NCBI GenBank assembly: GCA_011959405.1
Contig: BLLX01000006.1
Span: 1 to 50,707 of the forward strand
Direction: 5' to 3'
DNA from: Muribaculaceae bacterium
GTDB taxonomy: Bacteria > Bacteroidota > Bacteroidia > Bacteroidales > Muribaculaceae
DNA: 50,707 nucleotides
The first letter of the stretch is position 1. The number at the start of each line of letters is the position of its first letter. This document shows, piece after piece, positions 1 through 50,707 of the stretch. The position numbers and the translations under genes are program-made. Under the pieces are notes generated by a model. It did no database searches. It worked only from the letters and a program-made list of their open reading frames with translations, and had not been told where the DNA came from.

Positions 1-684
1 TATTGCTGCAACTCCGGTGGTGCCGCTGCCCATGAACGGATCTAACACGACATCCCCTTTGTTGCTAAGCAAATTTATGAAATGCTGCATAACTTTAAGA
101 GGCTTCTGTGTGGGATGCTTTCCATGGCGGCGTTCAGACTGGGATATGGTTGCTGTCTCTATAAAATCATGGATCGGTTTGCCTTCATTGTTGAAGGTGC
201 CTGTAGTGCCGTTGTTGATAAAATACAGCCAGCTTTCCGTGGAGTTCAGGAAGTGCAGGTTCATGTTGCGCGGCATAGGATTTTGTTTATGCCATGTGCC
301 GACGGTCTTATAATAAAATTTATGGGAAACGGCCAGATTGATAATGGTCTCTACTTTGATTACAGACATGAATATGAGCAGTGCGCCACGTCGTTTAAGC
401 ACGCGGTGGCATTCTGAAAGAAATTCGTCCATGACTTCTTTCCACCTGTCGAATTCAAGATTGTCCCAGCCGGAATAGGCAAAATGATTTTCACGCATCT
501 TATTGAGGTTGGTGCCTCTTTGTCGCATGAAAATACCTAAATTATAAGGCGGATCGGTTAATATCAGGTCGACACTACCGGAGGGAATCTTACGCATGGC
601 TTCCAGGCAGTCAGCTTGATATAGCGCCGCTGCCAAAAGTCTGCCGTTGTCCAGCGGAAGGGTCGGGGATATGATCTTGGCCAT
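1..684 (-). CDS. DNA adenine/cytosine-N4 methyltransferase, beta class (3' end cut by window edge)
   Basis: Read on the minus strand from the ATG at 684, the frame stays open for 228 codons to the window edge, so the C-terminus is missing. The catalytic motif IV appears early as LTDPPYN (about residues 45-51). A KHPTQKP motif follows, and the AdoMet-binding motif I, DPFMGSGTTG, lies near the edge. This order (IV before I) is that of beta-class N6-adenine or N4-cytosine methyltransferases of the N6_N4_Mtase family. The enzyme should transfer a methyl group from AdoMet to an exocyclic amino group in a short DNA target; the target cannot be read from sequence. No restriction endonuclease lies on the visible side, so it is either solitary or paired with a gene beyond the edge. 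A TATATTTG box at 736-743 fits its promoter. Confidence 0.9.
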   Translation of the reverse strand, partial: MAKIISPTLPLDNGRLLAAALYQADCLEAMRKIPSGSVDLILTDPPYNLGIFMRQRGTNLNKMRENHFAYSGWDNLEFDRWKEVMDEFLSECHRVLKRRGALLIFMSVIKVETIINLAVSHKFYYKTVGTWHKQNPMPRNMNLHFLNSTESWLYFINNGTTGTFNNEGKPIHDFIETATISQSERRHGKHPTQKPLKVMQHFINLLSNKGDVVLDPFMGSGTTGVAAI

Positions 685-735
685 TTGTTTTTATCCTAAG
701 AAAGTCTGTCTGTTCGTATTTTTATGCACAGATTG

Positions 736-743
736 CAAATATA
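736..743 (-). promoter_or_regulatory. Bacteroidota -7 promoter box for the methyltransferase
   Basis: On the minus strand the sequence TATATTTG matches the Bacteroidota -7 consensus TAnnTTTG and lies 51 nt upstream of the methyltransferase ATG. The -33 region is only T-rich, so this is a moderate call. Confidence 0.5.
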
Positions 744-798
744 CGATTTTTTTACGACAGGATAAAAACGATCTCCCGGATGGAAGAGGAAAGAGGGG

Positions 799-3117
799 TC
801 AGAAGGGGTAGCCGATGGCGAGGTGGAAGGCGAGGGAGCGGCCGAAGGAGGTCATGTTGTAGTAGCCGCGTCGGCCGGTGTCGTAGGGGGCGTGGATGCC
901 TATGCCGAGGTCGCCGCGTATGACCATCATGCCGAGGTCGAAACGGAGCCCGACGCCGGTGCCGAGGGCGAGGTCGCGCAGGAAGGTGGAGGCGCGGAGC
1001 TTGCCGCCGGGACGGTCGGCATCGTCCTTGAGCAGCCACACGTTGCCCGCATCGACGAATACGGCACCGTGGAGCGGTCCGGCGATTGGGAAGCGGAATT
1101 CCACGTTGGCTTCGAATTTGAATGTGCCGGTCTGGTCGAAGTAGTCGCCGCGGGCGGTTTTGGGCGCGCGGTAGCTGCCGGGGCCTATGGAACGTACGGT
1201 GAAGGCTCTGACGGAGTTGGCTCCTCCTACCCAGAACTGTTCGCTGTAGGGGACCTGGGCGGAGTTGCCGTAGGCGTGGGCGGCTCCGATGGCCACGCGG
1301 CTCATGAGCCAGTTGGCTCCGTGGCCTATGCGGTGGCCGTAGACGATCTGTGCTGATCCTTTTATGAATTGTGAGATGGGTATGCTGAAGAGTTCTTTCT
1401 GCCCTTTGACGCCGCAGGCGCGCCAGATGCCGCAGAATATGTTGCCGGATTCCTGTACGGATACGGTCCAGTTGAGCGAGTTGCGGCTGTTGAGAAGCCG
1501 GTCGTAGGTATAGGTGTACATCATCTGCGGCATGAACTGGCTCTGGAAGCTGAGGGCAATGGCGTTGTTCTCGGCCATTATCGAGTCGAATGCGTTGGTG
1601 GTGTTGAGGAGTTTGGTGTAGGTGAGCTTGAAGAGGGTGAGGGTGTTGGTGGAGTAGCGCGACGACTGCCAGTCGTAGCCGTAGGAGGCGTTGAACTGGG
1701 CCATGCGGAAGTAGTGGGGACGGTTGAGCAGGTCTGCGCTAAGGCTTACTCGAGTCCAGTTTAGCTCGCGGCGGGAACGGGGGATGAACCGTGGGGCGAT
1801 CAGGCGGGGTATGGCGAGTGATCCCTGTAGCCCGACTTCGTAGGAATTGAACACGGAGGAACTGCCGCGTCCGGTCTGCCATTCGTAGCTGCCTGTGAGG
1901 GTGACGGATAGCTGTTCGCCGCCGCCGAATATGTTGCGGTTTGTGAGTCCGAGGGTCACACCCGGTCCGAGGTAGCTGTTTGACTTGGATGACACGTTGG
2001 CTTCGATGCGGGCTTCCAGAGGAGTGTCGAAGGTGCATCCTATCTCTACGTTGAGCCGGTCGGGAGTCCGGCCTGCGGTGTCGGGGACTACGTTGATGCC
2101 GATGTCGTTGAATATGCCGAGCCGGGCAAATCGTGTCTGGGTGTTGTTGATGGCGCGCTGCGATATGGAGCGTCCGGAGCGCAGGAGCACGCATTCGTCC
2201 ACAAGGGCCTTGCGGAACCGGCTCGGCATCATCTGGATGAGGGTGCCGCGGCGAGTGGCGGTGGTGTCGGGTATGCCGCCGCCGTCGTTGCGGAATATGC
2301 GGGTTGTGACCGAGCCGACGTAGTAGCGGCGCAGCAGGAATTCCGGCGTTCCGGCCACGATGTTCAGGCGCAGGGCTATGGATCCGGGCGTGGCTATGCT
2401 GTCGGCGAGATATTCGATGTAGTCAGGTTTGAAGAAGTAGTATCCGCGGTTGCGCACGGCGTCGGATATCTGCCGACGGACGGACGAGAGGGAGTCGATG
2501 CTGAATCTGACGCCGGGGTGCAGGTAGCGTGTGCGCGATGCCACGGAGTCGATGATGTGGTTGAGGTGGCAGGTGTCGGGGAGAAGTTCTACGGAGTTGA
2601 TGCGGTAGGTCGGTCCGGCGTTGACGCGATATTTCACAGCGGCGATCTTGGGGTTGGATTTCTTGGGTACAAGCTCGTAGTCGACGGTGGAGCGGAAGTA
2701 GCCGTTGTTGTCCATGATCTCGTCGATCATGCGTGTGCGAAGGTCGGGGCGGACGTCGGATATGAGCACCGGTTCGGCCGCGAATTTTTCGTAGAACCAG
2801 TGTTTAAAGCCTTTGGGCGGGTTGGGGAAGTGATTGTAGACCCATAGTCCGAATGGCCAGAAGGAGCGTATGTTGGTGAACGGGTACGGGTTGTTTGGCT
2901 TCACGGTCACCGCTTCCGAGATTTCAGATTTGAGTCCTTCGGGCAGTTTCTGTCCGGGTTGCGGGTTAAGCTCGAGTTTCTTGATGCCGTTGTAGAGCTG
3001 TTCGTCGTCGGCTATGCGGGCTGTGGTGGAGCATGCGGGCATGAGCGTCAGGGCTGCTGCGGCGAGCATACACCACAGAAGAAGCAGGAGAGGGGTATTG
3101 TTTGTTGACCGTGTCAT
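799..3117 (-). CDS. tamL: TamL: Omp85/BamA-family outer-membrane lipoprotein
   Basis: This 772-residue protein has a lipoprotein signal peptide ending in LMPAC (lipidated Cys29), POTRA-like repeats in the N-terminal half, and a C-terminal beta-barrel. The late barrel contains a VRAFTVRSIGPGSYR element, as in the Omp85 strand that carries the conserved VRG(Y/F) motif, and ends in a hydrophobic AIGYPF. In Bacteroidota the TamA equivalent is a lipoprotein (TamL) that works with TamB in outer-membrane assembly or lipid transport. Its start overlaps the tamB stop by 4 nt, so the two genes are translationally coupled. The BamA-type alternative is unlikely because of the lipobox and the tamB neighbour. 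Confidence 0.9.
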   Translation of the reverse strand: MTRSTNNTPLLLLLWCMLAAAALTLMPACSTTARIADDEQLYNGIKKLELNPQPGQKLPEGLKSEISEAVTVKPNNPYPFTNIRSFWPFGLWVYNHFPNPPKGFKHWFYEKFAAEPVLISDVRPDLRTRMIDEIMDNNGYFRSTVDYELVPKKSNPKIAAVKYRVNAGPTYRINSVELLPDTCHLNHIIDSVASRTRYLHPGVRFSIDSLSSVRRQISDAVRNRGYYFFKPDYIEYLADSIATPGSIALRLNIVAGTPEFLLRRYYVGSVTTRIFRNDGGGIPDTTATRRGTLIQMMPSRFRKALVDECVLLRSGRSISQRAINNTQTRFARLGIFNDIGINVVPDTAGRTPDRLNVEIGCTFDTPLEARIEANVSSKSNSYLGPGVTLGLTNRNIFGGGEQLSVTLTGSYEWQTGRGSSSVFNSYEVGLQGSLAIPRLIAPRFIPRSRRELNWTRVSLSADLLNRPHYFRMAQFNASYGYDWQSSRYSTNTLTLFKLTYTKLLNTTNAFDSIMAENNAIALSFQSQFMPQMMYTYTYDRLLNSRNSLNWTVSVQESGNIFCGIWRACGVKGQKELFSIPISQFIKGSAQIVYGHRIGHGANWLMSRVAIGAAHAYGNSAQVPYSEQFWVGGANSVRAFTVRSIGPGSYRAPKTARGDYFDQTGTFKFEANVEFRFPIAGPLHGAVFVDAGNVWLLKDDADRPGGKLRASTFLRDLALGTGVGLRFDLGMMVIRGDLGIGIHAPYDTGRRGYYNMTSFGRSLAFHLAIGYPF

Positions 3118-6100
3118 TTGTTGTCGGCTGACGGGGTTTTGGGTTTGACAAAGGGTTGCGGCTGGCGGAACCGGAATATGTCGGAGAGACGGCGGAGCTT
3201 GCGTTTGAGCACGAAGCCCACGCCGGTCTGTGTGACTTCGCCTTCGAGAATGCTTTCGAATCCGGTGTGGCGGAACAGTCTGACGTACATCGAACCGGAT
3301 TCGTTGAGGAGGTATTCGAAGGATACGTCGGATATGAGGTTCTGACTCAGGTTTTCGTCGGGATTGGCGTCGGTGGAGTAGTTGCCGCCCACTACGATCT
3401 TGAACCGGTTGTTGAACAGGGATTTGCTGACCTTGTAGCTATAGCTCGTGGTCTGGGTGGTGGTGCCGTTGCGGGTGCTGTCGTACTGGTCGAGTCCGAA
3501 GCTCACGTCGACGCCTTTGATGGTGTTTGCAGCCCAGGTGTTGAGTTGGGAGGTGAGGAAGGAGTAGAGGGGATTGCCCGAGAGGTTGGCGCTGGCCGAT
3601 GTGCCGGGGCCGGAATATACGTTGTAGAGCATGAGGTTCATGGCCTGGTTGGCCCGCTGTTCGGCGCTCATGGACCGGAGTTCGTTCTGCACGGTTATGT
3701 CGTCGTTTGTCGAGAGGTCGAAGGCCACGTTCATCTGTTCGAGTGTGCCGGAGACGCTCAGAGTGATGTCGAAGTTGACAAGGCGGGAGTTTTCGCCCTG
3801 GCGGGTGACGTTTGCCCTGACCTGGTCGACGGCTTTGACCGAGAGCACGGGATTGAGCATGGGCCCGTTGAAGGACACATAGCTTTCCGGCACGAAGTCA
3901 AAGTGCTTTTCGGAGATGACGGGGAGCGAGTAGCGTACGAAGCCGTTGTTGATGGTGAACCGTCCGGTCAGTCGTCCGTCGGCACTCACCGGGGTCTGGG
4001 TGTAGGAGAGGATGCCGTCGCCTTGGATCTGCACCCGGTTCTGTCCGTCGGTGGACAGGTCGGCGGTGATGGTGGAGCCTTGGCGTACGTCGAGACTTGC
4101 ATCGATCATCAGCGCCATTGACGGTTTTTCTTTGACGGAGTCGGCCATGGCCACGGCGGCCGAGTCGGCGAAGTTGACGAAGCGCACCATGTCGGAGGTG
4201 TTCTGCAGTCCGATGCGTGATTCGGCCGACGAAACGATGTAGGTGACGTCGGTGCGGGGCAGCAGGGCCACGTCGGCGTCGACCGCCAGGAAGTTGAGGT
4301 TGCCTTTCACGGTGGCGTCGAGGTCTATGTAGGCTTTGCCGTAGACGTCGACATTTTTACGTTTTTTGGAGTCGATGACCTGCATGTCGCGGGCCGACAT
4401 GGCCAGATTGATGGCCGGGGAGGAGATGCTGCGCATGTCGACTGTGCCGTCGATGTTCAGCGGATGGTCATTGGATCCGGCGATGGTGAATGCGTCGAAT
4501 CTGACCACGTTGCTGTCGACGGGTATTTTTTCTTCGCTGAAGCGGAACGATGATCCGATCATGTCGACGCGTACGGACGCTTCGTCGAAGTCAAGATAGC
4601 CGTTGAACACCGGATTGGCGAGGTTGCCGGTGATTTCCATGGCGCCGTTGAGAGTGCCGGAGAGACGGGCCATGTCCTTAGGAAGGAACGGGTTGGCTAT
4701 TTTCAACGGCATTTTTATCATGGTGAAGTCGAGCAGGAAGGGCGATGCCTTGGTGCTGTCGTTGAGCGCTCCGACGGCGGTGATGGTCTTTATGGAGTCG
4801 ACCATCAGGGCCACTTCGGCGTTGATGACTCCGGAGCGGTTGGTGCTGACGTCGAGAGCGAGATCGAAGTCGCCCACGGGTTCTTTGCCGTAGGTGAGAC
4901 GGCTGAGGTTGACGTTGCCGGTGCCGTTGAGCGATGAGCTGTCGTAGACGAGGTTCAGATCGGCGCTCACGGTGCCTGCTACCGGAGGTGCGAACGGATT
5001 GATCGATAGCCAGTCCTGTAGTTTCACATCGGTGATGCGCATGGTCAGGTCGTTGTTGGCCGTGGCCGGGTGGCCGTCGGAGTCAATGTGGTGGTTGTGG
5101 GAGGTGAAGAGCTGTACGCGGCTTGCGTCGCCCGATGCGTCGAGATTGGCGTCGATGTGGAATGTGCCGGGGTTGAAGCTGATGTAGTTGCCTTCGTTGA
5201 TGGTCCAGTTTTTGTATGCTATCACCGGGTCGAGCGGCTCGAGACTCACGTTGATCAGCGAGTCGGTGATCTCGGATGTGAAACCGATGGAATAGCCGGT
5301 CTGGCCGAGGATGTTCTGCTGGCGTATGTAGGCTTTCAGCCGGTTGCCTTTCATGCCGGCTCGCAGGCCCACCCGGGCGAAGTTGTCGAATGTGCCGGGA
5401 CGGTTGCCTATGTCGGCGGCCATGATCAGGGCGTCGGACTGCTGCCGGAGATCGAGGTTGACAGTGTCTATGCGCAGGGTCTCGCCTTTGGTCAGGCCGA
5501 GCAGTCTGGCTCCGGTGTGCAGGGAGGTGTCGTTGGCCGCATGCATGCTGAAAGAGCGGTAGCTGATGCCCGAGGAGCGGAGGAAGTCTGCCGCGAGGTT
5601 GTCGGGGCCGGCGCTGACAGTGAGTGACAGAGGGGGCAGGATGGAGTGGAGCGTGTCGGCGTGGATGGATCGTGCGGCGATCTGGGATGATGCCGTGGCC
5701 GATACGGCCGACAGGCTTTCGAACAGTGCGGTGAATGATGTGTCGGCTGAGAGCGCTGCGTCGAGCGACAGGTTTTTCAGTCTGGCGGCGGTGTGGGCCG
5801 GAGTGCCGCGTAGACATGCTCGGACAGAGTCTGTGCGCAGGTTTATACTGCCTTGGTTCCAGTTTATGCCGGTAAGGGCGGCCGTGGCTCCGATGGAGTC
5901 GGCGCGCGGCGCTATCCATCCGGTGGAGACTATGGAGAGCGATCCGTTCATCACGGAGTCGGTGAGTCCGAGCGCGCGCAGGTTGAGGTGGCGTATCTGT
6001 GCGTTGAGATCCCAGGAGGAGAGGGCGGGTGCGAGTCCGGCGGTGAGGTTCATGTCGAGGTCGGCCGCCGGTGCGTCGGAGTGCAGGGCGGCGGTTAGGT

Positions 6101-7832
6101 TGCCGTTGCCGAGACTGGCGTCGAGGGTCACGCCTGTGACGGGCGAGCGCCGGTAGGTCAGGCGGTGTATGCGGGCGTGGGCGTCGATGCGGGTGGCACG
6201 TGACATGGGGTTGAACCCGTGGCCGCGGGCTTCGAGGGCGGCGGTGACGGTGCCTATGCCGAGATCAGGCATGAATGCGGACACAGGAAAAGAGTCGAGC
6301 CGTACTTTGGCTGTATAGTCGGGTGCGGTGCCGGAGTATGTGCCGTCGAGAGCCAGGTGTCCGGAGCCGGTGCGTCCTTTGATATCGGCGGTGTATTTGC
6401 CGCGGTTTGCCTTGGCTTTGCCTTTTAGCGAGATGGGCGGCAGTGTGATGCCTTTGACCATTTTCTGCAATGGCCCGGGATTGGTCAGGGAGCCGTTGAG
6501 GGTGATCTCGGCCACCATGTCGTCGGGGGTGGTGAAATCGCGGGCATAGCCGGATGCGGTTATGGCGAAGATACGTTGCATTGATGCTCTGAGAGTGTCG
6601 ACCGTTACTCCGGCCATAGTGCCGGTTACGTCTGCTTTTATTCGCAAGGGCACTCCGGCGGGCAGGGCCGATGTGACCGGCATGGTCAGCGGCATGGCGA
6701 GTGTGATGTCGTCCATGTCTATGCTGGCTTGGAGCGATGCGCTCAGCGGCGCGGCGGCCGGAACGGTGTCGGTGCCCATGACAGCGTCGAGAAGTATGGA
6801 TGACCGAGGGGTGAGGAACCGGAAGTCCTGTGCCCTGATGGACGTGGAGTCCATGGCGAAGGTGCCGGTGGCGTCAAGCGTGAGTCCGCACCGTTCGCGG
6901 GTGTGGAGCCTGCTGACAGGGACTCGCATGTCGGTGCCGTTCATGCTGAACGAGTCGACCCTGATGTGGGTGTCTGTGATCTCCAGCCAGTTCATGTCCA
7001 GTCCGGGCATGGGTTCGGCTCCGCATTTGCCGTAGAGACCGTGGTCGGCATCGAGAGTCACCGACTGTGCGTCGATGGTGAGTGTGGACGGAAGGATACG
7101 GATCTGCCCGTGCGAGAGTGCGGCATGTTTGATTCCTGCGGCTATGGTGTCGGCCGGCACGGTGTCGGTTGCGGCAGAATCGGCAGGATGTGACATGCGC
7201 ATTGAGTAGTTGATGCGGTCGAGGGTCACTTTGCCGAGTCTGACTGTGAGGGGCGAGGGGGGGATGGTGTCGGTCTTTTCGGCTGTGGCCGAATCGCCCA
7301 TGATCAGGCGCACGTTTGCGCCGGCCACTGCGGCGCGGTTCACGTCGATGATCCCTTGGCCGAGCCTTAGGGATGTCGGTCCGGCTGAGACAGTGTCGAT
7401 CCGGGCCGATATATATAAGGAGTCCGGTCCGCCCATGCGGTAGTAGGCGTGGCGTACGTCGGCCGAGTTTATCTCGATGGCTCCGGTGATCAGAGGCAGC
7501 ACGGCTACCGATGCGTCGGCCTGTGCGGCGGTGATCATTGTGTCGGCTGTGGCGGTGTCGATGACTATGGCGTCGTGAAGGCTGAGCCGCAGCGGGAATT
7601 TCAGTCTGATGTCGGCAACCTGTATGCGCAGTCCGGAAGCTTTTTCGATCTGCGGGAGCACACGTGATGCCACGGTGTTGAGTACGCCGGGAATGTAGAG
7701 CGCGGTGACGGCGCACATTATCAGGGCCATCACGCCGGCGAGGGCGATGGCAGTCCATTTCAGGGGACGCGGCAGTTTTTTGCGGCGCCGTGGCTTCGGA
7801 GCCGGATATACGGGCTGGGTATTTGTGTCCAA
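3114..7832 (-). CDS. tamB: TamB-type translocation/assembly module protein
   Basis: The product has 1572 residues. After a basic stretch (PRRRKK, about residues 14-20) there is one membrane anchor at about residues 26-48. A very long periplasmic region of beta-strand-rich repeats follows, and the conserved TamB/DUF490 domain occupies roughly the last 400 residues. TamB/AsmA-like proteins bridge the periplasm as a hydrophobic groove and are linked to phospholipid transport and outer-membrane protein assembly. The only plausible start is a TTG at 7832: the next methionine lies inside the membrane segment and would remove the basic N-terminus. The stop overlaps the tamL start. A Crp/Fnr regulator gene ends 72 nt upstream on the same strand, so co-transcription is possible. 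Confidence 0.93.
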   Translation of the reverse strand: MDTNTQPVYPAPKPRRRKKLPRPLKWTAIALAGVMALIMCAVTALYIPGVLNTVASRVLPQIEKASGLRIQVADIRLKFPLRLSLHDAIVIDTATADTMITAAQADASVAVLPLITGAIEINSADVRHAYYRMGGPDSLYISARIDTVSAGPTSLRLGQGIIDVNRAAVAGANVRLIMGDSATAEKTDTIPPSPLTVRLGKVTLDRINYSMRMSHPADSAATDTVPADTIAAGIKHAALSHGQIRILPSTLTIDAQSVTLDADHGLYGKCGAEPMPGLDMNWLEITDTHIRVDSFSMNGTDMRVPVSRLHTRERCGLTLDATGTFAMDSTSIRAQDFRFLTPRSSILLDAVMGTDTVPAAAPLSASLQASIDMDDITLAMPLTMPVTSALPAGVPLRIKADVTGTMAGVTVDTLRASMQRIFAITASGYARDFTTPDDMVAEITLNGSLTNPGPLQKMVKGITLPPISLKGKAKANRGKYTADIKGRTGSGHLALDGTYSGTAPDYTAKVRLDSFPVSAFMPDLGIGTVTAALEARGHGFNPMSRATRIDAHARIHRLTYRRSPVTGVTLDASLGNGNLTAALHSDAPAADLDMNLTAGLAPALSSWDLNAQIRHLNLRALGLTDSVMNGSLSIVSTGWIAPRADSIGATAALTGINWNQGSINLRTDSVRACLRGTPAHTAARLKNLSLDAALSADTSFTALFESLSAVSATASSQIAARSIHADTLHSILPPLSLTVSAGPDNLAADFLRSSGISYRSFSMHAANDTSLHTGARLLGLTKGETLRIDTVNLDLRQQSDALIMAADIGNRPGTFDNFARVGLRAGMKGNRLKAYIRQQNILGQTGYSIGFTSEITDSLINVSLEPLDPVIAYKNWTINEGNYISFNPGTFHIDANLDASGDASRVQLFTSHNHHIDSDGHPATANNDLTMRITDVKLQDWLSINPFAPPVAGTVSADLNLVYDSSSLNGTGNVNLSRLTYGKEPVGDFDLALDVSTNRSGVINAEVALMVDSIKTITAVGALNDSTKASPFLLDFTMIKMPLKIANPFLPKDMARLSGTLNGAMEITGNLANPVFNGYLDFDEASVRVDMIGSSFRFSEEKIPVDSNVVRFDAFTIAGSNDHPLNIDGTVDMRSISSPAINLAMSARDMQVIDSKKRKNVDVYGKAYIDLDATVKGNLNFLAVDADVALLPRTDVTYIVSSAESRIGLQNTSDMVRFVNFADSAAVAMADSVKEKPSMALMIDASLDVRQGSTITADLSTDGQNRVQIQGDGILSYTQTPVSADGRLTGRFTINNGFVRYSLPVISEKHFDFVPESYVSFNGPMLNPVLSVKAVDQVRANVTRQGENSRLVNFDITLSVSGTLEQMNVAFDLSTNDDITVQNELRSMSAEQRANQAMNLMLYNVYSGPGTSASANLSGNPLYSFLTSQLNTWAANTIKGVDVSFGLDQYDSTRNGTTTQTTSYSYKVSKSLFNNRFKIVVGGNYSTDANPDENLSQNLISDVSFEYLLNESGSMYVRLFRHTGFESILEGEVTQTGVGFVLKRKLRRLSDIFRFRQPQPFVKPKTPSADNK

Positions 7833-7904
7833 TGCAGTGACTGATAAATAGGTTGAAGGGTGAGGAAGAGAAGAAACGTGGGGAGCGGGATGGGCCGCTG
7901 AAGT

Positions 7905-8609
7905 TTATCGCAGGAGTATCCGCAGCAGTTCGGGTCGGGAGAGTATGCGGATCTCGCGGGAAGAGTCGTAGTCGATGATTCCGTCGGCTTTCATGGAATC
8001 CAGCGTGGTGAAGTAGGAGTGGCGGCTCACGCCGAACAGGGCGTAGAGGTCGCGGTGCTGGCATCGCAGAACTATGTCGGTGCTGCCGGGCTGGGTCATG
8101 GATATGATCCAGAAGGCTATACGCTCTTCAAGTGATCCGGTGGCCACGGCGAGAATGCCGTGAAGCCCTTTCTGAGCGTTGGTGCTGACGGTGTTGAGGA
8201 AGTTGAACAGGAAAACAGGATCGGACGAGAGCATCTGGCGGTAGTCTTCCTTGGCTATCTGCATTATGCCGACACGGTCTATGGCCACGATGGAGCCGGG
8301 ATAGCGCGGTGAGCGTCCGAAAAGGTAGTCGGGCGCGAGCACCTGTGGCGCTGTCAGGGTCTGGTCGACCGAGAAGCGGCCGGATGCGTTGGCCACCGAC
8401 AGTCTGACGCTACCGCTCACCACGAATTTGATGTGTGTGCACGGTTCGTTGGCTTCGGCTATTGTTTCTCCGGGGGCATATTTCAGGAAATGGAAGCGTG
8501 TGTTGCCTACCACTTCCTGCAGTCTGGCCTGGCTCACACCTTTGAGCAGCGGCAGTTCCCGCAGAGTGGTGAATATGCTTTCGGATGATGAATCTTCTTT
8601 CGGTTTCAC
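7905..8609 (-). CDS. Crp/Fnr-family transcriptional regulator
   Basis: This 234-residue protein has an N-terminal cyclic-nucleotide-binding-type beta-roll (about residues 15-130), a dimerisation helix, and a C-terminal winged helix-turn-helix (about residues 160-225) containing LYALFGVSRHSYFTTLDSM. This is the Crp/Fnr layout. There is no N-terminal cysteine cluster, so it is not an FNR-type iron-sulfur oxygen sensor. The ligand is unknown. It lies upstream of tamB and tamL on the same strand and may be expressed with them. An imperfect 14-bp direct repeat with 23-bp period lies just upstream at 8640-8676 and could be an operator. Confidence 0.88.
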   Translation of the reverse strand: MKPKEDSSSESIFTTLRELPLLKGVSQARLQEVVGNTRFHFLKYAPGETIAEANEPCTHIKFVVSGSVRLSVANASGRFSVDQTLTAPQVLAPDYLFGRSPRYPGSIVAIDRVGIMQIAKEDYRQMLSSDPVFLFNFLNTVSTNAQKGLHGILAVATGSLEERIAFWIISMTQPGSTDIVLRCQHRDLYALFGVSRHSYFTTLDSMKADGIIDYDSSREIRILSRPELLRILLR

Positions 8610-8639
8610 GGCAGTTCCTTTTTTCTTAATTTAACGCTT

Positions 8640-8676
8640 CCGGTAGCGTGAATGTTGGGTTGCCGGGAGCTTGAAT
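8640..8676. repeat. Imperfect direct repeat upstream of the Crp/Fnr gene
   Basis: CCGGTAGCGTGAAT (8640-8653) and CCGGGAGCTTGAAT (8663-8676) agree at 12 of 14 positions, and their starts are 23 bp apart, about two helical turns. They lie 31-67 bp upstream of the regulator start. A degenerate minus-strand -7-like CAACTTTG is at 8691-8698. A paired regulator site is an inference. Confidence 0.4.
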
Positions 8677-8818
8677 TTCGGTTTTGAGTGCAAAGTTGCA
8701 ACATTTATGTCAAAAAGAAAAAACAATCCTGTTACAATTCAAACCTATTCGCAAGCCTTTGCGTTTACCAACCGAAAAGAATTCAATACCGATCCAAATT
8801 TATATAAAATAAAACGCA

Positions 8819-9163
8819 ATGATTACCAAACAGACCATCGCAGAGCTATACAAGAAGTACCGTCGTTGTCCCAAGAATCTTGAAGACCGCAACCTGTCGC
8901 TTTTGATCGAATATGCCCTCGATACCGACGCGGTGGAGCTGGATGGAGACATGCTTGTGTTTACCAATATGGAGGATTATTCTCCGTTCAAGCGGATTGA
9001 GCTTGGGCGTATACACTGTGTGGTGGATTTTGACGAGACGGTGGCGGTGGTGTTGCCCAATTCGATCATATTTATCAGAAAGACCGACTATTCCACCTTT
9101 GTCCACATAAAGGAGAATCCCCGCGGTATCTGCGGAAAAATACGATATATGTTCGAGAAATGA
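8819..9163 (+). CDS. Conserved-looking hypothetical protein, 114 aa
   Basis: I do not recognise the family. The product is a soluble 114-residue protein with no signal peptide or membrane segment. A helical, basic N-terminus (ITKQTIAELYKKYRRCP) is followed by alternating hydrophobic and charged stretches that look like a compact alpha/beta fold. Support for a real gene comes from its codon use, which matches the neighbours, and from a good intrinsic terminator 14 nt after the stop. It diverges from the Crp/Fnr gene and is separated from sprA by that terminator, so it is probably a one-gene transcript. Confidence 0.75.
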   Translation: MITKQTIAELYKKYRRCPKNLEDRNLSLLIEYALDTDAVELDGDMLVFTNMEDYSPFKRIELGRIHCVVDFDETVAVVLPNSIIFIRKTDYSTFVHIKENPRGICGKIRYMFEK

Positions 9164-9176
9164 TGTGAAATTAATG

Positions 9177-9217
9177 TCGGCGGGCGTGACTTCGTATCTC
9201 GTCCGCCGATTTTTTTT
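9177..9217 (+). terminator. Rho-independent terminator after the 114-aa gene
   Basis: A 10-bp stem (TCGGCGGGCG at 9177-9186 with CGTCCGCCGA at 9200-9209, one G-T pair) is followed directly by eight T. It separates the small gene from sprA and argues against a sprA start further upstream. Confidence 0.88.
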
Positions 9218-9270
9218 GCCCCAACCTGTACGAGCGGATAAAATAAATGGCAATGAGGGAGCGTTAGTTA

Positions 9271-9284
9271 TTCAGATATCTGAA
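9271..9284. repeat. Perfect 14-bp palindrome abutting the sprA start
   Basis: TTCAGATATCTGAA is a perfect palindrome that ends at the base before the chosen sprA ATG (9285). It could be an operator or an mRNA hairpin masking the start, or chance. No consensus Shine-Dalgarno sequence is seen there. Confidence 0.5.
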
Positions 9285-12200
9285 ATGAGACGCCTGGTCA
9301 CACACCGTATATATATCACATTTCTTCTGTTCCTCTGCATTCTGGGTATGTGTTCAGGGGATTTTTCGCGTGTGCAGGCACAGAATGTGTCGTCGAAGCT
9401 GTCGCCGCCCCCCTCGCCGATGCCGATGCCAGCGGTGCGCGACTCGTCGGCCACGCGGTTTCCGGTGCAGCCAACGGTGCCTGTGGATTATCAGGGACTT
9501 ATGGAGGAGGAGTTTGCGGCAGACCTGTCGAATCCGTCGAACATCACCACTGTGGCCGAGTATGATCCGGTCACTGGCAATTATATCATTCACACGCGGC
9601 TTGGCGAAACCGATCTGGTGACTCCGTTCATGCTGACCAGAGCGCAGTATGAGGACTGGCAGCTGCGCCGGTCGATGGAAGCCTATTACCGCAAGCGCAA
9701 TGCCGATCTGCTTGCCGATGACAAGACCAAGGAGCCGTTTAATATTTTCGACATGAATTTTGCGCTCGGACCGCTGGAGAAGATTTTCGGTCCGGGCGGC
9801 GTGCAGTTGAAGACACAGGGTTCGGTGCAGCTGTCGATGGGCGTGAAGAGCAACAAGACCGACAATCCGGCTCTGGCTCTGAATGCGCGCCGGAAGACGT
9901 ATTTTGATTTCGACCAGAAGATACAGGCTACTATAAGCGCGTCGGTGGGCGACAGGCTTAAATTCAACATGAGCTATAACACCGACGCCACGTTTGATTT
10001 CGACTCTCAGAATCTGAAGCTTGCGTACGAGGGCAAGGAGGACGATATAGTGAAGTTGGTGGAAGCCGGCAACGTGTCCATGACCACCGGATCGTCGCTG
10101 ATACGCGGCGCCACGTCGCTTTTCGGTTTCAAGACCAAACTCCAGTTCGGCAAGCTGACGGCCACGGCCCTTGTGTCGCAGCAGAATTCGGAGTCGCGTA
10201 CGGTGAATTCCAAGGGCGGGTCGCAGTCCACGGACTTTTCGGTGAACGCCGATGCCTATGATCAGAACCGACATTTTTTTCTGGCTCACTTTTTTCGCGA
10301 GAATTATGACAGGTTCGCATCCCGTCTGCCGCATGTGACTTCGGGTGTGAGCATCACGCGGGTGCAGGTGTGGATCACCAACAAGAGCAATAACTACAAT
10401 GAGTCGCGCAATCTGGTGGCTTTCATGGACCTTGGCGAGAACAAATATATGGCCAATGATTTCTGGGCGCCGAATCCGTCGTTGCCGAATCCTGCCAATG
10501 CGTCGAACAATCTGCTGTCGACCATCAAGGACGAGTATCCCGGGGCGCGGTCGATCTCGACCGTTACCCAGGCGCTGGAGCCGTTGGCTGTCTACGGTTT
10601 CGAGGGGGGCCGCGACTATGAGAAGGTGGAGAGCGCGAGACTGCTGACACCGTCGGAGTATACGCTCAATTCCACGCTGGGCTATATATCGCTGCGCGCG
10701 GAGCTGCGTGCCGACGAGGTGCTCGCCGTGGCCTACGAGTACACTTACAACGGTCAGGTCTATAAGGTCGGCGAGTTTTCGGACGACATCACCACCACCA
10801 ACGACAACCTGTATGTGAAGATGCTGAAGAGCACCACGCAGGCACCGCGTCTGCCCATGTGGCGCCTGATGATGAAAAACGTCTATTCCGTCGGGGCCTA
10901 CCAGGTGCAGTCGACCAATTTCAAAATGCAGATCAAGTACCTGAGCGACACTACCGGTACGGCTATCAATTATCTTCCGGTGCCGGGACTGAGCAACAAG
11001 ACGCTGCTGCAGGTGATGAATCTGGACCGTCTCGACTCTAATCAGGAGGGAAATCCCGACGGCATGTTCGACTACATCGAGGGATATACTATAGTTTCTT
11101 CCACCGGCAAGATCATTTTTCCTGTGGCTGAGCCTTTCGGCGCCCATCTGGAGACGGCGATAGGCAATCCGGCTCTGGCCGAGCGCTATGTGTACAAGGA
11201 GCTGTATGACTCGACTCTGGTTGTGGCGCAGCAGTTTGCCGACAAGAACAAGTTTATGCTCGTCGGGTCATATCAGGCATCGGGCGGGTCGCAGATACGG
11301 CTCAATGCCATGAATGTGCCGCGCGGCTCGGTGATAGTGACCGCCGGCGGCGTGACCCTTACGGAGAATTCCGATTATACCGTGGACTATTCCATGGGTA
11401 TAGTCACCATCACCAACCAGAGCATCATAGATTCGGGCCAGAGCATAAGCGTGACTCTGGAGAACCAGAGCCTTTACTCCACCCAGCGGAAGACTCTGCT
11501 GGGACTGGACCTGAACTATCAGTTCAACCGTAATTTTAATGTCGGGGCCACTTTGCTGCATTTTTCCGAGAAGGCTTTGACCGAGAAGGTGAATATCGGC
11601 GATGAGGTGATCAACAACACCATGTGGGGCATGAATTTCAGCTACAACACGGAGTTCCAGTGGCTCACCAATGCCTTGAACTGGATTCCCACGGTCAATG
11701 CCACCGCTCCGTCGAAGTTCAGCATCACCGGAGAATTCGCCCAGATCGTGCCCCACAGCAACAAGTCGGGATCAAGCAAGGGATCGAGCTATGTGGACGA
11801 TTTCGAGGCGACACAGACGGGCATAGACCTGCGCTCGCCCTACGCATGGCAGCTTGCGTCGACTCCTTATGACAATTCGCCTACGGCTCTTTTCCCGGAA
11901 GCCGCGCTGAGCAATAATGTGGATTATGGAAAGAATCGAGCGCTGCTTAACTGGTATTATATCGACAGGCTTTTCACAGAGCGCAATTCTTCGCTGTGTC
12001 CGTCGTATATCAAGAGCGATGTGGATCAGTTGAGCAATCCTTATGTGCGTGAGGTGACGTCGATGGAGATTTTCCCCGGCCGTCAGCTCACCTACGGTGA
12101 GTCGTCGACTGTGCAGACTCTGAATTTGTCGTTTTATCCCACGGAACGCGGACCGTATAATCTCGACGCCGATAATATAGACCAGGAGGGCGCGCTGCTG

Positions 12201-15200
12201 AATCCGGAACGCCGGTGGGGCGGCATCATGCGCAAGCTTGACAATACCAATTTCGAGCAGAGCAACATAGAGTATGTGCAGTTCTGGCTGATGAATCCGT
12301 TTCTGGATCCGGACAATCCCAACCACGAGGGCGGAGATCTGTATCTGAACTTCGGCGAGATTTCCGAAGATATACTCAAGGACGGAATGAAGAGTTACGA
12401 GAACGGCATACCTTACGATGGCGACGACCGCTTTATACAGGAGACGGTGTGGGGCAGGGTGTCGACGCAGCCTTCGCTGACTTATTCGTTTGACAACAAC
12501 AGCGGTTCGCGCAAGGTGCAGGATGTGGGTCTGGACGGTCTGATCAATGAAGACGAGTTCGGGTTTCCGTCATATCAGGATTATCTGCAGAAACTGCGGA
12601 TGAAGGTGTCGCCAGCCACTTTGGCCGCCTGGGAGCAGGATGAGTTCTCGCCGCTGCGTGATCCGGCAGGCGACAATTATCATTTCTATCGCGGATATGA
12701 CTACGACGAGCGCCGCATGGGTGTGCTCGAGCGCTACAAGCGTTACAACGGTGTGGAGGGCAACTCGCTGTCGCCCGAGGATGCGCCGGATCCGCTGTAT
12801 CAGTCGTCGCGCTCCACTCCCGATGTCGAGGATATCAATCAGGACAATACGCTCAACGAGTATGAGCGTTATTTCCAGTATAAAGTGTCGATACGCCCGG
12901 AGGATCTGGTCGTGGGCCAGAATTATATCACGGACAAGCAGGTGAGCATAGTGCATCTGCGCAACGGCCGCGACGCCGAGGTGGAGTGGTATCAGTTCAA
13001 GATTCCTCTGGCCGACTATGAAAGGAAGGTCGGTTCGATCTCGGACCTGTCGGCGGTGCGTTTCGCGCGTATGTTCATGACCGGGTTCAAGAAGGTGACA
13101 CACCTGCGTTTTGCCACGCTGGAACTGGTGCGCGGCGAGTGGCGCGGCTATAAGTTTAATCTCAACAGCCGTGCCGACACTCCCGCCGAGGGCGAACTGG
13201 ACCTTTCGGTGGTGAATATCGAGGAGAATGCCGGGCGCGAGCCGGTGAACTATGTGTTGCCGCCCGGGGTGACGCGCATACAGGATCCGGGACAGTCGCA
13301 GGCCGTGCAGCTCAACGAGCAGTCCATGTCGATGAAACTGACCGGAATTCAGGCCGGTGACGCACGCGGTGTGTACCGCAATACCCAGCATGACCTGCGC
13401 AATTACAAGCGCATGCAGATGTGGGTTCACGCCGAGTCGCTGATAGATGACGTGACGGATCTGCGCAGCGGTCAGCTGTCGGTGTTTCTGCGTCTCGGCT
13501 CCGATGTGAAGAACAATTATTATGAGTATGAGATACCGCTGACGCTGACCCCTCCCGGACGCTACAACAATGATCTGACGTCGCAGCGCGCCATGGTGTG
13601 GCCGGAGTCGAACCGGTTTGACTTCCTGCTGCAGCGTCTGGTGGAGCTGAAGCGCCAGCGCAACCGCGAGCAGAACGAAGGGGCGTCAGGCATCGGTTTC
13701 AACACCCGGTTTACGGGCCGCGACCCCGACAATGAGGCCAACACCATCAGTGTGATGGGCAATCCATCGCTCAGCGACATAAGGGTGATGCTCATAGGCG
13801 TGCGCAATAACGCTTCGACCGTGAAGAGCGGCGTGGTGTGGGTCAACGAGCTGAAAGTGACCGATTTCAATGAGTCGGGAGGTTGGGCGGCCAAGGCCAA
13901 CATGATCCTGAACATGAGCGACGTGGCCACGTTCAATCTCGGGGCGCATGTGGAGACGGCTGGATTCGGCGGCGTGGACCAGAGTCTCAACGACCGCCGC
14001 ATGGATGACTATCAGCAGATAAATTTCGCCATGCAGGTGGATGCGGGACGTTTTCTGCCGGAGAAGGCCAAGCTGCGCGCGCCGATATATTTCTCGACGA
14101 GCAAGGAGCGCATCACTCCTAAATATAATCCTCTGGATCAGGACGTGGAGCTGAGCGACGCTCTGGATGCCTGTGTTACCGAGACGCAGCGCGACTCGAT
14201 CAGGGCGTATGCCGTGGAGCAGACGACCATACAGAGTTTCAGCATATCGGGCTTTAAGTTTGATGTGAAGAGCAAGAACCCCATGCCGTGGGATCCGGCC
14301 AATTTCACCCTGAATTTCTCGTTCAACAAGCAACGGTTCAATGATCCGACCACGGAGTATCAGAACACTGACGATTACCGCGGATCGTTCCAGTATGCCT
14401 ATTCGCCGTTCAAGCGCGGGGTGAAGCCTTTCGCCAAGTCGATGAAGGGCAAGAAGGGCAAGGGCAACAAGTTCTTGGCCGACTGGGAGCTGAACTATCT
14501 GCCGTCGAACATCACGTTCCTGACCACCATGTCGCGCTACTATTACGAGCAGCAGACGCGGTCGGAGATCGACGAAAATTTCCAGCTGCCGGTGTCGGTG
14601 AGCAAGAATTTCCTGTGGGACCGTCAGCTCAACATAAGCTGGAACTTCACCAAGACACTGAATTTCACGTTCGCGTCCAACACGTCGGCGCGCATAGAGG
14701 AGACGGTGGGCGCGGTGAACCGCAAGCTGTTTCCCGACAGATACAGGGAGTGGAAGGACACTGTGCTGAGTTCGCTGCGCAATCTCGGCACGCCATGGAG
14801 CTATAACCAGACTTTTACCGGATCATACAAGGCTCCGTTCAATCAGATTCCTGCGATGGACTGGCTCACGGGGTCGGCGTCGTACAATGCCACTTACCGC
14901 TGGGACCGCGGCGCCACGGTGGACGGACTGTCGGTGGGAAACACAATCGCCAATCAGGCCACTCTTTCGGCCGACGGCAGGCTGAATTTCGAGGGCCTGT
15001 TCAATAAGGTGCCGTATTTCAAGAAGATCAACCAGAGGTTTGGCGGATCGGGGCGCAGGAAGAGTGCGTCGTCGAGGGCCAACCGTCCGAAGCGGTTCGA
15101 GCGTACGCTGAAGCTGCGCGAGGACACATCGCTGGTGATCAAGCATAATCTGAAAGTGCCTAAGGTGAAGGTGACGGCCACCACCACGGCCGGCCAGCCG

Positions 15201-16745
15201 TTCAGGGTGGAGACGCGCAAGATCGACGACAATTCTCTGGAGGTGCTGAACCGCGGAGAGCAGAACATAAAGTTCACGATCGTGGAGGTGAAAGAGGAGC
15301 CTAAAAAGAATTTCTGGAGTGAAGCCGGGGCGTATGCCACGCGGTTGCTGCTGAGTCCGCGCTCGGCTTCGGTGAGATTCCGTACGGCGCGCTCGATGTC
15401 GTTGCCCCTTTACCGGCCTGATGTCGGAGCCGTTTTCGGTCAGAGCCGTGCATACGGTCCGATGGCGCCGGGGCTTGATTTCGCTTTCGGTTTTGTCGGT
15501 GATGATTTTGTAACACGCTCCAAGGAGCGCGGTTGGCTCCTGTGTGACGACGGGCAGACTTCTCCGGCTAATCTTACCCGCTCGAACGAGCTGAACATGG
15601 AGCTGACTCTGGAGCCTGTGAAGGGACTGAAGATAGTGCTGACCACGAACCGGACGGATTCACGCACGAGCCGCGTGCAGTTCATGTATGACAACATGCC
15701 TACGTCGCTTTCGGGATCGTACACCAAGACCCATGTGGCTCTGGCCACGGCATTGCGTTCGTCGAAGGCGGAAAACGGTTATTATGATCCTACGTTCCAG
15801 CGTTTTCTGGACTATATCCCCCTTATGGCCGCTCGTGTGCAGGGCCAGTATGACGGACAGAGATATCCGACCGGTGGCTTTATGGAGGGACTTCCGCAGG
15901 CTGGCCAGCCGTTCAGCCCGGAGGTGGGCGGAGTGAGCGCCACGTCGTCGGATGTGCTGATTCCGGCGTTTGTCGCCGCTTATTCCGGCAATGACCCTGC
16001 CCGCCAGTATCTGAGTCCGTTCCCTTCGTTTGCCGCGGCATTGCCGAACTGGAGGGTCACGTATGACGGGCTGCTGAATCTGGGCAATTTGCGCAATGTG
16101 TTCAAGTCGTTTCAGATAAACCATGCGTATCAGTGCACGTATTCCGTAGGCTCTTATTCGAGTTATCTGAACTGGCTGGGTGTGGACGGGGATCTCGGGT
16201 TTACGCTCGACGAGCTGTCGGGGCGTCCGATACCTTCGTCGCCGTATAATATATCGTCGGTGGTGATCACCGAGAAGTTTGCTCCGCTTGTCGGTGTGAC
16301 CGTGACGCTGAAGAATGACCTGCGTCTGTCGGCCGAGTATCGCGACTCGCGCACTCTGACGCTGAATTCATCGGCAGGACAGCTTGTGGAGGCCGCTCAG
16401 AAGGGGCTTACCGTGGGCGTGGGCTATAAGATAGTCAATTTCAGTTCGGTGCTTAAGCTCAAGGGAAAGCAGGCGGGAGTGAGTAACGACCTGAATATCA
16501 ACGCCGATTTCAGTTATGCGCATTCGCAGGCGCTGATCCGCAGGATCGAGAGCAACTACACGCAGGCCACATCGGGAACACGTAATATCACCATGAACCT
16601 TACGGCCCAGTATGCGTTGAGCAAACGGTTGTCGCTGGGGTTGTTTTTCGATCATCAGGTCAATACGCCGCTGGTGAGCACGTCGTCGTATCCTACGAGC
16701 AATTCTTCATACGGCGTCACGGTGAATCTGAATCTTGCCCGCTGA
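9285..16745 (+). CDS. sprA: T9SS outer-membrane translocon protein SprA/Sov
   Basis: At 2486 residues this matches the size of Flavobacterium SprA and Porphyromonas Sov, which form a giant single-chain beta-barrel that exports type IX cargo across the outer membrane. The ATG at 9285 gives a classical signal peptide (MRRLVTHRIYITFLLFLCIL..., cleavage near VQAQ, about residue 32). The frame is open 120 nt further upstream, but that part would contain the preceding terminator. Family hallmarks include long barrel-like alternating sequence throughout, the SSYVDDFEATQTGIDLRSP region (about residues 825-850), and a C-terminal strand ending in VNLNLAR. The gene stands alone. The convergent lysR gene begins 33 nt after the stop. 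A T9SS cargo gene near 50.2 kb fits a working type IX system. Confidence 0.96.
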   Translation: MRRLVTHRIYITFLLFLCILGMCSGDFSRVQAQNVSSKLSPPPSPMPMPAVRDSSATRFPVQPTVPVDYQGLMEEEFAADLSNPSNITTVAEYDPVTGNYIIHTRLGETDLVTPFMLTRAQYEDWQLRRSMEAYYRKRNADLLADDKTKEPFNIFDMNFALGPLEKIFGPGGVQLKTQGSVQLSMGVKSNKTDNPALALNARRKTYFDFDQKIQATISASVGDRLKFNMSYNTDATFDFDSQNLKLAYEGKEDDIVKLVEAGNVSMTTGSSLIRGATSLFGFKTKLQFGKLTATALVSQQNSESRTVNSKGGSQSTDFSVNADAYDQNRHFFLAHFFRENYDRFASRLPHVTSGVSITRVQVWITNKSNNYNESRNLVAFMDLGENKYMANDFWAPNPSLPNPANASNNLLSTIKDEYPGARSISTVTQALEPLAVYGFEGGRDYEKVESARLLTPSEYTLNSTLGYISLRAELRADEVLAVAYEYTYNGQVYKVGEFSDDITTTNDNLYVKMLKSTTQAPRLPMWRLMMKNVYSVGAYQVQSTNFKMQIKYLSDTTGTAINYLPVPGLSNKTLLQVMNLDRLDSNQEGNPDGMFDYIEGYTIVSSTGKIIFPVAEPFGAHLETAIGNPALAERYVYKELYDSTLVVAQQFADKNKFMLVGSYQASGGSQIRLNAMNVPRGSVIVTAGGVTLTENSDYTVDYSMGIVTITNQSIIDSGQSISVTLENQSLYSTQRKTLLGLDLNYQFNRNFNVGATLLHFSEKALTEKVNIGDEVINNTMWGMNFSYNTEFQWLTNALNWIPTVNATAPSKFSITGEFAQIVPHSNKSGSSKGSSYVDDFEATQTGIDLRSPYAWQLASTPYDNSPTALFPEAALSNNVDYGKNRALLNWYYIDRLFTERNSSLCPSYIKSDVDQLSNPYVREVTSMEIFPGRQLTYGESSTVQTLNLSFYPTERGPYNLDADNIDQEGALLNPERRWGGIMRKLDNTNFEQSNIEYVQFWLMNPFLDPDNPNHEGGDLYLNFGEISEDILKDGMKSYENGIPYDGDDRFIQETVWGRVSTQPSLTYSFDNNSGSRKVQDVGLDGLINEDEFGFPSYQDYLQKLRMKVSPATLAAWEQDEFSPLRDPAGDNYHFYRGYDYDERRMGVLERYKRYNGVEGNSLSPEDAPDPLYQSSRSTPDVEDINQDNTLNEYERYFQYKVSIRPEDLVVGQNYITDKQVSIVHLRNGRDAEVEWYQFKIPLADYERKVGSISDLSAVRFARMFMTGFKKVTHLRFATLELVRGEWRGYKFNLNSRADTPAEGELDLSVVNIEENAGREPVNYVLPPGVTRIQDPGQSQAVQLNEQSMSMKLTGIQAGDARGVYRNTQHDLRNYKRMQMWVHAESLIDDVTDLRSGQLSVFLRLGSDVKNNYYEYEIPLTLTPPGRYNNDLTSQRAMVWPESNRFDFLLQRLVELKRQRNREQNEGASGIGFNTRFTGRDPDNEANTISVMGNPSLSDIRVMLIGVRNNASTVKSGVVWVNELKVTDFNESGGWAAKANMILNMSDVATFNLGAHVETAGFGGVDQSLNDRRMDDYQQINFAMQVDAGRFLPEKAKLRAPIYFSTSKERITPKYNPLDQDVELSDALDACVTETQRDSIRAYAVEQTTIQSFSISGFKFDVKSKNPMPWDPANFTLNFSFNKQRFNDPTTEYQNTDDYRGSFQYAYSPFKRGVKPFAKSMKGKKGKGNKFLADWELNYLPSNITFLTTMSRYYYEQQTRSEIDENFQLPVSVSKNFLWDRQLNISWNFTKTLNFTFASNTSARIEETVGAVNRKLFPDRYREWKDTVLSSLRNLGTPWSYNQTFTGSYKAPFNQIPAMDWLTGSASYNATYRWDRGATVDGLSVGNTIANQATLSADGRLNFEGLFNKVPYFKKINQRFGGSGRRKSASSRANRPKRFERTLKLREDTSLVIKHNLKVPKVKVTATTTAGQPFRVETRKIDDNSLEVLNRGEQNIKFTIVEVKEEPKKNFWSEAGAYATRLLLSPRSASVRFRTARSMSLPLYRPDVGAVFGQSRAYGPMAPGLDFAFGFVGDDFVTRSKERGWLLCDDGQTSPANLTRSNELNMELTLEPVKGLKIVLTTNRTDSRTSRVQFMYDNMPTSLSGSYTKTHVALATALRSSKAENGYYDPTFQRFLDYIPLMAARVQGQYDGQRYPTGGFMEGLPQAGQPFSPEVGGVSATSSDVLIPAFVAAYSGNDPARQYLSPFPSFAAALPNWRVTYDGLLNLGNLRNVFKSFQINHAYQCTYSVGSYSSYLNWLGVDGDLGFTLDELSGRPIPSSPYNISSVVITEKFAPLVGVTVTLKNDLRLSAEYRDSRTLTLNSSAGQLVEAAQKGLTVGVGYKIVNFSSVLKLKGKQAGVSNDLNINADFSYAHSQALIRRIESNYTQATSGTRNITMNLTAQYALSKRLSLGLFFDHQVNTPLVSTSSYPTSNSSYGVTVNLNLAR

Positions 16746-16778
16746 GGGGGCGGCGCGGCAGGTGTCGCGCAGGCGGCA

Positions 16779-17681
16779 TCAGATCCAGGCCCTGATGCGT
16801 TCGCTCACGGCAATGGACCCGCTGAGCATCCTGATGAATTCCTGCATGGAGCGTTTGCGGTAGGAGTCGCGCAGGGTGTGGACGCAGCCTGACATTTCGT
16901 TTTCGGGGGAGTCGATGGGCACGGCGGTGACTCCGCGTTCGTTGTGGATGGATGCTTCGGCCAGAACTGTCACGAGGTTGCTCTGTCGCACCAGATCAAG
17001 CAGTATGTTGGGGTCGTTGAGCTCGATGTGGATTTTGAGCGGGCATGAACGGATGGCCGTGATCCGGTCGAGTGCGTTGCGTGCCTGAAGCCCTTTGGAG
17101 GGAAGGGCGAGAGTGTAGCGCGACAGGCTCTCGAGACTGATTTTCTTTTCGGCGGCCAGCGGGTGAGAGGAGTTGACGATGGCCGCCAGACAGTTCTGGA
17201 AGAGTATGTGGGACTCTATGTCGGGCATTGGGGCCGAGGGCTTGAAGGCGAGGACGAAGTCCACTTTTCGGGCACGCAGCAGTTCCATAAGTTCGGTCAT
17301 GGGGCGATAGGAGACGTTGAGCCGGACTCCCGGGTAGCGCTTCATGAATTCGAAGATAGTTTCTGTGAGGATTGGGCTGAAGGAGTAGGTGACGCCGATG
17401 TTGAGCACTCCGCCCAACAGGTTCTGAAGGTCGTTGATGCGCTCGATACATACGTCGGCGTCTTTGAGTGTGCGTGTGGCGTATGGGAGCAGTTCGTTGC
17501 CTGCTTCCGACAGGGCCACGCTATGGCTGTTGCGCAGGAGCAGCGTCGTGTGCATCTCGTGTTCGAGCTGTTTGATCTGCTGAGAGAGAGTGCTCTGGGT
17601 GATGCACAGTTCTCGGGCAGCTTCCGAGAAATTCAGTGTTTCGGCTACTTTGACGAAATATTTCAGTTGGCGCAATTCCAT
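16779..17681 (-). CDS. LysR-family transcriptional regulator
   Basis: The 300-residue product starts with a winged helix-turn-helix (residues 1-60; ITQSTLSQQIKQLEHEM is the recognition region). A linker helix and a two-lobe periplasmic-binding-type effector domain (about residues 90-295) follow. Length and layout are standard for LysR regulators. The effector is not identifiable; OxyR-like features are not convincing. It lies directly downstream of the ThrE-like exporter genes on the same strand but has its own TAACTTTG box at 17716-17723. It is convergent with sprA. Confidence 0.9.
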   Translation of the reverse strand: MELRQLKYFVKVAETLNFSEAARELCITQSTLSQQIKQLEHEMHTTLLLRNSHSVALSEAGNELLPYATRTLKDADVCIERINDLQNLLGGVLNIGVTYSFSPILTETIFEFMKRYPGVRLNVSYRPMTELMELLRARKVDFVLAFKPSAPMPDIESHILFQNCLAAIVNSSHPLAAEKKISLESLSRYTLALPSKGLQARNALDRITAIRSCPLKIHIELNDPNILLDLVRQSNLVTVLAEASIHNERGVTAVPIDSPENEMSGCVHTLRDSYRKRSMQEFIRMLSGSIAVSERIRAWI

Positions 17682-17715
17682 GACGTAGTGGTGTTGGGGT
17701 GGTGGAAACAGGGTG

Positions 17716-17723
17716 CAAAGTTA
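17716..17723 (-). promoter_or_regulatory. -7 promoter box for lysR
   Basis: Minus-strand TAACTTTG matches TAnnTTTG and lies 34 nt upstream of the LysR start, in the 46-nt gap after the exporter gene. No clear -33 TTG is seen. Confidence 0.45.
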
Positions 17724-17727
17724 TCAA

Positions 17728-18228
17728 TTATTCGTGATGTGCGGCATCGCGCGTGGCACGGAATGAGATCCGTTTCAGGAGGAATATTGGCACGGTGGCA
17801 CCGACAGTCATGCCCAGAAGGATGAACAGGCAGGTCATGCCGTTATGGGCAAAGAGGTAGAAATAGTGAGGAAACGAGGATTCGTCGGCGTGCATCAGGC
17901 ACAGGATGAGTCCTCCGAAGGTTTTGTAGGCGTAGATGCCGGGAATCATGGGGAGCAGTGCTGGAAAAAGGAATGTCTCGGCAGGCATTCCTGCACGAGT
18001 GGACAGGAGGACGGCCATGGTGCCGGTGATCAGTGCTGCCAGGGCTGATGCGGTGACTATGTGCATGCCGGCGGTGTCGGCGTGCATCAGGAGGAAGCGG
18101 ACGGAGTGGCCGGCGGCGGCTATGGTGGCGCAGTAGAGGTAGGCTTTGCGTGGCGGATCGCTTATGGCGGCGAATCCGATAGCGGCTATAGCTGCAAACA
18201 ATGCGTCTTGTAGAAATTCGGTGATCAT
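17728..18228 (-). CDS. Threonine/serine exporter small subunit, YjjB/ThrE_2-like
   Basis: The 166-residue membrane protein has about four or five hydrophobic segments. It contains the ThrE_2-type stretch AETFLFPALLPMIPGIYAYKTFGGL. In the two-component version of the ThrE exporter this short subunit pairs with a longer ThrE/YjjP-like subunit, which is encoded 24 nt upstream. The E. coli YjjP/YjjB pair exports succinate, whereas corynebacterial ThrE exports threonine and serine, so the substrate here is open. Confidence 0.87.
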   Translation of the reverse strand: MITEFLQDALFAAIAAIGFAAISDPPRKAYLYCATIAAAGHSVRFLLMHADTAGMHIVTASALAALITGTMAVLLSTRAGMPAETFLFPALLPMIPGIYAYKTFGGLILCLMHADESSFPHYFYLFAHNGMTCLFILLGMTVGATVPIFLLKRISFRATRDAAHHE

Positions 18229-18252
18229 TGTTGTGTGTATGTATGGGGAAGA

Positions 18253-19047
18253 TCAGAACATTCCGGCGCCCATGAGCAGCATGCCGCCGCAGAGTCCGGC
18301 AGACAGGCAGCATGTGAGGATTGCCGCTCCTGCCAGCCGGCTGAACGAGCAGGTGTAGTGGCCGGCGATCATGTCGCTGAAGGCATTGAGGAACGGGATG
18401 CCCGGGACCAGATAGAGGATACTTGTGGCTATGGCTATGTCGGGGGTGGAGCCAAGGGAGAACAGGCCGTCGGTGGCCCCGAGGACCGAAGAGACGAATG
18501 CGCACAGGATCAGTGTGGGCCTGAGGTCCATGCCGGCTTCAGACAGTATGAGTTTGAGCGCATAGCCTGCTGTGGTGGCTGCGAATACCGTGGCCATCGC
18601 CGTTGCGTCGCCGCCGAACAGCCGGCAGAATGAAGCGTTGGCAAGCGCTACTAATGGCAGGGTTTTCCATTTGTCTGGCCGGGGACGGTTTGTGATCTCG
18701 TGAAGCATGGCGGTGGCTCTGGCCGGATCGGTGGCGTTGTCGGCTATGTGCCAGCTCAGCCGGCTCAGTGATGTGTTCATATCGTAGCTGACGGATGTGT
18801 GGCTGACGGCCGTGATGAGTGTGAAGGTGTCGCTGCCGCCGGTGTCGCTTACCGTCAGGCTTATGTGGGCCGGGGTGATTGTCATGGCGGCTGTGAGGTG
18901 CCATGTGCGGGCTATGCGGTTCACGTTTTTTTCGATGCGTACGCATGTGGCGCCGCACTCCAGAAGGCGGCAGGCGTAGTCGGAGATGAAGCGGGCGGCC
19001 GCCCGGGCGGTAACCGTTTCAGAGGTCGTCGGATTCGTCGTAGTCAT
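18253..19047 (-). CDS. Threonine/serine exporter large subunit, ThrE/YjjP-like
   Basis: The 264-residue product has a soluble N-terminal part (about residues 1-120, with the conserved-looking LLECGATCVRIEKNVNRIA near residue 31). About five membrane segments follow, including LVPGIPFLNAFSDMIAGHY, a typical ThrE (formerly DUF1212) motif. With the YjjB-like gene downstream it makes a split exporter. Its start overlaps the end of a small membrane-protein gene by 29 nt, suggesting translational coupling. A slightly later start is possible. Confidence 0.88.
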   Translation of the reverse strand: MTTTNPTTSETVTARAAARFISDYACRLLECGATCVRIEKNVNRIARTWHLTAAMTITPAHISLTVSDTGGSDTFTLITAVSHTSVSYDMNTSLSRLSWHIADNATDPARATAMLHEITNRPRPDKWKTLPLVALANASFCRLFGGDATAMATVFAATTAGYALKLILSEAGMDLRPTLILCAFVSSVLGATDGLFSLGSTPDIAIATSILYLVPGIPFLNAFSDMIAGHYTCSFSRLAGAAILTCCLSAGLCGGMLLMGAGMF

Positions 19048-19234
19048 CGTAATCGTCTATTTCCGACATAAGGCGGTCGCCTGGAATCCATATTTCTTCT
19101 CTTTCGTGGCCGATTTCGAAAAATCGGCGCCGTGAATGTCCGTCCCGGCCGGGGTTTCGGCGGACAAGGCGGACAAGGATGATGAGACATGTGGCAGCAG
19201 CCACGCATGTCCATATAGTCAGAGGTGTTGGCAT
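19019..19234 (-). CDS. Small single-pass membrane protein with acidic tail
   Basis: I do not recognise a family. Using the ATG at 19234 the product has 71 residues: one N-terminal membrane segment (about residues 4-24, LTIWTCVAAATCLIILV), a basic loop rich in Arg, and a very acidic C-terminus (EIDDYDDYDESDDL). A start at 19279 would add 15 residues. It lies between ruvA and the ThrE-like gene on the same strand and overlaps the latter by 29 nt, which favours a real gene. Function is unknown. Confidence 0.55.
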   Translation of the reverse strand: MPTPLTIWTCVAAATCLIILVRLVRRNPGRDGHSRRRFFEIGHEREEIWIPGDRLMSEIDDYDDYDESDDL

Positions 19235-19382
19235 ATAGAGCTGCAGAATAACGATTGAATTGTATATGCAAAGTAACAATTCAGCCGGAGGATATTCTGC
19301 GGTTTGCTATGGAAAGTTCAGATAGCGGCGATGGGCGGAATGGAATGCCGCTGTATCTGGGCGCCTTGGGCGGCGTATGGGG

Positions 19383-19982
19383 TCAGAGGAGCGTGAGCGC
19401 GCGTTTGATAGCGGCTTCGACGCGCAGTGAGGGCTCGGCGTCGAAGAGCTTTTTGAGCACTTTCTGTGATGCCGGCCGTGTGAATCCGAGCATGACCAAG
19501 GCAGCGAGCGCTTCTTCGTAGGCTTCGGAGGGGGCGCCGGCTGCCGGGTCGGCGCCGGGTGACGTACCGGCGGAGTCGCCGGCAGGTGTGATTTTGTCTT
19601 TAAGGTCCACGATGATGCGTTGGGCGGTTTTCAGTCCGATGCCTTTGACGGCTTTCAGCCGTGAGTGGTCGCCGGCGGTGATACATTGCTCGAGTTGCTG
19701 GGCCGACAGTGACGACAGAATCATGCGGGCTGTGTTGGGGCCTACGCCGCTGACGCCGATGAGCAGGCGGAAGAGTGTGCGTTCCTGTTCGTCGGCGAAT
19801 CCGAAGAGGTCGTGGGTGTCTTCACGTATGACTTCGTGGACAAGGAGCCGGGTGTCGGTGAGTTTCTCGATTTTGGAGAAGGTGGAGAGGGAGATGGCGA
19901 GTATGTAGCCGAGTCCGTTGATGTCGATTACGACGTCGGTGGGCGTGAGACGGTCGATTTTGCCTTGTATGTGTTCGATCAT
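19383..19982 (-). CDS. ruvA: Holliday junction DNA helicase subunit RuvA
   Basis: The 199-residue protein has the family's three parts: an N-terminal OB fold starting MIEHIQGKIDRLTPTDVVIDINGLGY, tandem helix-hairpin-helix motifs (GVSGVGPNTARMIL and AVKGIGLKTAQRIIVDLKDK), and a C-terminal three-helix domain (about residues 150-199) that contacts RuvB. RuvA tetramers bind four-way junctions and load RuvB for branch migration. ruvB and ruvC are not in the window. Its start overlaps the stop of the GlmU-like gene by 4 nt. Confidence 0.97.
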   Translation of the reverse strand: MIEHIQGKIDRLTPTDVVIDINGLGYILAISLSTFSKIEKLTDTRLLVHEVIREDTHDLFGFADEQERTLFRLLIGVSGVGPNTARMILSSLSAQQLEQCITAGDHSRLKAVKGIGLKTAQRIIVDLKDKITPAGDSAGTSPGADPAAGAPSEAYEEALAALVMLGFTRPASQKVLKKLFDAEPSLRVEAAIKRALTLL

Positions 19983-21139
19983 TTGAGGTCTGCGGTGATT
20001 TCGTGGATGTGTTCAAGGATGCTTGTGTCGGCGTCGGTCATTTCCACTCCGCGCCGGCTCATGACCTTGCGGGCGGTTTCGAGGAAGCGTGGCATGATGA
20101 CGTCGGTGAATCCGGCCGCGCCGCCATCGGAGAATGATGCGACGAAGTTGCGGGGGAATCCGGAGCCGTGTATGTTGCAGCCGACTCCGACTACTGTTGC
20201 TGTGTTGAACATGGTGTTGATGCCGGCTTTGGAGTGGTCGCCCATGATGAGTCCGCAGAACTGGAGTCCGGTGCGGAGGAATCGTCGGGTGGGGTAGTTC
20301 CAGAGACGGATCTCGGTGTAGTCGTTTTTGAGGTTGGATGAGTTGCATCCGGCGCCGAGGTTGCACCATTCGCCGATGACGGCGTCGCCGAGGTAGCCGT
20401 CGTGCTGTTTGTTGGCGTTGGCCAGGAATATGGCGTTGTCGATTTCTCCTCCGACCTTGCATTTGGGGCCGAGGTTGGTGCCCGGCAGGAGTCGCGCTCC
20501 GATGCGCACAAGACAGTCGGGGCCCACACAGACGGGGCCGCGCAGCACGGCGGTTTCCTGTACTTCGGCTCCGGCGCCTATGTAGACGGGTCCCTGGCGG
20601 GTGTTGATGAAGCATCCTTCGACGTCGGCTCCTTCTTCGATGAATATGAGCGAGGGGTCGCCGATGACGGTGCATGTGGGTGAGACGGGCTGTGAGACGC
20701 GTCCGGCTGTGACGGCATGGAAGTCGGCAGTGATGAGTTCTTTGCTGAGCTCGAAAATGTGGTAGGGCTGGAGTATGGCTTTGGTCTCGACTGTGGCTGT
20801 CGGCTGGCCTTGGCGGTTGCCGCATTCGGCTATACATTGTCCGGCGGCGTCGGCGATCCATTGTCCGGGACCGAGAGCGGCTATGGCTTCGGCGAGGGCG
20901 ACGGAGGGGATTATGTGGCCGGCCATGGTTATGTCGGTGGCGGGGTCGGATGCGTTGCAGGGGTATTTGCCTTGCAGGTAGTCTTCGGTGCGGAATGAGA
21001 TGGCGGCGTGCGGCAGCAGCCGTTGCCAGTGGTCGGCTATGGTGCCTATGCCGGTGCGGAGCATCGCTACGGGTCGGGTGAACGTGAGCGGCAGAAGGTC
21101 GTCTCTGACGGATTTTATGTCGGTTAGTATGAGGTTCAT
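19979..21139 (-). CDS. GlmU-family sugar-nucleotidyltransferase / left-handed beta-helix acyltransferase
   Basis: The 386-residue protein has an N-terminal part resembling the divergent Bacteroidota GlmU-type nucleotidyltransferases (NLILTDIKSVRDDLLPLTFTRPVAMLRTGI). Its C-terminal half is built of hexapeptide repeats (for example VYIGAGAEVQETAVLRGPVCVGPDCLVRIGA), forming a left-handed beta-helix as in acetyltransferases. By family it may make UDP-GlcNAc or a related sugar nucleotide for envelope polymers, but the reaction is not proven. Its gene overlaps ruvA by 4 nt and follows the antiporter gene across a 48-nt gap filled by a 7-bp repeat array. Confidence 0.85.
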   Translation of the reverse strand: MNLILTDIKSVRDDLLPLTFTRPVAMLRTGIGTIADHWQRLLPHAAISFRTEDYLQGKYPCNASDPATDITMAGHIIPSVALAEAIAALGPGQWIADAAGQCIAECGNRQGQPTATVETKAILQPYHIFELSKELITADFHAVTAGRVSQPVSPTCTVIGDPSLIFIEEGADVEGCFINTRQGPVYIGAGAEVQETAVLRGPVCVGPDCLVRIGARLLPGTNLGPKCKVGGEIDNAIFLANANKQHDGYLGDAVIGEWCNLGAGCNSSNLKNDYTEIRLWNYPTRRFLRTGLQFCGLIMGDHSKAGINTMFNTATVVGVGCNIHGSGFPRNFVASFSDGGAAGFTDVIMPRFLETARKVMSRRGVEMTDADTSILEHIHEITADLK

Positions 21140-21195
21140 GGGAAGTTAGAAGTTGGAAATTAGGAGTGAGGAGTCGGGAGTGAGGAGTTAGAGGT
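21140..21195. repeat. Array of eight 7-bp units between antiporter and GlmU-like genes
   Basis: On the plus strand the units are GGGAAGT, TAGAAGT, TGGAAAT, TAGGAGT, GAGGAGT, CGGGAGT, GAGGAGT and TAGAGGT, with no break in the 7-bp phase (consensus NRGRAGT; ACTCCTN on the coding strand). The array begins at the base next to the GlmU-like ATG. It runs past the antiporter stop codon (21188-21190) into its last codons, so it fills the whole gap. Confidence 0.8.
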
Positions 21196-23341
21196 CGGGG
21201 GGGATGCGTGGGGGCCGGCGGCGGTGTCGCATGCGGCGTCCGGTGTTGTTGAGGTAGTTGAACAGGCGCCAGAATATGGAGGGTGTTATGTCGGCTTCGG
21301 TGCCTATGGGGTCGACGAACGACATCTTGTCGGTGTCGCGGCCGAACTGTTCGGGGAATATGACTATGAGGTTGGTCAGCGCGAAGTATTTGCGTAGGAA
21401 CGACGGCATTTCCTGTACGTCGGGGGAGTAGCTCATGGAGCCGGGGCGGGCGGAGATGACGATGAGCAGGTCGTCGTCGAGTATGCGGTTTGCCACGAGC
21501 AGGAAGTCGTCCCATTGTTCCATGTCGTGGAATTCGGACCTGACTTCAAGGCGCTCATGATGGAGCACTCCGCTTATCAGACGTCTGACGTCGGGGTGGC
21601 AGAGGAATATCAGGCGGCTGCCGAGGGATCCGGCAAGACGGCCCACTGATGCCACCCACCGGGGGAATCCGGTTTCATATTCGGCTTTCGGGGGCACCCA
21701 GACGACGAGTCGCCGCAGGGTGTTGACGGGGTTGAAGCAGCGGCTTATGAGTATCTGCCGGTTGGTGCTTTTGAGCAGTTGCTCCATTTTTGCGCCGAAG
21801 AAGGTGTCGATGATCGAGACTTTGCGGTGAAGCCCCATGATGACCGATGTGATGTCGCGTTCGTTGATGGTGTTGATGAGTCCGGTGGCAGTGTTGAGGT
21901 CGAAGCGTTCGATGGGTATCACCGGTATGTCGACCGTAGCGGCGGCGTTGAGGGCCATCTGGAGGGCGTCGTGGCCTTCGGAGCGGGCTATGGCGGTGTT
22001 GTCGTTGCGGATGTTGACGGTGTAGATGTTGTTGGCCGGTCCTCTGGGGTGGATCATGAGGGCCAGTTCCATAAGTTCGAGTGCGGTGACAGGAGAGGAT
22101 ACAGGCACCAGAGTGTTCTCGACTGTGGGGTTGGCGGCCACGGCGGTGCTGTCGTTGCGTTCGAGCATGTGGAGCTTGATGCCTGCGGCCGAGCGCGATG
22201 TGATCATCGGCGCGAGCGCGCAGGTGAGCAGGATCATGAGCACCGTGCCGTTGAGCATGGCAATGTTCATCAGACCGAAGTTGTAGCCAATGGTTACCAC
22301 GGCGAGCGCCACGGCGGTGTGGGCGGTGGAGAGTCCGAACATCACGCCGCGGTCGTCGGGGGTCATGCGGTAGAACTTCTGTGTGAGCCACGCGGCGATC
22401 CATTTGGCGGAGAGGGCCACGGCGAGCATGTTGGCGGCCATGATCAAGGTGTCTTTCTGGGCTATGACGCGAACGTCGATCATCATGCCCACGCCTATGA
22501 GAAAGTATGGGATGAAGAGGGCGTTGCCCACGAACTCGATGCGGCTCATCAGGGGCGATGTGTTGGGCACGAAGCGGTTGAGCACCAGTCCGGCAAGAAA
22601 TGCGCCGAGCACGGCTTCAAGTCCGATGGCCTGGGCCACGTAGGCCGCGAGGAACACCAGGGCGAGTACGTAGACGAACTGTGTCACGCGGTCGTTGTAG
22701 CGGCGCAGGAAGCTGCGCGTGAGCAGCGGGTATATGGAGAGGACTGCTCCGCAGTAGATTATGAGTTTGGCCAGCAGCAGGGCAATGGCGAGGATGCTGA
22801 ACTGTCCTGTGCGCTGGACGTTGAGGGCGATGGCTAGCGAGAGCAGCGCACCGATCACAGCCACTATGGTGCCGACTACGGATATGAGCACGGCCGGAGA
22901 TTTGGTGATGCCGAACCGGGCTGTGACGGGGTAGGCTATGAGGGTGTGCGAGGCATACATTGACGCGAGGAGCACCGAGGTGACCGCGTCGAGATGCAGC
23001 AGCCATACGGATGCGGCTATGCCGAGAAGCAGCGGTATGAAGAACGTAAGCAGTCCGAACACCAGTCCGCGCTTCAGGTTGAGACGCAGGTGAAACAGGT
23101 CGATCTCGATGCCGGCCAGAAACATGAGGTAGAGCAGTCCGACTTGTCCGAAGATGCTGAAGCTGGCGTCGTTGTCGAGCACGTGGAAGCCGAACGGTCC
23201 CACGCAGACGCTGGCCACTATCATGCCGATGATGTGGGGGATTTTCAGTCTGTTCAGCAGTAGCGGGGCCATCAGTATAATAGCCAGCACTATGAAAAAG
23301 ATCAGCACCGGGTTGGTGACGAGAGCTGTAGCCGGAGTCAT
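21188..23341 (-). CDS. Kef-type cation:proton antiporter with C-terminal Usp-like region
   Basis: The 717-residue protein carries about 12 membrane segments in residues 1-395, as in CPA2-family Na+/H+ or K+/H+ exchangers. It includes LYLMFLAGIEIDLFHLRLNLKRG and GLEAVLGAFLAGLVLNR, which are family-typical. The remaining 320 residues are soluble and look like degenerate universal-stress-protein domains, a common regulatory tail in Bacteroidota antiporters. It should exchange a monovalent cation for protons across the inner membrane; the ion is unknown. Its stop lies inside the 7-bp repeat array. The fucosidase gene ends 70 nt upstream on the same strand with no clear terminator between them. 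Confidence 0.9.
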   Translation of the reverse strand: MTPATALVTNPVLIFFIVLAIILMAPLLLNRLKIPHIIGMIVASVCVGPFGFHVLDNDASFSIFGQVGLLYLMFLAGIEIDLFHLRLNLKRGLVFGLLTFFIPLLLGIAASVWLLHLDAVTSVLLASMYASHTLIAYPVTARFGITKSPAVLISVVGTIVAVIGALLSLAIALNVQRTGQFSILAIALLLAKLIIYCGAVLSIYPLLTRSFLRRYNDRVTQFVYVLALVFLAAYVAQAIGLEAVLGAFLAGLVLNRFVPNTSPLMSRIEFVGNALFIPYFLIGVGMMIDVRVIAQKDTLIMAANMLAVALSAKWIAAWLTQKFYRMTPDDRGVMFGLSTAHTAVALAVVTIGYNFGLMNIAMLNGTVLMILLTCALAPMITSRSAAGIKLHMLERNDSTAVAANPTVENTLVPVSSPVTALELMELALMIHPRGPANNIYTVNIRNDNTAIARSEGHDALQMALNAAATVDIPVIPIERFDLNTATGLINTINERDITSVIMGLHRKVSIIDTFFGAKMEQLLKSTNRQILISRCFNPVNTLRRLVVWVPPKAEYETGFPRWVASVGRLAGSLGSRLIFLCHPDVRRLISGVLHHERLEVRSEFHDMEQWDDFLLVANRILDDDLLIVISARPGSMSYSPDVQEMPSFLRKYFALTNLIVIFPEQFGRDTDKMSFVDPIGTEADITPSIFWRLFNYLNNTGRRMRHRRRPPRIPPDL

Positions 23342-23411
23342 GGCGTTAGTATGGGTTTACGGCCTTGTCCTGTTGTTTTGTTGCGTCGGAGAGAGGGGGA
23401 TAGTTGCGGGT

Positions 23412-24734
23412 TTATCTGGTGGAGAGGGTTATGATGTAGTCCACGTTGTCGGCGGGCAGTTGCGGCAGGGTGAGGACTATGCCTCCGGGGGTGCGGGTGA
23501 ACGGCACTTTTTCGCCGCCGGCAAATGCGGTGGCTGATTTTATGCGGCAGTCGAGCGGCAGGTAGATTTCGGAGTTCTGCGGAGTGAGGACGTGGACGTA
23601 TATTTTGTCTCCTTTGCGTGTCACGGCTCCCCATGGCTGCGGATCTATGCCTGCGGAGACGGTGCCGTAGACCGTTTCGCCGTTGGCGCGGAGCCATTCG
23701 CCCATTTCCTTGAATCTGGCGAGAGCAGCTGCCGGAATTGATCCGTCGGGCTGCGGGCCGACGTTGAGCAGCAGGTTGGCTCCGCGTCCGGCGGCTCCGA
23801 TGAGGTAGTGGATAAGGGTGCGGGTGTCTTTGTAGTCCTGATCCTTGATTTTGTATCCCCACATGCCGTTCATGGTCTGGCATGTCTCAAGCGGAAGGCG
23901 GCTGATTGCCTGCCCGGACAGGCCGGCGGTGTTTTCGCCCGGGAGGTCGCGTTCGAATATCTGTATGTCCTCTCCGGGAAACGGAGTCTGGTGGTGGTTG
24001 TTGCCGATAAGGCATGACGGCTGCAGGCGGTGGATCATTTCGTATTGTCCGGAGAGCTGCCAGTCAAATGGCACGGAGTCGCTGTCGTGGTCCCAGAGTC
24101 CGTCGAACCATACGGCTCCGATGGGGCCATAGTCTGTGAGCAGTTCGGTGAGCTGCGCGTTCATGAACCGGTAGTATGCCGGCCAGTCGCGTAGCTTGGG
24201 ATCACGACCGGTTTCCAGGCCGGTGCGGCCGGACGGGTAGTCGGGACGGGTCCAGTCGATGTGTGAGTAATAAAGGTGCAGTTTGATTCCTTCTCTGGCG
24301 CATGCGTCGGCGAGCTCTTTGAGGACGTCGCGTTTAAAAGGCGTGGCGTCGACAATGTTGTAGGGAGACTGCTTGGTGGCAAACATCGAGAATCCGTCAT
24401 GGTGGCGGGTGGTGAAGCATATATATTTGGCGCCGGCGTCTTTTATGGCTTTGACCCATTCGTCGGCATTGAAGTTGGCCGGATAGAAGGCTGCCGCTGC
24501 TTTGGCGTATTCGTCGGCGGAGATGCCGTAGTTGAGATACCATTCGCCCTGACCGAACATGGAGTATATTCCCCAATGGATGAATACGCCAAGTGCGTGG
24601 TCGGCAAATTCCTGCCGAGCCTGCATGATGGGCTGTGACGGCACATATCCGTCTGTCGGAGAAGAGTGGAGAACCGGTGCCGTGGATGACATTACGGCGG
24701 CTAACATCGCTAAACGTAAGAGTCGTTTGATCAT
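23412..24734 (-). CDS. Alpha-L-fucosidase, GH29
   Basis: The ATG at 24734 gives 440 residues and a signal peptide (MIKRLLRLAMLAAVMSSTAPVLHS). The GH29 barrel is clear: GVFIHWGIYSM, YICFTTRHHDGFSMF, and GAVWFDG, whose Asp (about residue 211) is the expected nucleophile. A small C-terminal beta-domain follows (about residues 340-440). The enzyme should remove terminal alpha-L-fucose from host or milk glycans in the periplasm or outside the cell. No susC/susD pair or fucose-catabolism genes are adjacent, so this is an orphan hydrolase rather than part of a visible utilisation locus. A strong promoter lies 33 nt upstream (24768-24799). Confidence 0.95.
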   Translation of the reverse strand: MIKRLLRLAMLAAVMSSTAPVLHSSPTDGYVPSQPIMQARQEFADHALGVFIHWGIYSMFGQGEWYLNYGISADEYAKAAAAFYPANFNADEWVKAIKDAGAKYICFTTRHHDGFSMFATKQSPYNIVDATPFKRDVLKELADACAREGIKLHLYYSHIDWTRPDYPSGRTGLETGRDPKLRDWPAYYRFMNAQLTELLTDYGPIGAVWFDGLWDHDSDSVPFDWQLSGQYEMIHRLQPSCLIGNNHHQTPFPGEDIQIFERDLPGENTAGLSGQAISRLPLETCQTMNGMWGYKIKDQDYKDTRTLIHYLIGAAGRGANLLLNVGPQPDGSIPAAALARFKEMGEWLRANGETVYGTVSAGIDPQPWGAVTRKGDKIYVHVLTPQNSEIYLPLDCRIKSATAFAGGEKVPFTRTPGGIVLTLPQLPADNVDYIITLSTR

Positions 24735-24767
24735 GGTGAGCAATAAGGGAAATAGTGTAACTGATGT

Positions 24768-24799
24768 CAAAGTTAAGGATTTTTCAGATTATTGACAAA
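24768..24799 (-). promoter_or_regulatory. Bacteroidota promoter for the fucosidase gene
   Basis: On the minus strand, TTTG (24796-24799), a 20-bp spacer and TAACTTTG (24768-24775) match the Bacteroidota sigma-ABfr consensus in both boxes and in spacing. The ATG is 33 nt downstream. Confidence 0.78.
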
Positions 24800-24863
24800 T
24801 TTTGTGTTTTGCGGCGGTGAGTGAGTTGCGCGCGGTTTTTGTCGGGAGTTTGCTCGACGGAGT

Positions 24864-24893
24864 GTTAAAAATGTAATTTAAACATTTTTTAAC
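24864..24893. repeat. AT-rich inverted repeat
   Basis: GTTAAAAATGT (24864-24874) is complementary to ACATTTTTTAAC (24882-24893) apart from one extra T, with a 7-nt loop. It could be an operator for either divergent gene or a weak terminator-like hairpin. Confidence 0.5.
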
Positions 24894-25088
24894 TCAAAAT
24901 TTATATTATACGTAATACGCTGATTTATAGGAATGTATGTTTTGTGTGGATGCTGGGGATGTGTCTTTTGTGATACGTCTGTAATGTTACATGATGCAAT
25001 TTGTGTAGTCTAATCTATTGTGTATTAGCAGTGGTGTGTTACAAAATAAATAAAATACGATGTTTAGGTAAAAATATTTGAAAAATTA

Positions 25089-25118
25089 TTTGGATTGAAA
25101 AAAATAGTTATATATTTG
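25089..25118 (+). promoter_or_regulatory. Promoter for the sigma-factor gene
   Basis: TTTG (25089-25092) and TATATTTG (25111-25118) are separated by 18 bp, slightly under the usual 19-21. The predicted mRNA leader is about 90 nt. Confidence 0.6.
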
Positions 25119-25215
25119 CGGTGTCAAAACGGTTACAAGTCGATTACATATCGGCGATAATCCATAATACGACATATAAAAATTCAGTTTCAAAAAATCT
25201 CAACAACTACACGTT

Positions 25216-25728
25216 ATGAATAACTCATCTTCTGTTCAGACCAAATTAATGGCGCTTCAGAACAATCTGCTCAACTTCGCGTATATCCTTACTTCGAACC
25301 GCGACGATGCTTACGATCTGCTTCAGGACACCACTCTCAAGGTGCTTGATAATGAAGAAAAGTACAGTGAGAACATCAACTTCAAAGGCTGGGTTTTCAC
25401 TATCATGAGAAATATTTTCATAAACAACTACCGCCGGGTGGTGCGTTCCGCCACTATCATAGATCAGACGGAGGACCTGTATCATCTGAATCTGCCGCAG
25501 GAATCCGGTATAGATTCTCCGGAGGGTTCTTATGCAACCCAGGAGATCACTGCAGCCATCAACTCCTTTACCGATGATTATCGTGTGCCGTTCTCGATGC
25601 ACGTGGCGGGCTATAAGTACAGTGAGATCGCCGAGAAAATGAATTTGCCCCTCGGCACTATAAAGAGCCGTATATTTTTTGCACGTCAGCGCCTGCAGGA
25701 GATGCTCGCTGACTACCGTGAGCGTTAA
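25216..25728 (+). CDS. ECF-like sigma-70 family RNA polymerase sigma factor
   Basis: The 170-residue protein has only the two regions typical of extracytoplasmic-function sigma factors. Region 2 (about residues 12-78) contains YDLLQDTTLKVL and GWVFTIMRNIFINNYRR. Region 4 (about residues 110-165) contains YSEIAEKMNLPLGTIKSRIFFARQRL. It should direct RNA polymerase to a special promoter class. No anti-sigma gene lies beside it: the next gene is pta, after a terminator. The gene is therefore probably monocistronic and may be controlled in another way. Confidence 0.93.
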   Translation: MNNSSSVQTKLMALQNNLLNFAYILTSNRDDAYDLLQDTTLKVLDNEEKYSENINFKGWVFTIMRNIFINNYRRVVRSATIIDQTEDLYHLNLPQESGIDSPEGSYATQEITAAINSFTDDYRVPFSMHVAGYKYSEIAEKMNLPLGTIKSRIFFARQRLQEMLADYRER

Positions 25729-25788
25729 CGATCCGCTCATTTCTCCTCTTCCTCTACTGAAGTCACTGCTTCAGGACTGAAACTGAAA

Positions 25789-25843
25789 ACGGACACCGTT
25801 CGCCCGACTCATCATGCCGGACGGACGGTGTCCGTGTTTTTTT
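25789..25843 (+). terminator. Rho-independent terminator after the sigma-factor gene
   Basis: A perfect 11-bp stem, ACGGACACCGT (25789-25799) with ACGGTGTCCGT (25825-25835), is followed by a run of seven T from 25837. Confidence 0.9.
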
Positions 25844-25879
25844 ATATAATAAAAGGAGTGCGAATTGCGAAATTCTGTG

Positions 25880-25887
25880 TAAATTTG
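25880..25887 (+). promoter_or_regulatory. -7 promoter box for pta
   Basis: TAAATTTG matches TAnnTTTG and lies 38 nt upstream of the pta ATG, just after the preceding terminator. No good -33 box is seen at the expected distance. Confidence 0.55.
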
Positions 25888-25925
25888 CGGTCAGTTAAAG
25901 AAAAAAACATAATCAAGAATTCACG

Positions 25926-26936
25926 ATGACTCTTTTTGAGAAAATGACTGAACGGGCCAAGAGTTGCCCGCAGCGCATTGTGCTTCCGGAAGGAACAGAG
26001 CCGCGCACTCTCACAGCTGCCGACCGGATTCTTGCCGACGGTATAGCCAAGGTGACACTGATTGGTAATCCCGACGACATCAGGCAGCTTGCCAGTGAGC
26101 TTAAGCTGCCCAATATCGGCAAGGCAACGATAGTGAACTGTGCCGATGAAAAGGTGATAGACCGTTATGCCCCGATATTTTACGCTCTGCGCAAGTCGAA
26201 GGGCGTGAGCATTGAGGAGGCGCGTCTGACCACGTCCAATCCTCTCTATCTCGGCTGTCTGATGATCAAGGGCGGCGATGCTGACTGTATGGTGGCCGGC
26301 GCACAGAACACTACCGGCAACGTGCTCCGTGCGGCTTTTCAGGTGATCAAGACCGCTCCCGGCATTGATGTGGTGAGCGGAGCGTTTCTTATGCTCCTGC
26401 CAGAGAATCTGCCTTTCGGAAGTAACGGCATAATGATATTCGCCGATTGTGCGGTGGTGCCTGATCCGGATGCCAAGCAGCTGGCTCAGATAGCTGTGAG
26501 CGCCGCTCATACGGCGCGTGACATAGCCGGAATAGAGCCGCGTGTGGCCATGTTGAGTTTCTCGACCAAGGGCAGCGCCCGGCATGAGCGGGTGGACAAG
26601 GTGATCGAGGCGGTGAAGATCGCCAGAAAGATGGACCCGTCGCTGATTGTGGACGGTGAACTTCAGGCCGATGCGGCCATAGTGCCGACCGTGGCAGCCT
26701 CGAAGGCTCCCGGATCGACTTTGAGCGGAAGGGCCAATGTGTTGGTGTTCCCGTCGCTGGAGGTGGGCAATATCGCCTATAAGCTTGTGCAGCGTCTTGG
26801 CGGTGTGGAAGCCGTCGGCCCCGTGCTGCAGGGTCTGGCCGCTCCGGTCAATGACCTTTCGCGCGGATGTTTTCCCGAGGATATTTACAAAACTATAATC
26901 ATGACCTGCAATCAGGCCATAGGCCTGCACAGCTGA
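25926..26936 (+). CDS. pta: Phosphate acetyltransferase
   Basis: The 336-residue protein is the short Pta form, a single PTA_PTB domain without the N-terminal DRTGG or P-loop extensions. Seen motifs include [21 protein letters not shown] at the start, [18 protein letters not shown], and [10 protein letters not shown] near the end. It converts acetyl-CoA and phosphate to acetyl phosphate, the first step of acetate formation with ATP gain. ackA follows after 48 nt, the classic pair. Confidence 0.97.
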
Positions 26937-26984
26937 TGGTGTGTGGACCGGAAATGTTAAATCATAATTATTTCAACTGAAACT

Positions 26985-28190
26985 ATGAAGATTCTGGTTC
27001 TGAACTGTGGCAGCAGTTCTGTGAAATATAAACTGATCGACACCGTCTCTGAGAATGTTATGGCGGAAGGCGGCGTGGAAAAGATCGGTCTTAACGACGG
27101 TTTTCTGAAATTCAAGCTCTCCGACGGCTCCAAACAGATCAAAGAACTCGGTCTGGTGGATCATGAAGGTGCTGTGGCAGCCATTCTCAATGTGCTGACC
27201 GATGCCGAATACGGATGTATAGGTGCATACGGCGAGATTGACGCCGTTGGCCACCGTCTGGTCCACGGGGGTACGAAATTCAGCGGTTCGGTGCTCATTA
27301 CCGACGAAGTGAAGGAGATGGTGCGTGAGTGCTATCCGCTGGCGCCGCTGCACAATCCCGCCAATATGACAGGTGTGGAAGCTATCGACAGGCTTATGCC
27401 CGACGTGCCCCAGGTGGGAGTGTTTGACACGGCTTTCCATCAGACCATGCCTGCCAAGGCATATATGTATGCGCTGCCTTATAAGTTTTATGAGGAGGCC
27501 GGTGTGCGGCGCTACGGTTTCCACGGCACGAGCCACCGGTATGTGTCGCAGCGCGTGTGCGAGATGCTCGGTGTGGATATAAAGACCCAGAAGATCGTGA
27601 CATGCCATATAGGCAACGGCGGCTCCATCACTGCGGTGGACGGCGGCAAGAGTGTGGACACTTCCATGGGCCTGACCCCGACCGAGGGTCTGATGATGGG
27701 TACTCGTGTCGGTGATGTGGATCCCGGAGCCATCACGTATCTGATGGAGCATTACGGATTTTCGGAGTCCGACATACAGCGGATCATCAACAAGGAGAGC
27801 GGTGTGGCCGGCGTGAGCGGCCTGAGCAGCGATATGCGTGAGATTGAGTCGGCCGACAAGGCAGGCGATGCCCGTGCCCATCTGGCTCTGGAAATGTATG
27901 AGAACCGTATAGTGAAGTATATAGGCGCATACGCCGCCGAGATGGGTGGACTGGACATAATCGTGTTCACCGGCGGTGTGGGAGAGAATCAGACTGGAGT
28001 GCGTGAGAATGTGTGCGCCCCGCTGGCATTTCTCGGCGTGGAACTTGACAAGGAGCTGAATGCGCGTATACGCGGTACGGAGACAGTGATTTCCTCTGCG
28101 GATTCCAAGATTAAGGTCGTTGTGGTGCCCACGGATGAAGAAATGATGATCGCACGTGATACTAAAGAAATAGTCAGCAAGTTACACTAA
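26985..28190 (+). CDS. ackA: Acetate kinase
   Basis: The 401-residue protein has the full length and motifs of the ASKHA-fold acetate kinases: KILVLNCGSSSVKYKL at the N-terminus, GHRLVHGG, VFDTAFHQTMP, YGFHGTSHRYVS, HIGNGGSITAV, and TGGVGENQ near the C-terminus. It makes ATP and acetate from acetyl phosphate. It follows pta and precedes the meso-diaminopimelate dehydrogenase gene by 15 nt, so all are likely on one mRNA. Confidence 0.98.
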   Translation: MKILVLNCGSSSVKYKLIDTVSENVMAEGGVEKIGLNDGFLKFKLSDGSKQIKELGLVDHEGAVAAILNVLTDAEYGCIGAYGEIDAVGHRLVHGGTKFSGSVLITDEVKEMVRECYPLAPLHNPANMTGVEAIDRLMPDVPQVGVFDTAFHQTMPAKAYMYALPYKFYEEAGVRRYGFHGTSHRYVSQRVCEMLGVDIKTQKIVTCHIGNGGSITAVDGGKSVDTSMGLTPTEGLMMGTRVGDVDPGAITYLMEHYGFSESDIQRIINKESGVAGVSGLSSDMREIESADKAGDARAHLALEMYENRIVKYIGAYAAEMGGLDIIVFTGGVGENQTGVRENVCAPLAFLGVELDKELNARIRGTETVISSADSKIKVVVVPTDEEMMIARDTKEIVSKLH

Positions 28191-28205
28191 AATGTCCATA
28201 AAATT

Positions 28206-29096
28206 ATGATACGGATAGCTATAGTAGGTTTCGGAAATATAGGCCGGTACGTGTTTGATTCTGTTCTTGAGGCTCCAGACATGGAGCTGGCCGGGGTGGT
28301 GCGCCGCTCCGCGTCCAATCCTCCCGCCGAGCTGGCGGGAGTGAAAGTGGTCACCGATATCGCCGAACTCGGCAAGGTCGACGTGGCCATTCTGGCGACT
28401 CCTACCCGTCAGGTGGAGGAACATGCCGAAAAGCTCCTCGCTTCAGGGATCAATACGGTCGATTCGTATGACATACATTCTTCCATAGCCGATTTGCGTC
28501 GCAATCTCGACACTGTGGCCAAAGATCACGGTTCCGTGGCGGTGATCTCCGCGGGATGGGATCCGGGCAGTGATTCCGTGGTGCGCGCACTGATGGAAGC
28601 TGCTGCACCCAAGGGCGTGACATACACCAATTTCGGCCCGGGCATGAGCATGGGCCACAGCGTGTGTGTGCGTTCAAAGGCAGGAGTGAAGGATGCCATA
28701 TCCATGACCATTCCTCTGGGTACCGGCATTCACCGCCGTATGGTTTATGTGGAGCTGCTTCCGGGCGCAAAACTTGAGGATGTGGCCGCTGCCGTGAAGT
28801 CGGATCCTTATTTCGCTTCTGACGAGACTCATGTGTTTGAAGTGCCGTCGGTGGATGCCGTGCGCGACATGGGCCATGGCGTCAACATGACCCGCAAGGG
28901 CACTTCCGGACGCACTCCGTCGCAGCGGTTTGAATTCAACATGGCGATCAACAATCCTGCGCTGACAGCGCAGATTCTTGTTGGCGCAGCCAGGGCTTCG
29001 ATGCGTCAGCGTCCCGGAGCCTATACCATGATCGAGGTGCCTGTGATAGATCTGTTGCCCGGTGACCGCGAGGAACTTATAAAGCATCTTGTGTGA
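28206..29096 (+). CDS. ddh: Meso-diaminopimelate D-dehydrogenase
   Basis: The 296-residue protein has an N-terminal NADP-binding Rossmann fold (IRIAIVGFGNIGRYV) and the family's central stretch ISAGWDPGSDSVVRALMEA, followed by FGPGMSMGHS. Ddh makes meso-diaminopimelate directly from tetrahydrodipicolinate, ammonia and NADPH. This is a one-step route to lysine and the peptidoglycan cross-linking residue. The length agrees with Bacteroidales Ddh. Its stop overlaps the surE start (TGATG). Sharing an operon with pta-ackA is unusual in function, though simple co-transcription may explain it. Confidence 0.93.
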   Translation: MIRIAIVGFGNIGRYVFDSVLEAPDMELAGVVRRSASNPPAELAGVKVVTDIAELGKVDVAILATPTRQVEEHAEKLLASGINTVDSYDIHSSIADLRRNLDTVAKDHGSVAVISAGWDPGSDSVVRALMEAAAPKGVTYTNFGPGMSMGHSVCVRSKAGVKDAISMTIPLGTGIHRRMVYVELLPGAKLEDVAAAVKSDPYFASDETHVFEVPSVDAVRDMGHGVNMTRKGTSGRTPSQRFEFNMAINNPALTAQILVGAARASMRQRPGAYTMIEVPVIDLLPGDREELIKHLV

Positions 29097-29890
29097 TGGC
29101 GGAAGTGGAGAAGAGGCGTCCGTTGGTGCTGATATGCAACGATGACGGAGTGGGCGCACGCGGCCTGCGTCATTTGATAGACTGTGTGGCGTCGCTTGAT
29201 GGCGTTGATGCCGAGATAGTGGCGGTGGCCCCGGCCGGAGCATGCTCCGGCATGAGCAGCGCCATCACGATCGGTTCGCCTTTGAGACTGATAGAGCATC
29301 CGGATTACAACGGTGCCCGGGTCTATGCCGTGACCGGAACTCCTGTCGACTGCGTGAAGCTGGGCATGCATGCCGCTCTGAGGTGGCGTGTGCCCGATCT
29401 GATGCTGTCGGGTGTGAACCATGGATCCAATTCTGGAAATTCCAATATTTATTCAGGAACCATGGGCGCCGCCATGGAAGCGTGTATGATCGGTATGCCG
29501 TCGGTAGGCTTTTCTTTGCTTGACCATAGTCCTAATGCCGATTTTTCCAATACGACGCCTTTTATCCAGCGGATTGTGCGCCATGTCCTTGCCAACGGCC
29601 TGCCGCCGCAGGTGTGTCTGAATGTCAACATGCCGCGCAACTGTGTGCCCCACGGGATGAAAGTGACGGCGTGCGCCAGCGGCCGCTGGACAGAAGAGTA
29701 TCAGGATTATGCGGATCCTCATGGCCGCCCGTTCTATATGCTCACCGGCAATTATATTGATTTTGATCCTGAGAATCCCGCAGGCGACAATTACTGGCTT
29801 CGGCGCCAGTATGTCACCGTGACTCCGATCCGTCCGGACCAGACCGATTATCAGGCCATTCCGGCCCTTTCCGCCCTTCTTGACGATTAA
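29096..29890 (+). CDS. surE: 5'/3'-nucleotidase SurE
   Basis: I chose the ATG at 29096, which overlaps the ddh stop by one base; a GTG one codon earlier is possible. The 264-residue product has the SurE signatures: the metal site ICNDDGVGARGLRHL, GTPVDCVKLG, and SGVNHGSNSGNSNIYSGTMGAAMEA. SurE is a metal-dependent phosphatase acting on nucleoside monophosphates. It shares a one-base overlap (TAATG) with the polyprenyl synthase gene downstream. Confidence 0.96.
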   Translation: MAEVEKRRPLVLICNDDGVGARGLRHLIDCVASLDGVDAEIVAVAPAGACSGMSSAITIGSPLRLIEHPDYNGARVYAVTGTPVDCVKLGMHAALRWRVPDLMLSGVNHGSNSGNSNIYSGTMGAAMEACMIGMPSVGFSLLDHSPNADFSNTTPFIQRIVRHVLANGLPPQVCLNVNMPRNCVPHGMKVTACASGRWTEEYQDYADPHGRPFYMLTGNYIDFDPENPAGDNYWLRRQYVTVTPIRPDQTDYQAIPALSALLDD

Positions 29891-30900
29891 TGACCAGCCG
29901 CATGATCCCAAAAACAGCCAATACTCTCGAAACCATCCAGCAGTCCATAGCATCCGAACTCCGCAGTCTCAACGAACGTATCCTGCTGTCGTTGTCTTCG
30001 CCAAACAGGATGATGAACAATATAGTGGAGGAATATCTTCGCCGAAAGGGGAAGCAGATAAGGCCCATCATGGTTTTGCTGAGCGCGCGGTTGTTTTCGC
30101 GGACCATAGGCATACGTACCATAAGCGCCGCGGCGTCGGTGGAGATGCTCCACAATGCTTCTCTGATCCATGACGATGTGGTCGACGAGTCTAAGCTGCG
30201 CCGCGGCGAGCCGACTATCAACGGGATATGGGACAATCACATAGCCGTGCTGGTGGGCGATTTCTTTACCTCCACATCACTTCAGCTGGCCAATGAGACG
30301 TCGGACATGAGGATTGTCGGTGCCCTGGCCGGGCTGGGACGGCTGTTGTCGCTGGGCGAGCTTGACCAGATCTACAACGCGCGTTTCCACCGCCTGAGCG
30401 AGAGGGCCTATATGGAGACCATCGGACGGAAGACGGCGTCGCTGTTTGTGGCCTGTGCGCGCATGGGAGCGTATTCCACCGGAGCGGACGAGAATGATCC
30501 GAGGGTTGAGTCGCTGTGTGAGTATGCGGAAAAACTGGGCCTGTGTTTCCAGATCACGGATGATATTTTCGATTATTTCCCCTCGAAAGATCTCGGCAAA
30601 CCCACAGGCAATGATCTGCGGGAGGGTAAGGTGACTCTGCCGCTTCTGAGCGTGCTGCTGGACGACAGTGTGCCGGGCCATGCCGAGATGTTGGCATTGT
30701 CGCGCAAGGAGCAGCTGTCGGCCGAGGAAGTGGATGTGCTGATGGCATATGCTGTGGAGCACGGCGGTATCGACTATGCGCGTTCGGTGATGGCCGGGCT
30801 GCGCGATGAGGCGGTAGAGGCGCTGTCGGTGTTTCCTGATTCGGAGATCAAGTCTTCGCTTGTGGCGTTGCTTGATTACGTGATCTCCAGGTCTAAATAA
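29890..30900 (+). CDS. Trans-polyprenyl diphosphate synthase (octaprenyl-type)
   Basis: The 336-residue protein has both aspartate-rich motifs of trans-prenyltransferases: DDVVD at residues 95-99 and DDIFD at 224-228, along with KGKQIRPIMVLLSA near residue 54. It should extend allylic diphosphates with isopentenyl diphosphate, most likely to make the menaquinone side chain in this group. Chain length cannot be set from sequence alone. The start is coupled to the surE stop. It is the last gene of the cluster; the Fur-family gene downstream has its own promoter. Confidence 0.92.
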   Translation: MTSRMIPKTANTLETIQQSIASELRSLNERILLSLSSPNRMMNNIVEEYLRRKGKQIRPIMVLLSARLFSRTIGIRTISAAASVEMLHNASLIHDDVVDESKLRRGEPTINGIWDNHIAVLVGDFFTSTSLQLANETSDMRIVGALAGLGRLLSLGELDQIYNARFHRLSERAYMETIGRKTASLFVACARMGAYSTGADENDPRVESLCEYAEKLGLCFQITDDIFDYFPSKDLGKPTGNDLREGKVTLPLLSVLLDDSVPGHAEMLALSRKEQLSAEEVDVLMAYAVEHGGIDYARSVMAGLRDEAVEALSVFPDSEIKSSLVALLDYVISRSK

Positions 30901-30925
30901 TCCCCTGAAATTACATAGGAAAAAG

Positions 30926-30956
30926 TTGGGAAATCGGAGACTTTGAGTTATCTTTG
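30926..30956 (+). promoter_or_regulatory. Promoter of the Fur-family gene, giving an almost leaderless mRNA
   Basis: TTG (30926-30928), a 20-bp spacer and TATCTTTG (30949-30956) match the Bacteroidota consensus. The ATG at 30965 begins only 8 nt after the -7 box, so the transcript should start within a few bases of the start codon. Confidence 0.72.
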
Positions 30957-30964
30957 CGGAAAAG

Positions 30965-31429
30965 ATGGACGATAAGTTTCGCGCGACTCAGCGCAATACC
31001 TTTTCTCTGCATCTCGAGCGGTCGGGCAAGCGCCTGACGCCGGAGCGCGTGTTCATTCTCGATACGGCATTGGGGATGAAATCCCATTTTACAGCCAACG
31101 ATCTGCGCCAGGCCATGGAAGGCGGAAATATGAGGGTGAGCCGTGCCACACTGTTCAACACATTGCCGCTGATGACCGAGTGCGGCGTGCTGCGGCGTTT
31201 TTCCGGGGCGCGCGGGGTGGCTTATGAGGTGCTCCGGTCCTCGGTGGAGCCGCGTCAGAATCTGGTGTGTGCCGTGTGCGGGAAGATGTACAGGCGCAAG
31301 GCGCCGGCTTTGAAAGCGTGGGTAGAGACACAGACTTACCGTGATTTTGTCCCGTATGCGGGCGATGTGGAGATCACAATCCACGGCGAGTGTTCGAAAT
31401 GCCGCCGTGCCAGACGTAAGAAGAATTAA
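30965..31429 (+). CDS. Fur-family metal-responsive transcriptional regulator
   Basis: The 154-residue protein has a winged-helix N-terminal domain (about residues 10-85, with RLTPERVFILDTAL and SRATLFNTLPLMTECGVL). A dimerisation domain carries two CxxC pairs (CAVC and CSKC), the structural zinc site of Fur proteins. The usual His-rich metal-sensing run (HHHH-like) is missing, so the sensed signal may differ from ferrous iron. It is followed 29 nt later by purA on the same strand and may be co-transcribed. Its own promoter leaves almost no leader. Confidence 0.87.
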   Translation: MDDKFRATQRNTFSLHLERSGKRLTPERVFILDTALGMKSHFTANDLRQAMEGGNMRVSRATLFNTLPLMTECGVLRRFSGARGVAYEVLRSSVEPRQNLVCAVCGKMYRRKAPALKAWVETQTYRDFVPYAGDVEITIHGECSKCRRARRKKN

Positions 31430-31458
31430 CCGATTGAGAAAAATCAAAACAGGATATT

Positions 31459-32730
31459 ATGAAAGTCGATGTATTGTTAGGCCTCCAGTGGGGCGATGAA
31501 GGAAAAGGCAAGGTCGTGGATGTGCTCACCCCGCGCTATGACGTGGTGGCGCGTTTCCAGGGCGGACCGAATGCCGGACACACGCTGGAATTCGAGGGCC
31601 ACAAGTATGTGCTCCGTTCGATTCCGAGCGGCATCTTCCAGGAAGGCCGCATCAACGTGATAGGCAACGGTGTGGTGCTTGACCCTATATTGTTCATGGA
31701 AGAGGCCGAAGCTCTTGAAAAGAGTGGCGTGGAGATGAAAAAGCTTCTTAAAATCAGCAAGAAGGCTCATCTGATCCTGCCGACCCACCGTCTGCTCGAC
31801 GCAGCCAATGAGGCAGCCAAGGGATCAGGCAAGATCGGCACCACCGGCAAAGGCATCGGCCCGACATATACCGACAAGATATCGCGTAACGGTCTGCGTG
31901 TGGGCGACACCCTGTCGCCTGACTTCGCCGGACGTTATGCCGCCGCAAAGTCGCGCCATCTGGCTGCGTTGGCCTCGCTGGGCGTGACCGACCCAGATGT
32001 GGAAGCTCTGGAGCGGAAGTGGATGCAGGCTGTGGAGTATATCCACCAGTATGATCTTGCCGACACCGAGCATCTGATCAACGGCTATCTGCACGATGGC
32101 AAAAAGGTGTTGTGCGAGGGTGCGCAGGGAACCATGCTAGATGTGGATTTCGGATCGTATCCTTTTGTGACGTCAAGCAATACTGTCACTGCCGGAGCAT
32201 GCACCGGACTCGGAGTGGCTCCGAACCGTATAGGCGAGGTCTACGGCATATTCAAGGCCTACTGCACGCGTGTGGGCAGCGGACCGTTTCCCACGGAACT
32301 GTTTGACGAGACAGGCCGGCAGATCCGCGACATAGGTCACGAGTATGGCGCCGTGACAGGCCGTGAGCGCCGTTGCGGCTGGATCGACCTGGTGGCTCTG
32401 AGGTATGCCGTGATGATCAACGGGGTGACTCAGCTGATCATGATGAAGAGCGATGTGCTCGACGGGTTTGACACGGTGAAGGCCTGCACGGCCTACCGGG
32501 TGAACGGTGAGACAGTGACTGACTTCCCGTATGATGTGGACGGCCTTGAGATAGAGCCCGTGTACACTGAAATGCCCGGATGGAAAACGCCGATGAGCGG
32601 CATGACATCCGAGTCGGAGATGCCTGGGGCGTTTCTGGACTATGTGGCGTTTCTGGAGAAGGAACTCGGCGCGCCCATCACCATCCTGTCAGTCGGTCCC
32701 GACCGCGCTCAGACCATCCTCAGACAATAA
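31459..32730 (+). CDS. purA: Adenylosuccinate synthetase
   Basis: The 423-residue protein shows the PurA signatures: LLGLQWGDEGKGKVVD at the N-terminus (GTP and catalytic Asp), GGPNAGHTL with the catalytic His, IGTTGKGIGPTYTDK, and the GRERRCGWIDLVALRYA stretch. It joins IMP and aspartate using GTP on the way to AMP. It follows the Fur-family gene closely and ends at a strong terminator. Confidence 0.98.
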   Translation: MKVDVLLGLQWGDEGKGKVVDVLTPRYDVVARFQGGPNAGHTLEFEGHKYVLRSIPSGIFQEGRINVIGNGVVLDPILFMEEAEALEKSGVEMKKLLKISKKAHLILPTHRLLDAANEAAKGSGKIGTTGKGIGPTYTDKISRNGLRVGDTLSPDFAGRYAAAKSRHLAALASLGVTDPDVEALERKWMQAVEYIHQYDLADTEHLINGYLHDGKKVLCEGAQGTMLDVDFGSYPFVTSSNTVTAGACTGLGVAPNRIGEVYGIFKAYCTRVGSGPFPTELFDETGRQIRDIGHEYGAVTGRERRCGWIDLVALRYAVMINGVTQLIMMKSDVLDGFDTVKACTAYRVNGETVTDFPYDVDGLEIEPVYTEMPGWKTPMSGMTSESEMPGAFLDYVAFLEKELGAPITILSVGPDRAQTILRQ

Positions 32731-32745
32731 GAAGACAGCATAATG

Positions 32746-32813
32746 CCGGTCCGCAGGGCGCGGCGGCCGGTTTTTGATGACCGGACGTGCGGTCCTGCGG
32801 ACCGGATTTTTTT
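32746..32813 (+). terminator. Rho-independent terminator after purA
   Basis: A perfect 12-bp stem, CCGGTCCGCAGG (32746-32757) with CCTGCGGACCGG (32794-32805), encloses a smaller CCGG/CCGG hairpin and is followed by a T run (32807-32813). Confidence 0.88.
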
Positions 32814-32838
32814 AATATTACCTTAAAATATCAATACC

Positions 32839-34086
32839 ATGGCCAAAATCAAACCTTTCAGGGGCATACGCCCTCCGCGCGAAATCGTCACCGAGGTGGC
32901 TTCGCGTCCGTATGACGTGCTTAATTCCGACGAGGCACGTGCCGAGGCCGAGGGAAATCCGCGGTCGCTGTATCACATCATCAAGCCGGAGATAGATTTT
33001 CCGGAAGGCACGGATGAGCATGATCCGCGTGTGTATGATAAAGCTGTTGAGAATTTCACCCGTTTCCGTCGTGAAGGCTGGCTGGTGCAGGATCAGGAGG
33101 AATGCTACTATATATATGCGCAGACCATGGAGGGACGCACGCAGTACGGCATAGTGATCGCCGCCGCTGTGGAGGATTACATGAACGCGCGCATAAAGAA
33201 GCATGAGCTTACCCGCAAGGACAAGGAAGAGGACCGCATGAAGCATGTGAGGGTCAATAACGCAAATGTGGAGCCGGTGTTTTTCGCGTTTCCGGACAAT
33301 CCTGCGCTTGACGCCATAATCCGTAAGGTCACTGCCGGTCCGGCAGAGTATGATTTTACGGCGCCGGACGGTTTCGGCCATCATTTCTGGGTGATAAGCG
33401 ACAGGGAGCTGGTGGACCGGATCACCGAGGAGTTCGCGAAGATTCCGTCCATGTATATAGCCGACGGCCATCACCGCACGGCGGCAGCGGCGCTTGTTGG
33501 CCATGAGAAGGCGTGCATGAACGCCGGCCATACGGGCCGCGAGGAGTATAATTATTTTCTTGCGGTGGCTTTCCCGTCGAGCCATCTGCGCATCATAGAC
33601 TATAACCGTGTGGTGCGTGATCTCAACGGGCTTTCGGCCGACGGTTTTCTGGAGAAGCTGGAGCGGGATTTCATTGTGGAGGACAAGGGTGCTGAGGTTT
33701 ATCAGCCGGCGGCGTTGCACAATTTCTCGCTGTATCTTGCCGGAAGGTGGTATTCGCTTACCGCGCGCGAGGGTCGTTATGACGACAATGATCCGATCGG
33801 AGTGCTTGACGTGACCATCAGTTCGGATCTGATTCTGCGTGATCTGCTCGGTATTGAGGATCTGCGCACGTCGAAACGCATTGATTTCGTGGGCGGCATA
33901 CGTGGTCTGGAGGAGCTGAAGCGCAGGGTGGACAGCGGCGAGATGGCCGCGGCGCTGGCGCTGTATCCCGTTTCGATGAAGCAGCTGATGGATATAGCGG
34001 ATACGGGCAATATCATGCCGCCGAAGACCACGTGGTTTGAGCCTAAACTGCGTTCGGGTCTGGTGATCCATTCGCTTGAGGACTGA
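32839..34086 (+). CDS. DUF1015-family protein
   Basis: The 415-residue soluble protein belongs to the DUF1015 family by its N-terminal IKPFRGIRPPREIVTEVASRPYDVL and central YIADGHHRTAAAA motif, where the conserved ADGHHR resembles a catalytic or nucleotide-binding loop. In many genomes the family sits near serine biosynthesis genes, but here it stands alone between two terminators. Its biochemical role is not established; I give none. Confidence 0.9.
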   Translation: MAKIKPFRGIRPPREIVTEVASRPYDVLNSDEARAEAEGNPRSLYHIIKPEIDFPEGTDEHDPRVYDKAVENFTRFRREGWLVQDQEECYYIYAQTMEGRTQYGIVIAAAVEDYMNARIKKHELTRKDKEEDRMKHVRVNNANVEPVFFAFPDNPALDAIIRKVTAGPAEYDFTAPDGFGHHFWVISDRELVDRITEEFAKIPSMYIADGHHRTAAAALVGHEKACMNAGHTGREEYNYFLAVAFPSSHLRIIDYNRVVRDLNGLSADGFLEKLERDFIVEDKGAEVYQPAALHNFSLYLAGRWYSLTAREGRYDDNDPIGVLDVTISSDLILRDLLGIEDLRTSKRIDFVGGIRGLEELKRRVDSGEMAAALALYPVSMKQLMDIADTGNIMPPKTTWFEPKLRSGLVIHSLED

Positions 34087-34120
34087 CCGCGGGCAGTCTG
34101 AGATCCGCCAATGTTAGACG

Positions 34121-34173
34121 AACTGGAGCGATCCGGGCTGTATGGCCGGTCGCTCCAGTTCTGTATTTTTTTT
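34121..34173 (+). terminator. Rho-independent terminator after the DUF1015 gene
   Basis: AACTGGAGCGA (34121-34131) pairs with TCGCTCCAGTT (34150-34160), extended by CCGG/CCGG inside after a one-base bulge. A T run follows from 34166. The convergent panD gene ends 21 nt beyond it. Confidence 0.88.
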
Positions 34174-34193
34174 CTTGCTGTGAGGGTTGGCGC

Positions 34194-34547
34194 TCAGCAG
34201 GGCAGCAGGTTGGTGGCGGTGTCGGGAAAGACCAGCCGCGGTTTCATCAACGCGCCTTCCTCAGGGGTGACGAGGGCGTAGGCCATTATTATGACTACGT
34301 CGCCGCGGTGGACCCTGCGTGCGGCCGCTCCGTTAAGGCATATCACGCCTGATCCGGCTTCTCCGGGAATGGCGTAGGTGTCGAATCGTTCGCCGTTGTT
34401 GTTGTCGACAATGAATACCCGTTCGCCGGGGATGATTCCGGCGGCTTCCATCAGGGAGCTGTCGATGGTGATGCTTCCGATGTAGTCAAGGTTGGCTTCC
34501 GTTACCGTGACGCGGTGTATTTTTGATTTCAGAACTTGTAGGAGCAT
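34194..34547 (-). CDS. panD: Aspartate 1-decarboxylase
   Basis: The 117-residue pyruvoyl enzyme precursor has the self-cleavage site in YIGSITID: Gly24-Ser25 is cut and Ser25 becomes the pyruvoyl group. [20 protein letters not shown] in the C-terminal half is also conserved. It makes beta-alanine from aspartate for pantothenate. It lies 6 nt downstream of panC, so the two are an operon. panB is not present in the window. Confidence 0.97.
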
Positions 34548-34553
34548 TGCTGG

Positions 34554-35396
34554 TCAGGAAAATTTGATGTTGTCGATCAGGCGCACGTCGCCGGCGTAGA
34601 CGGTGACGCATCCGACGGGTGCCGATGTCTGTTGCCAGTTGTCTATTGGCAGGCAGGTCGGTCCGTCGACTATCTGGAAGTATTCGGTGTCGAGTCCGTC
34701 GATGGCGTTGATCCGTGCCACGGTCCATGCGATGGTTTCGGCGGGAGTGTGGGTGCGTGCATAGTCCACGGCGGCAGTGAGTGCCTTGTGGATTTCCGGG
34801 GCGGCGGCTCGCATTTCAGGAGTGAGACGCACGTTGCGGGAGCTCATGGCCAGACCGTCGTCCTCGCGCTTTATAGCCACGGGCACGATTTCGAGGTCGA
34901 AACCCTCGAGTTCGGTCATCTTGCGGATCACGGCTATCTGCTGAAAGTCCTTTTCTCCGAAATATGCTCTGGTCGGACGGGTCATGTCGAAAAGGCGGCT
35001 CACCACCTGTGCCACTCCGTTGAAGTGGCCTGGGCGCATTTTACCTTCCATGACCTCGGCCACTGCTCCGAGATCGAATATCCGGGTGTCGGGTTCGGGA
35101 TACATTTCAGCGACCGACGGAGCGAAAGCGGCGTCGACTCCGGCTGCGTCTAGCAGGGCAAGGTCGGCTTCCTCGGTGCGCGGATATGTGCGGAGGTCTT
35201 CGGGGTTGTTGAACTGTGTGGGGTTGACGAAAACGCTGACCACCACCACATCGTTGGCGGCGCGGGCTTCGTTGACCAGGCTCATGTGGCCGGCATGGAG
35301 CGCGCCCATTGTGGGAACAAGCCCGAGCGAGTGTCCGCTATGTCGCGCTTCGGCGCAGAAACCGCGGAGTTCTTCTGTTGTGCGAATTACTTTCAT
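34554..35396 (-). CDS. panC: Pantothenate synthetase
   Basis: The 280-residue protein has the nucleotidyltransferase motif [14 protein letters not shown] (the HxGH is the HIGH equivalent), [17 protein letters not shown], and the KMSKS-like region [10 protein letters not shown]. It condenses pantoate and beta-alanine with ATP. The length is normal. It diverges from recR; a minus-strand TAACTTTG lies 22 nt upstream (35419-35426). Confidence 0.97.
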
Positions 35397-35418
35397 AAAG
35401 AAGTTTCAAAATTCGGCG

Positions 35419-35457
35419 CAAAGTTATGTATTATCTCGGTTTTTTGCGCTACCTTTG
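35419..35457. promoter_or_regulatory. Divergent -7 boxes for panC (-) and recR (+)
   Basis: Minus-strand TAACTTTG (35419-35426) lies 22 nt from the panC start. Plus-strand TACCTTTG (35450-35457) lies 17 nt from the recR start. Both match TAnnTTTG; the -33 boxes are weak and overlap the opposing promoter. Confidence 0.55.
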
Positions 35458-35474
35458 GATTGAATTTTACCGAT

Positions 35475-36098
35475 ATGTCACAAGAATTTGCATCAACTCT
35501 GCTTGAGAACGCCGTGACGGAGCTTTCGAGATTGCCGGGGGTGGGGCGTAAGACCGCGTTGCGTCTGGCCCTGCATCTGCTGCGCCGTGAGCCGGAGAGC
35601 GCCGAAGCTCTCGGCAATGCCATAATCAATATGAGACGCGGCATACGATATTGCACTGTGTGTCACAACATCAGCGAGAGCGATGTGTGTCCGATATGCT
35701 CCAGCGTGTCGCGCGATCCGTCGACGGTGTGTGTGGTGGAGACTGTGAAGGATGTGATGAGCATCGAGAATACCGGGCAGTTCACAGGGCTGTATCATGT
35801 GCTCGGCGGAGTGATCTCGCCGATGGACGGCATCGGTCCGGACCAGCTGGAGATCGGGTCGCTGGTGGAGCGTGTGGCCGCCGGCGGCGTGAAGGAGGTG
35901 ATTCTGGCTCTCAGCGCCACAATGGAGGGCGAGACCACGGATTATTATATCTACAGGAAGCTCGGCCTGTATGATGTGGCCGTGACGCAGCTGGCTCGCG
36001 GAGTGAGTGTGGGCAATGAGATCGAATATACGGACGAGATAACATTGGGGCGTTCGTTGCTGAACCGCACGCCTTTCGAACAATCCTTGCGCCGATGA
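35475..36098 (+). CDS. recR: Recombination mediator protein RecR
   Basis: The ATG at 35475 gives 207 residues and leaves room for the promoter; a longer frame reading back into the panC promoter is unlikely. Order of parts: helix-hairpin-helix ([20 protein letters not shown]), a four-cysteine zinc finger ([16 protein letters not shown]), and a Toprim domain ([15 protein letters not shown]...[16 protein letters not shown]). RecR with RecF/RecO loads RecA on gapped DNA. Its stop overlaps the downstream acetyltransferase start by 4 nt. Confidence 0.97.
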
Positions 36099-36622
36099 CG
36101 ATGATCGCCGGAAAGCCGCAGGTAAGACTCCGCGCTCTTGAGCCGGAAGATCTTGATATTCTTTACCGTTATGAGAACGACAGCTCGCTATGGGAGGTCG
36201 GCACGACTATAGCGCCGTTTTCACGCAAGCAGCTGTATGATTATATAGCGGGGTATTCCAACGACATATATGCTGAGCGCCAGCTTCGGCTGATGGTGGA
36301 TGACGCCGCGACCGGCGAGACGGTGGGCACGGTGGACATAACGGATTTCTCGCCGGCCGACATGCGCGCGCAGGCTGGCATATTGATCGGTCCGGGGCAC
36401 CAACGGCGCGGCTACGGGACTGCGGCGCTCGCGGCAGTGTGCGGTTACTGTCGGTCGACATTGCAGCTGCATCAGCTTTATGCGCATGTGCCGGCCGACA
36501 ATGCGGCGAGTCTGGCATTGTTCCGGCAATGCGGATTCAGGACTTCCGGCCGTCTGCGCTCATGGCTGCGACGTGGGGGGAGCTATCGCGACGTGATAGT
36601 GCTGCAGCTACTGTTCGGCTGA
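36095..36622 (+). CDS. GNAT-family N-acetyltransferase
   Basis: The 175-residue protein has the GNAT fold of the RimJ/SpeG-like subgroup: N-terminal [19 protein letters not shown], the acetyl-CoA loop [20 protein letters not shown] (Q/RxxGxG/A), and C-terminal [17 protein letters not shown]. The acceptor (an amine or protein N-terminus) is unknown. Translation is coupled to recR by an ATGA overlap. Confidence 0.92.
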
Positions 36623-36667
36623 TACGCCAGCCAACATTCCGTCTCCGTAGAACGTTTTAATTACGTT

Positions 36668-37033
36668 ATGTATAAAGTGATATTCTCTATATTCTTAGCG
36701 GCTACGGCGCTATTGCTCATATCGTCGCATCAGACCTACGCGTCGCACCGCTCATGCCGGGCCACCGCGCCGTTGCCCGAGTCGATAGTCCACGACGGCG
36801 GAGTGCTGGTGCCTTCCCGGCTCGGGGCCGAGAAGCTCACATGGACTGTGTGGAGCAGCGATGACGCCGTGTCGCGTCTGCGTAACGCCATGTTGGCGGC
36901 CGAAGCCCGAAAGGACCCTGCGGTGATGCACATAGGCATCAATGTGGACCCGTCGGCGGCGCTGCATCATGCGGTGCTCGTGCGCGACGGTCTGGAGGAC
37001 GATTCGCTGCAGATACACGTGACTCCGCGTTAG
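36668..37033 (+). CDS. Exported small protein, possibly a cysteine-less thioredoxin-fold relic
   Basis: The 121-residue product has a signal peptide (MYKVIFSIFLAATALLLISS, cleavage near TYA). The mature part contains WTVWSSDDAVSRLRNAMLAAEARKDPAVMHIGINVDPS. This resembles the TlpA/thioredoxin-like pattern in which WSSxDAxSR stands where WAxWCxxC would be. No cysteine pair is present, so it cannot be a classical oxidoreductase. It ends soon after what would be the central strands, shorter than thioredoxins of this type. The assignment is tentative; the gene itself looks real by codon use and signal peptide. Confidence 0.6.
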   Translation: MYKVIFSIFLAATALLLISSHQTYASHRSCRATAPLPESIVHDGGVLVPSRLGAEKLTWTVWSSDDAVSRLRNAMLAAEARKDPAVMHIGINVDPSAALHHAVLVRDGLEDDSLQIHVTPR

Positions 37034-37085
37034 CTTGTGGATATAATTGTCCATGTCATTTTTTTCGCATTCCGGTTATAAAGCG

Positions 37086-37093
37086 TATCTTTG
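37086..37093 (+). promoter_or_regulatory. -7 promoter box for the DUF4925-like lipoprotein
   Basis: TATCTTTG matches TAnnTTTG, 44 nt upstream of the ATG at 37138. The -33 position is T-rich but lacks TTG. Confidence 0.55.
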
Positions 37094-37137
37094 CGTCCGC
37101 ATTTCTGAAAACACAGTTTTAAATCAAGAAAAGGAAT

Positions 37138-38427
37138 ATGAAAAATCTTTTTGCTTATGTTTTTTTGATGGCCGGAGCTTTGAGCATGCTGACTGCATGT
37201 AGCAGCGATGGAGAAAATGAACCCGGTGGAAATCACCCAGTAGCGCCGGGCGATGGGCTGCAGACTAAAACTTATACGGATGCCGACGGCCTGTCGCTTA
37301 GTGTGGACGATGAACCGGTTATAGGCCAGACGGTGACATTTACTCCTGCTGCAGGCGGCACAGGCACTGTGACTATTGCCGGTGCGCCTTTTGACTTTGA
37401 CGGAATGATGATGGATGCCGGCGACAATAACGGGCAGGCTTTTGTGATTCCGACGGCGTCTGTTATCCCCGGCTCTGCTTCTGTATCGTTTCCTGTCGTA
37501 CTTTCCGGTGGCGAGGACGGTTATTCGTTTGACGGTACGGCATCTTCCAATTACTGTACGTTCACTTATGCCGGGAGTGTGGCTGCGGATACGATGGTTC
37601 TCAATATCAGCAATATTGCGCTGAAGGATGCTTCGATGGCCGGATTTTATGAGATGCCGGATCTGCTTGAATATAATGAAACATGGGAGACTGAGGAACC
37701 CGATATGTATAATGTGGTGCGTCTGAAATGGGTGTCGGAAAAAGGTGTGCCGGTTGATTTTGGTATGGGTGTCCCGATGGAATATCCTATTGAAAGCATT
37801 CTTGGTATTACCTTCATGATGCCTATGATTGATAACGGTTCGGGCGAACCCCAGTCGCTTGTGTCTGTTCTGCATGGCATGCTGAAGGGTGTGACTTTGG
37901 GCGCGGACGGCAGTGTGACAGCTAAATATGTCGATGCCGCCACAGGCGAAGAAGTTGATTCGCACAAGGGATTTGCCCGTTATGTTGTGGCTGACGATCA
38001 CACTCTGCGTCTGTTTGTTGATCCTGCCGCGATCATTAAGTCGACCGTGGCCAATGCTGCCAAGTCGCGTTCTGTTGATATGAACGCTCTGTTTCAGGGT
38101 CTGATGGATCAGGTGGTTCCGATGCTTGCCAATGGCGTTCCGGTCAATTACGGACCTTGTATCGCGGATGCCGACGGCAACATCGAGGAAAATCCGGATG
38201 CCGTCAGCTTCTATCTGGGCACGGAAACTCTTTTGCCGATTCTCAAAGTGGTGTCACCGGTGTTTGCCGATCAGGATATGATTGATCTTATCGTTGGTAT
38301 AGCAAGTCAGGATCCCAACATGGGCGCTATGGCCGGAATGCTTCCCGGCATTCTTCAGGCTCTGCCTGATGTGATCGGCACAACTTCCAGAATAGAGCTT
38401 GGAATCAATCTCAACAAGGTGTCGTAA
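37138..38427 (+). CDS. Outer-membrane lipoprotein, DUF4925-like
   Basis: The 429-residue product has a lipoprotein signal peptide ending LTAC (Cys21). Ser-Ser-Asp and further acidic residues follow, compatible with the Bacteroidota lipoprotein export signal for surface display. An N-terminal Ig-like beta region (about residues 40-150) is followed by a mixed alpha/beta part containing GFYEMPDLLEYNETWETEEPDMYNVVRLKW. The overall plan resembles DUF4925 lipoproteins of gut Bacteroidales, whose function is unknown. It has its own promoter and terminator. Its codons are noticeably less GC-rich than those of neighbouring housekeeping genes. Confidence 0.72.
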   Translation: MKNLFAYVFLMAGALSMLTACSSDGENEPGGNHPVAPGDGLQTKTYTDADGLSLSVDDEPVIGQTVTFTPAAGGTGTVTIAGAPFDFDGMMMDAGDNNGQAFVIPTASVIPGSASVSFPVVLSGGEDGYSFDGTASSNYCTFTYAGSVAADTMVLNISNIALKDASMAGFYEMPDLLEYNETWETEEPDMYNVVRLKWVSEKGVPVDFGMGVPMEYPIESILGITFMMPMIDNGSGEPQSLVSVLHGMLKGVTLGADGSVTAKYVDAATGEEVDSHKGFARYVVADDHTLRLFVDPAAIIKSTVANAAKSRSVDMNALFQGLMDQVVPMLANGVPVNYGPCIADADGNIEENPDAVSFYLGTETLLPILKVVSPVFADQDMIDLIVGIASQDPNMGAMAGMLPGILQALPDVIGTTSRIELGINLNKVS

Positions 38428-38458
38428 TTGTAATAGTCAGATATAGAAATGCAATCGG

Positions 38459-38498
38459 CCCGGATTGTCACATAAGTGGTGATCCGGGTTAATTTTTT
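38459..38498 (+). terminator. Rho-independent terminator after the lipoprotein gene
   Basis: CCCGGATTGTCAC (38459-38471) pairs over its full 13 bp, with three G-U pairs, with GTGGTGATCCGGG (38476-38488) around an ATAA loop. TTAATTTTTT follows. Confidence 0.8.
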
Positions 38499-38542
38499 GT
38501 ATTTGCGGTAATTTTGTGGAAATGTGATGAATAGGTGCGGTA

Positions 38543-38574
38543 TTTGCATATTTTTGCAAAAAAGATTAACTTTG
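38543..38574 (+). promoter_or_regulatory. Promoter of the barrel/PCMD operon, almost leaderless
   Basis: TTTG (38543-38546), a 20-bp spacer and TAACTTTG (38567-38574) match the consensus exactly. The chosen ATG at 38583 begins 8 nt after the box, so the mRNA leader is expected to be only a few bases. Confidence 0.75.
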
Positions 38575-38582
38575 CCGCAATT

Positions 38583-39338
38583 ATGAAGTGTCATTTTTTA
38601 GTAAGACGTCTTGTCATGCTGCTTACGGGCGTGGCTGCGGCGTGTGGTGCGGTTTGTGCGCAGGTCCCTTTCGACAGGGGTTTGAAAGAACCGGTCACGT
38701 TTGTGGAGAAGGGCCAATGGATCACCGGCATATCGGTGAACTATTCTGCCACTTCGCAGGATAATTATCATTTCTTTATTTTCGAGGGAATCAACGGCAA
38801 GAGCTATTCGTTCAAGGTGAGTCCGATGCTGATGTTTTCGTTTAAGGACAACATGGCCGCGGGCGGACGTTTTTCATATTCGCGTTCGATGGTGAAGATG
38901 GATTCCGGTTCGCTGAAATTGTCGTCGGACCTGTCGATTTTTGATGCCGACCATCTTTACTCGATCAACCATAACTACAGTATGACCGGTGCCTTCCGCA
39001 ACTATATATCGCTTGGCGGAAGCAACCGTTTCGGTATATTCAATGAAATTCAGCTGCAGATCGGCGGCGGGCAGAGCAAGCTTGCCAATGGCTCGGGCGA
39101 CGCTCTGTCTGGGTCGTATCTGACAAATTTCAATGTGTCGCTGGGTCTGACCCCCGGGTTCATAATGTTTCTGAGCAATTATTCGGCGCTGGAGGTTAAT
39201 GTCGGTGTTCTCGGCTTCAATTATGTGCATTCTCGTTCGGTCACGGACCAGATATATGTGGCCAACCTGAATTCGAATTCGGCCAATTTTAAGATTAACT
39301 TGTTTTCGATCACCTTCGGGGTGGCTTTTTATTTGTGA
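38583..39338 (+). CDS. Putative outer-membrane beta-barrel protein, first of a pair
   Basis: I chose the ATG at 38583 because it starts a good signal peptide (MKCHFLVRRLVMLLTGVAAACGAVCAQ) and lies after the promoter. The 251-residue product has alternating amphipathic strands and ends in a hydrophobic strand (FSITFGVAFYL), as in outer-membrane barrels. No named family is recognised. It resembles the next gene product in plan: an early (F/K)GQW or KGRW motif, a GGSNRFGIFNE or SRAKRFGVFNE motif, and a late glycine-rich strand. The two are likely paralogues. The stop overlaps the next start (TGATG). Confidence 0.75.
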   Translation: MKCHFLVRRLVMLLTGVAAACGAVCAQVPFDRGLKEPVTFVEKGQWITGISVNYSATSQDNYHFFIFEGINGKSYSFKVSPMLMFSFKDNMAAGGRFSYSRSMVKMDSGSLKLSSDLSIFDADHLYSINHNYSMTGAFRNYISLGGSNRFGIFNEIQLQIGGGQSKLANGSGDALSGSYLTNFNVSLGLTPGFIMFLSNYSALEVNVGVLGFNYVHSRSVTDQIYVANLNSNSANFKINLFSITFGVAFYL

Positions 39339-40216
39339 TGATGAGAAAGATGACTACACGCAGCCGGCTTGCGGCAATGGCCGTGACGTTTTTTGCATCA
39401 CTGGCATTGGGGGGCGGCGCGTATGCGCAGGTTCCGTCGGCCGATCAGCAGCCGCCTTTGCTTGACGAGGATCTGGTGATCGTGAGCAACGGCTCTGCCG
39501 GCAACGATACTGTGTCCATGATTCTGAAACAGAGGAATTTCGGACGTTATGACAGAGGTCTGCACAACTATCTCTTTATCCCGAAGGGACGGTGGGAGGT
39601 AGGGCTGACGGCAAGTTACGGTTCGCTCCACACGGACGATATCGAGGCTCTGTCTGTGCTCAAAGATTTCGATTTTTCAGGCAAGATGTATTCGATACGC
39701 CCGTCGGTCGGCTATACGTTTGCCCATAATCAGTCGGTGGGTCTGAAGGTAATCTATAACCGGGCTATGGCCGATCTCGGCTCGATGGGTCTGAATCTTG
39801 GCAGCGATGACCTGAGTTTCAGCATCAGGGATGTGAAATATCATTCGCAGACGTATGCTGCCGCGTTTTATTATCGCAGTTATGTAGGCCTGAGCCGTGC
39901 AAAGCGCTTCGGCGTGTTCAATGAGGTGGACCTGTCGTTCGCTTCCGGCAACTCTCTGTTCTCCCGTATCTACAACGGCCTGCCGCGCGACACCCGTACG
40001 GACATCACTGAAGTGAGTCTGAATTTCAGCCCCGGCGTGTGCATATTCATAATGGAGAACGTGAGCTTCAACCTGTCGTTCGGTGTGTTCGGCCTGAAGG
40101 TTCACAAAGAGTCGCAGAGCACCAACGGCGAGCCTGACGGTTCGCGGGTGACTTCCGGCGCTAATTTCCGTTTCAATATATTCAATATAAATTTTGGACT
40201 CGGTGTACATATTTAA
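39338..40216 (+). CDS. Putative outer-membrane beta-barrel protein, second of a pair
   Basis: Starting at the ATG at 39338 (one-base overlap; GTG 39335 and ATG 39341 are alternatives) the product has about 292 residues. A signal peptide ending near AYAQ is followed by a segment with LDEDLVIVSNGS and then barrel-like strands (KGRWEVGLTASYGS, SIRPSVGYTFAHNQSVGLKVIYNR, RFGVFNEVDLSFASGN), ending FNIFNINFGLGVHI. It shares motifs with the preceding gene, so a duplication is likely. Its 3' end overlaps the PCMD lipoprotein gene by 23 nt. Confidence 0.75.
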   Translation: MMRKMTTRSRLAAMAVTFFASLALGGGAYAQVPSADQQPPLLDEDLVIVSNGSAGNDTVSMILKQRNFGRYDRGLHNYLFIPKGRWEVGLTASYGSLHTDDIEALSVLKDFDFSGKMYSIRPSVGYTFAHNQSVGLKVIYNRAMADLGSMGLNLGSDDLSFSIRDVKYHSQTYAAAFYYRSYVGLSRAKRFGVFNEVDLSFASGNSLFSRIYNGLPRDTRTDITEVSLNFSPGVCIFIMENVSFNLSFGVFGLKVHKESQSTNGEPDGSRVTSGANFRFNIFNINFGLGVHI

Positions 40217-41789
40217 GCACATAAGATATGCGGCTGCCGCGACCATGGTGTCGGCGGCGGTGGCAGGATGTATCACGAATGATCTTCCTTATCCCGCCAT
40301 ACAGGCTAATTTTACCTCGTTTATGGTTGAGGATATGGCCGGAGCGGCTCAGATCGACACATTGCGCCGCACTGTTGTGCTTCCTCTTGCCGAGCAGGCC
40401 GACATGTCGGCGGTGAGGGTGCTCGGTTATGAACTGTCGCCATCAGATGCCGTGCTTTCACCGGGATATGAGATACCTACGGTGCTTGATCTCACATCTC
40501 CATATCGTGTGGACCTGTCTGTGTATCGAAGTTATGAGTGGACCATATCGGCCACACAGACCATAGCTCGTTATTTTGACGTGGAGGGGCAGATCGGCGC
40601 TTCGTTCATCGATGTGGATGCCAGCCGCGTGGTGGTGACAGTGCCCAAGGACGCCAATCTGCGGGCCTTGAAGGTGACCTCTGTGAAGCTCGGTGCCGTG
40701 TCGTCGGTGATGTCTCCGGATCTGAACGGCGAGACTGTGGATATGCGTGATCCGGTAACGGTGGAAGTGACCGATCACGGCCGTGTGCAGAAGTGGACGA
40801 TCTATGTGGAGAAAAGCGCTGATGCCGTTGCTTTCAGGCGGGTCGACGCCTGGACACGCGTGGCATATCTGTATGCCGAGGCCGAAGCCAACAAGACTAA
40901 CGGTTTTGAGTACAGGATAAAAGGCGACACGGAGTGGAGCGCCGTGCCTGCAGAGTGGATTACTGCTGACGGCGGAACGTTTAAAGCGCGGCTTGTGCAT
41001 CTGTCGCCGGAGACCGTGTATGAAGCGCGGGCTTTTTCCGACGCTGATTTTTCGGAAATGAAGGAGTTTGTCACCGGTTCGGAGCCGCAGATGCCCAATT
41101 CGGATTTCGATCTGTGGTGGCTCAGCAAAAAGGTGTGGAATCCTTGGGCCGAAGGCGGAGAATCATACTGGGACACCGGCAACAAGGGTGCGGCGACCAT
41201 GGGGCAGAGCAACTCGATTCCGTCGGACCAGACTGTCTCAGGGACAGGATACTGCGCTGAGCTACAGTCTAAATTCGTGGGACTCGGACCTGTGGGCAAA
41301 CTGGCTTCGGGCAGTATTTTCACGGGAGAGTATCTGCGTACCGACGGCACCAACGGTGTGCTGAAGTTCGGTCGGCGGTTCACTTCCAGACCAACGAGAC
41401 TGACGGGCTATGTGCGCTATAGCGGAGCTCCGATCTCATCTATAGGCTCCGAGCCGCAATTTGCCGACTGGCGCGACAGGCCCGATACGGGCAATGTGTA
41501 TGTGGCGCTGACATCGTGGGCCGATCCGCTTGAGGTGCGGACCAATCCGCGCGACAGGCAGTTGTTTGATCCGCAGGATCCGGGCGTGATAGCTTACGGA
41601 CGTGTGGAATATACCGGCGATACGGACGGATGGGTGCCGTTTTCCATAGACATTGACTATCGCACTACCTCTGTGGTGCCTACTCATATTCTTGTGGTGG
41701 CCGCAGCCAGCAAATGGGGCGACTATTTTGTAGGCGGCAGCGGTTCGGTGATGTTTATTGATGACTTTAAATTAGAGTATGATTACTGA
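40194..41789 (+). CDS. PCMD-domain lipoprotein
   Basis: The product has 531 residues. A signal peptide ending VAGC marks a lipoprotein. Two Ig-like or cadherin-like beta units follow (about residues 35-210), and a C-terminal PCMD-type domain (putative carbohydrate metabolism domain, about residues 280-531) contains MPNSDFDLWW, ENSYWDTGN-like SYWDTGNKGAATMG, LKFGRRFTSRPTRLTGYVRY, and VMFIDDFKLEYD at the end. No ATG gives a full signal peptide: the start must be TTG 40194 or GTG 40203, both inside the preceding gene. Likely outer-membrane anchored, perhaps glycan-binding; enzymatic activity is not shown. Confidence 0.82.
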   Translation: MDSVYIFKHIRYAAAATMVSAAVAGCITNDLPYPAIQANFTSFMVEDMAGAAQIDTLRRTVVLPLAEQADMSAVRVLGYELSPSDAVLSPGYEIPTVLDLTSPYRVDLSVYRSYEWTISATQTIARYFDVEGQIGASFIDVDASRVVVTVPKDANLRALKVTSVKLGAVSSVMSPDLNGETVDMRDPVTVEVTDHGRVQKWTIYVEKSADAVAFRRVDAWTRVAYLYAEAEANKTNGFEYRIKGDTEWSAVPAEWITADGGTFKARLVHLSPETVYEARAFSDADFSEMKEFVTGSEPQMPNSDFDLWWLSKKVWNPWAEGGESYWDTGNKGAATMGQSNSIPSDQTVSGTGYCAELQSKFVGLGPVGKLASGSIFTGEYLRTDGTNGVLKFGRRFTSRPTRLTGYVRYSGAPISSIGSEPQFADWRDRPDTGNVYVALTSWADPLEVRTNPRDRQLFDPQDPGVIAYGRVEYTGDTDGWVPFSIDIDYRTTSVVPTHILVVAAASKWGDYFVGGSGSVMFIDDFKLEYDY

Positions 41790-42354
41790 TAATTCTCAGA
41801 ATGTGATGACCGAGCGTCAGTTTGATGATGCATTGGCCTGTTGCCGTGAGTTGTTTGCCAAGAAGCTCCATGATTATGGCGCTGCATGGCGTGTGTTGCG
41901 CCCTGCGTCGCTGACGGATCAGATTTTCATCAAGGCCCAGCGCATCAGGTCGTTGCAGACTAAAGGTCAGTCGCAGGTGGGCGAGGGGATTCTGCCGGAG
42001 TTCATCGGTATAGTGAATTATGGCCTTATTGGTCTGATCCAGCTGGAGCTGCCGATGACCGAGTCGGCCGACATCACAGCCGGACAGGCTCTGGAGATGT
42101 ATGACCGCAAGGCCGCCATGGCCCGGGAGCTTATGCTTGCCAAGAATCATGATTATGATGAGGCGTGGCGTTCGATGCGGGTCAGTTCGTATGTTGATCT
42201 GATTCTGATGAAGATATTGCGTACCCGCCAGATCGAGGATCTTCATGGTGCGACTCTGGTGAGCGAGGGTATAGACGCCAATTATCTGGACATGGTGAAT
42301 TATTCGGTGTTCGGAATTATTAAACTGACAGAGACCGGGGACAATGCTGTCTGA
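41779..42354 (+). CDS. DUF1599-family protein with two repeats
   Basis: The 191-residue soluble protein contains two copies of the DUF1599 unit. Copy one is FDDALACCRELFAKKLHDYGAAWRVLRPASLTDQIFIKAQRIR. Copy two has KAAMARELMLAKNHDYDEAWRSMRVSSYVDLILMKILRTR. Each carries K(L/N)HDY and AW...R, resembling the helical metal/nucleotide sites of MazG-like folds; that link is an inference. It overlaps the PCMD gene by 11 nt and the DoxX-like gene by 11 nt. Confidence 0.9.
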   Translation: MITDNSQNVMTERQFDDALACCRELFAKKLHDYGAAWRVLRPASLTDQIFIKAQRIRSLQTKGQSQVGEGILPEFIGIVNYGLIGLIQLELPMTESADITAGQALEMYDRKAAMARELMLAKNHDYDEAWRSMRVSSYVDLILMKILRTRQIEDLHGATLVSEGIDANYLDMVNYSVFGIIKLTETGDNAV

Positions 42355-43585
42355 GGAAAGACGTCGCGTGCTGATACGGATTGTCACGTGGGCGCTGCGG
42401 CTGGCCGCAGGTGCGGCTTTCGTGGTGAGCGGATGTGCCAAGATGATCGATCCTTACGGGTTCACTCTGAAGATCGGCGAGTATCTGTCGGTCTGGCATC
42501 TGGATTCAATTGTAGCTCCCGGCTGGGTGCTTTTTGCCGCATGTGGCATATCGGTGGCCGAGTTTCTGACGGGGTTCAATCTCGCCGTGGGTTCGTTGCG
42601 CCGGTTCACCGTGTGGACGGCGGCGGCGATCATGGCGGTGATGCTGCCGCTGAGTGTGTATATCGCCGTGGCCAATCCTGTGGAGCATTGCGGATGTTTC
42701 GGCGATCTGTGGGTCATATCCAATGCCGCTACATTGCTTAAAAATCTGGCTCTGACGGCGGCTGTGGCCTGGCTTGCCATATTCAATACTCGTGAACCGG
42801 GACTGTATGCCCCGTGGTCGCAGTGGATTCAGATCACCGTGGCCACGGCTTATATCATAGTGGTCGGTGCTGCCGGCTATTTTGAGCAGCCTTTGCTGGA
42901 TTTCCGCCAGTATCCTGCCGGCCGGACTCTGGTTTCGGCCGATGACGGTTCGGACATCGTGTTTCTGTATGAAAAGGATGGAGTTAAGGCGGAATTTACC
43001 GCAGACGATCTGCCCGATGAGTCGGAGGGATGGGTGTATGTGGACCGGATTGCTTCTGTCAAGGAAGCCGGTCTGGCCGGGGCTTTCGCGATTGTCGACG
43101 ATGACGGCTATGACGTGACCGACGAGGTGATCGGGGCGACACCGGAGCAGTTGCTGCTGCTTATTCCCGACACCCGGGCGGCAGGTATTTCCGGGACCTA
43201 TGTGGCTAATGAACTGAATGAATATGTCACATCGCGCCATGGTGGTGACGCGTTTGTGGCAGTGACAGGCGCCACCGCGGCCGAGCGGGCTGAATGGCTT
43301 GATCTGTCGATGGCCGACTATCCGCTGTATTCGGCCGAGACCACCGCCATAAGGGAACTGGCGCGCGGTAAGATGGCGGTGGTGTATCTCCGCGGGGACA
43401 CGGTGATGTGGAAGCGCAATATCGCGTCGGTCAATCCGGATATACTGGCATCGGACGGCGCTACTCTGGCCGATCTCGATCCGCGCGGCCCGGAGCGTTT
43501 CCGCAGATACACGATGATTTTTGCCGGCCTGGAATTGCTTCTGCTTATCATATCGGTGTCGGCGTCCGTGATGCGTAAAAAATAA
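42344..43585 (+). CDS. DoxX/MauE-like membrane protein, BT_3928 family
   Basis: The 413-residue product has four or five N-terminal membrane segments (about residues 10-175) with the DoxX/MauE-like GAAFVVSGCAKMIDPYGF and the cysteine motif HCGCFGD between segments. A periplasmic domain of roughly 200 residues and a final membrane segment (about residues 388-408) follow. In Bacteroides the DUF1599 and BT_3928-type genes also lie side by side, usually before tpiA; tpiA is absent here. MauE-like proteins are linked to redox or disulfide handling, but the function in this family is not established. Confidence 0.85.
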   Translation: MLSEERRRVLIRIVTWALRLAAGAAFVVSGCAKMIDPYGFTLKIGEYLSVWHLDSIVAPGWVLFAACGISVAEFLTGFNLAVGSLRRFTVWTAAAIMAVMLPLSVYIAVANPVEHCGCFGDLWVISNAATLLKNLALTAAVAWLAIFNTREPGLYAPWSQWIQITVATAYIIVVGAAGYFEQPLLDFRQYPAGRTLVSADDGSDIVFLYEKDGVKAEFTADDLPDESEGWVYVDRIASVKEAGLAGAFAIVDDDGYDVTDEVIGATPEQLLLLIPDTRAAGISGTYVANELNEYVTSRHGGDAFVAVTGATAAERAEWLDLSMADYPLYSAETTAIRELARGKMAVVYLRGDTVMWKRNIASVNPDILASDGATLADLDPRGPERFRRYTMIFAGLELLLLIISVSASVMRKK

Positions 43586-43609
43586 TTTCGGCGTTTTGGA
43601 AAAAATCCG

Positions 43610-43627
43610 TACATTTGTGCAAATGTA
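43610..43627. promoter_or_regulatory. Palindrome coinciding with the -7 box of the hexosamine-kinase-like gene
   Basis: TACATTTG (43610-43617) matches TAnnTTTG, and CAAATGTA (43620-43627) is its exact inverted copy two bases on. The ATG is at 43660. The arms are perfect, so a repressor site over the promoter box, or two opposed -7 boxes, is plausible. Confidence 0.6.
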
Positions 43628-43659
43628 ACCCATACTTAACACAAGTGCAATCACACATC

Positions 43660-44754
43660 ATGGAAAACCTGAACAAAGTGATCGAACGGTTTGACACTGC
43701 CGGAGTTGTTTCTGAGATCAAGCCGCTCGGAAACGGTCTTATCAATGACACCTATATTGTGCGTACATCGTCGGAGGATACTCCGGATTATGTGCTTCAA
43801 CGAATCAATCATCATATTTTCACTGATGTGGATGCTCTTCAGCAAAATATCGGCGCCGTGACGTCGCATATCCGCCGCAAGCTGGAAGCTGCCGGCGAGG
43901 ACGACATAGACCGCAAGGTGCTCACGTTCGTCACTTTGAAGGATTCGCCGAAGACATACTTTTTTGACGGCGAGAATTATTGGCGCATGATGGTGTTCAT
44001 ACCCCGGGCCAGGACGTTCGAGGCGGTCACCGCCGAGTCGAGCCGCGCGGCCGGAGCCGCTTTCGGCCGTTTTCAGGCATCGCTGGTGGATATAGAGGGA
44101 ACGCTCACGGAGACCATTCCCAATTTTCATAACATGGAGTTCCGTCTGCAGCAGTTGCGTGAAGCGGTGGCTGCCGACGCCGTCGGCAGGGTGAAAGAAG
44201 TGCAGCCGCTGCTGGACGAGCTGGAGAAACGCGCCGACGAGATGTGCAAGGCCGAGCGTCTGCACCGTGAGGGCAAGCTGCCGAAACGTATCTGTCATTG
44301 CGACACGAAGGTGAACAACATGATGTTTGACGATGACGGCAAGCGGGTGCTTTGTGTGATAGACCTTGACACGGTGATGCCGAGTTTCGTTTTCAGTGAT
44401 TTCGGCGACTTTATGCGCACGGGAGCCAACACCGGTCTGGAAGATGACCGGAATCTGGACAATGTGGAGTTCAATATGGATATTTTCCGTGCGTTTACAG
44501 AGGGTTATCTATCCACGGCAAGCGAATTCCTTCTGCCTGTGGAGATAGAGAATCTGCCATACGCCGCGGCCCTGTTCCCGTATATGCAGACCGTGCGTTT
44601 CCTCGCTGACTATATCAATGGCGACACATATTATAAAATCCAGTATCCCGAGCATAATCTGGTGCGCAGCAAGGCTCAGTTCAAGTTGCTCCAGAGTGTT
44701 GAGGAGCACACTCCCGAGATGCGTGCCTTTATAGCCGGAAAATTCGGTAAATGA
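43660..44754 (+). CDS. Aminoglycoside-phosphotransferase-fold kinase, N-acetylhexosamine 1-kinase-like
   Basis: From the ATG at 43660 the product has 364 residues. It has the APH/choline-kinase fold: an N-terminal lobe (LGNGLINDTYIVRT), the catalytic loop HCDTKVNN (His213, Asp215, Asn220) and the metal-binding IDLDT about 20 residues later. The loop matches bifidobacterial NahK (HNDTKIN), which makes GlcNAc-1-phosphate or GalNAc-1-phosphate. This gives sugar salvage as the best guess; homoserine or choline kinase is less likely. It has its own promoter with a palindrome over the -7 box. Confidence 0.82.
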   Translation: MENLNKVIERFDTAGVVSEIKPLGNGLINDTYIVRTSSEDTPDYVLQRINHHIFTDVDALQQNIGAVTSHIRRKLEAAGEDDIDRKVLTFVTLKDSPKTYFFDGENYWRMMVFIPRARTFEAVTAESSRAAGAAFGRFQASLVDIEGTLTETIPNFHNMEFRLQQLREAVAADAVGRVKEVQPLLDELEKRADEMCKAERLHREGKLPKRICHCDTKVNNMMFDDDGKRVLCVIDLDTVMPSFVFSDFGDFMRTGANTGLEDDRNLDNVEFNMDIFRAFTEGYLSTASEFLLPVEIENLPYAAALFPYMQTVRFLADYINGDTYYKIQYPEHNLVRSKAQFKLLQSVEEHTPEMRAFIAGKFGK

Positions 44755-44792
44755 TTTATAAACGATTAAAAAACAGACAGTAAATAGTAAAA

Positions 44793-45170
44793 ATGGAAAT
44801 TACAGGTAAAATTATTATCGCTCTTCCCGAAATGTCGGGCACATCCAAGGCCGGCAACGCATGGAAAAAGCGGGAGTATGTGCTCGAGACACAGGAGACA
44901 TATCCCAAGAAAGTGTTTTTCAACTTTTTTGGAGACCGTGTGGACCAGTATCCCCTGAATGTGGGCGATGAAGTGACAGTGAGCTTCGATATAGACAGCC
45001 GTGAGTTCAACGGACGATGGTACACAGACATCCGTGCATGGAAAGCCGAGAAAGCAGGTGTGGGAGCAGCTGCCGCTCCGGCAGGATCCTCGGCCGCGTT
45101 CCCGGGAGACTTTCCTCCGGCCCCGGCAGATCTCACTCCAGCCGGTCCGGCCGACGATCTGCCTTTCTGA
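44793..45170 (+). CDS. DUF3127 protein, OB-fold-like, with SSB-type C-terminal tip
   Basis: The 125-residue protein begins with the DUF3127 core (about residues 1-85): MEITGKIIIALPEMSGTSKAGNAWKKREYVLE, VFFNFFGDRVDQYPLNVGDEVTVSFDID, REFNGRWYTDIRAWK. This pattern is like an OB fold, as in single-stranded DNA-binding proteins. A low-complexity Ala/Pro linker follows, and the protein ends DDLPF, close to the DDDIPF tip by which SSB recruits partners. It may bind nucleic acid and dock repair proteins, but this is inferred. It lies 38 nt after the kinase gene. Confidence 0.88.
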   Translation: MEITGKIIIALPEMSGTSKAGNAWKKREYVLETQETYPKKVFFNFFGDRVDQYPLNVGDEVTVSFDIDSREFNGRWYTDIRAWKAEKAGVGAAAAPAGSSAAFPGDFPPAPADLTPAGPADDLPF

Positions 45171-45282
45171 TTTCAGATTTTATACGACAATATGATTTAG
45201 TCGGGCGGGATGTGGCTGCATATTCCGTCCGGCTACTTCCATCTTATAAGACTAACCGCCTATATAAATCCATATCTGCAAA

Positions 45283-47202
45283 ATGAATATTTCCGGAGTT
45301 ATCAGGGTAGCGGCCGCTGTGCCGCGGGTCAACGTGGCCGATTGTGCCGCCAATGCGCAACATATTATAGAACACAGCAAGGCGCTGGCAGAGAAATCGG
45401 TGCGGCTGTGTGTGTTTCCGGAACTGAGTGTCACCGCATATACTTGCGGCGATCTGCTCCACACTGACTCTTTGCTCAATGCGGCTTTTTCGGAACTGCA
45501 CCATATAGCCCAGGCGACGGTGTCGCTTCCGATGGTGCTGGTGGTGGGTGTACCCATCAGGATCAAGGGCACGTTGCAGAATTGTGCGGCAGTGATCTCG
45601 TCGGGCCGCATACATGCCGTTGTCGGGAAGACCTATTTCCCGAATTATGATGAGTTTTATGAAAACCGCTGGTTTACGCCGGCGGAGTCGAATTCCACCA
45701 TCTTCGAGGTGGACGGAGTGAGGTTCGGAGTCGAGATCTGTGAGGATCTGTGGGCTCCGGTGGCTCCGTCGACTCATCTGGCTCTTGCCGGAGCGGAGGT
45801 GATATTGAATCTGTCGGCTTCGGACGATGTGGCCGGAAAACGCAAGAAGCTGCACCGGCTGATATGCGCGCAGAGCGGACGGTGCTGCGCCGCCTATGTG
45901 TATTCCTCGGCCGGTTATGGAGAATCGACCACAGATCTGGTGTTTGACGGCAAGGCCATCATAGCTGAAAACGGCACTATAGTGCGTTCGTCGCCGCGCT
46001 GGCAGACCGGAGGGTTTGACGAGGTCACCGATGTGGACATATATGCTTTGAGATGGGAGAGAATGCATCATCCGAATTTTACTTTCTGTGCCGGGCGTGA
46101 GAATGCCGGGCGTGAGTTTACATACATTGATGTGACTCCGTCGGCTCCGGCCATGCCTGTGGGCAAGCTGTGTCGTTCGGTCAATCCCCATCCGTTTGTG
46201 CCATCGGATTCTGACGAGTTGGCCGAACGATGTGAGGAAGTGGTGAGCATACAGACACTTGGCCTTATGCGCCGGCTGGAGTTTACCCGCTGCAGGTCGC
46301 TGGTGGTGGGCATATCCGGAGGGCTGGACTCGACTCTGGCGTTGCTTGTGGCTTGTCGGGCTTTTGACCGTCTGGGGATGCCGCGCACCGGCATCATGGC
46401 GGTGACAATGCCGGGATTCGGCACGACCGACCGCACATATACCAATGCGCTGGCTCTGATGAAAGGGCTTGGGGTGACTATGCGCGAGATCTCGATTGTG
46501 CCGGCCGTCAGGCAGCATTTTGCCGACATCGGCCATGATCCGGAGGTGCACGATGTGACATACGAGAATTCGCAGGCTCGTCAACGCACGCTGTTGCTGA
46601 TGGACATAGCCAATCAGACGGACGGTATGGTGCTCGGCACCGGCGATCTGTCGGAGCTGGCCCTGGGATGGGCCACGTACAACGGCGACCACATGAGCAT
46701 GTACGGTGTGAACGCCGGTGTGCCCAAGACACTGGTGAAGCATCTGGTAGGATGGTTTGTCGCAGGGGAGACGGATGAGACTGTCAGGGCGACTTTGCTC
46801 GACATTGTGGCTACTCCGATTTCTCCGGAACTGGTGCCTGCGGATGCCGACGGAAATATCTGTCAGAAGACAGAGGATCTGGTAGGCCCGTATGAACTTC
46901 ATGATTTTTTCCTGCATCAGTTTCTGAGCTACGGTTCGTCGCCGGCACGTATCTATGCGCTTGCCAGTGTGGCGTTCGAGGGGGTGTATGCCGCGTCGGA
47001 GATTCTGAAATGGATGAAGGTGTTTTTCCGCCGTTTCTTCTCTCAGCAGTTTAAACGCAGCTGTATGCCTGACGGTCCTAAGTCCGGTCCTGTGGGGCTG
47101 AGTCCCCGCGGAGACTGGCGTATGCCGTCGGATGCGTCGGCGGCCGTTTATCTTGCCGAATGCGACGCGCTTGCGGAGGATGCCAATGGCCGGCAGGAGT
47201 GA
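45283..47202 (+). CDS. nadE: Glutamine-hydrolysing NAD+ synthetase
   Basis: The 639-residue protein joins two domains. The nitrilase-type glutaminase (about residues 1-290) has the Glu47-Lys116-Cys153 triad in FPELS, VVGKTYFP and GVEICEDLW. The NAD synthetase domain (about residues 320-639) has the PP-loop SGGLDST at 345 and GTGDLSELALGWATYNGDHMSMYG. It amidates nicotinate adenine dinucleotide to NAD+ using glutamine. Length is typical for the long form. Its 3' end overlaps the MATE gene by 17 nt. Confidence 0.97.
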   Translation: MNISGVIRVAAAVPRVNVADCAANAQHIIEHSKALAEKSVRLCVFPELSVTAYTCGDLLHTDSLLNAAFSELHHIAQATVSLPMVLVVGVPIRIKGTLQNCAAVISSGRIHAVVGKTYFPNYDEFYENRWFTPAESNSTIFEVDGVRFGVEICEDLWAPVAPSTHLALAGAEVILNLSASDDVAGKRKKLHRLICAQSGRCCAAYVYSSAGYGESTTDLVFDGKAIIAENGTIVRSSPRWQTGGFDEVTDVDIYALRWERMHHPNFTFCAGRENAGREFTYIDVTPSAPAMPVGKLCRSVNPHPFVPSDSDELAERCEEVVSIQTLGLMRRLEFTRCRSLVVGISGGLDSTLALLVACRAFDRLGMPRTGIMAVTMPGFGTTDRTYTNALALMKGLGVTMREISIVPAVRQHFADIGHDPEVHDVTYENSQARQRTLLLMDIANQTDGMVLGTGDLSELALGWATYNGDHMSMYGVNAGVPKTLVKHLVGWFVAGETDETVRATLLDIVATPISPELVPADADGNICQKTEDLVGPYELHDFFLHQFLSYGSSPARIYALASVAFEGVYAASEILKWMKVFFRRFFSQQFKRSCMPDGPKSGPVGLSPRGDWRMPSDASAAVYLAECDALAEDANGRQE

Positions 47203-48586
47203 TGCTTGCGCGCTGAAGCGCGAGGGGCCGTCGGGCGGAGGAGCTGTGAAGATCGACATGGTTTCCGGCAGTCTGTGGCGCAAGATACTGATGTTTTCGT
47301 TGCCGCTTATTGCCAGCGGCGTGCTGCAGCAGTCGTTTAATTCGGTCGACGTGGCTGTGGTGGGCCGCTATTGCGGCAACGACGCTTTGGCGGCCGTTGG
47401 CAGCAATGGAGTGATCATTTCTTTGATCATCAATCTGTTTGTGGGTATAGCGGTGGGCGCCAATGTGGTGGTGAGCCGTTATATCGGACAGAAAGACGCC
47501 GAGTCCATAAGGCGGTCAGTGGCTACGGTGGGTGTGTTGGCGCTGGCAAGCGGTGTGGCGCTTACGCTGACGGGAGTCTGTGTGGCCCGCCCCATACTCG
47601 AGGCCATTGACACGCCGGAGGGGGTGCTGCCATTGGCCACGGTGTATCTGCGCTTGTTTTTTCTCGGCATGCCGTTTATGATGGCTTATAATTTCGGTTC
47701 GGCGATATTGCGCAGTCTTGGCGATACGCGCCGGCCGTTTTATGCCCTGATTGTGGGCGGAGTGGTCAACACTCTGCTGAATCTGCTGCTTGTGCTGGTG
47801 TTTGACATGAGCGTGGCCGGGGTGGCAATAGCTACGGTGACGGCACAGTTTGTCAGTGCGGCGATTGTGGTGGTGATACTGGTCAGGGAGGCCGACCCGT
47901 TCCGGCTGGATCTGCGTGCTCTGCGGGTGCATCGTGTGCAGTTGCGCAAGATATTGCAGATCGGCGTGCCGGCAGGCCTTCAGGGTGTGGTCTTTTCGGT
48001 GTCGAACGTGTTTGTGGTGGGCAACATCAATCTTTTCGGCGCCACGGCATCGGCCGGTTCGGCCGCCGCACTGATCTTCGAGATGTATTGCTATTTTGTG
48101 ATCAGTGCGTTTGCCCAGGCGGCCGTGGCCTTTACCAGTGCCAATTACGGGGCGGGTCATGCCGGTCGCTGCAACAGGGTGTTTGCCATCTGCATGGCGC
48201 TGAGTGTAGTGGCCAGTGGAGTGCTCAATGTGGCTCTGGTATGGTGGAAGGAGCCGATGGTGTCGTTGTTTACCACAGAACCGGGGGCCATGTGCTATGC
48301 CTACGAGCGGATGACTTATGTGTTGCTGTTTCAGTTTGTGGCGTCGAGCTATGAGATTGCCGGTGCCTGCATGAGGGGACTTGGGTATTCGATGACACCG
48401 ACTGTGTTTACAGTGGTGGGCACCTGTGTGCTCCGTATCATCTGGGTGCACACGGTCACGGCCGATGCCACGGATTTCGGGCTGCTTATGTCGGTCTATC
48501 CCCTGTCGTGGTGTGTGACCGGATCCTGTGTGTTGATCGCATATTATGTAGTGCGCAAGCGGGCATACAGGATCATTGTCAGGTAA
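47186..48586 (+). CDS. MATE-family efflux transporter
   Basis: The ATG at 47186 is preceded by GGAGG at a suitable distance (47175-47179) and gives 466 residues, the family's usual length; earlier in-frame starts lie deeper inside nadE. About 12 membrane segments form two similar halves. Typical stretches are PLIASGVLQQSFNSVDVAVVGRYCG in the first segment and IGVPAGLQGVVFSVSN at the start of the second half. It should export cationic or other small compounds using a Na+ or H+ gradient; the substrate is unknown. The overlap with nadE suggests coupled translation. Confidence 0.93.
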   Translation: MAGRSDACALKREGPSGGGAVKIDMVSGSLWRKILMFSLPLIASGVLQQSFNSVDVAVVGRYCGNDALAAVGSNGVIISLIINLFVGIAVGANVVVSRYIGQKDAESIRRSVATVGVLALASGVALTLTGVCVARPILEAIDTPEGVLPLATVYLRLFFLGMPFMMAYNFGSAILRSLGDTRRPFYALIVGGVVNTLLNLLLVLVFDMSVAGVAIATVTAQFVSAAIVVVILVREADPFRLDLRALRVHRVQLRKILQIGVPAGLQGVVFSVSNVFVVGNINLFGATASAGSAAALIFEMYCYFVISAFAQAAVAFTSANYGAGHAGRCNRVFAICMALSVVASGVLNVALVWWKEPMVSLFTTEPGAMCYAYERMTYVLLFQFVASSYEIAGACMRGLGYSMTPTVFTVVGTCVLRIIWVHTVTADATDFGLLMSVYPLSWCVTGSCVLIAYYVVRKRAYRIIVR

Positions 48587-48604
48587 AAAACAGGAGTCCG
48601 GAAG

Positions 48605-48658
48605 GGGATTGTATAAAAAAAATCCCTATATTTGGGCTTTAATCCATTTAATCCATTT
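48605..48658 (+). promoter_or_regulatory. trpB2 promoter region with repeats
   Basis: A -7 box TATATTTG lies at 48627-48634. Upstream, GGGATT (48605-48610) and AATCCC (48621-48626) form an inverted repeat. Downstream, AATCCATTT occurs twice in tandem (48641-48658) in the leader. No well-spaced -33 box is seen. There is no sign of a leader peptide or T-box. Confidence 0.5.
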
Positions 48659-48672
48659 GGTTTTTTACTATC

Positions 48673-50064
48673 ATGGGAAACAAGACAAAGAGATTCATGC
48701 TCGCGGAAGAGGAGATACCGCGTTATTGGTACAACATTCAGGCCGATATGGTGAACAAGCCTATGCCGCTTCTCAATCCGGCAACCGGGCAGCCGCTGAC
48801 GCCTGAGGATATGTATCCGCTATTTGCCGAAGAATTGTGCCGTCAGGAGTTGAACCGGTCAGATGCCTGGATCGAGATTCCCGAACAGGTGCGTGAAATG
48901 TATAAATATTACCGCAGCACTCCTTTAGTGCGCGCATACGGTCTGGAAAAAGCGCTCGGCACTCCGGCGCATATTTATTTCAAGAACGAGAGCGTCAGCC
49001 CGATGGGGTCGCACAAACTGAATTCGGCCATACCGCAGGCGTATTACTGCAAGCAGGAAGGGGTGACAAACGTGACCACCGAGACCGGCGCCGGTCAGTG
49101 GGGCGCGTCGCTGGCCTATGCCGCACGTCTTTTTGGTCTGGAAGCCGCCGTCTATCAGGTGAAGATCAGCTATGAGCAGAAGCCGTACCGCCGGAGCGTG
49201 ATGCAGACGTTTGGCGCGCAGGTGACGCCTTCGCCGTCGATGTCTACCCGTGCTGGCAAAGATATTCTGACCGCGCATCCTAATCATCAGGGGTCGCTCG
49301 GCACGGCTATTTCCGAAGCCATTGAGCTGGCTCGGAACACTCCGAACTGCAAATACACTCTTGGCTCTGTGATGAGTCATGTCACATTGCATCAGACAGT
49401 GATAGGTCTGGAAGCCGAGAAACAGATGGATATGGCTGGCGAGTATCCCGATGTGGTGATAGCGTGTTTCGGTGGCGGGTCAAATTTCGGCGGTATCGCT
49501 TTCCCGTTTATGCGACATAATATTCTGGAGGGGAAAACGACGCGCTTCATCGCTGCTGAACCGGCATCGTGTCCGAAGCTGACGCGTGGCAAATTTCAAT
49601 ATGACTTTGGAGATGAGGCCGGATATACACCGTTGCTGCCGATGTTTACGTTGGGTCATAATTTCGCACCCGCCAATATCCATGCCGGGGGGCTGCGTTA
49701 TCACGGTGCCGGAGTGGTGGTGTCGCAACTGCTGAAGGACGGACTGATGGAAGCTGTGGATATCAGGCAGTCGGAGTCGTTTGACGCCGGGGTTTTGTTT
49801 GCCCGCGCCGAGGGTATTATTCCAGCTCCTGAATCGTGTCATGCCATTGCCGCCGCGGTGCGTGAGGCTGAGCGCTGCAAGGAGACCGGAGAGGAAAAGG
49901 TGATATTGTTCAATCTTTCCGGCCACGGCCTGATTGATATGGCTTCGTACGACAAGTATTTTTCAGGTGATCTGGTCGACCATGAGCTGACGGACGATGA
50001 CGTGCGGCGCAATCTGGATGAAATCGGAGATCCGGTTGCCGATGGCAAGAGACATGATGGCTGA
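48673..50064 (+). CDS. trpB: TrpB2-type tryptophan synthase beta-like protein
   Basis: The 463-residue PLP enzyme has the catalytic lysine in GSHKLNSA (Lys115), ETGAGQWG, the PLP-phosphate loop CFGGGSNFGG, and GLRYHGAG. The length and the N-terminal extension (IPRYWYNIQADMVNKPMPLLNP) mark the TrpB2 form rather than the shorter TrpB1. TrpB2 makes tryptophan from indole and serine and usually acts without a TrpA partner. No other trp gene is near, so it may salvage indole, which is abundant in the gut. It ends at a strong terminator. Confidence 0.93.
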   Translation: MGNKTKRFMLAEEEIPRYWYNIQADMVNKPMPLLNPATGQPLTPEDMYPLFAEELCRQELNRSDAWIEIPEQVREMYKYYRSTPLVRAYGLEKALGTPAHIYFKNESVSPMGSHKLNSAIPQAYYCKQEGVTNVTTETGAGQWGASLAYAARLFGLEAAVYQVKISYEQKPYRRSVMQTFGAQVTPSPSMSTRAGKDILTAHPNHQGSLGTAISEAIELARNTPNCKYTLGSVMSHVTLHQTVIGLEAEKQMDMAGEYPDVVIACFGGGSNFGGIAFPFMRHNILEGKTTRFIAAEPASCPKLTRGKFQYDFGDEAGYTPLLPMFTLGHNFAPANIHAGGLRYHGAGVVVSQLLKDGLMEAVDIRQSESFDAGVLFARAEGIIPAPESCHAIAAAVREAERCKETGEEKVILFNLSGHGLIDMASYDKYFSGDLVDHELTDDDVRRNLDEIGDPVADGKRHDG

Positions 50065-50081
50065 TCGCTTTAAAGGAAAAT

Positions 50082-50124
50082 AAAACAAGCCGGAGTCCTG
50101 ATATGCGGGACTCCGGCTTGTTTT
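50082..50124. terminator. Bidirectional Rho-independent terminator between trpB2 and the T9SS cargo gene
   Basis: AAAACAAGCCGGAGTCC (50082-50098) and GGACTCCGGCTTGTTTT (50108-50124) form a perfect 17-bp stem with a 9-nt loop, flanked by A and T tracts. It can stop transcription from both convergent genes. Confidence 0.92.
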
Positions 50125-50150
50125 CGGTTGTGTTGTGTATGGCCGTCGGA

Positions 50151-50707
50151 TCAGCGGTGTATGAGCTTGCGTACGGCAGGCGATGATCCGTCGGCATCGG
50201 TGACTGTGAGGATATAGACTCCGGATGGTATCCGGGGGCTGCAGGAGAAGGTTTCTCCGGCAGTGAGTCTGGCTTGGAACTGTGCGGCACAGGCACCTTG
50301 GAGGGAGAGAAGGGAGAATGTGTAGTCGCCGTCGGCAGCCACTGTAATGTGGAGCGTTTCGGCAAACGGGTTGGGGTAGACGGTGATGTCGGCCGCAGAG
50401 CCGCTGATGTCGGTGACAGACGCGGGGTCGGCCTTGACGTGAACGGGAATGTCGTATGCCATGCCTTCGTGGATATCCTGCATGAAGGGTCCGTAGTTCC
50501 ATTTCCAGGCATTCTGGTAGATGACGCGCAGTCTGCCCTGGCTCGTGGGCGCATCGGCAGGAACGGCAAACCGGTGGCTTATTTCCATGACACGGCTGAA
50601 ATTATTGAAGTTATCGTCTTTGGCCCCGTCTTCGCCATAGCGCAGGCCATAGACCGCTTCTTCGTTGAATGCGGATTCGCCGGCCCAGTCGGAATAGATT
50701 ATGGCGT
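50151..50707 (-). CDS. Secreted protein with type IX C-terminal sorting domain (5' end cut by window edge)
   Basis: On the minus strand the frame is open from the window edge to the stop at 50151 (about 185 codons seen). The end is a type A T9SS sorting domain: ITVYPNPFAETLHI, GDYTFSLLSLQG, GETFSCSPRIPSGVYILTVTD, with a basic end VRKLIHR. Before it lies a beta-rich region (RVMEISHRFAVPADAPTSQGRLRVIYQNAWKWNYGPF) of unknown type. The protein should cross the outer membrane by the SprA/Sov route and be released or surface-attached. Its enzymatic part, if any, lies beyond the edge. Confidence 0.9.
   Translation of the reverse strand, partial: AIIYSDWAGESAFNEEAVYGLRYGEDGAKDDNFNNFSRVMEISHRFAVPADAPTSQGRLRVIYQNAWKWNYGPFMQDIHEGMAYDIPVHVKADPASVTDISGSAADITVYPNPFAETLHITVAADGDYTFSLLSLQGACAAQFQARLTAGETFSCSPRIPSGVYILTVTDADGSSPAVRKLIHR

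Follow-up and report, generated by a model that had tools for sequence, protein, structure and literature searches.

How does the gap between two neighbouring genes come to consist of seven-base units and nothing else? The question is raised by a 50,707-nucleotide stretch of Muribaculaceae DNA (the window; contig BLLX01000006.1, genome G000), in which an array of heptamers separates an antiporter gene from a nucleotidyltransferase gene. The array is probably a solo, ORF-less arm of an intercistronic element that resembles the intervening sequences (IVSs) of 23S rRNA. The case for this is built from the array itself, from the corresponding junctions of related genomes, from sister arrays and from the flanks of a gene family that one of the sister arrays encloses.

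The array and its junction

The plus strand from 21140 to 21195 splits exactly into eight heptamers (GGGAAGT, TAGAAGT, TGGAAAT, TAGGAGT, GAGGAGT, CGGGAGT, GAGGAGT and TAGAGGT), as described in the original prediction. A base is identical to the base seven positions further on at 34 of 49 positions, the top value of the 50.7-kb window. Chance periodicity is ruled out, as 34 matches are reached in no shuffle: the maximum is 29 in dinucleotide shuffles of the surrounding kilobase (n=500) and 27 in shuffles of the array itself (n=2000). The consensus NRGRAGT proposed earlier describes six of the units and fails for TGGAAAT and TAGAGGT, and it does seem to be the period that is conserved.

The array belongs, on the minus strand, to the same family as the other arrays of this genome. 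It is a 7-bp period array at a stop/start junction. The upstream gene (21188–23341, minus strand) encodes a 717-aa antiporter of the Na+/H+ exchanger family (Na_H_Exchanger, PF00999), and the downstream gene (19979–21139, minus strand) a 386-aa sugar nucleotidyltransferase with hexapeptide repeats (NTP_transf_4, PF13562), for which the label GlmU-like was a fair one. The next gene, ruvA (19383–19982, minus strand), is co-directional and overlaps the nucleotidyltransferase end by 4 nt. From antiporter stop to nucleotidyltransferase start the minus-strand order is ...GACCTC-TAA-CTCCTCACTCCCGACTCCTCACTCCTAATTTCCAACTTCTAACTTCCC-ATG or, by unit, ACCTC-TAA-CTCCT CACTCCC GACTCCT CACTCCT AATTTCC AACTTCT AACTTCCC, directly abutted by the ATG at 21139. 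The array reaches, as had been noted, from the base beside this ATG through the antiporter stop codon (TAA, 21188–21190, minus strand), which is in phase with the units; the eighth unit takes in both this stop and the antiporter codon before it. In line with expectation, the leader RNA has no structure at all (MFE 0 kcal/mol), and no known RNA family reaches its gathering score between positions 18000 and 24000. The array stands single, with neither a PF05635 gene nor an inverted partner.

Empty sites and sister arrays

In eight same-genus relatives the spacing at the antiporter/nucleotidyltransferase junction is −4 to +3 nt, with an ATGA overlap in three genomes and −1 to +3 nt in five, and none of them has the array. 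There is no room for it at these junctions, and the window array is thus a lineage-specific insertion at a stop/start junction, recent by the empty sites of these eight genomes, with the nearest two relatives uninformative. These two, G010 and G002, have no clean empty site: G010 has an unrelated 109-nt spacer upstream of the nucleotidyltransferase (L039, 1392–1500) and G002 has a different gene there (L038). The two have in common an unrelated spacer that ends GGAGCGCCCAAGACGTTATCGTAAATAA before the nucleotidyltransferase start and that in G002 resembles the end of the different upstream gene.

Arrays of the ACTCCTN type, whose absence elsewhere was to have counted against the original prediction, are present in the genome. 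There are about seven further (AACTCCT)n sites, a tally that depends on treating paired arms as one site or as two. Contig C4 carries an inverted pair whose arms lie about 30 nt apart and enclose no ORF, and C14 an inverted pair that encloses an ORF. Other arrays precede ychF (C16), lie between miaB and the next gene (C23), stand at a contig end (a second one on C23) or, as a solo array, precede cysS (C31). ORF-less versions occur both as hairpin pairs and as single arms. Apart from the inverted partners and the contig-end array, all of these have ACTCCT on the coding strand and a start codon directly downstream, and the miaB stop codon is itself supplied by the array (His-Ser-stop).

Two of the other junctions are also empty in relatives. 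The sufB/symporter junction holds a 469-bp insert in C14, whereas in relatives the two genes overlap as ATGA or lie only 2 to 8 nt apart, and at the miaB junction two relatives have a 15-nt gap and no array. The DUF3467/cysS junction was invaded separately in three species. It carries a solo AACTCCT arm in G000 and inverted pairs of two other types in relatives, CCTTAAA in G001 and ACACTAA in G008; the remaining relatives have short gaps. No target-site duplication is seen at the insertions.

Among 61 genomes of the genus, family and order, AACTCCT-type arrays of at least four units occur in five, and a reversed control pattern of at least four units in none. The orientation bias holds in G000, is partial in G007 and is weak in G019 and G026, where many AACTCCT arrays are not at ATGs. 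The arrays of the latter two genomes (L198–L210, L218–L237) are mixed with other C-rich repeats. In G000, the arrays on C4 (L031, 1976–2106) and C23 (L035, 2240–2313) directly follow Bacteroidota-type promoter −7 boxes, TAAATTTGC and TAACTTTGC, so that transcripts there would begin with the array itself. A perfect hairpin, CCGGGAGG-ACCA-CCTCCCGG, lies just before the cysS solo array on C31 (L036, 2040–2085) and the two have letters in common; together they are perhaps a shrunken inverted pair.

PF05635 genes and their heptamer arms

The ORF between the C14 arms encodes a PF05635 protein (23S_rRNA_IVP, E 7e-29) that contains no other family and matches a solved relative, PDB 2rld. PF05635 is the four-helix-bundle family encoded by the IVSs of 23S rRNA. 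The arms are made of AACTCCT, AATTCCT and GACTCCT units, and the heptamer of the window array is the same as that of these arms. In the element RNA, pairing of the two arms encloses the ORF in a long stem (z = −5.4). What ties the window array to the element is a common unit, period and placement, together with this one cognate full copy.

A local origin had been suggested earlier, with a microsatellite expanding in an existing gap. On this view slippage would have built a simple-sequence repeat whose copy number alters translation of the downstream gene, so that it works as a tunable leader or a phase-variable element. Tandem 7-mers are prone to slipped pairing, the single-base differences between the window units look like the outcome of expansion with later decay, the leader lacks structure, and strains of Coxiella differ in the heptamer copy number of their IVS (PMC4990558). 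However, the relatives have no gap, and no sequence at the junction from which an array could grow, and the AACTCCT heptamer recurs at about seven unrelated loci of G000 as well as in the inverted arms of a PF05635 gene. Slippage can neither put one sequence at unlinked junctions nor maintain the complementarity of two arms, and this explanation is unlikely.

With the C14 ORF recognised as PF05635, the flanks of PF05635 genes were surveyed regardless of repeats. In 30 genomes of the order a 7-bp periodic stretch is found upstream of 63% and downstream of 77% of the genes versus 0.7% of control windows (n=447); periods 4–6 and 9–12 give nothing and period 8 a weak excess. For 80 named loci (Bacteroidota, Clostridia, Cyanobacteria, Verrucomicrobia, Planctomycetes, spirochaetes and others, many of the records being metagenome bins whose names may be wrong) the values are 80% upstream and 75% downstream versus 2.8% of controls (n=1686). 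At 110 PF05635 loci from many phyla, which are kin by descent and count as non-independent events, the gene has a 7-bp array on either side, usually as an inverted pair.

The two arms of a locus belong together. Their complementarity has a median of 41.5 within a locus versus 17 between loci, an arm's own partner outscores 25 random partners in 94 of 130 cases, and the inverted arrangement is better than the direct one in 112 pairs versus 18. Heptamers are alike within a locus and differ between loci, even inside one genome; for example, one Nostocales genome has several PF05635 copies whose heptamers differ and whose two arms match in each. Longer GC-rich repeats (CTAAACGGCGCAAAGCGCCCC) and not plain heptamers flank the PF05635 gene of one locus in G007 (L269; C11, 1180074–1180388). 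The PF05635 gene of G001 has arms of CCTTAAA units that match the inverted pair at its DUF3467/cysS junction, and cognate units in arrays and resident PF05635 arms are found in G000, G001, G061 and G062. A rule that solo arrays require a resident cognate PF05635 gene fails in G007, G019 and G026; in the family members G019 and G026 no PF05635 gene with AACTCCT arms was found.

It has also to be asked whether the arrays mark shared regulation of the genes that they precede. In G000 and one relative, coding-strand arrays lie directly against start codons, and most TAACTGA sets in Maribeggiatoa likewise precede start codons (PMC4679880). A regulon would keep one sequence, and the variation of the heptamer therefore counts against it: before cysS the unit is AACTCCT, CCTTAAA or ACACTAA depending on the species, and it varies between copies inside one genome. 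The array is moreover absent from most relatives and the target genes are unrelated, which leaves common regulation improbable, more so than slippage.

The placement of the PF05635 elements agrees with that of the window array. With orientation and distances taken from simple, mechanical ORF calls, 95 of the 118 elements with both neighbours called are co-directional with both and 6 are opposite to both; at the median, the first array starts 1 nt short of the upstream stop codon's end (IQR −7 to +4), and 18 nt separate the last array from the next in-frame ATG. The whole element measures about 478 bp. Junction placement and co-directionality could come from the route of insertion or from selection against other sites. 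Telomere-like templated synthesis at broken DNA ends or junctions, with PF05635 genes as passengers, is brought to mind by the resemblance of the unit TTAGGAG to telomere repeats and by several arrays at contig ends, but short-read assemblies are expected to break at repeats and hence to end in them, and the model does not predict stop-codon placement, co-directionality or matched inverted arms around one gene family, so it is very improbable.

Known systems and a proposed origin

The closest known system is the 23S rRNA IVS of Coxiella burnetii, in which an S23p ORF is combined with a terminal stem of 28 bp and variable-number tandem heptamers and which is excised by RNase III (PMC4990558). 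The elements described here are like it in protein family (PF05635), size (about 430 versus about 478 bp), terminal inverted stem, tandem heptamers in the arm and large folding energy. In contrast to the IVS, they lie between protein-coding genes and have heptamer arrays as arms on both sides. Both the window array and the C14 copy are situated between protein genes and not in a 23S rRNA helix. The S23p/PF05635 ORF is present in the C14 copy and absent from the window array, and complementary termini forming one stem are found in C14 and the ORF-less C4 pair and not in the window array.

The TAACTGA direct repeats of Beggiatoaceae, Cyanobacteria and some Bacteroidetes, reported with no source given (MacGregor 2015, PMC4679880), are likewise short intergenic sets of tandem heptamers, often in one orientation right before a start codon, and can overlap the end of the upstream ORF. 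They differ in their unit (TAACTGA versus AACTCCT here), and PMC4679880 makes no link to PF05635 genes; G000 has no TAACTGA trimer at up to one mismatch. In Microcystis and one Nostocales genome the arms of one PF05635 copy each are of the TAACTGA type, and each genome has hundreds of overlapping TAACTGA trimer matches. In this reading the TAACTGA repeats of Microcystis are arms of such PF05635 elements. The cyanobacterial STRR heptamers of the hupS-hupL and hoxW spacers, of unknown function (PMC2670836), are also hairpin-capable 7-bp repeats in intercistronic spacers; they differ in sequence, and the comparison here spans two cyanobacterial genomes. REPIN/RAYT systems are similar in outline, with a small gene and cognate flanking repeats and with ORF-less inverted pairs and singlets elsewhere, but they have a tyrosine transposase and palindromes where the present elements have a four-helix bundle and 7-bp arrays. 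The C14 arms enclose a PF05635 ORF alone and no RAYT-type transposase.

These comparisons suggest the following origin. A full element consists, in order, of the upstream stop codon, a heptamer array, a small PF05635 four-helix-bundle gene, the same array inverted and the next ATG. In full copies the arms would pair in the operon mRNA and RNase III would excise the loop, by analogy with 23S rRNA IVSs; with the loop removed, insertion between cistrons would be nearly harmless. The element or its arms would be copied to new junctions, possibly with a need for the four-helix-bundle protein in trans. Such action in trans is a guess, to which the cognate units of G000, G001, G061 and G062 lend support and which G007, G019 and G026 contradict or leave open. 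We know of no nuclease or transposase activity in PF05635 proteins.

At the window site one insertion would have come between two genes that overlapped or abutted. The antiporter stop codon would then be supplied by the array, and the nucleotidyltransferase would have gained a 48-nt unstructured C/U-rich leader; the array itself would have lost, or never had, the ORF and the partner arm. The likely consequence is a loss of translational coupling that is otherwise near-neutral. Simple deletion of one arm and the ORF is an unlikely source of solo arrays, given that the lone array still begins at the stop codon. More tentatively, and with less than even confidence, such elements may be widespread mobile elements of operon junctions, made of a four-helix-bundle gene and matched inverted 7-nt arms, that insert in the sense strand between stop and start, perhaps via mRNA, with arm sequence free and period and complementarity kept.

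A great number of genomes carry annotated PF05635 proteins for which, to our knowledge, no function is established, and reports of heptamer repeats in bacteria go back decades, likewise with no known source. Should genes and repeats prove to be a single element, the two puzzles could be tested at once, and the clean stop/start placement poses the question whether a mobile element finds operon seams or survives only there. The mobile-element reading, if true, would explain several orphan bacterial heptamers, TAACTGA included and the cyanobacterial STRRs possibly. A literature search by exact heptamer string gave no match, and one for a link between PF05635 or four-helix-bundle genes and heptamers, with most subscription journals outside its scope, gave only the Coxiella IVS paper (PMC4990558). 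No paper on the general repeat-PF05635 link was found, though an earlier one may exist in subscription journals; a stop/start-placed insert with a PF05635 gene and mirror-image heptamers looks like a widespread but undescribed kind. The unit of the window array also occurs in a bin labelled Neisseriaceae from deer abomasum (L107), where a PF05635 gene has long AACTCCT arms; the bin may be mislabelled, or the unit may have spread by transfer.
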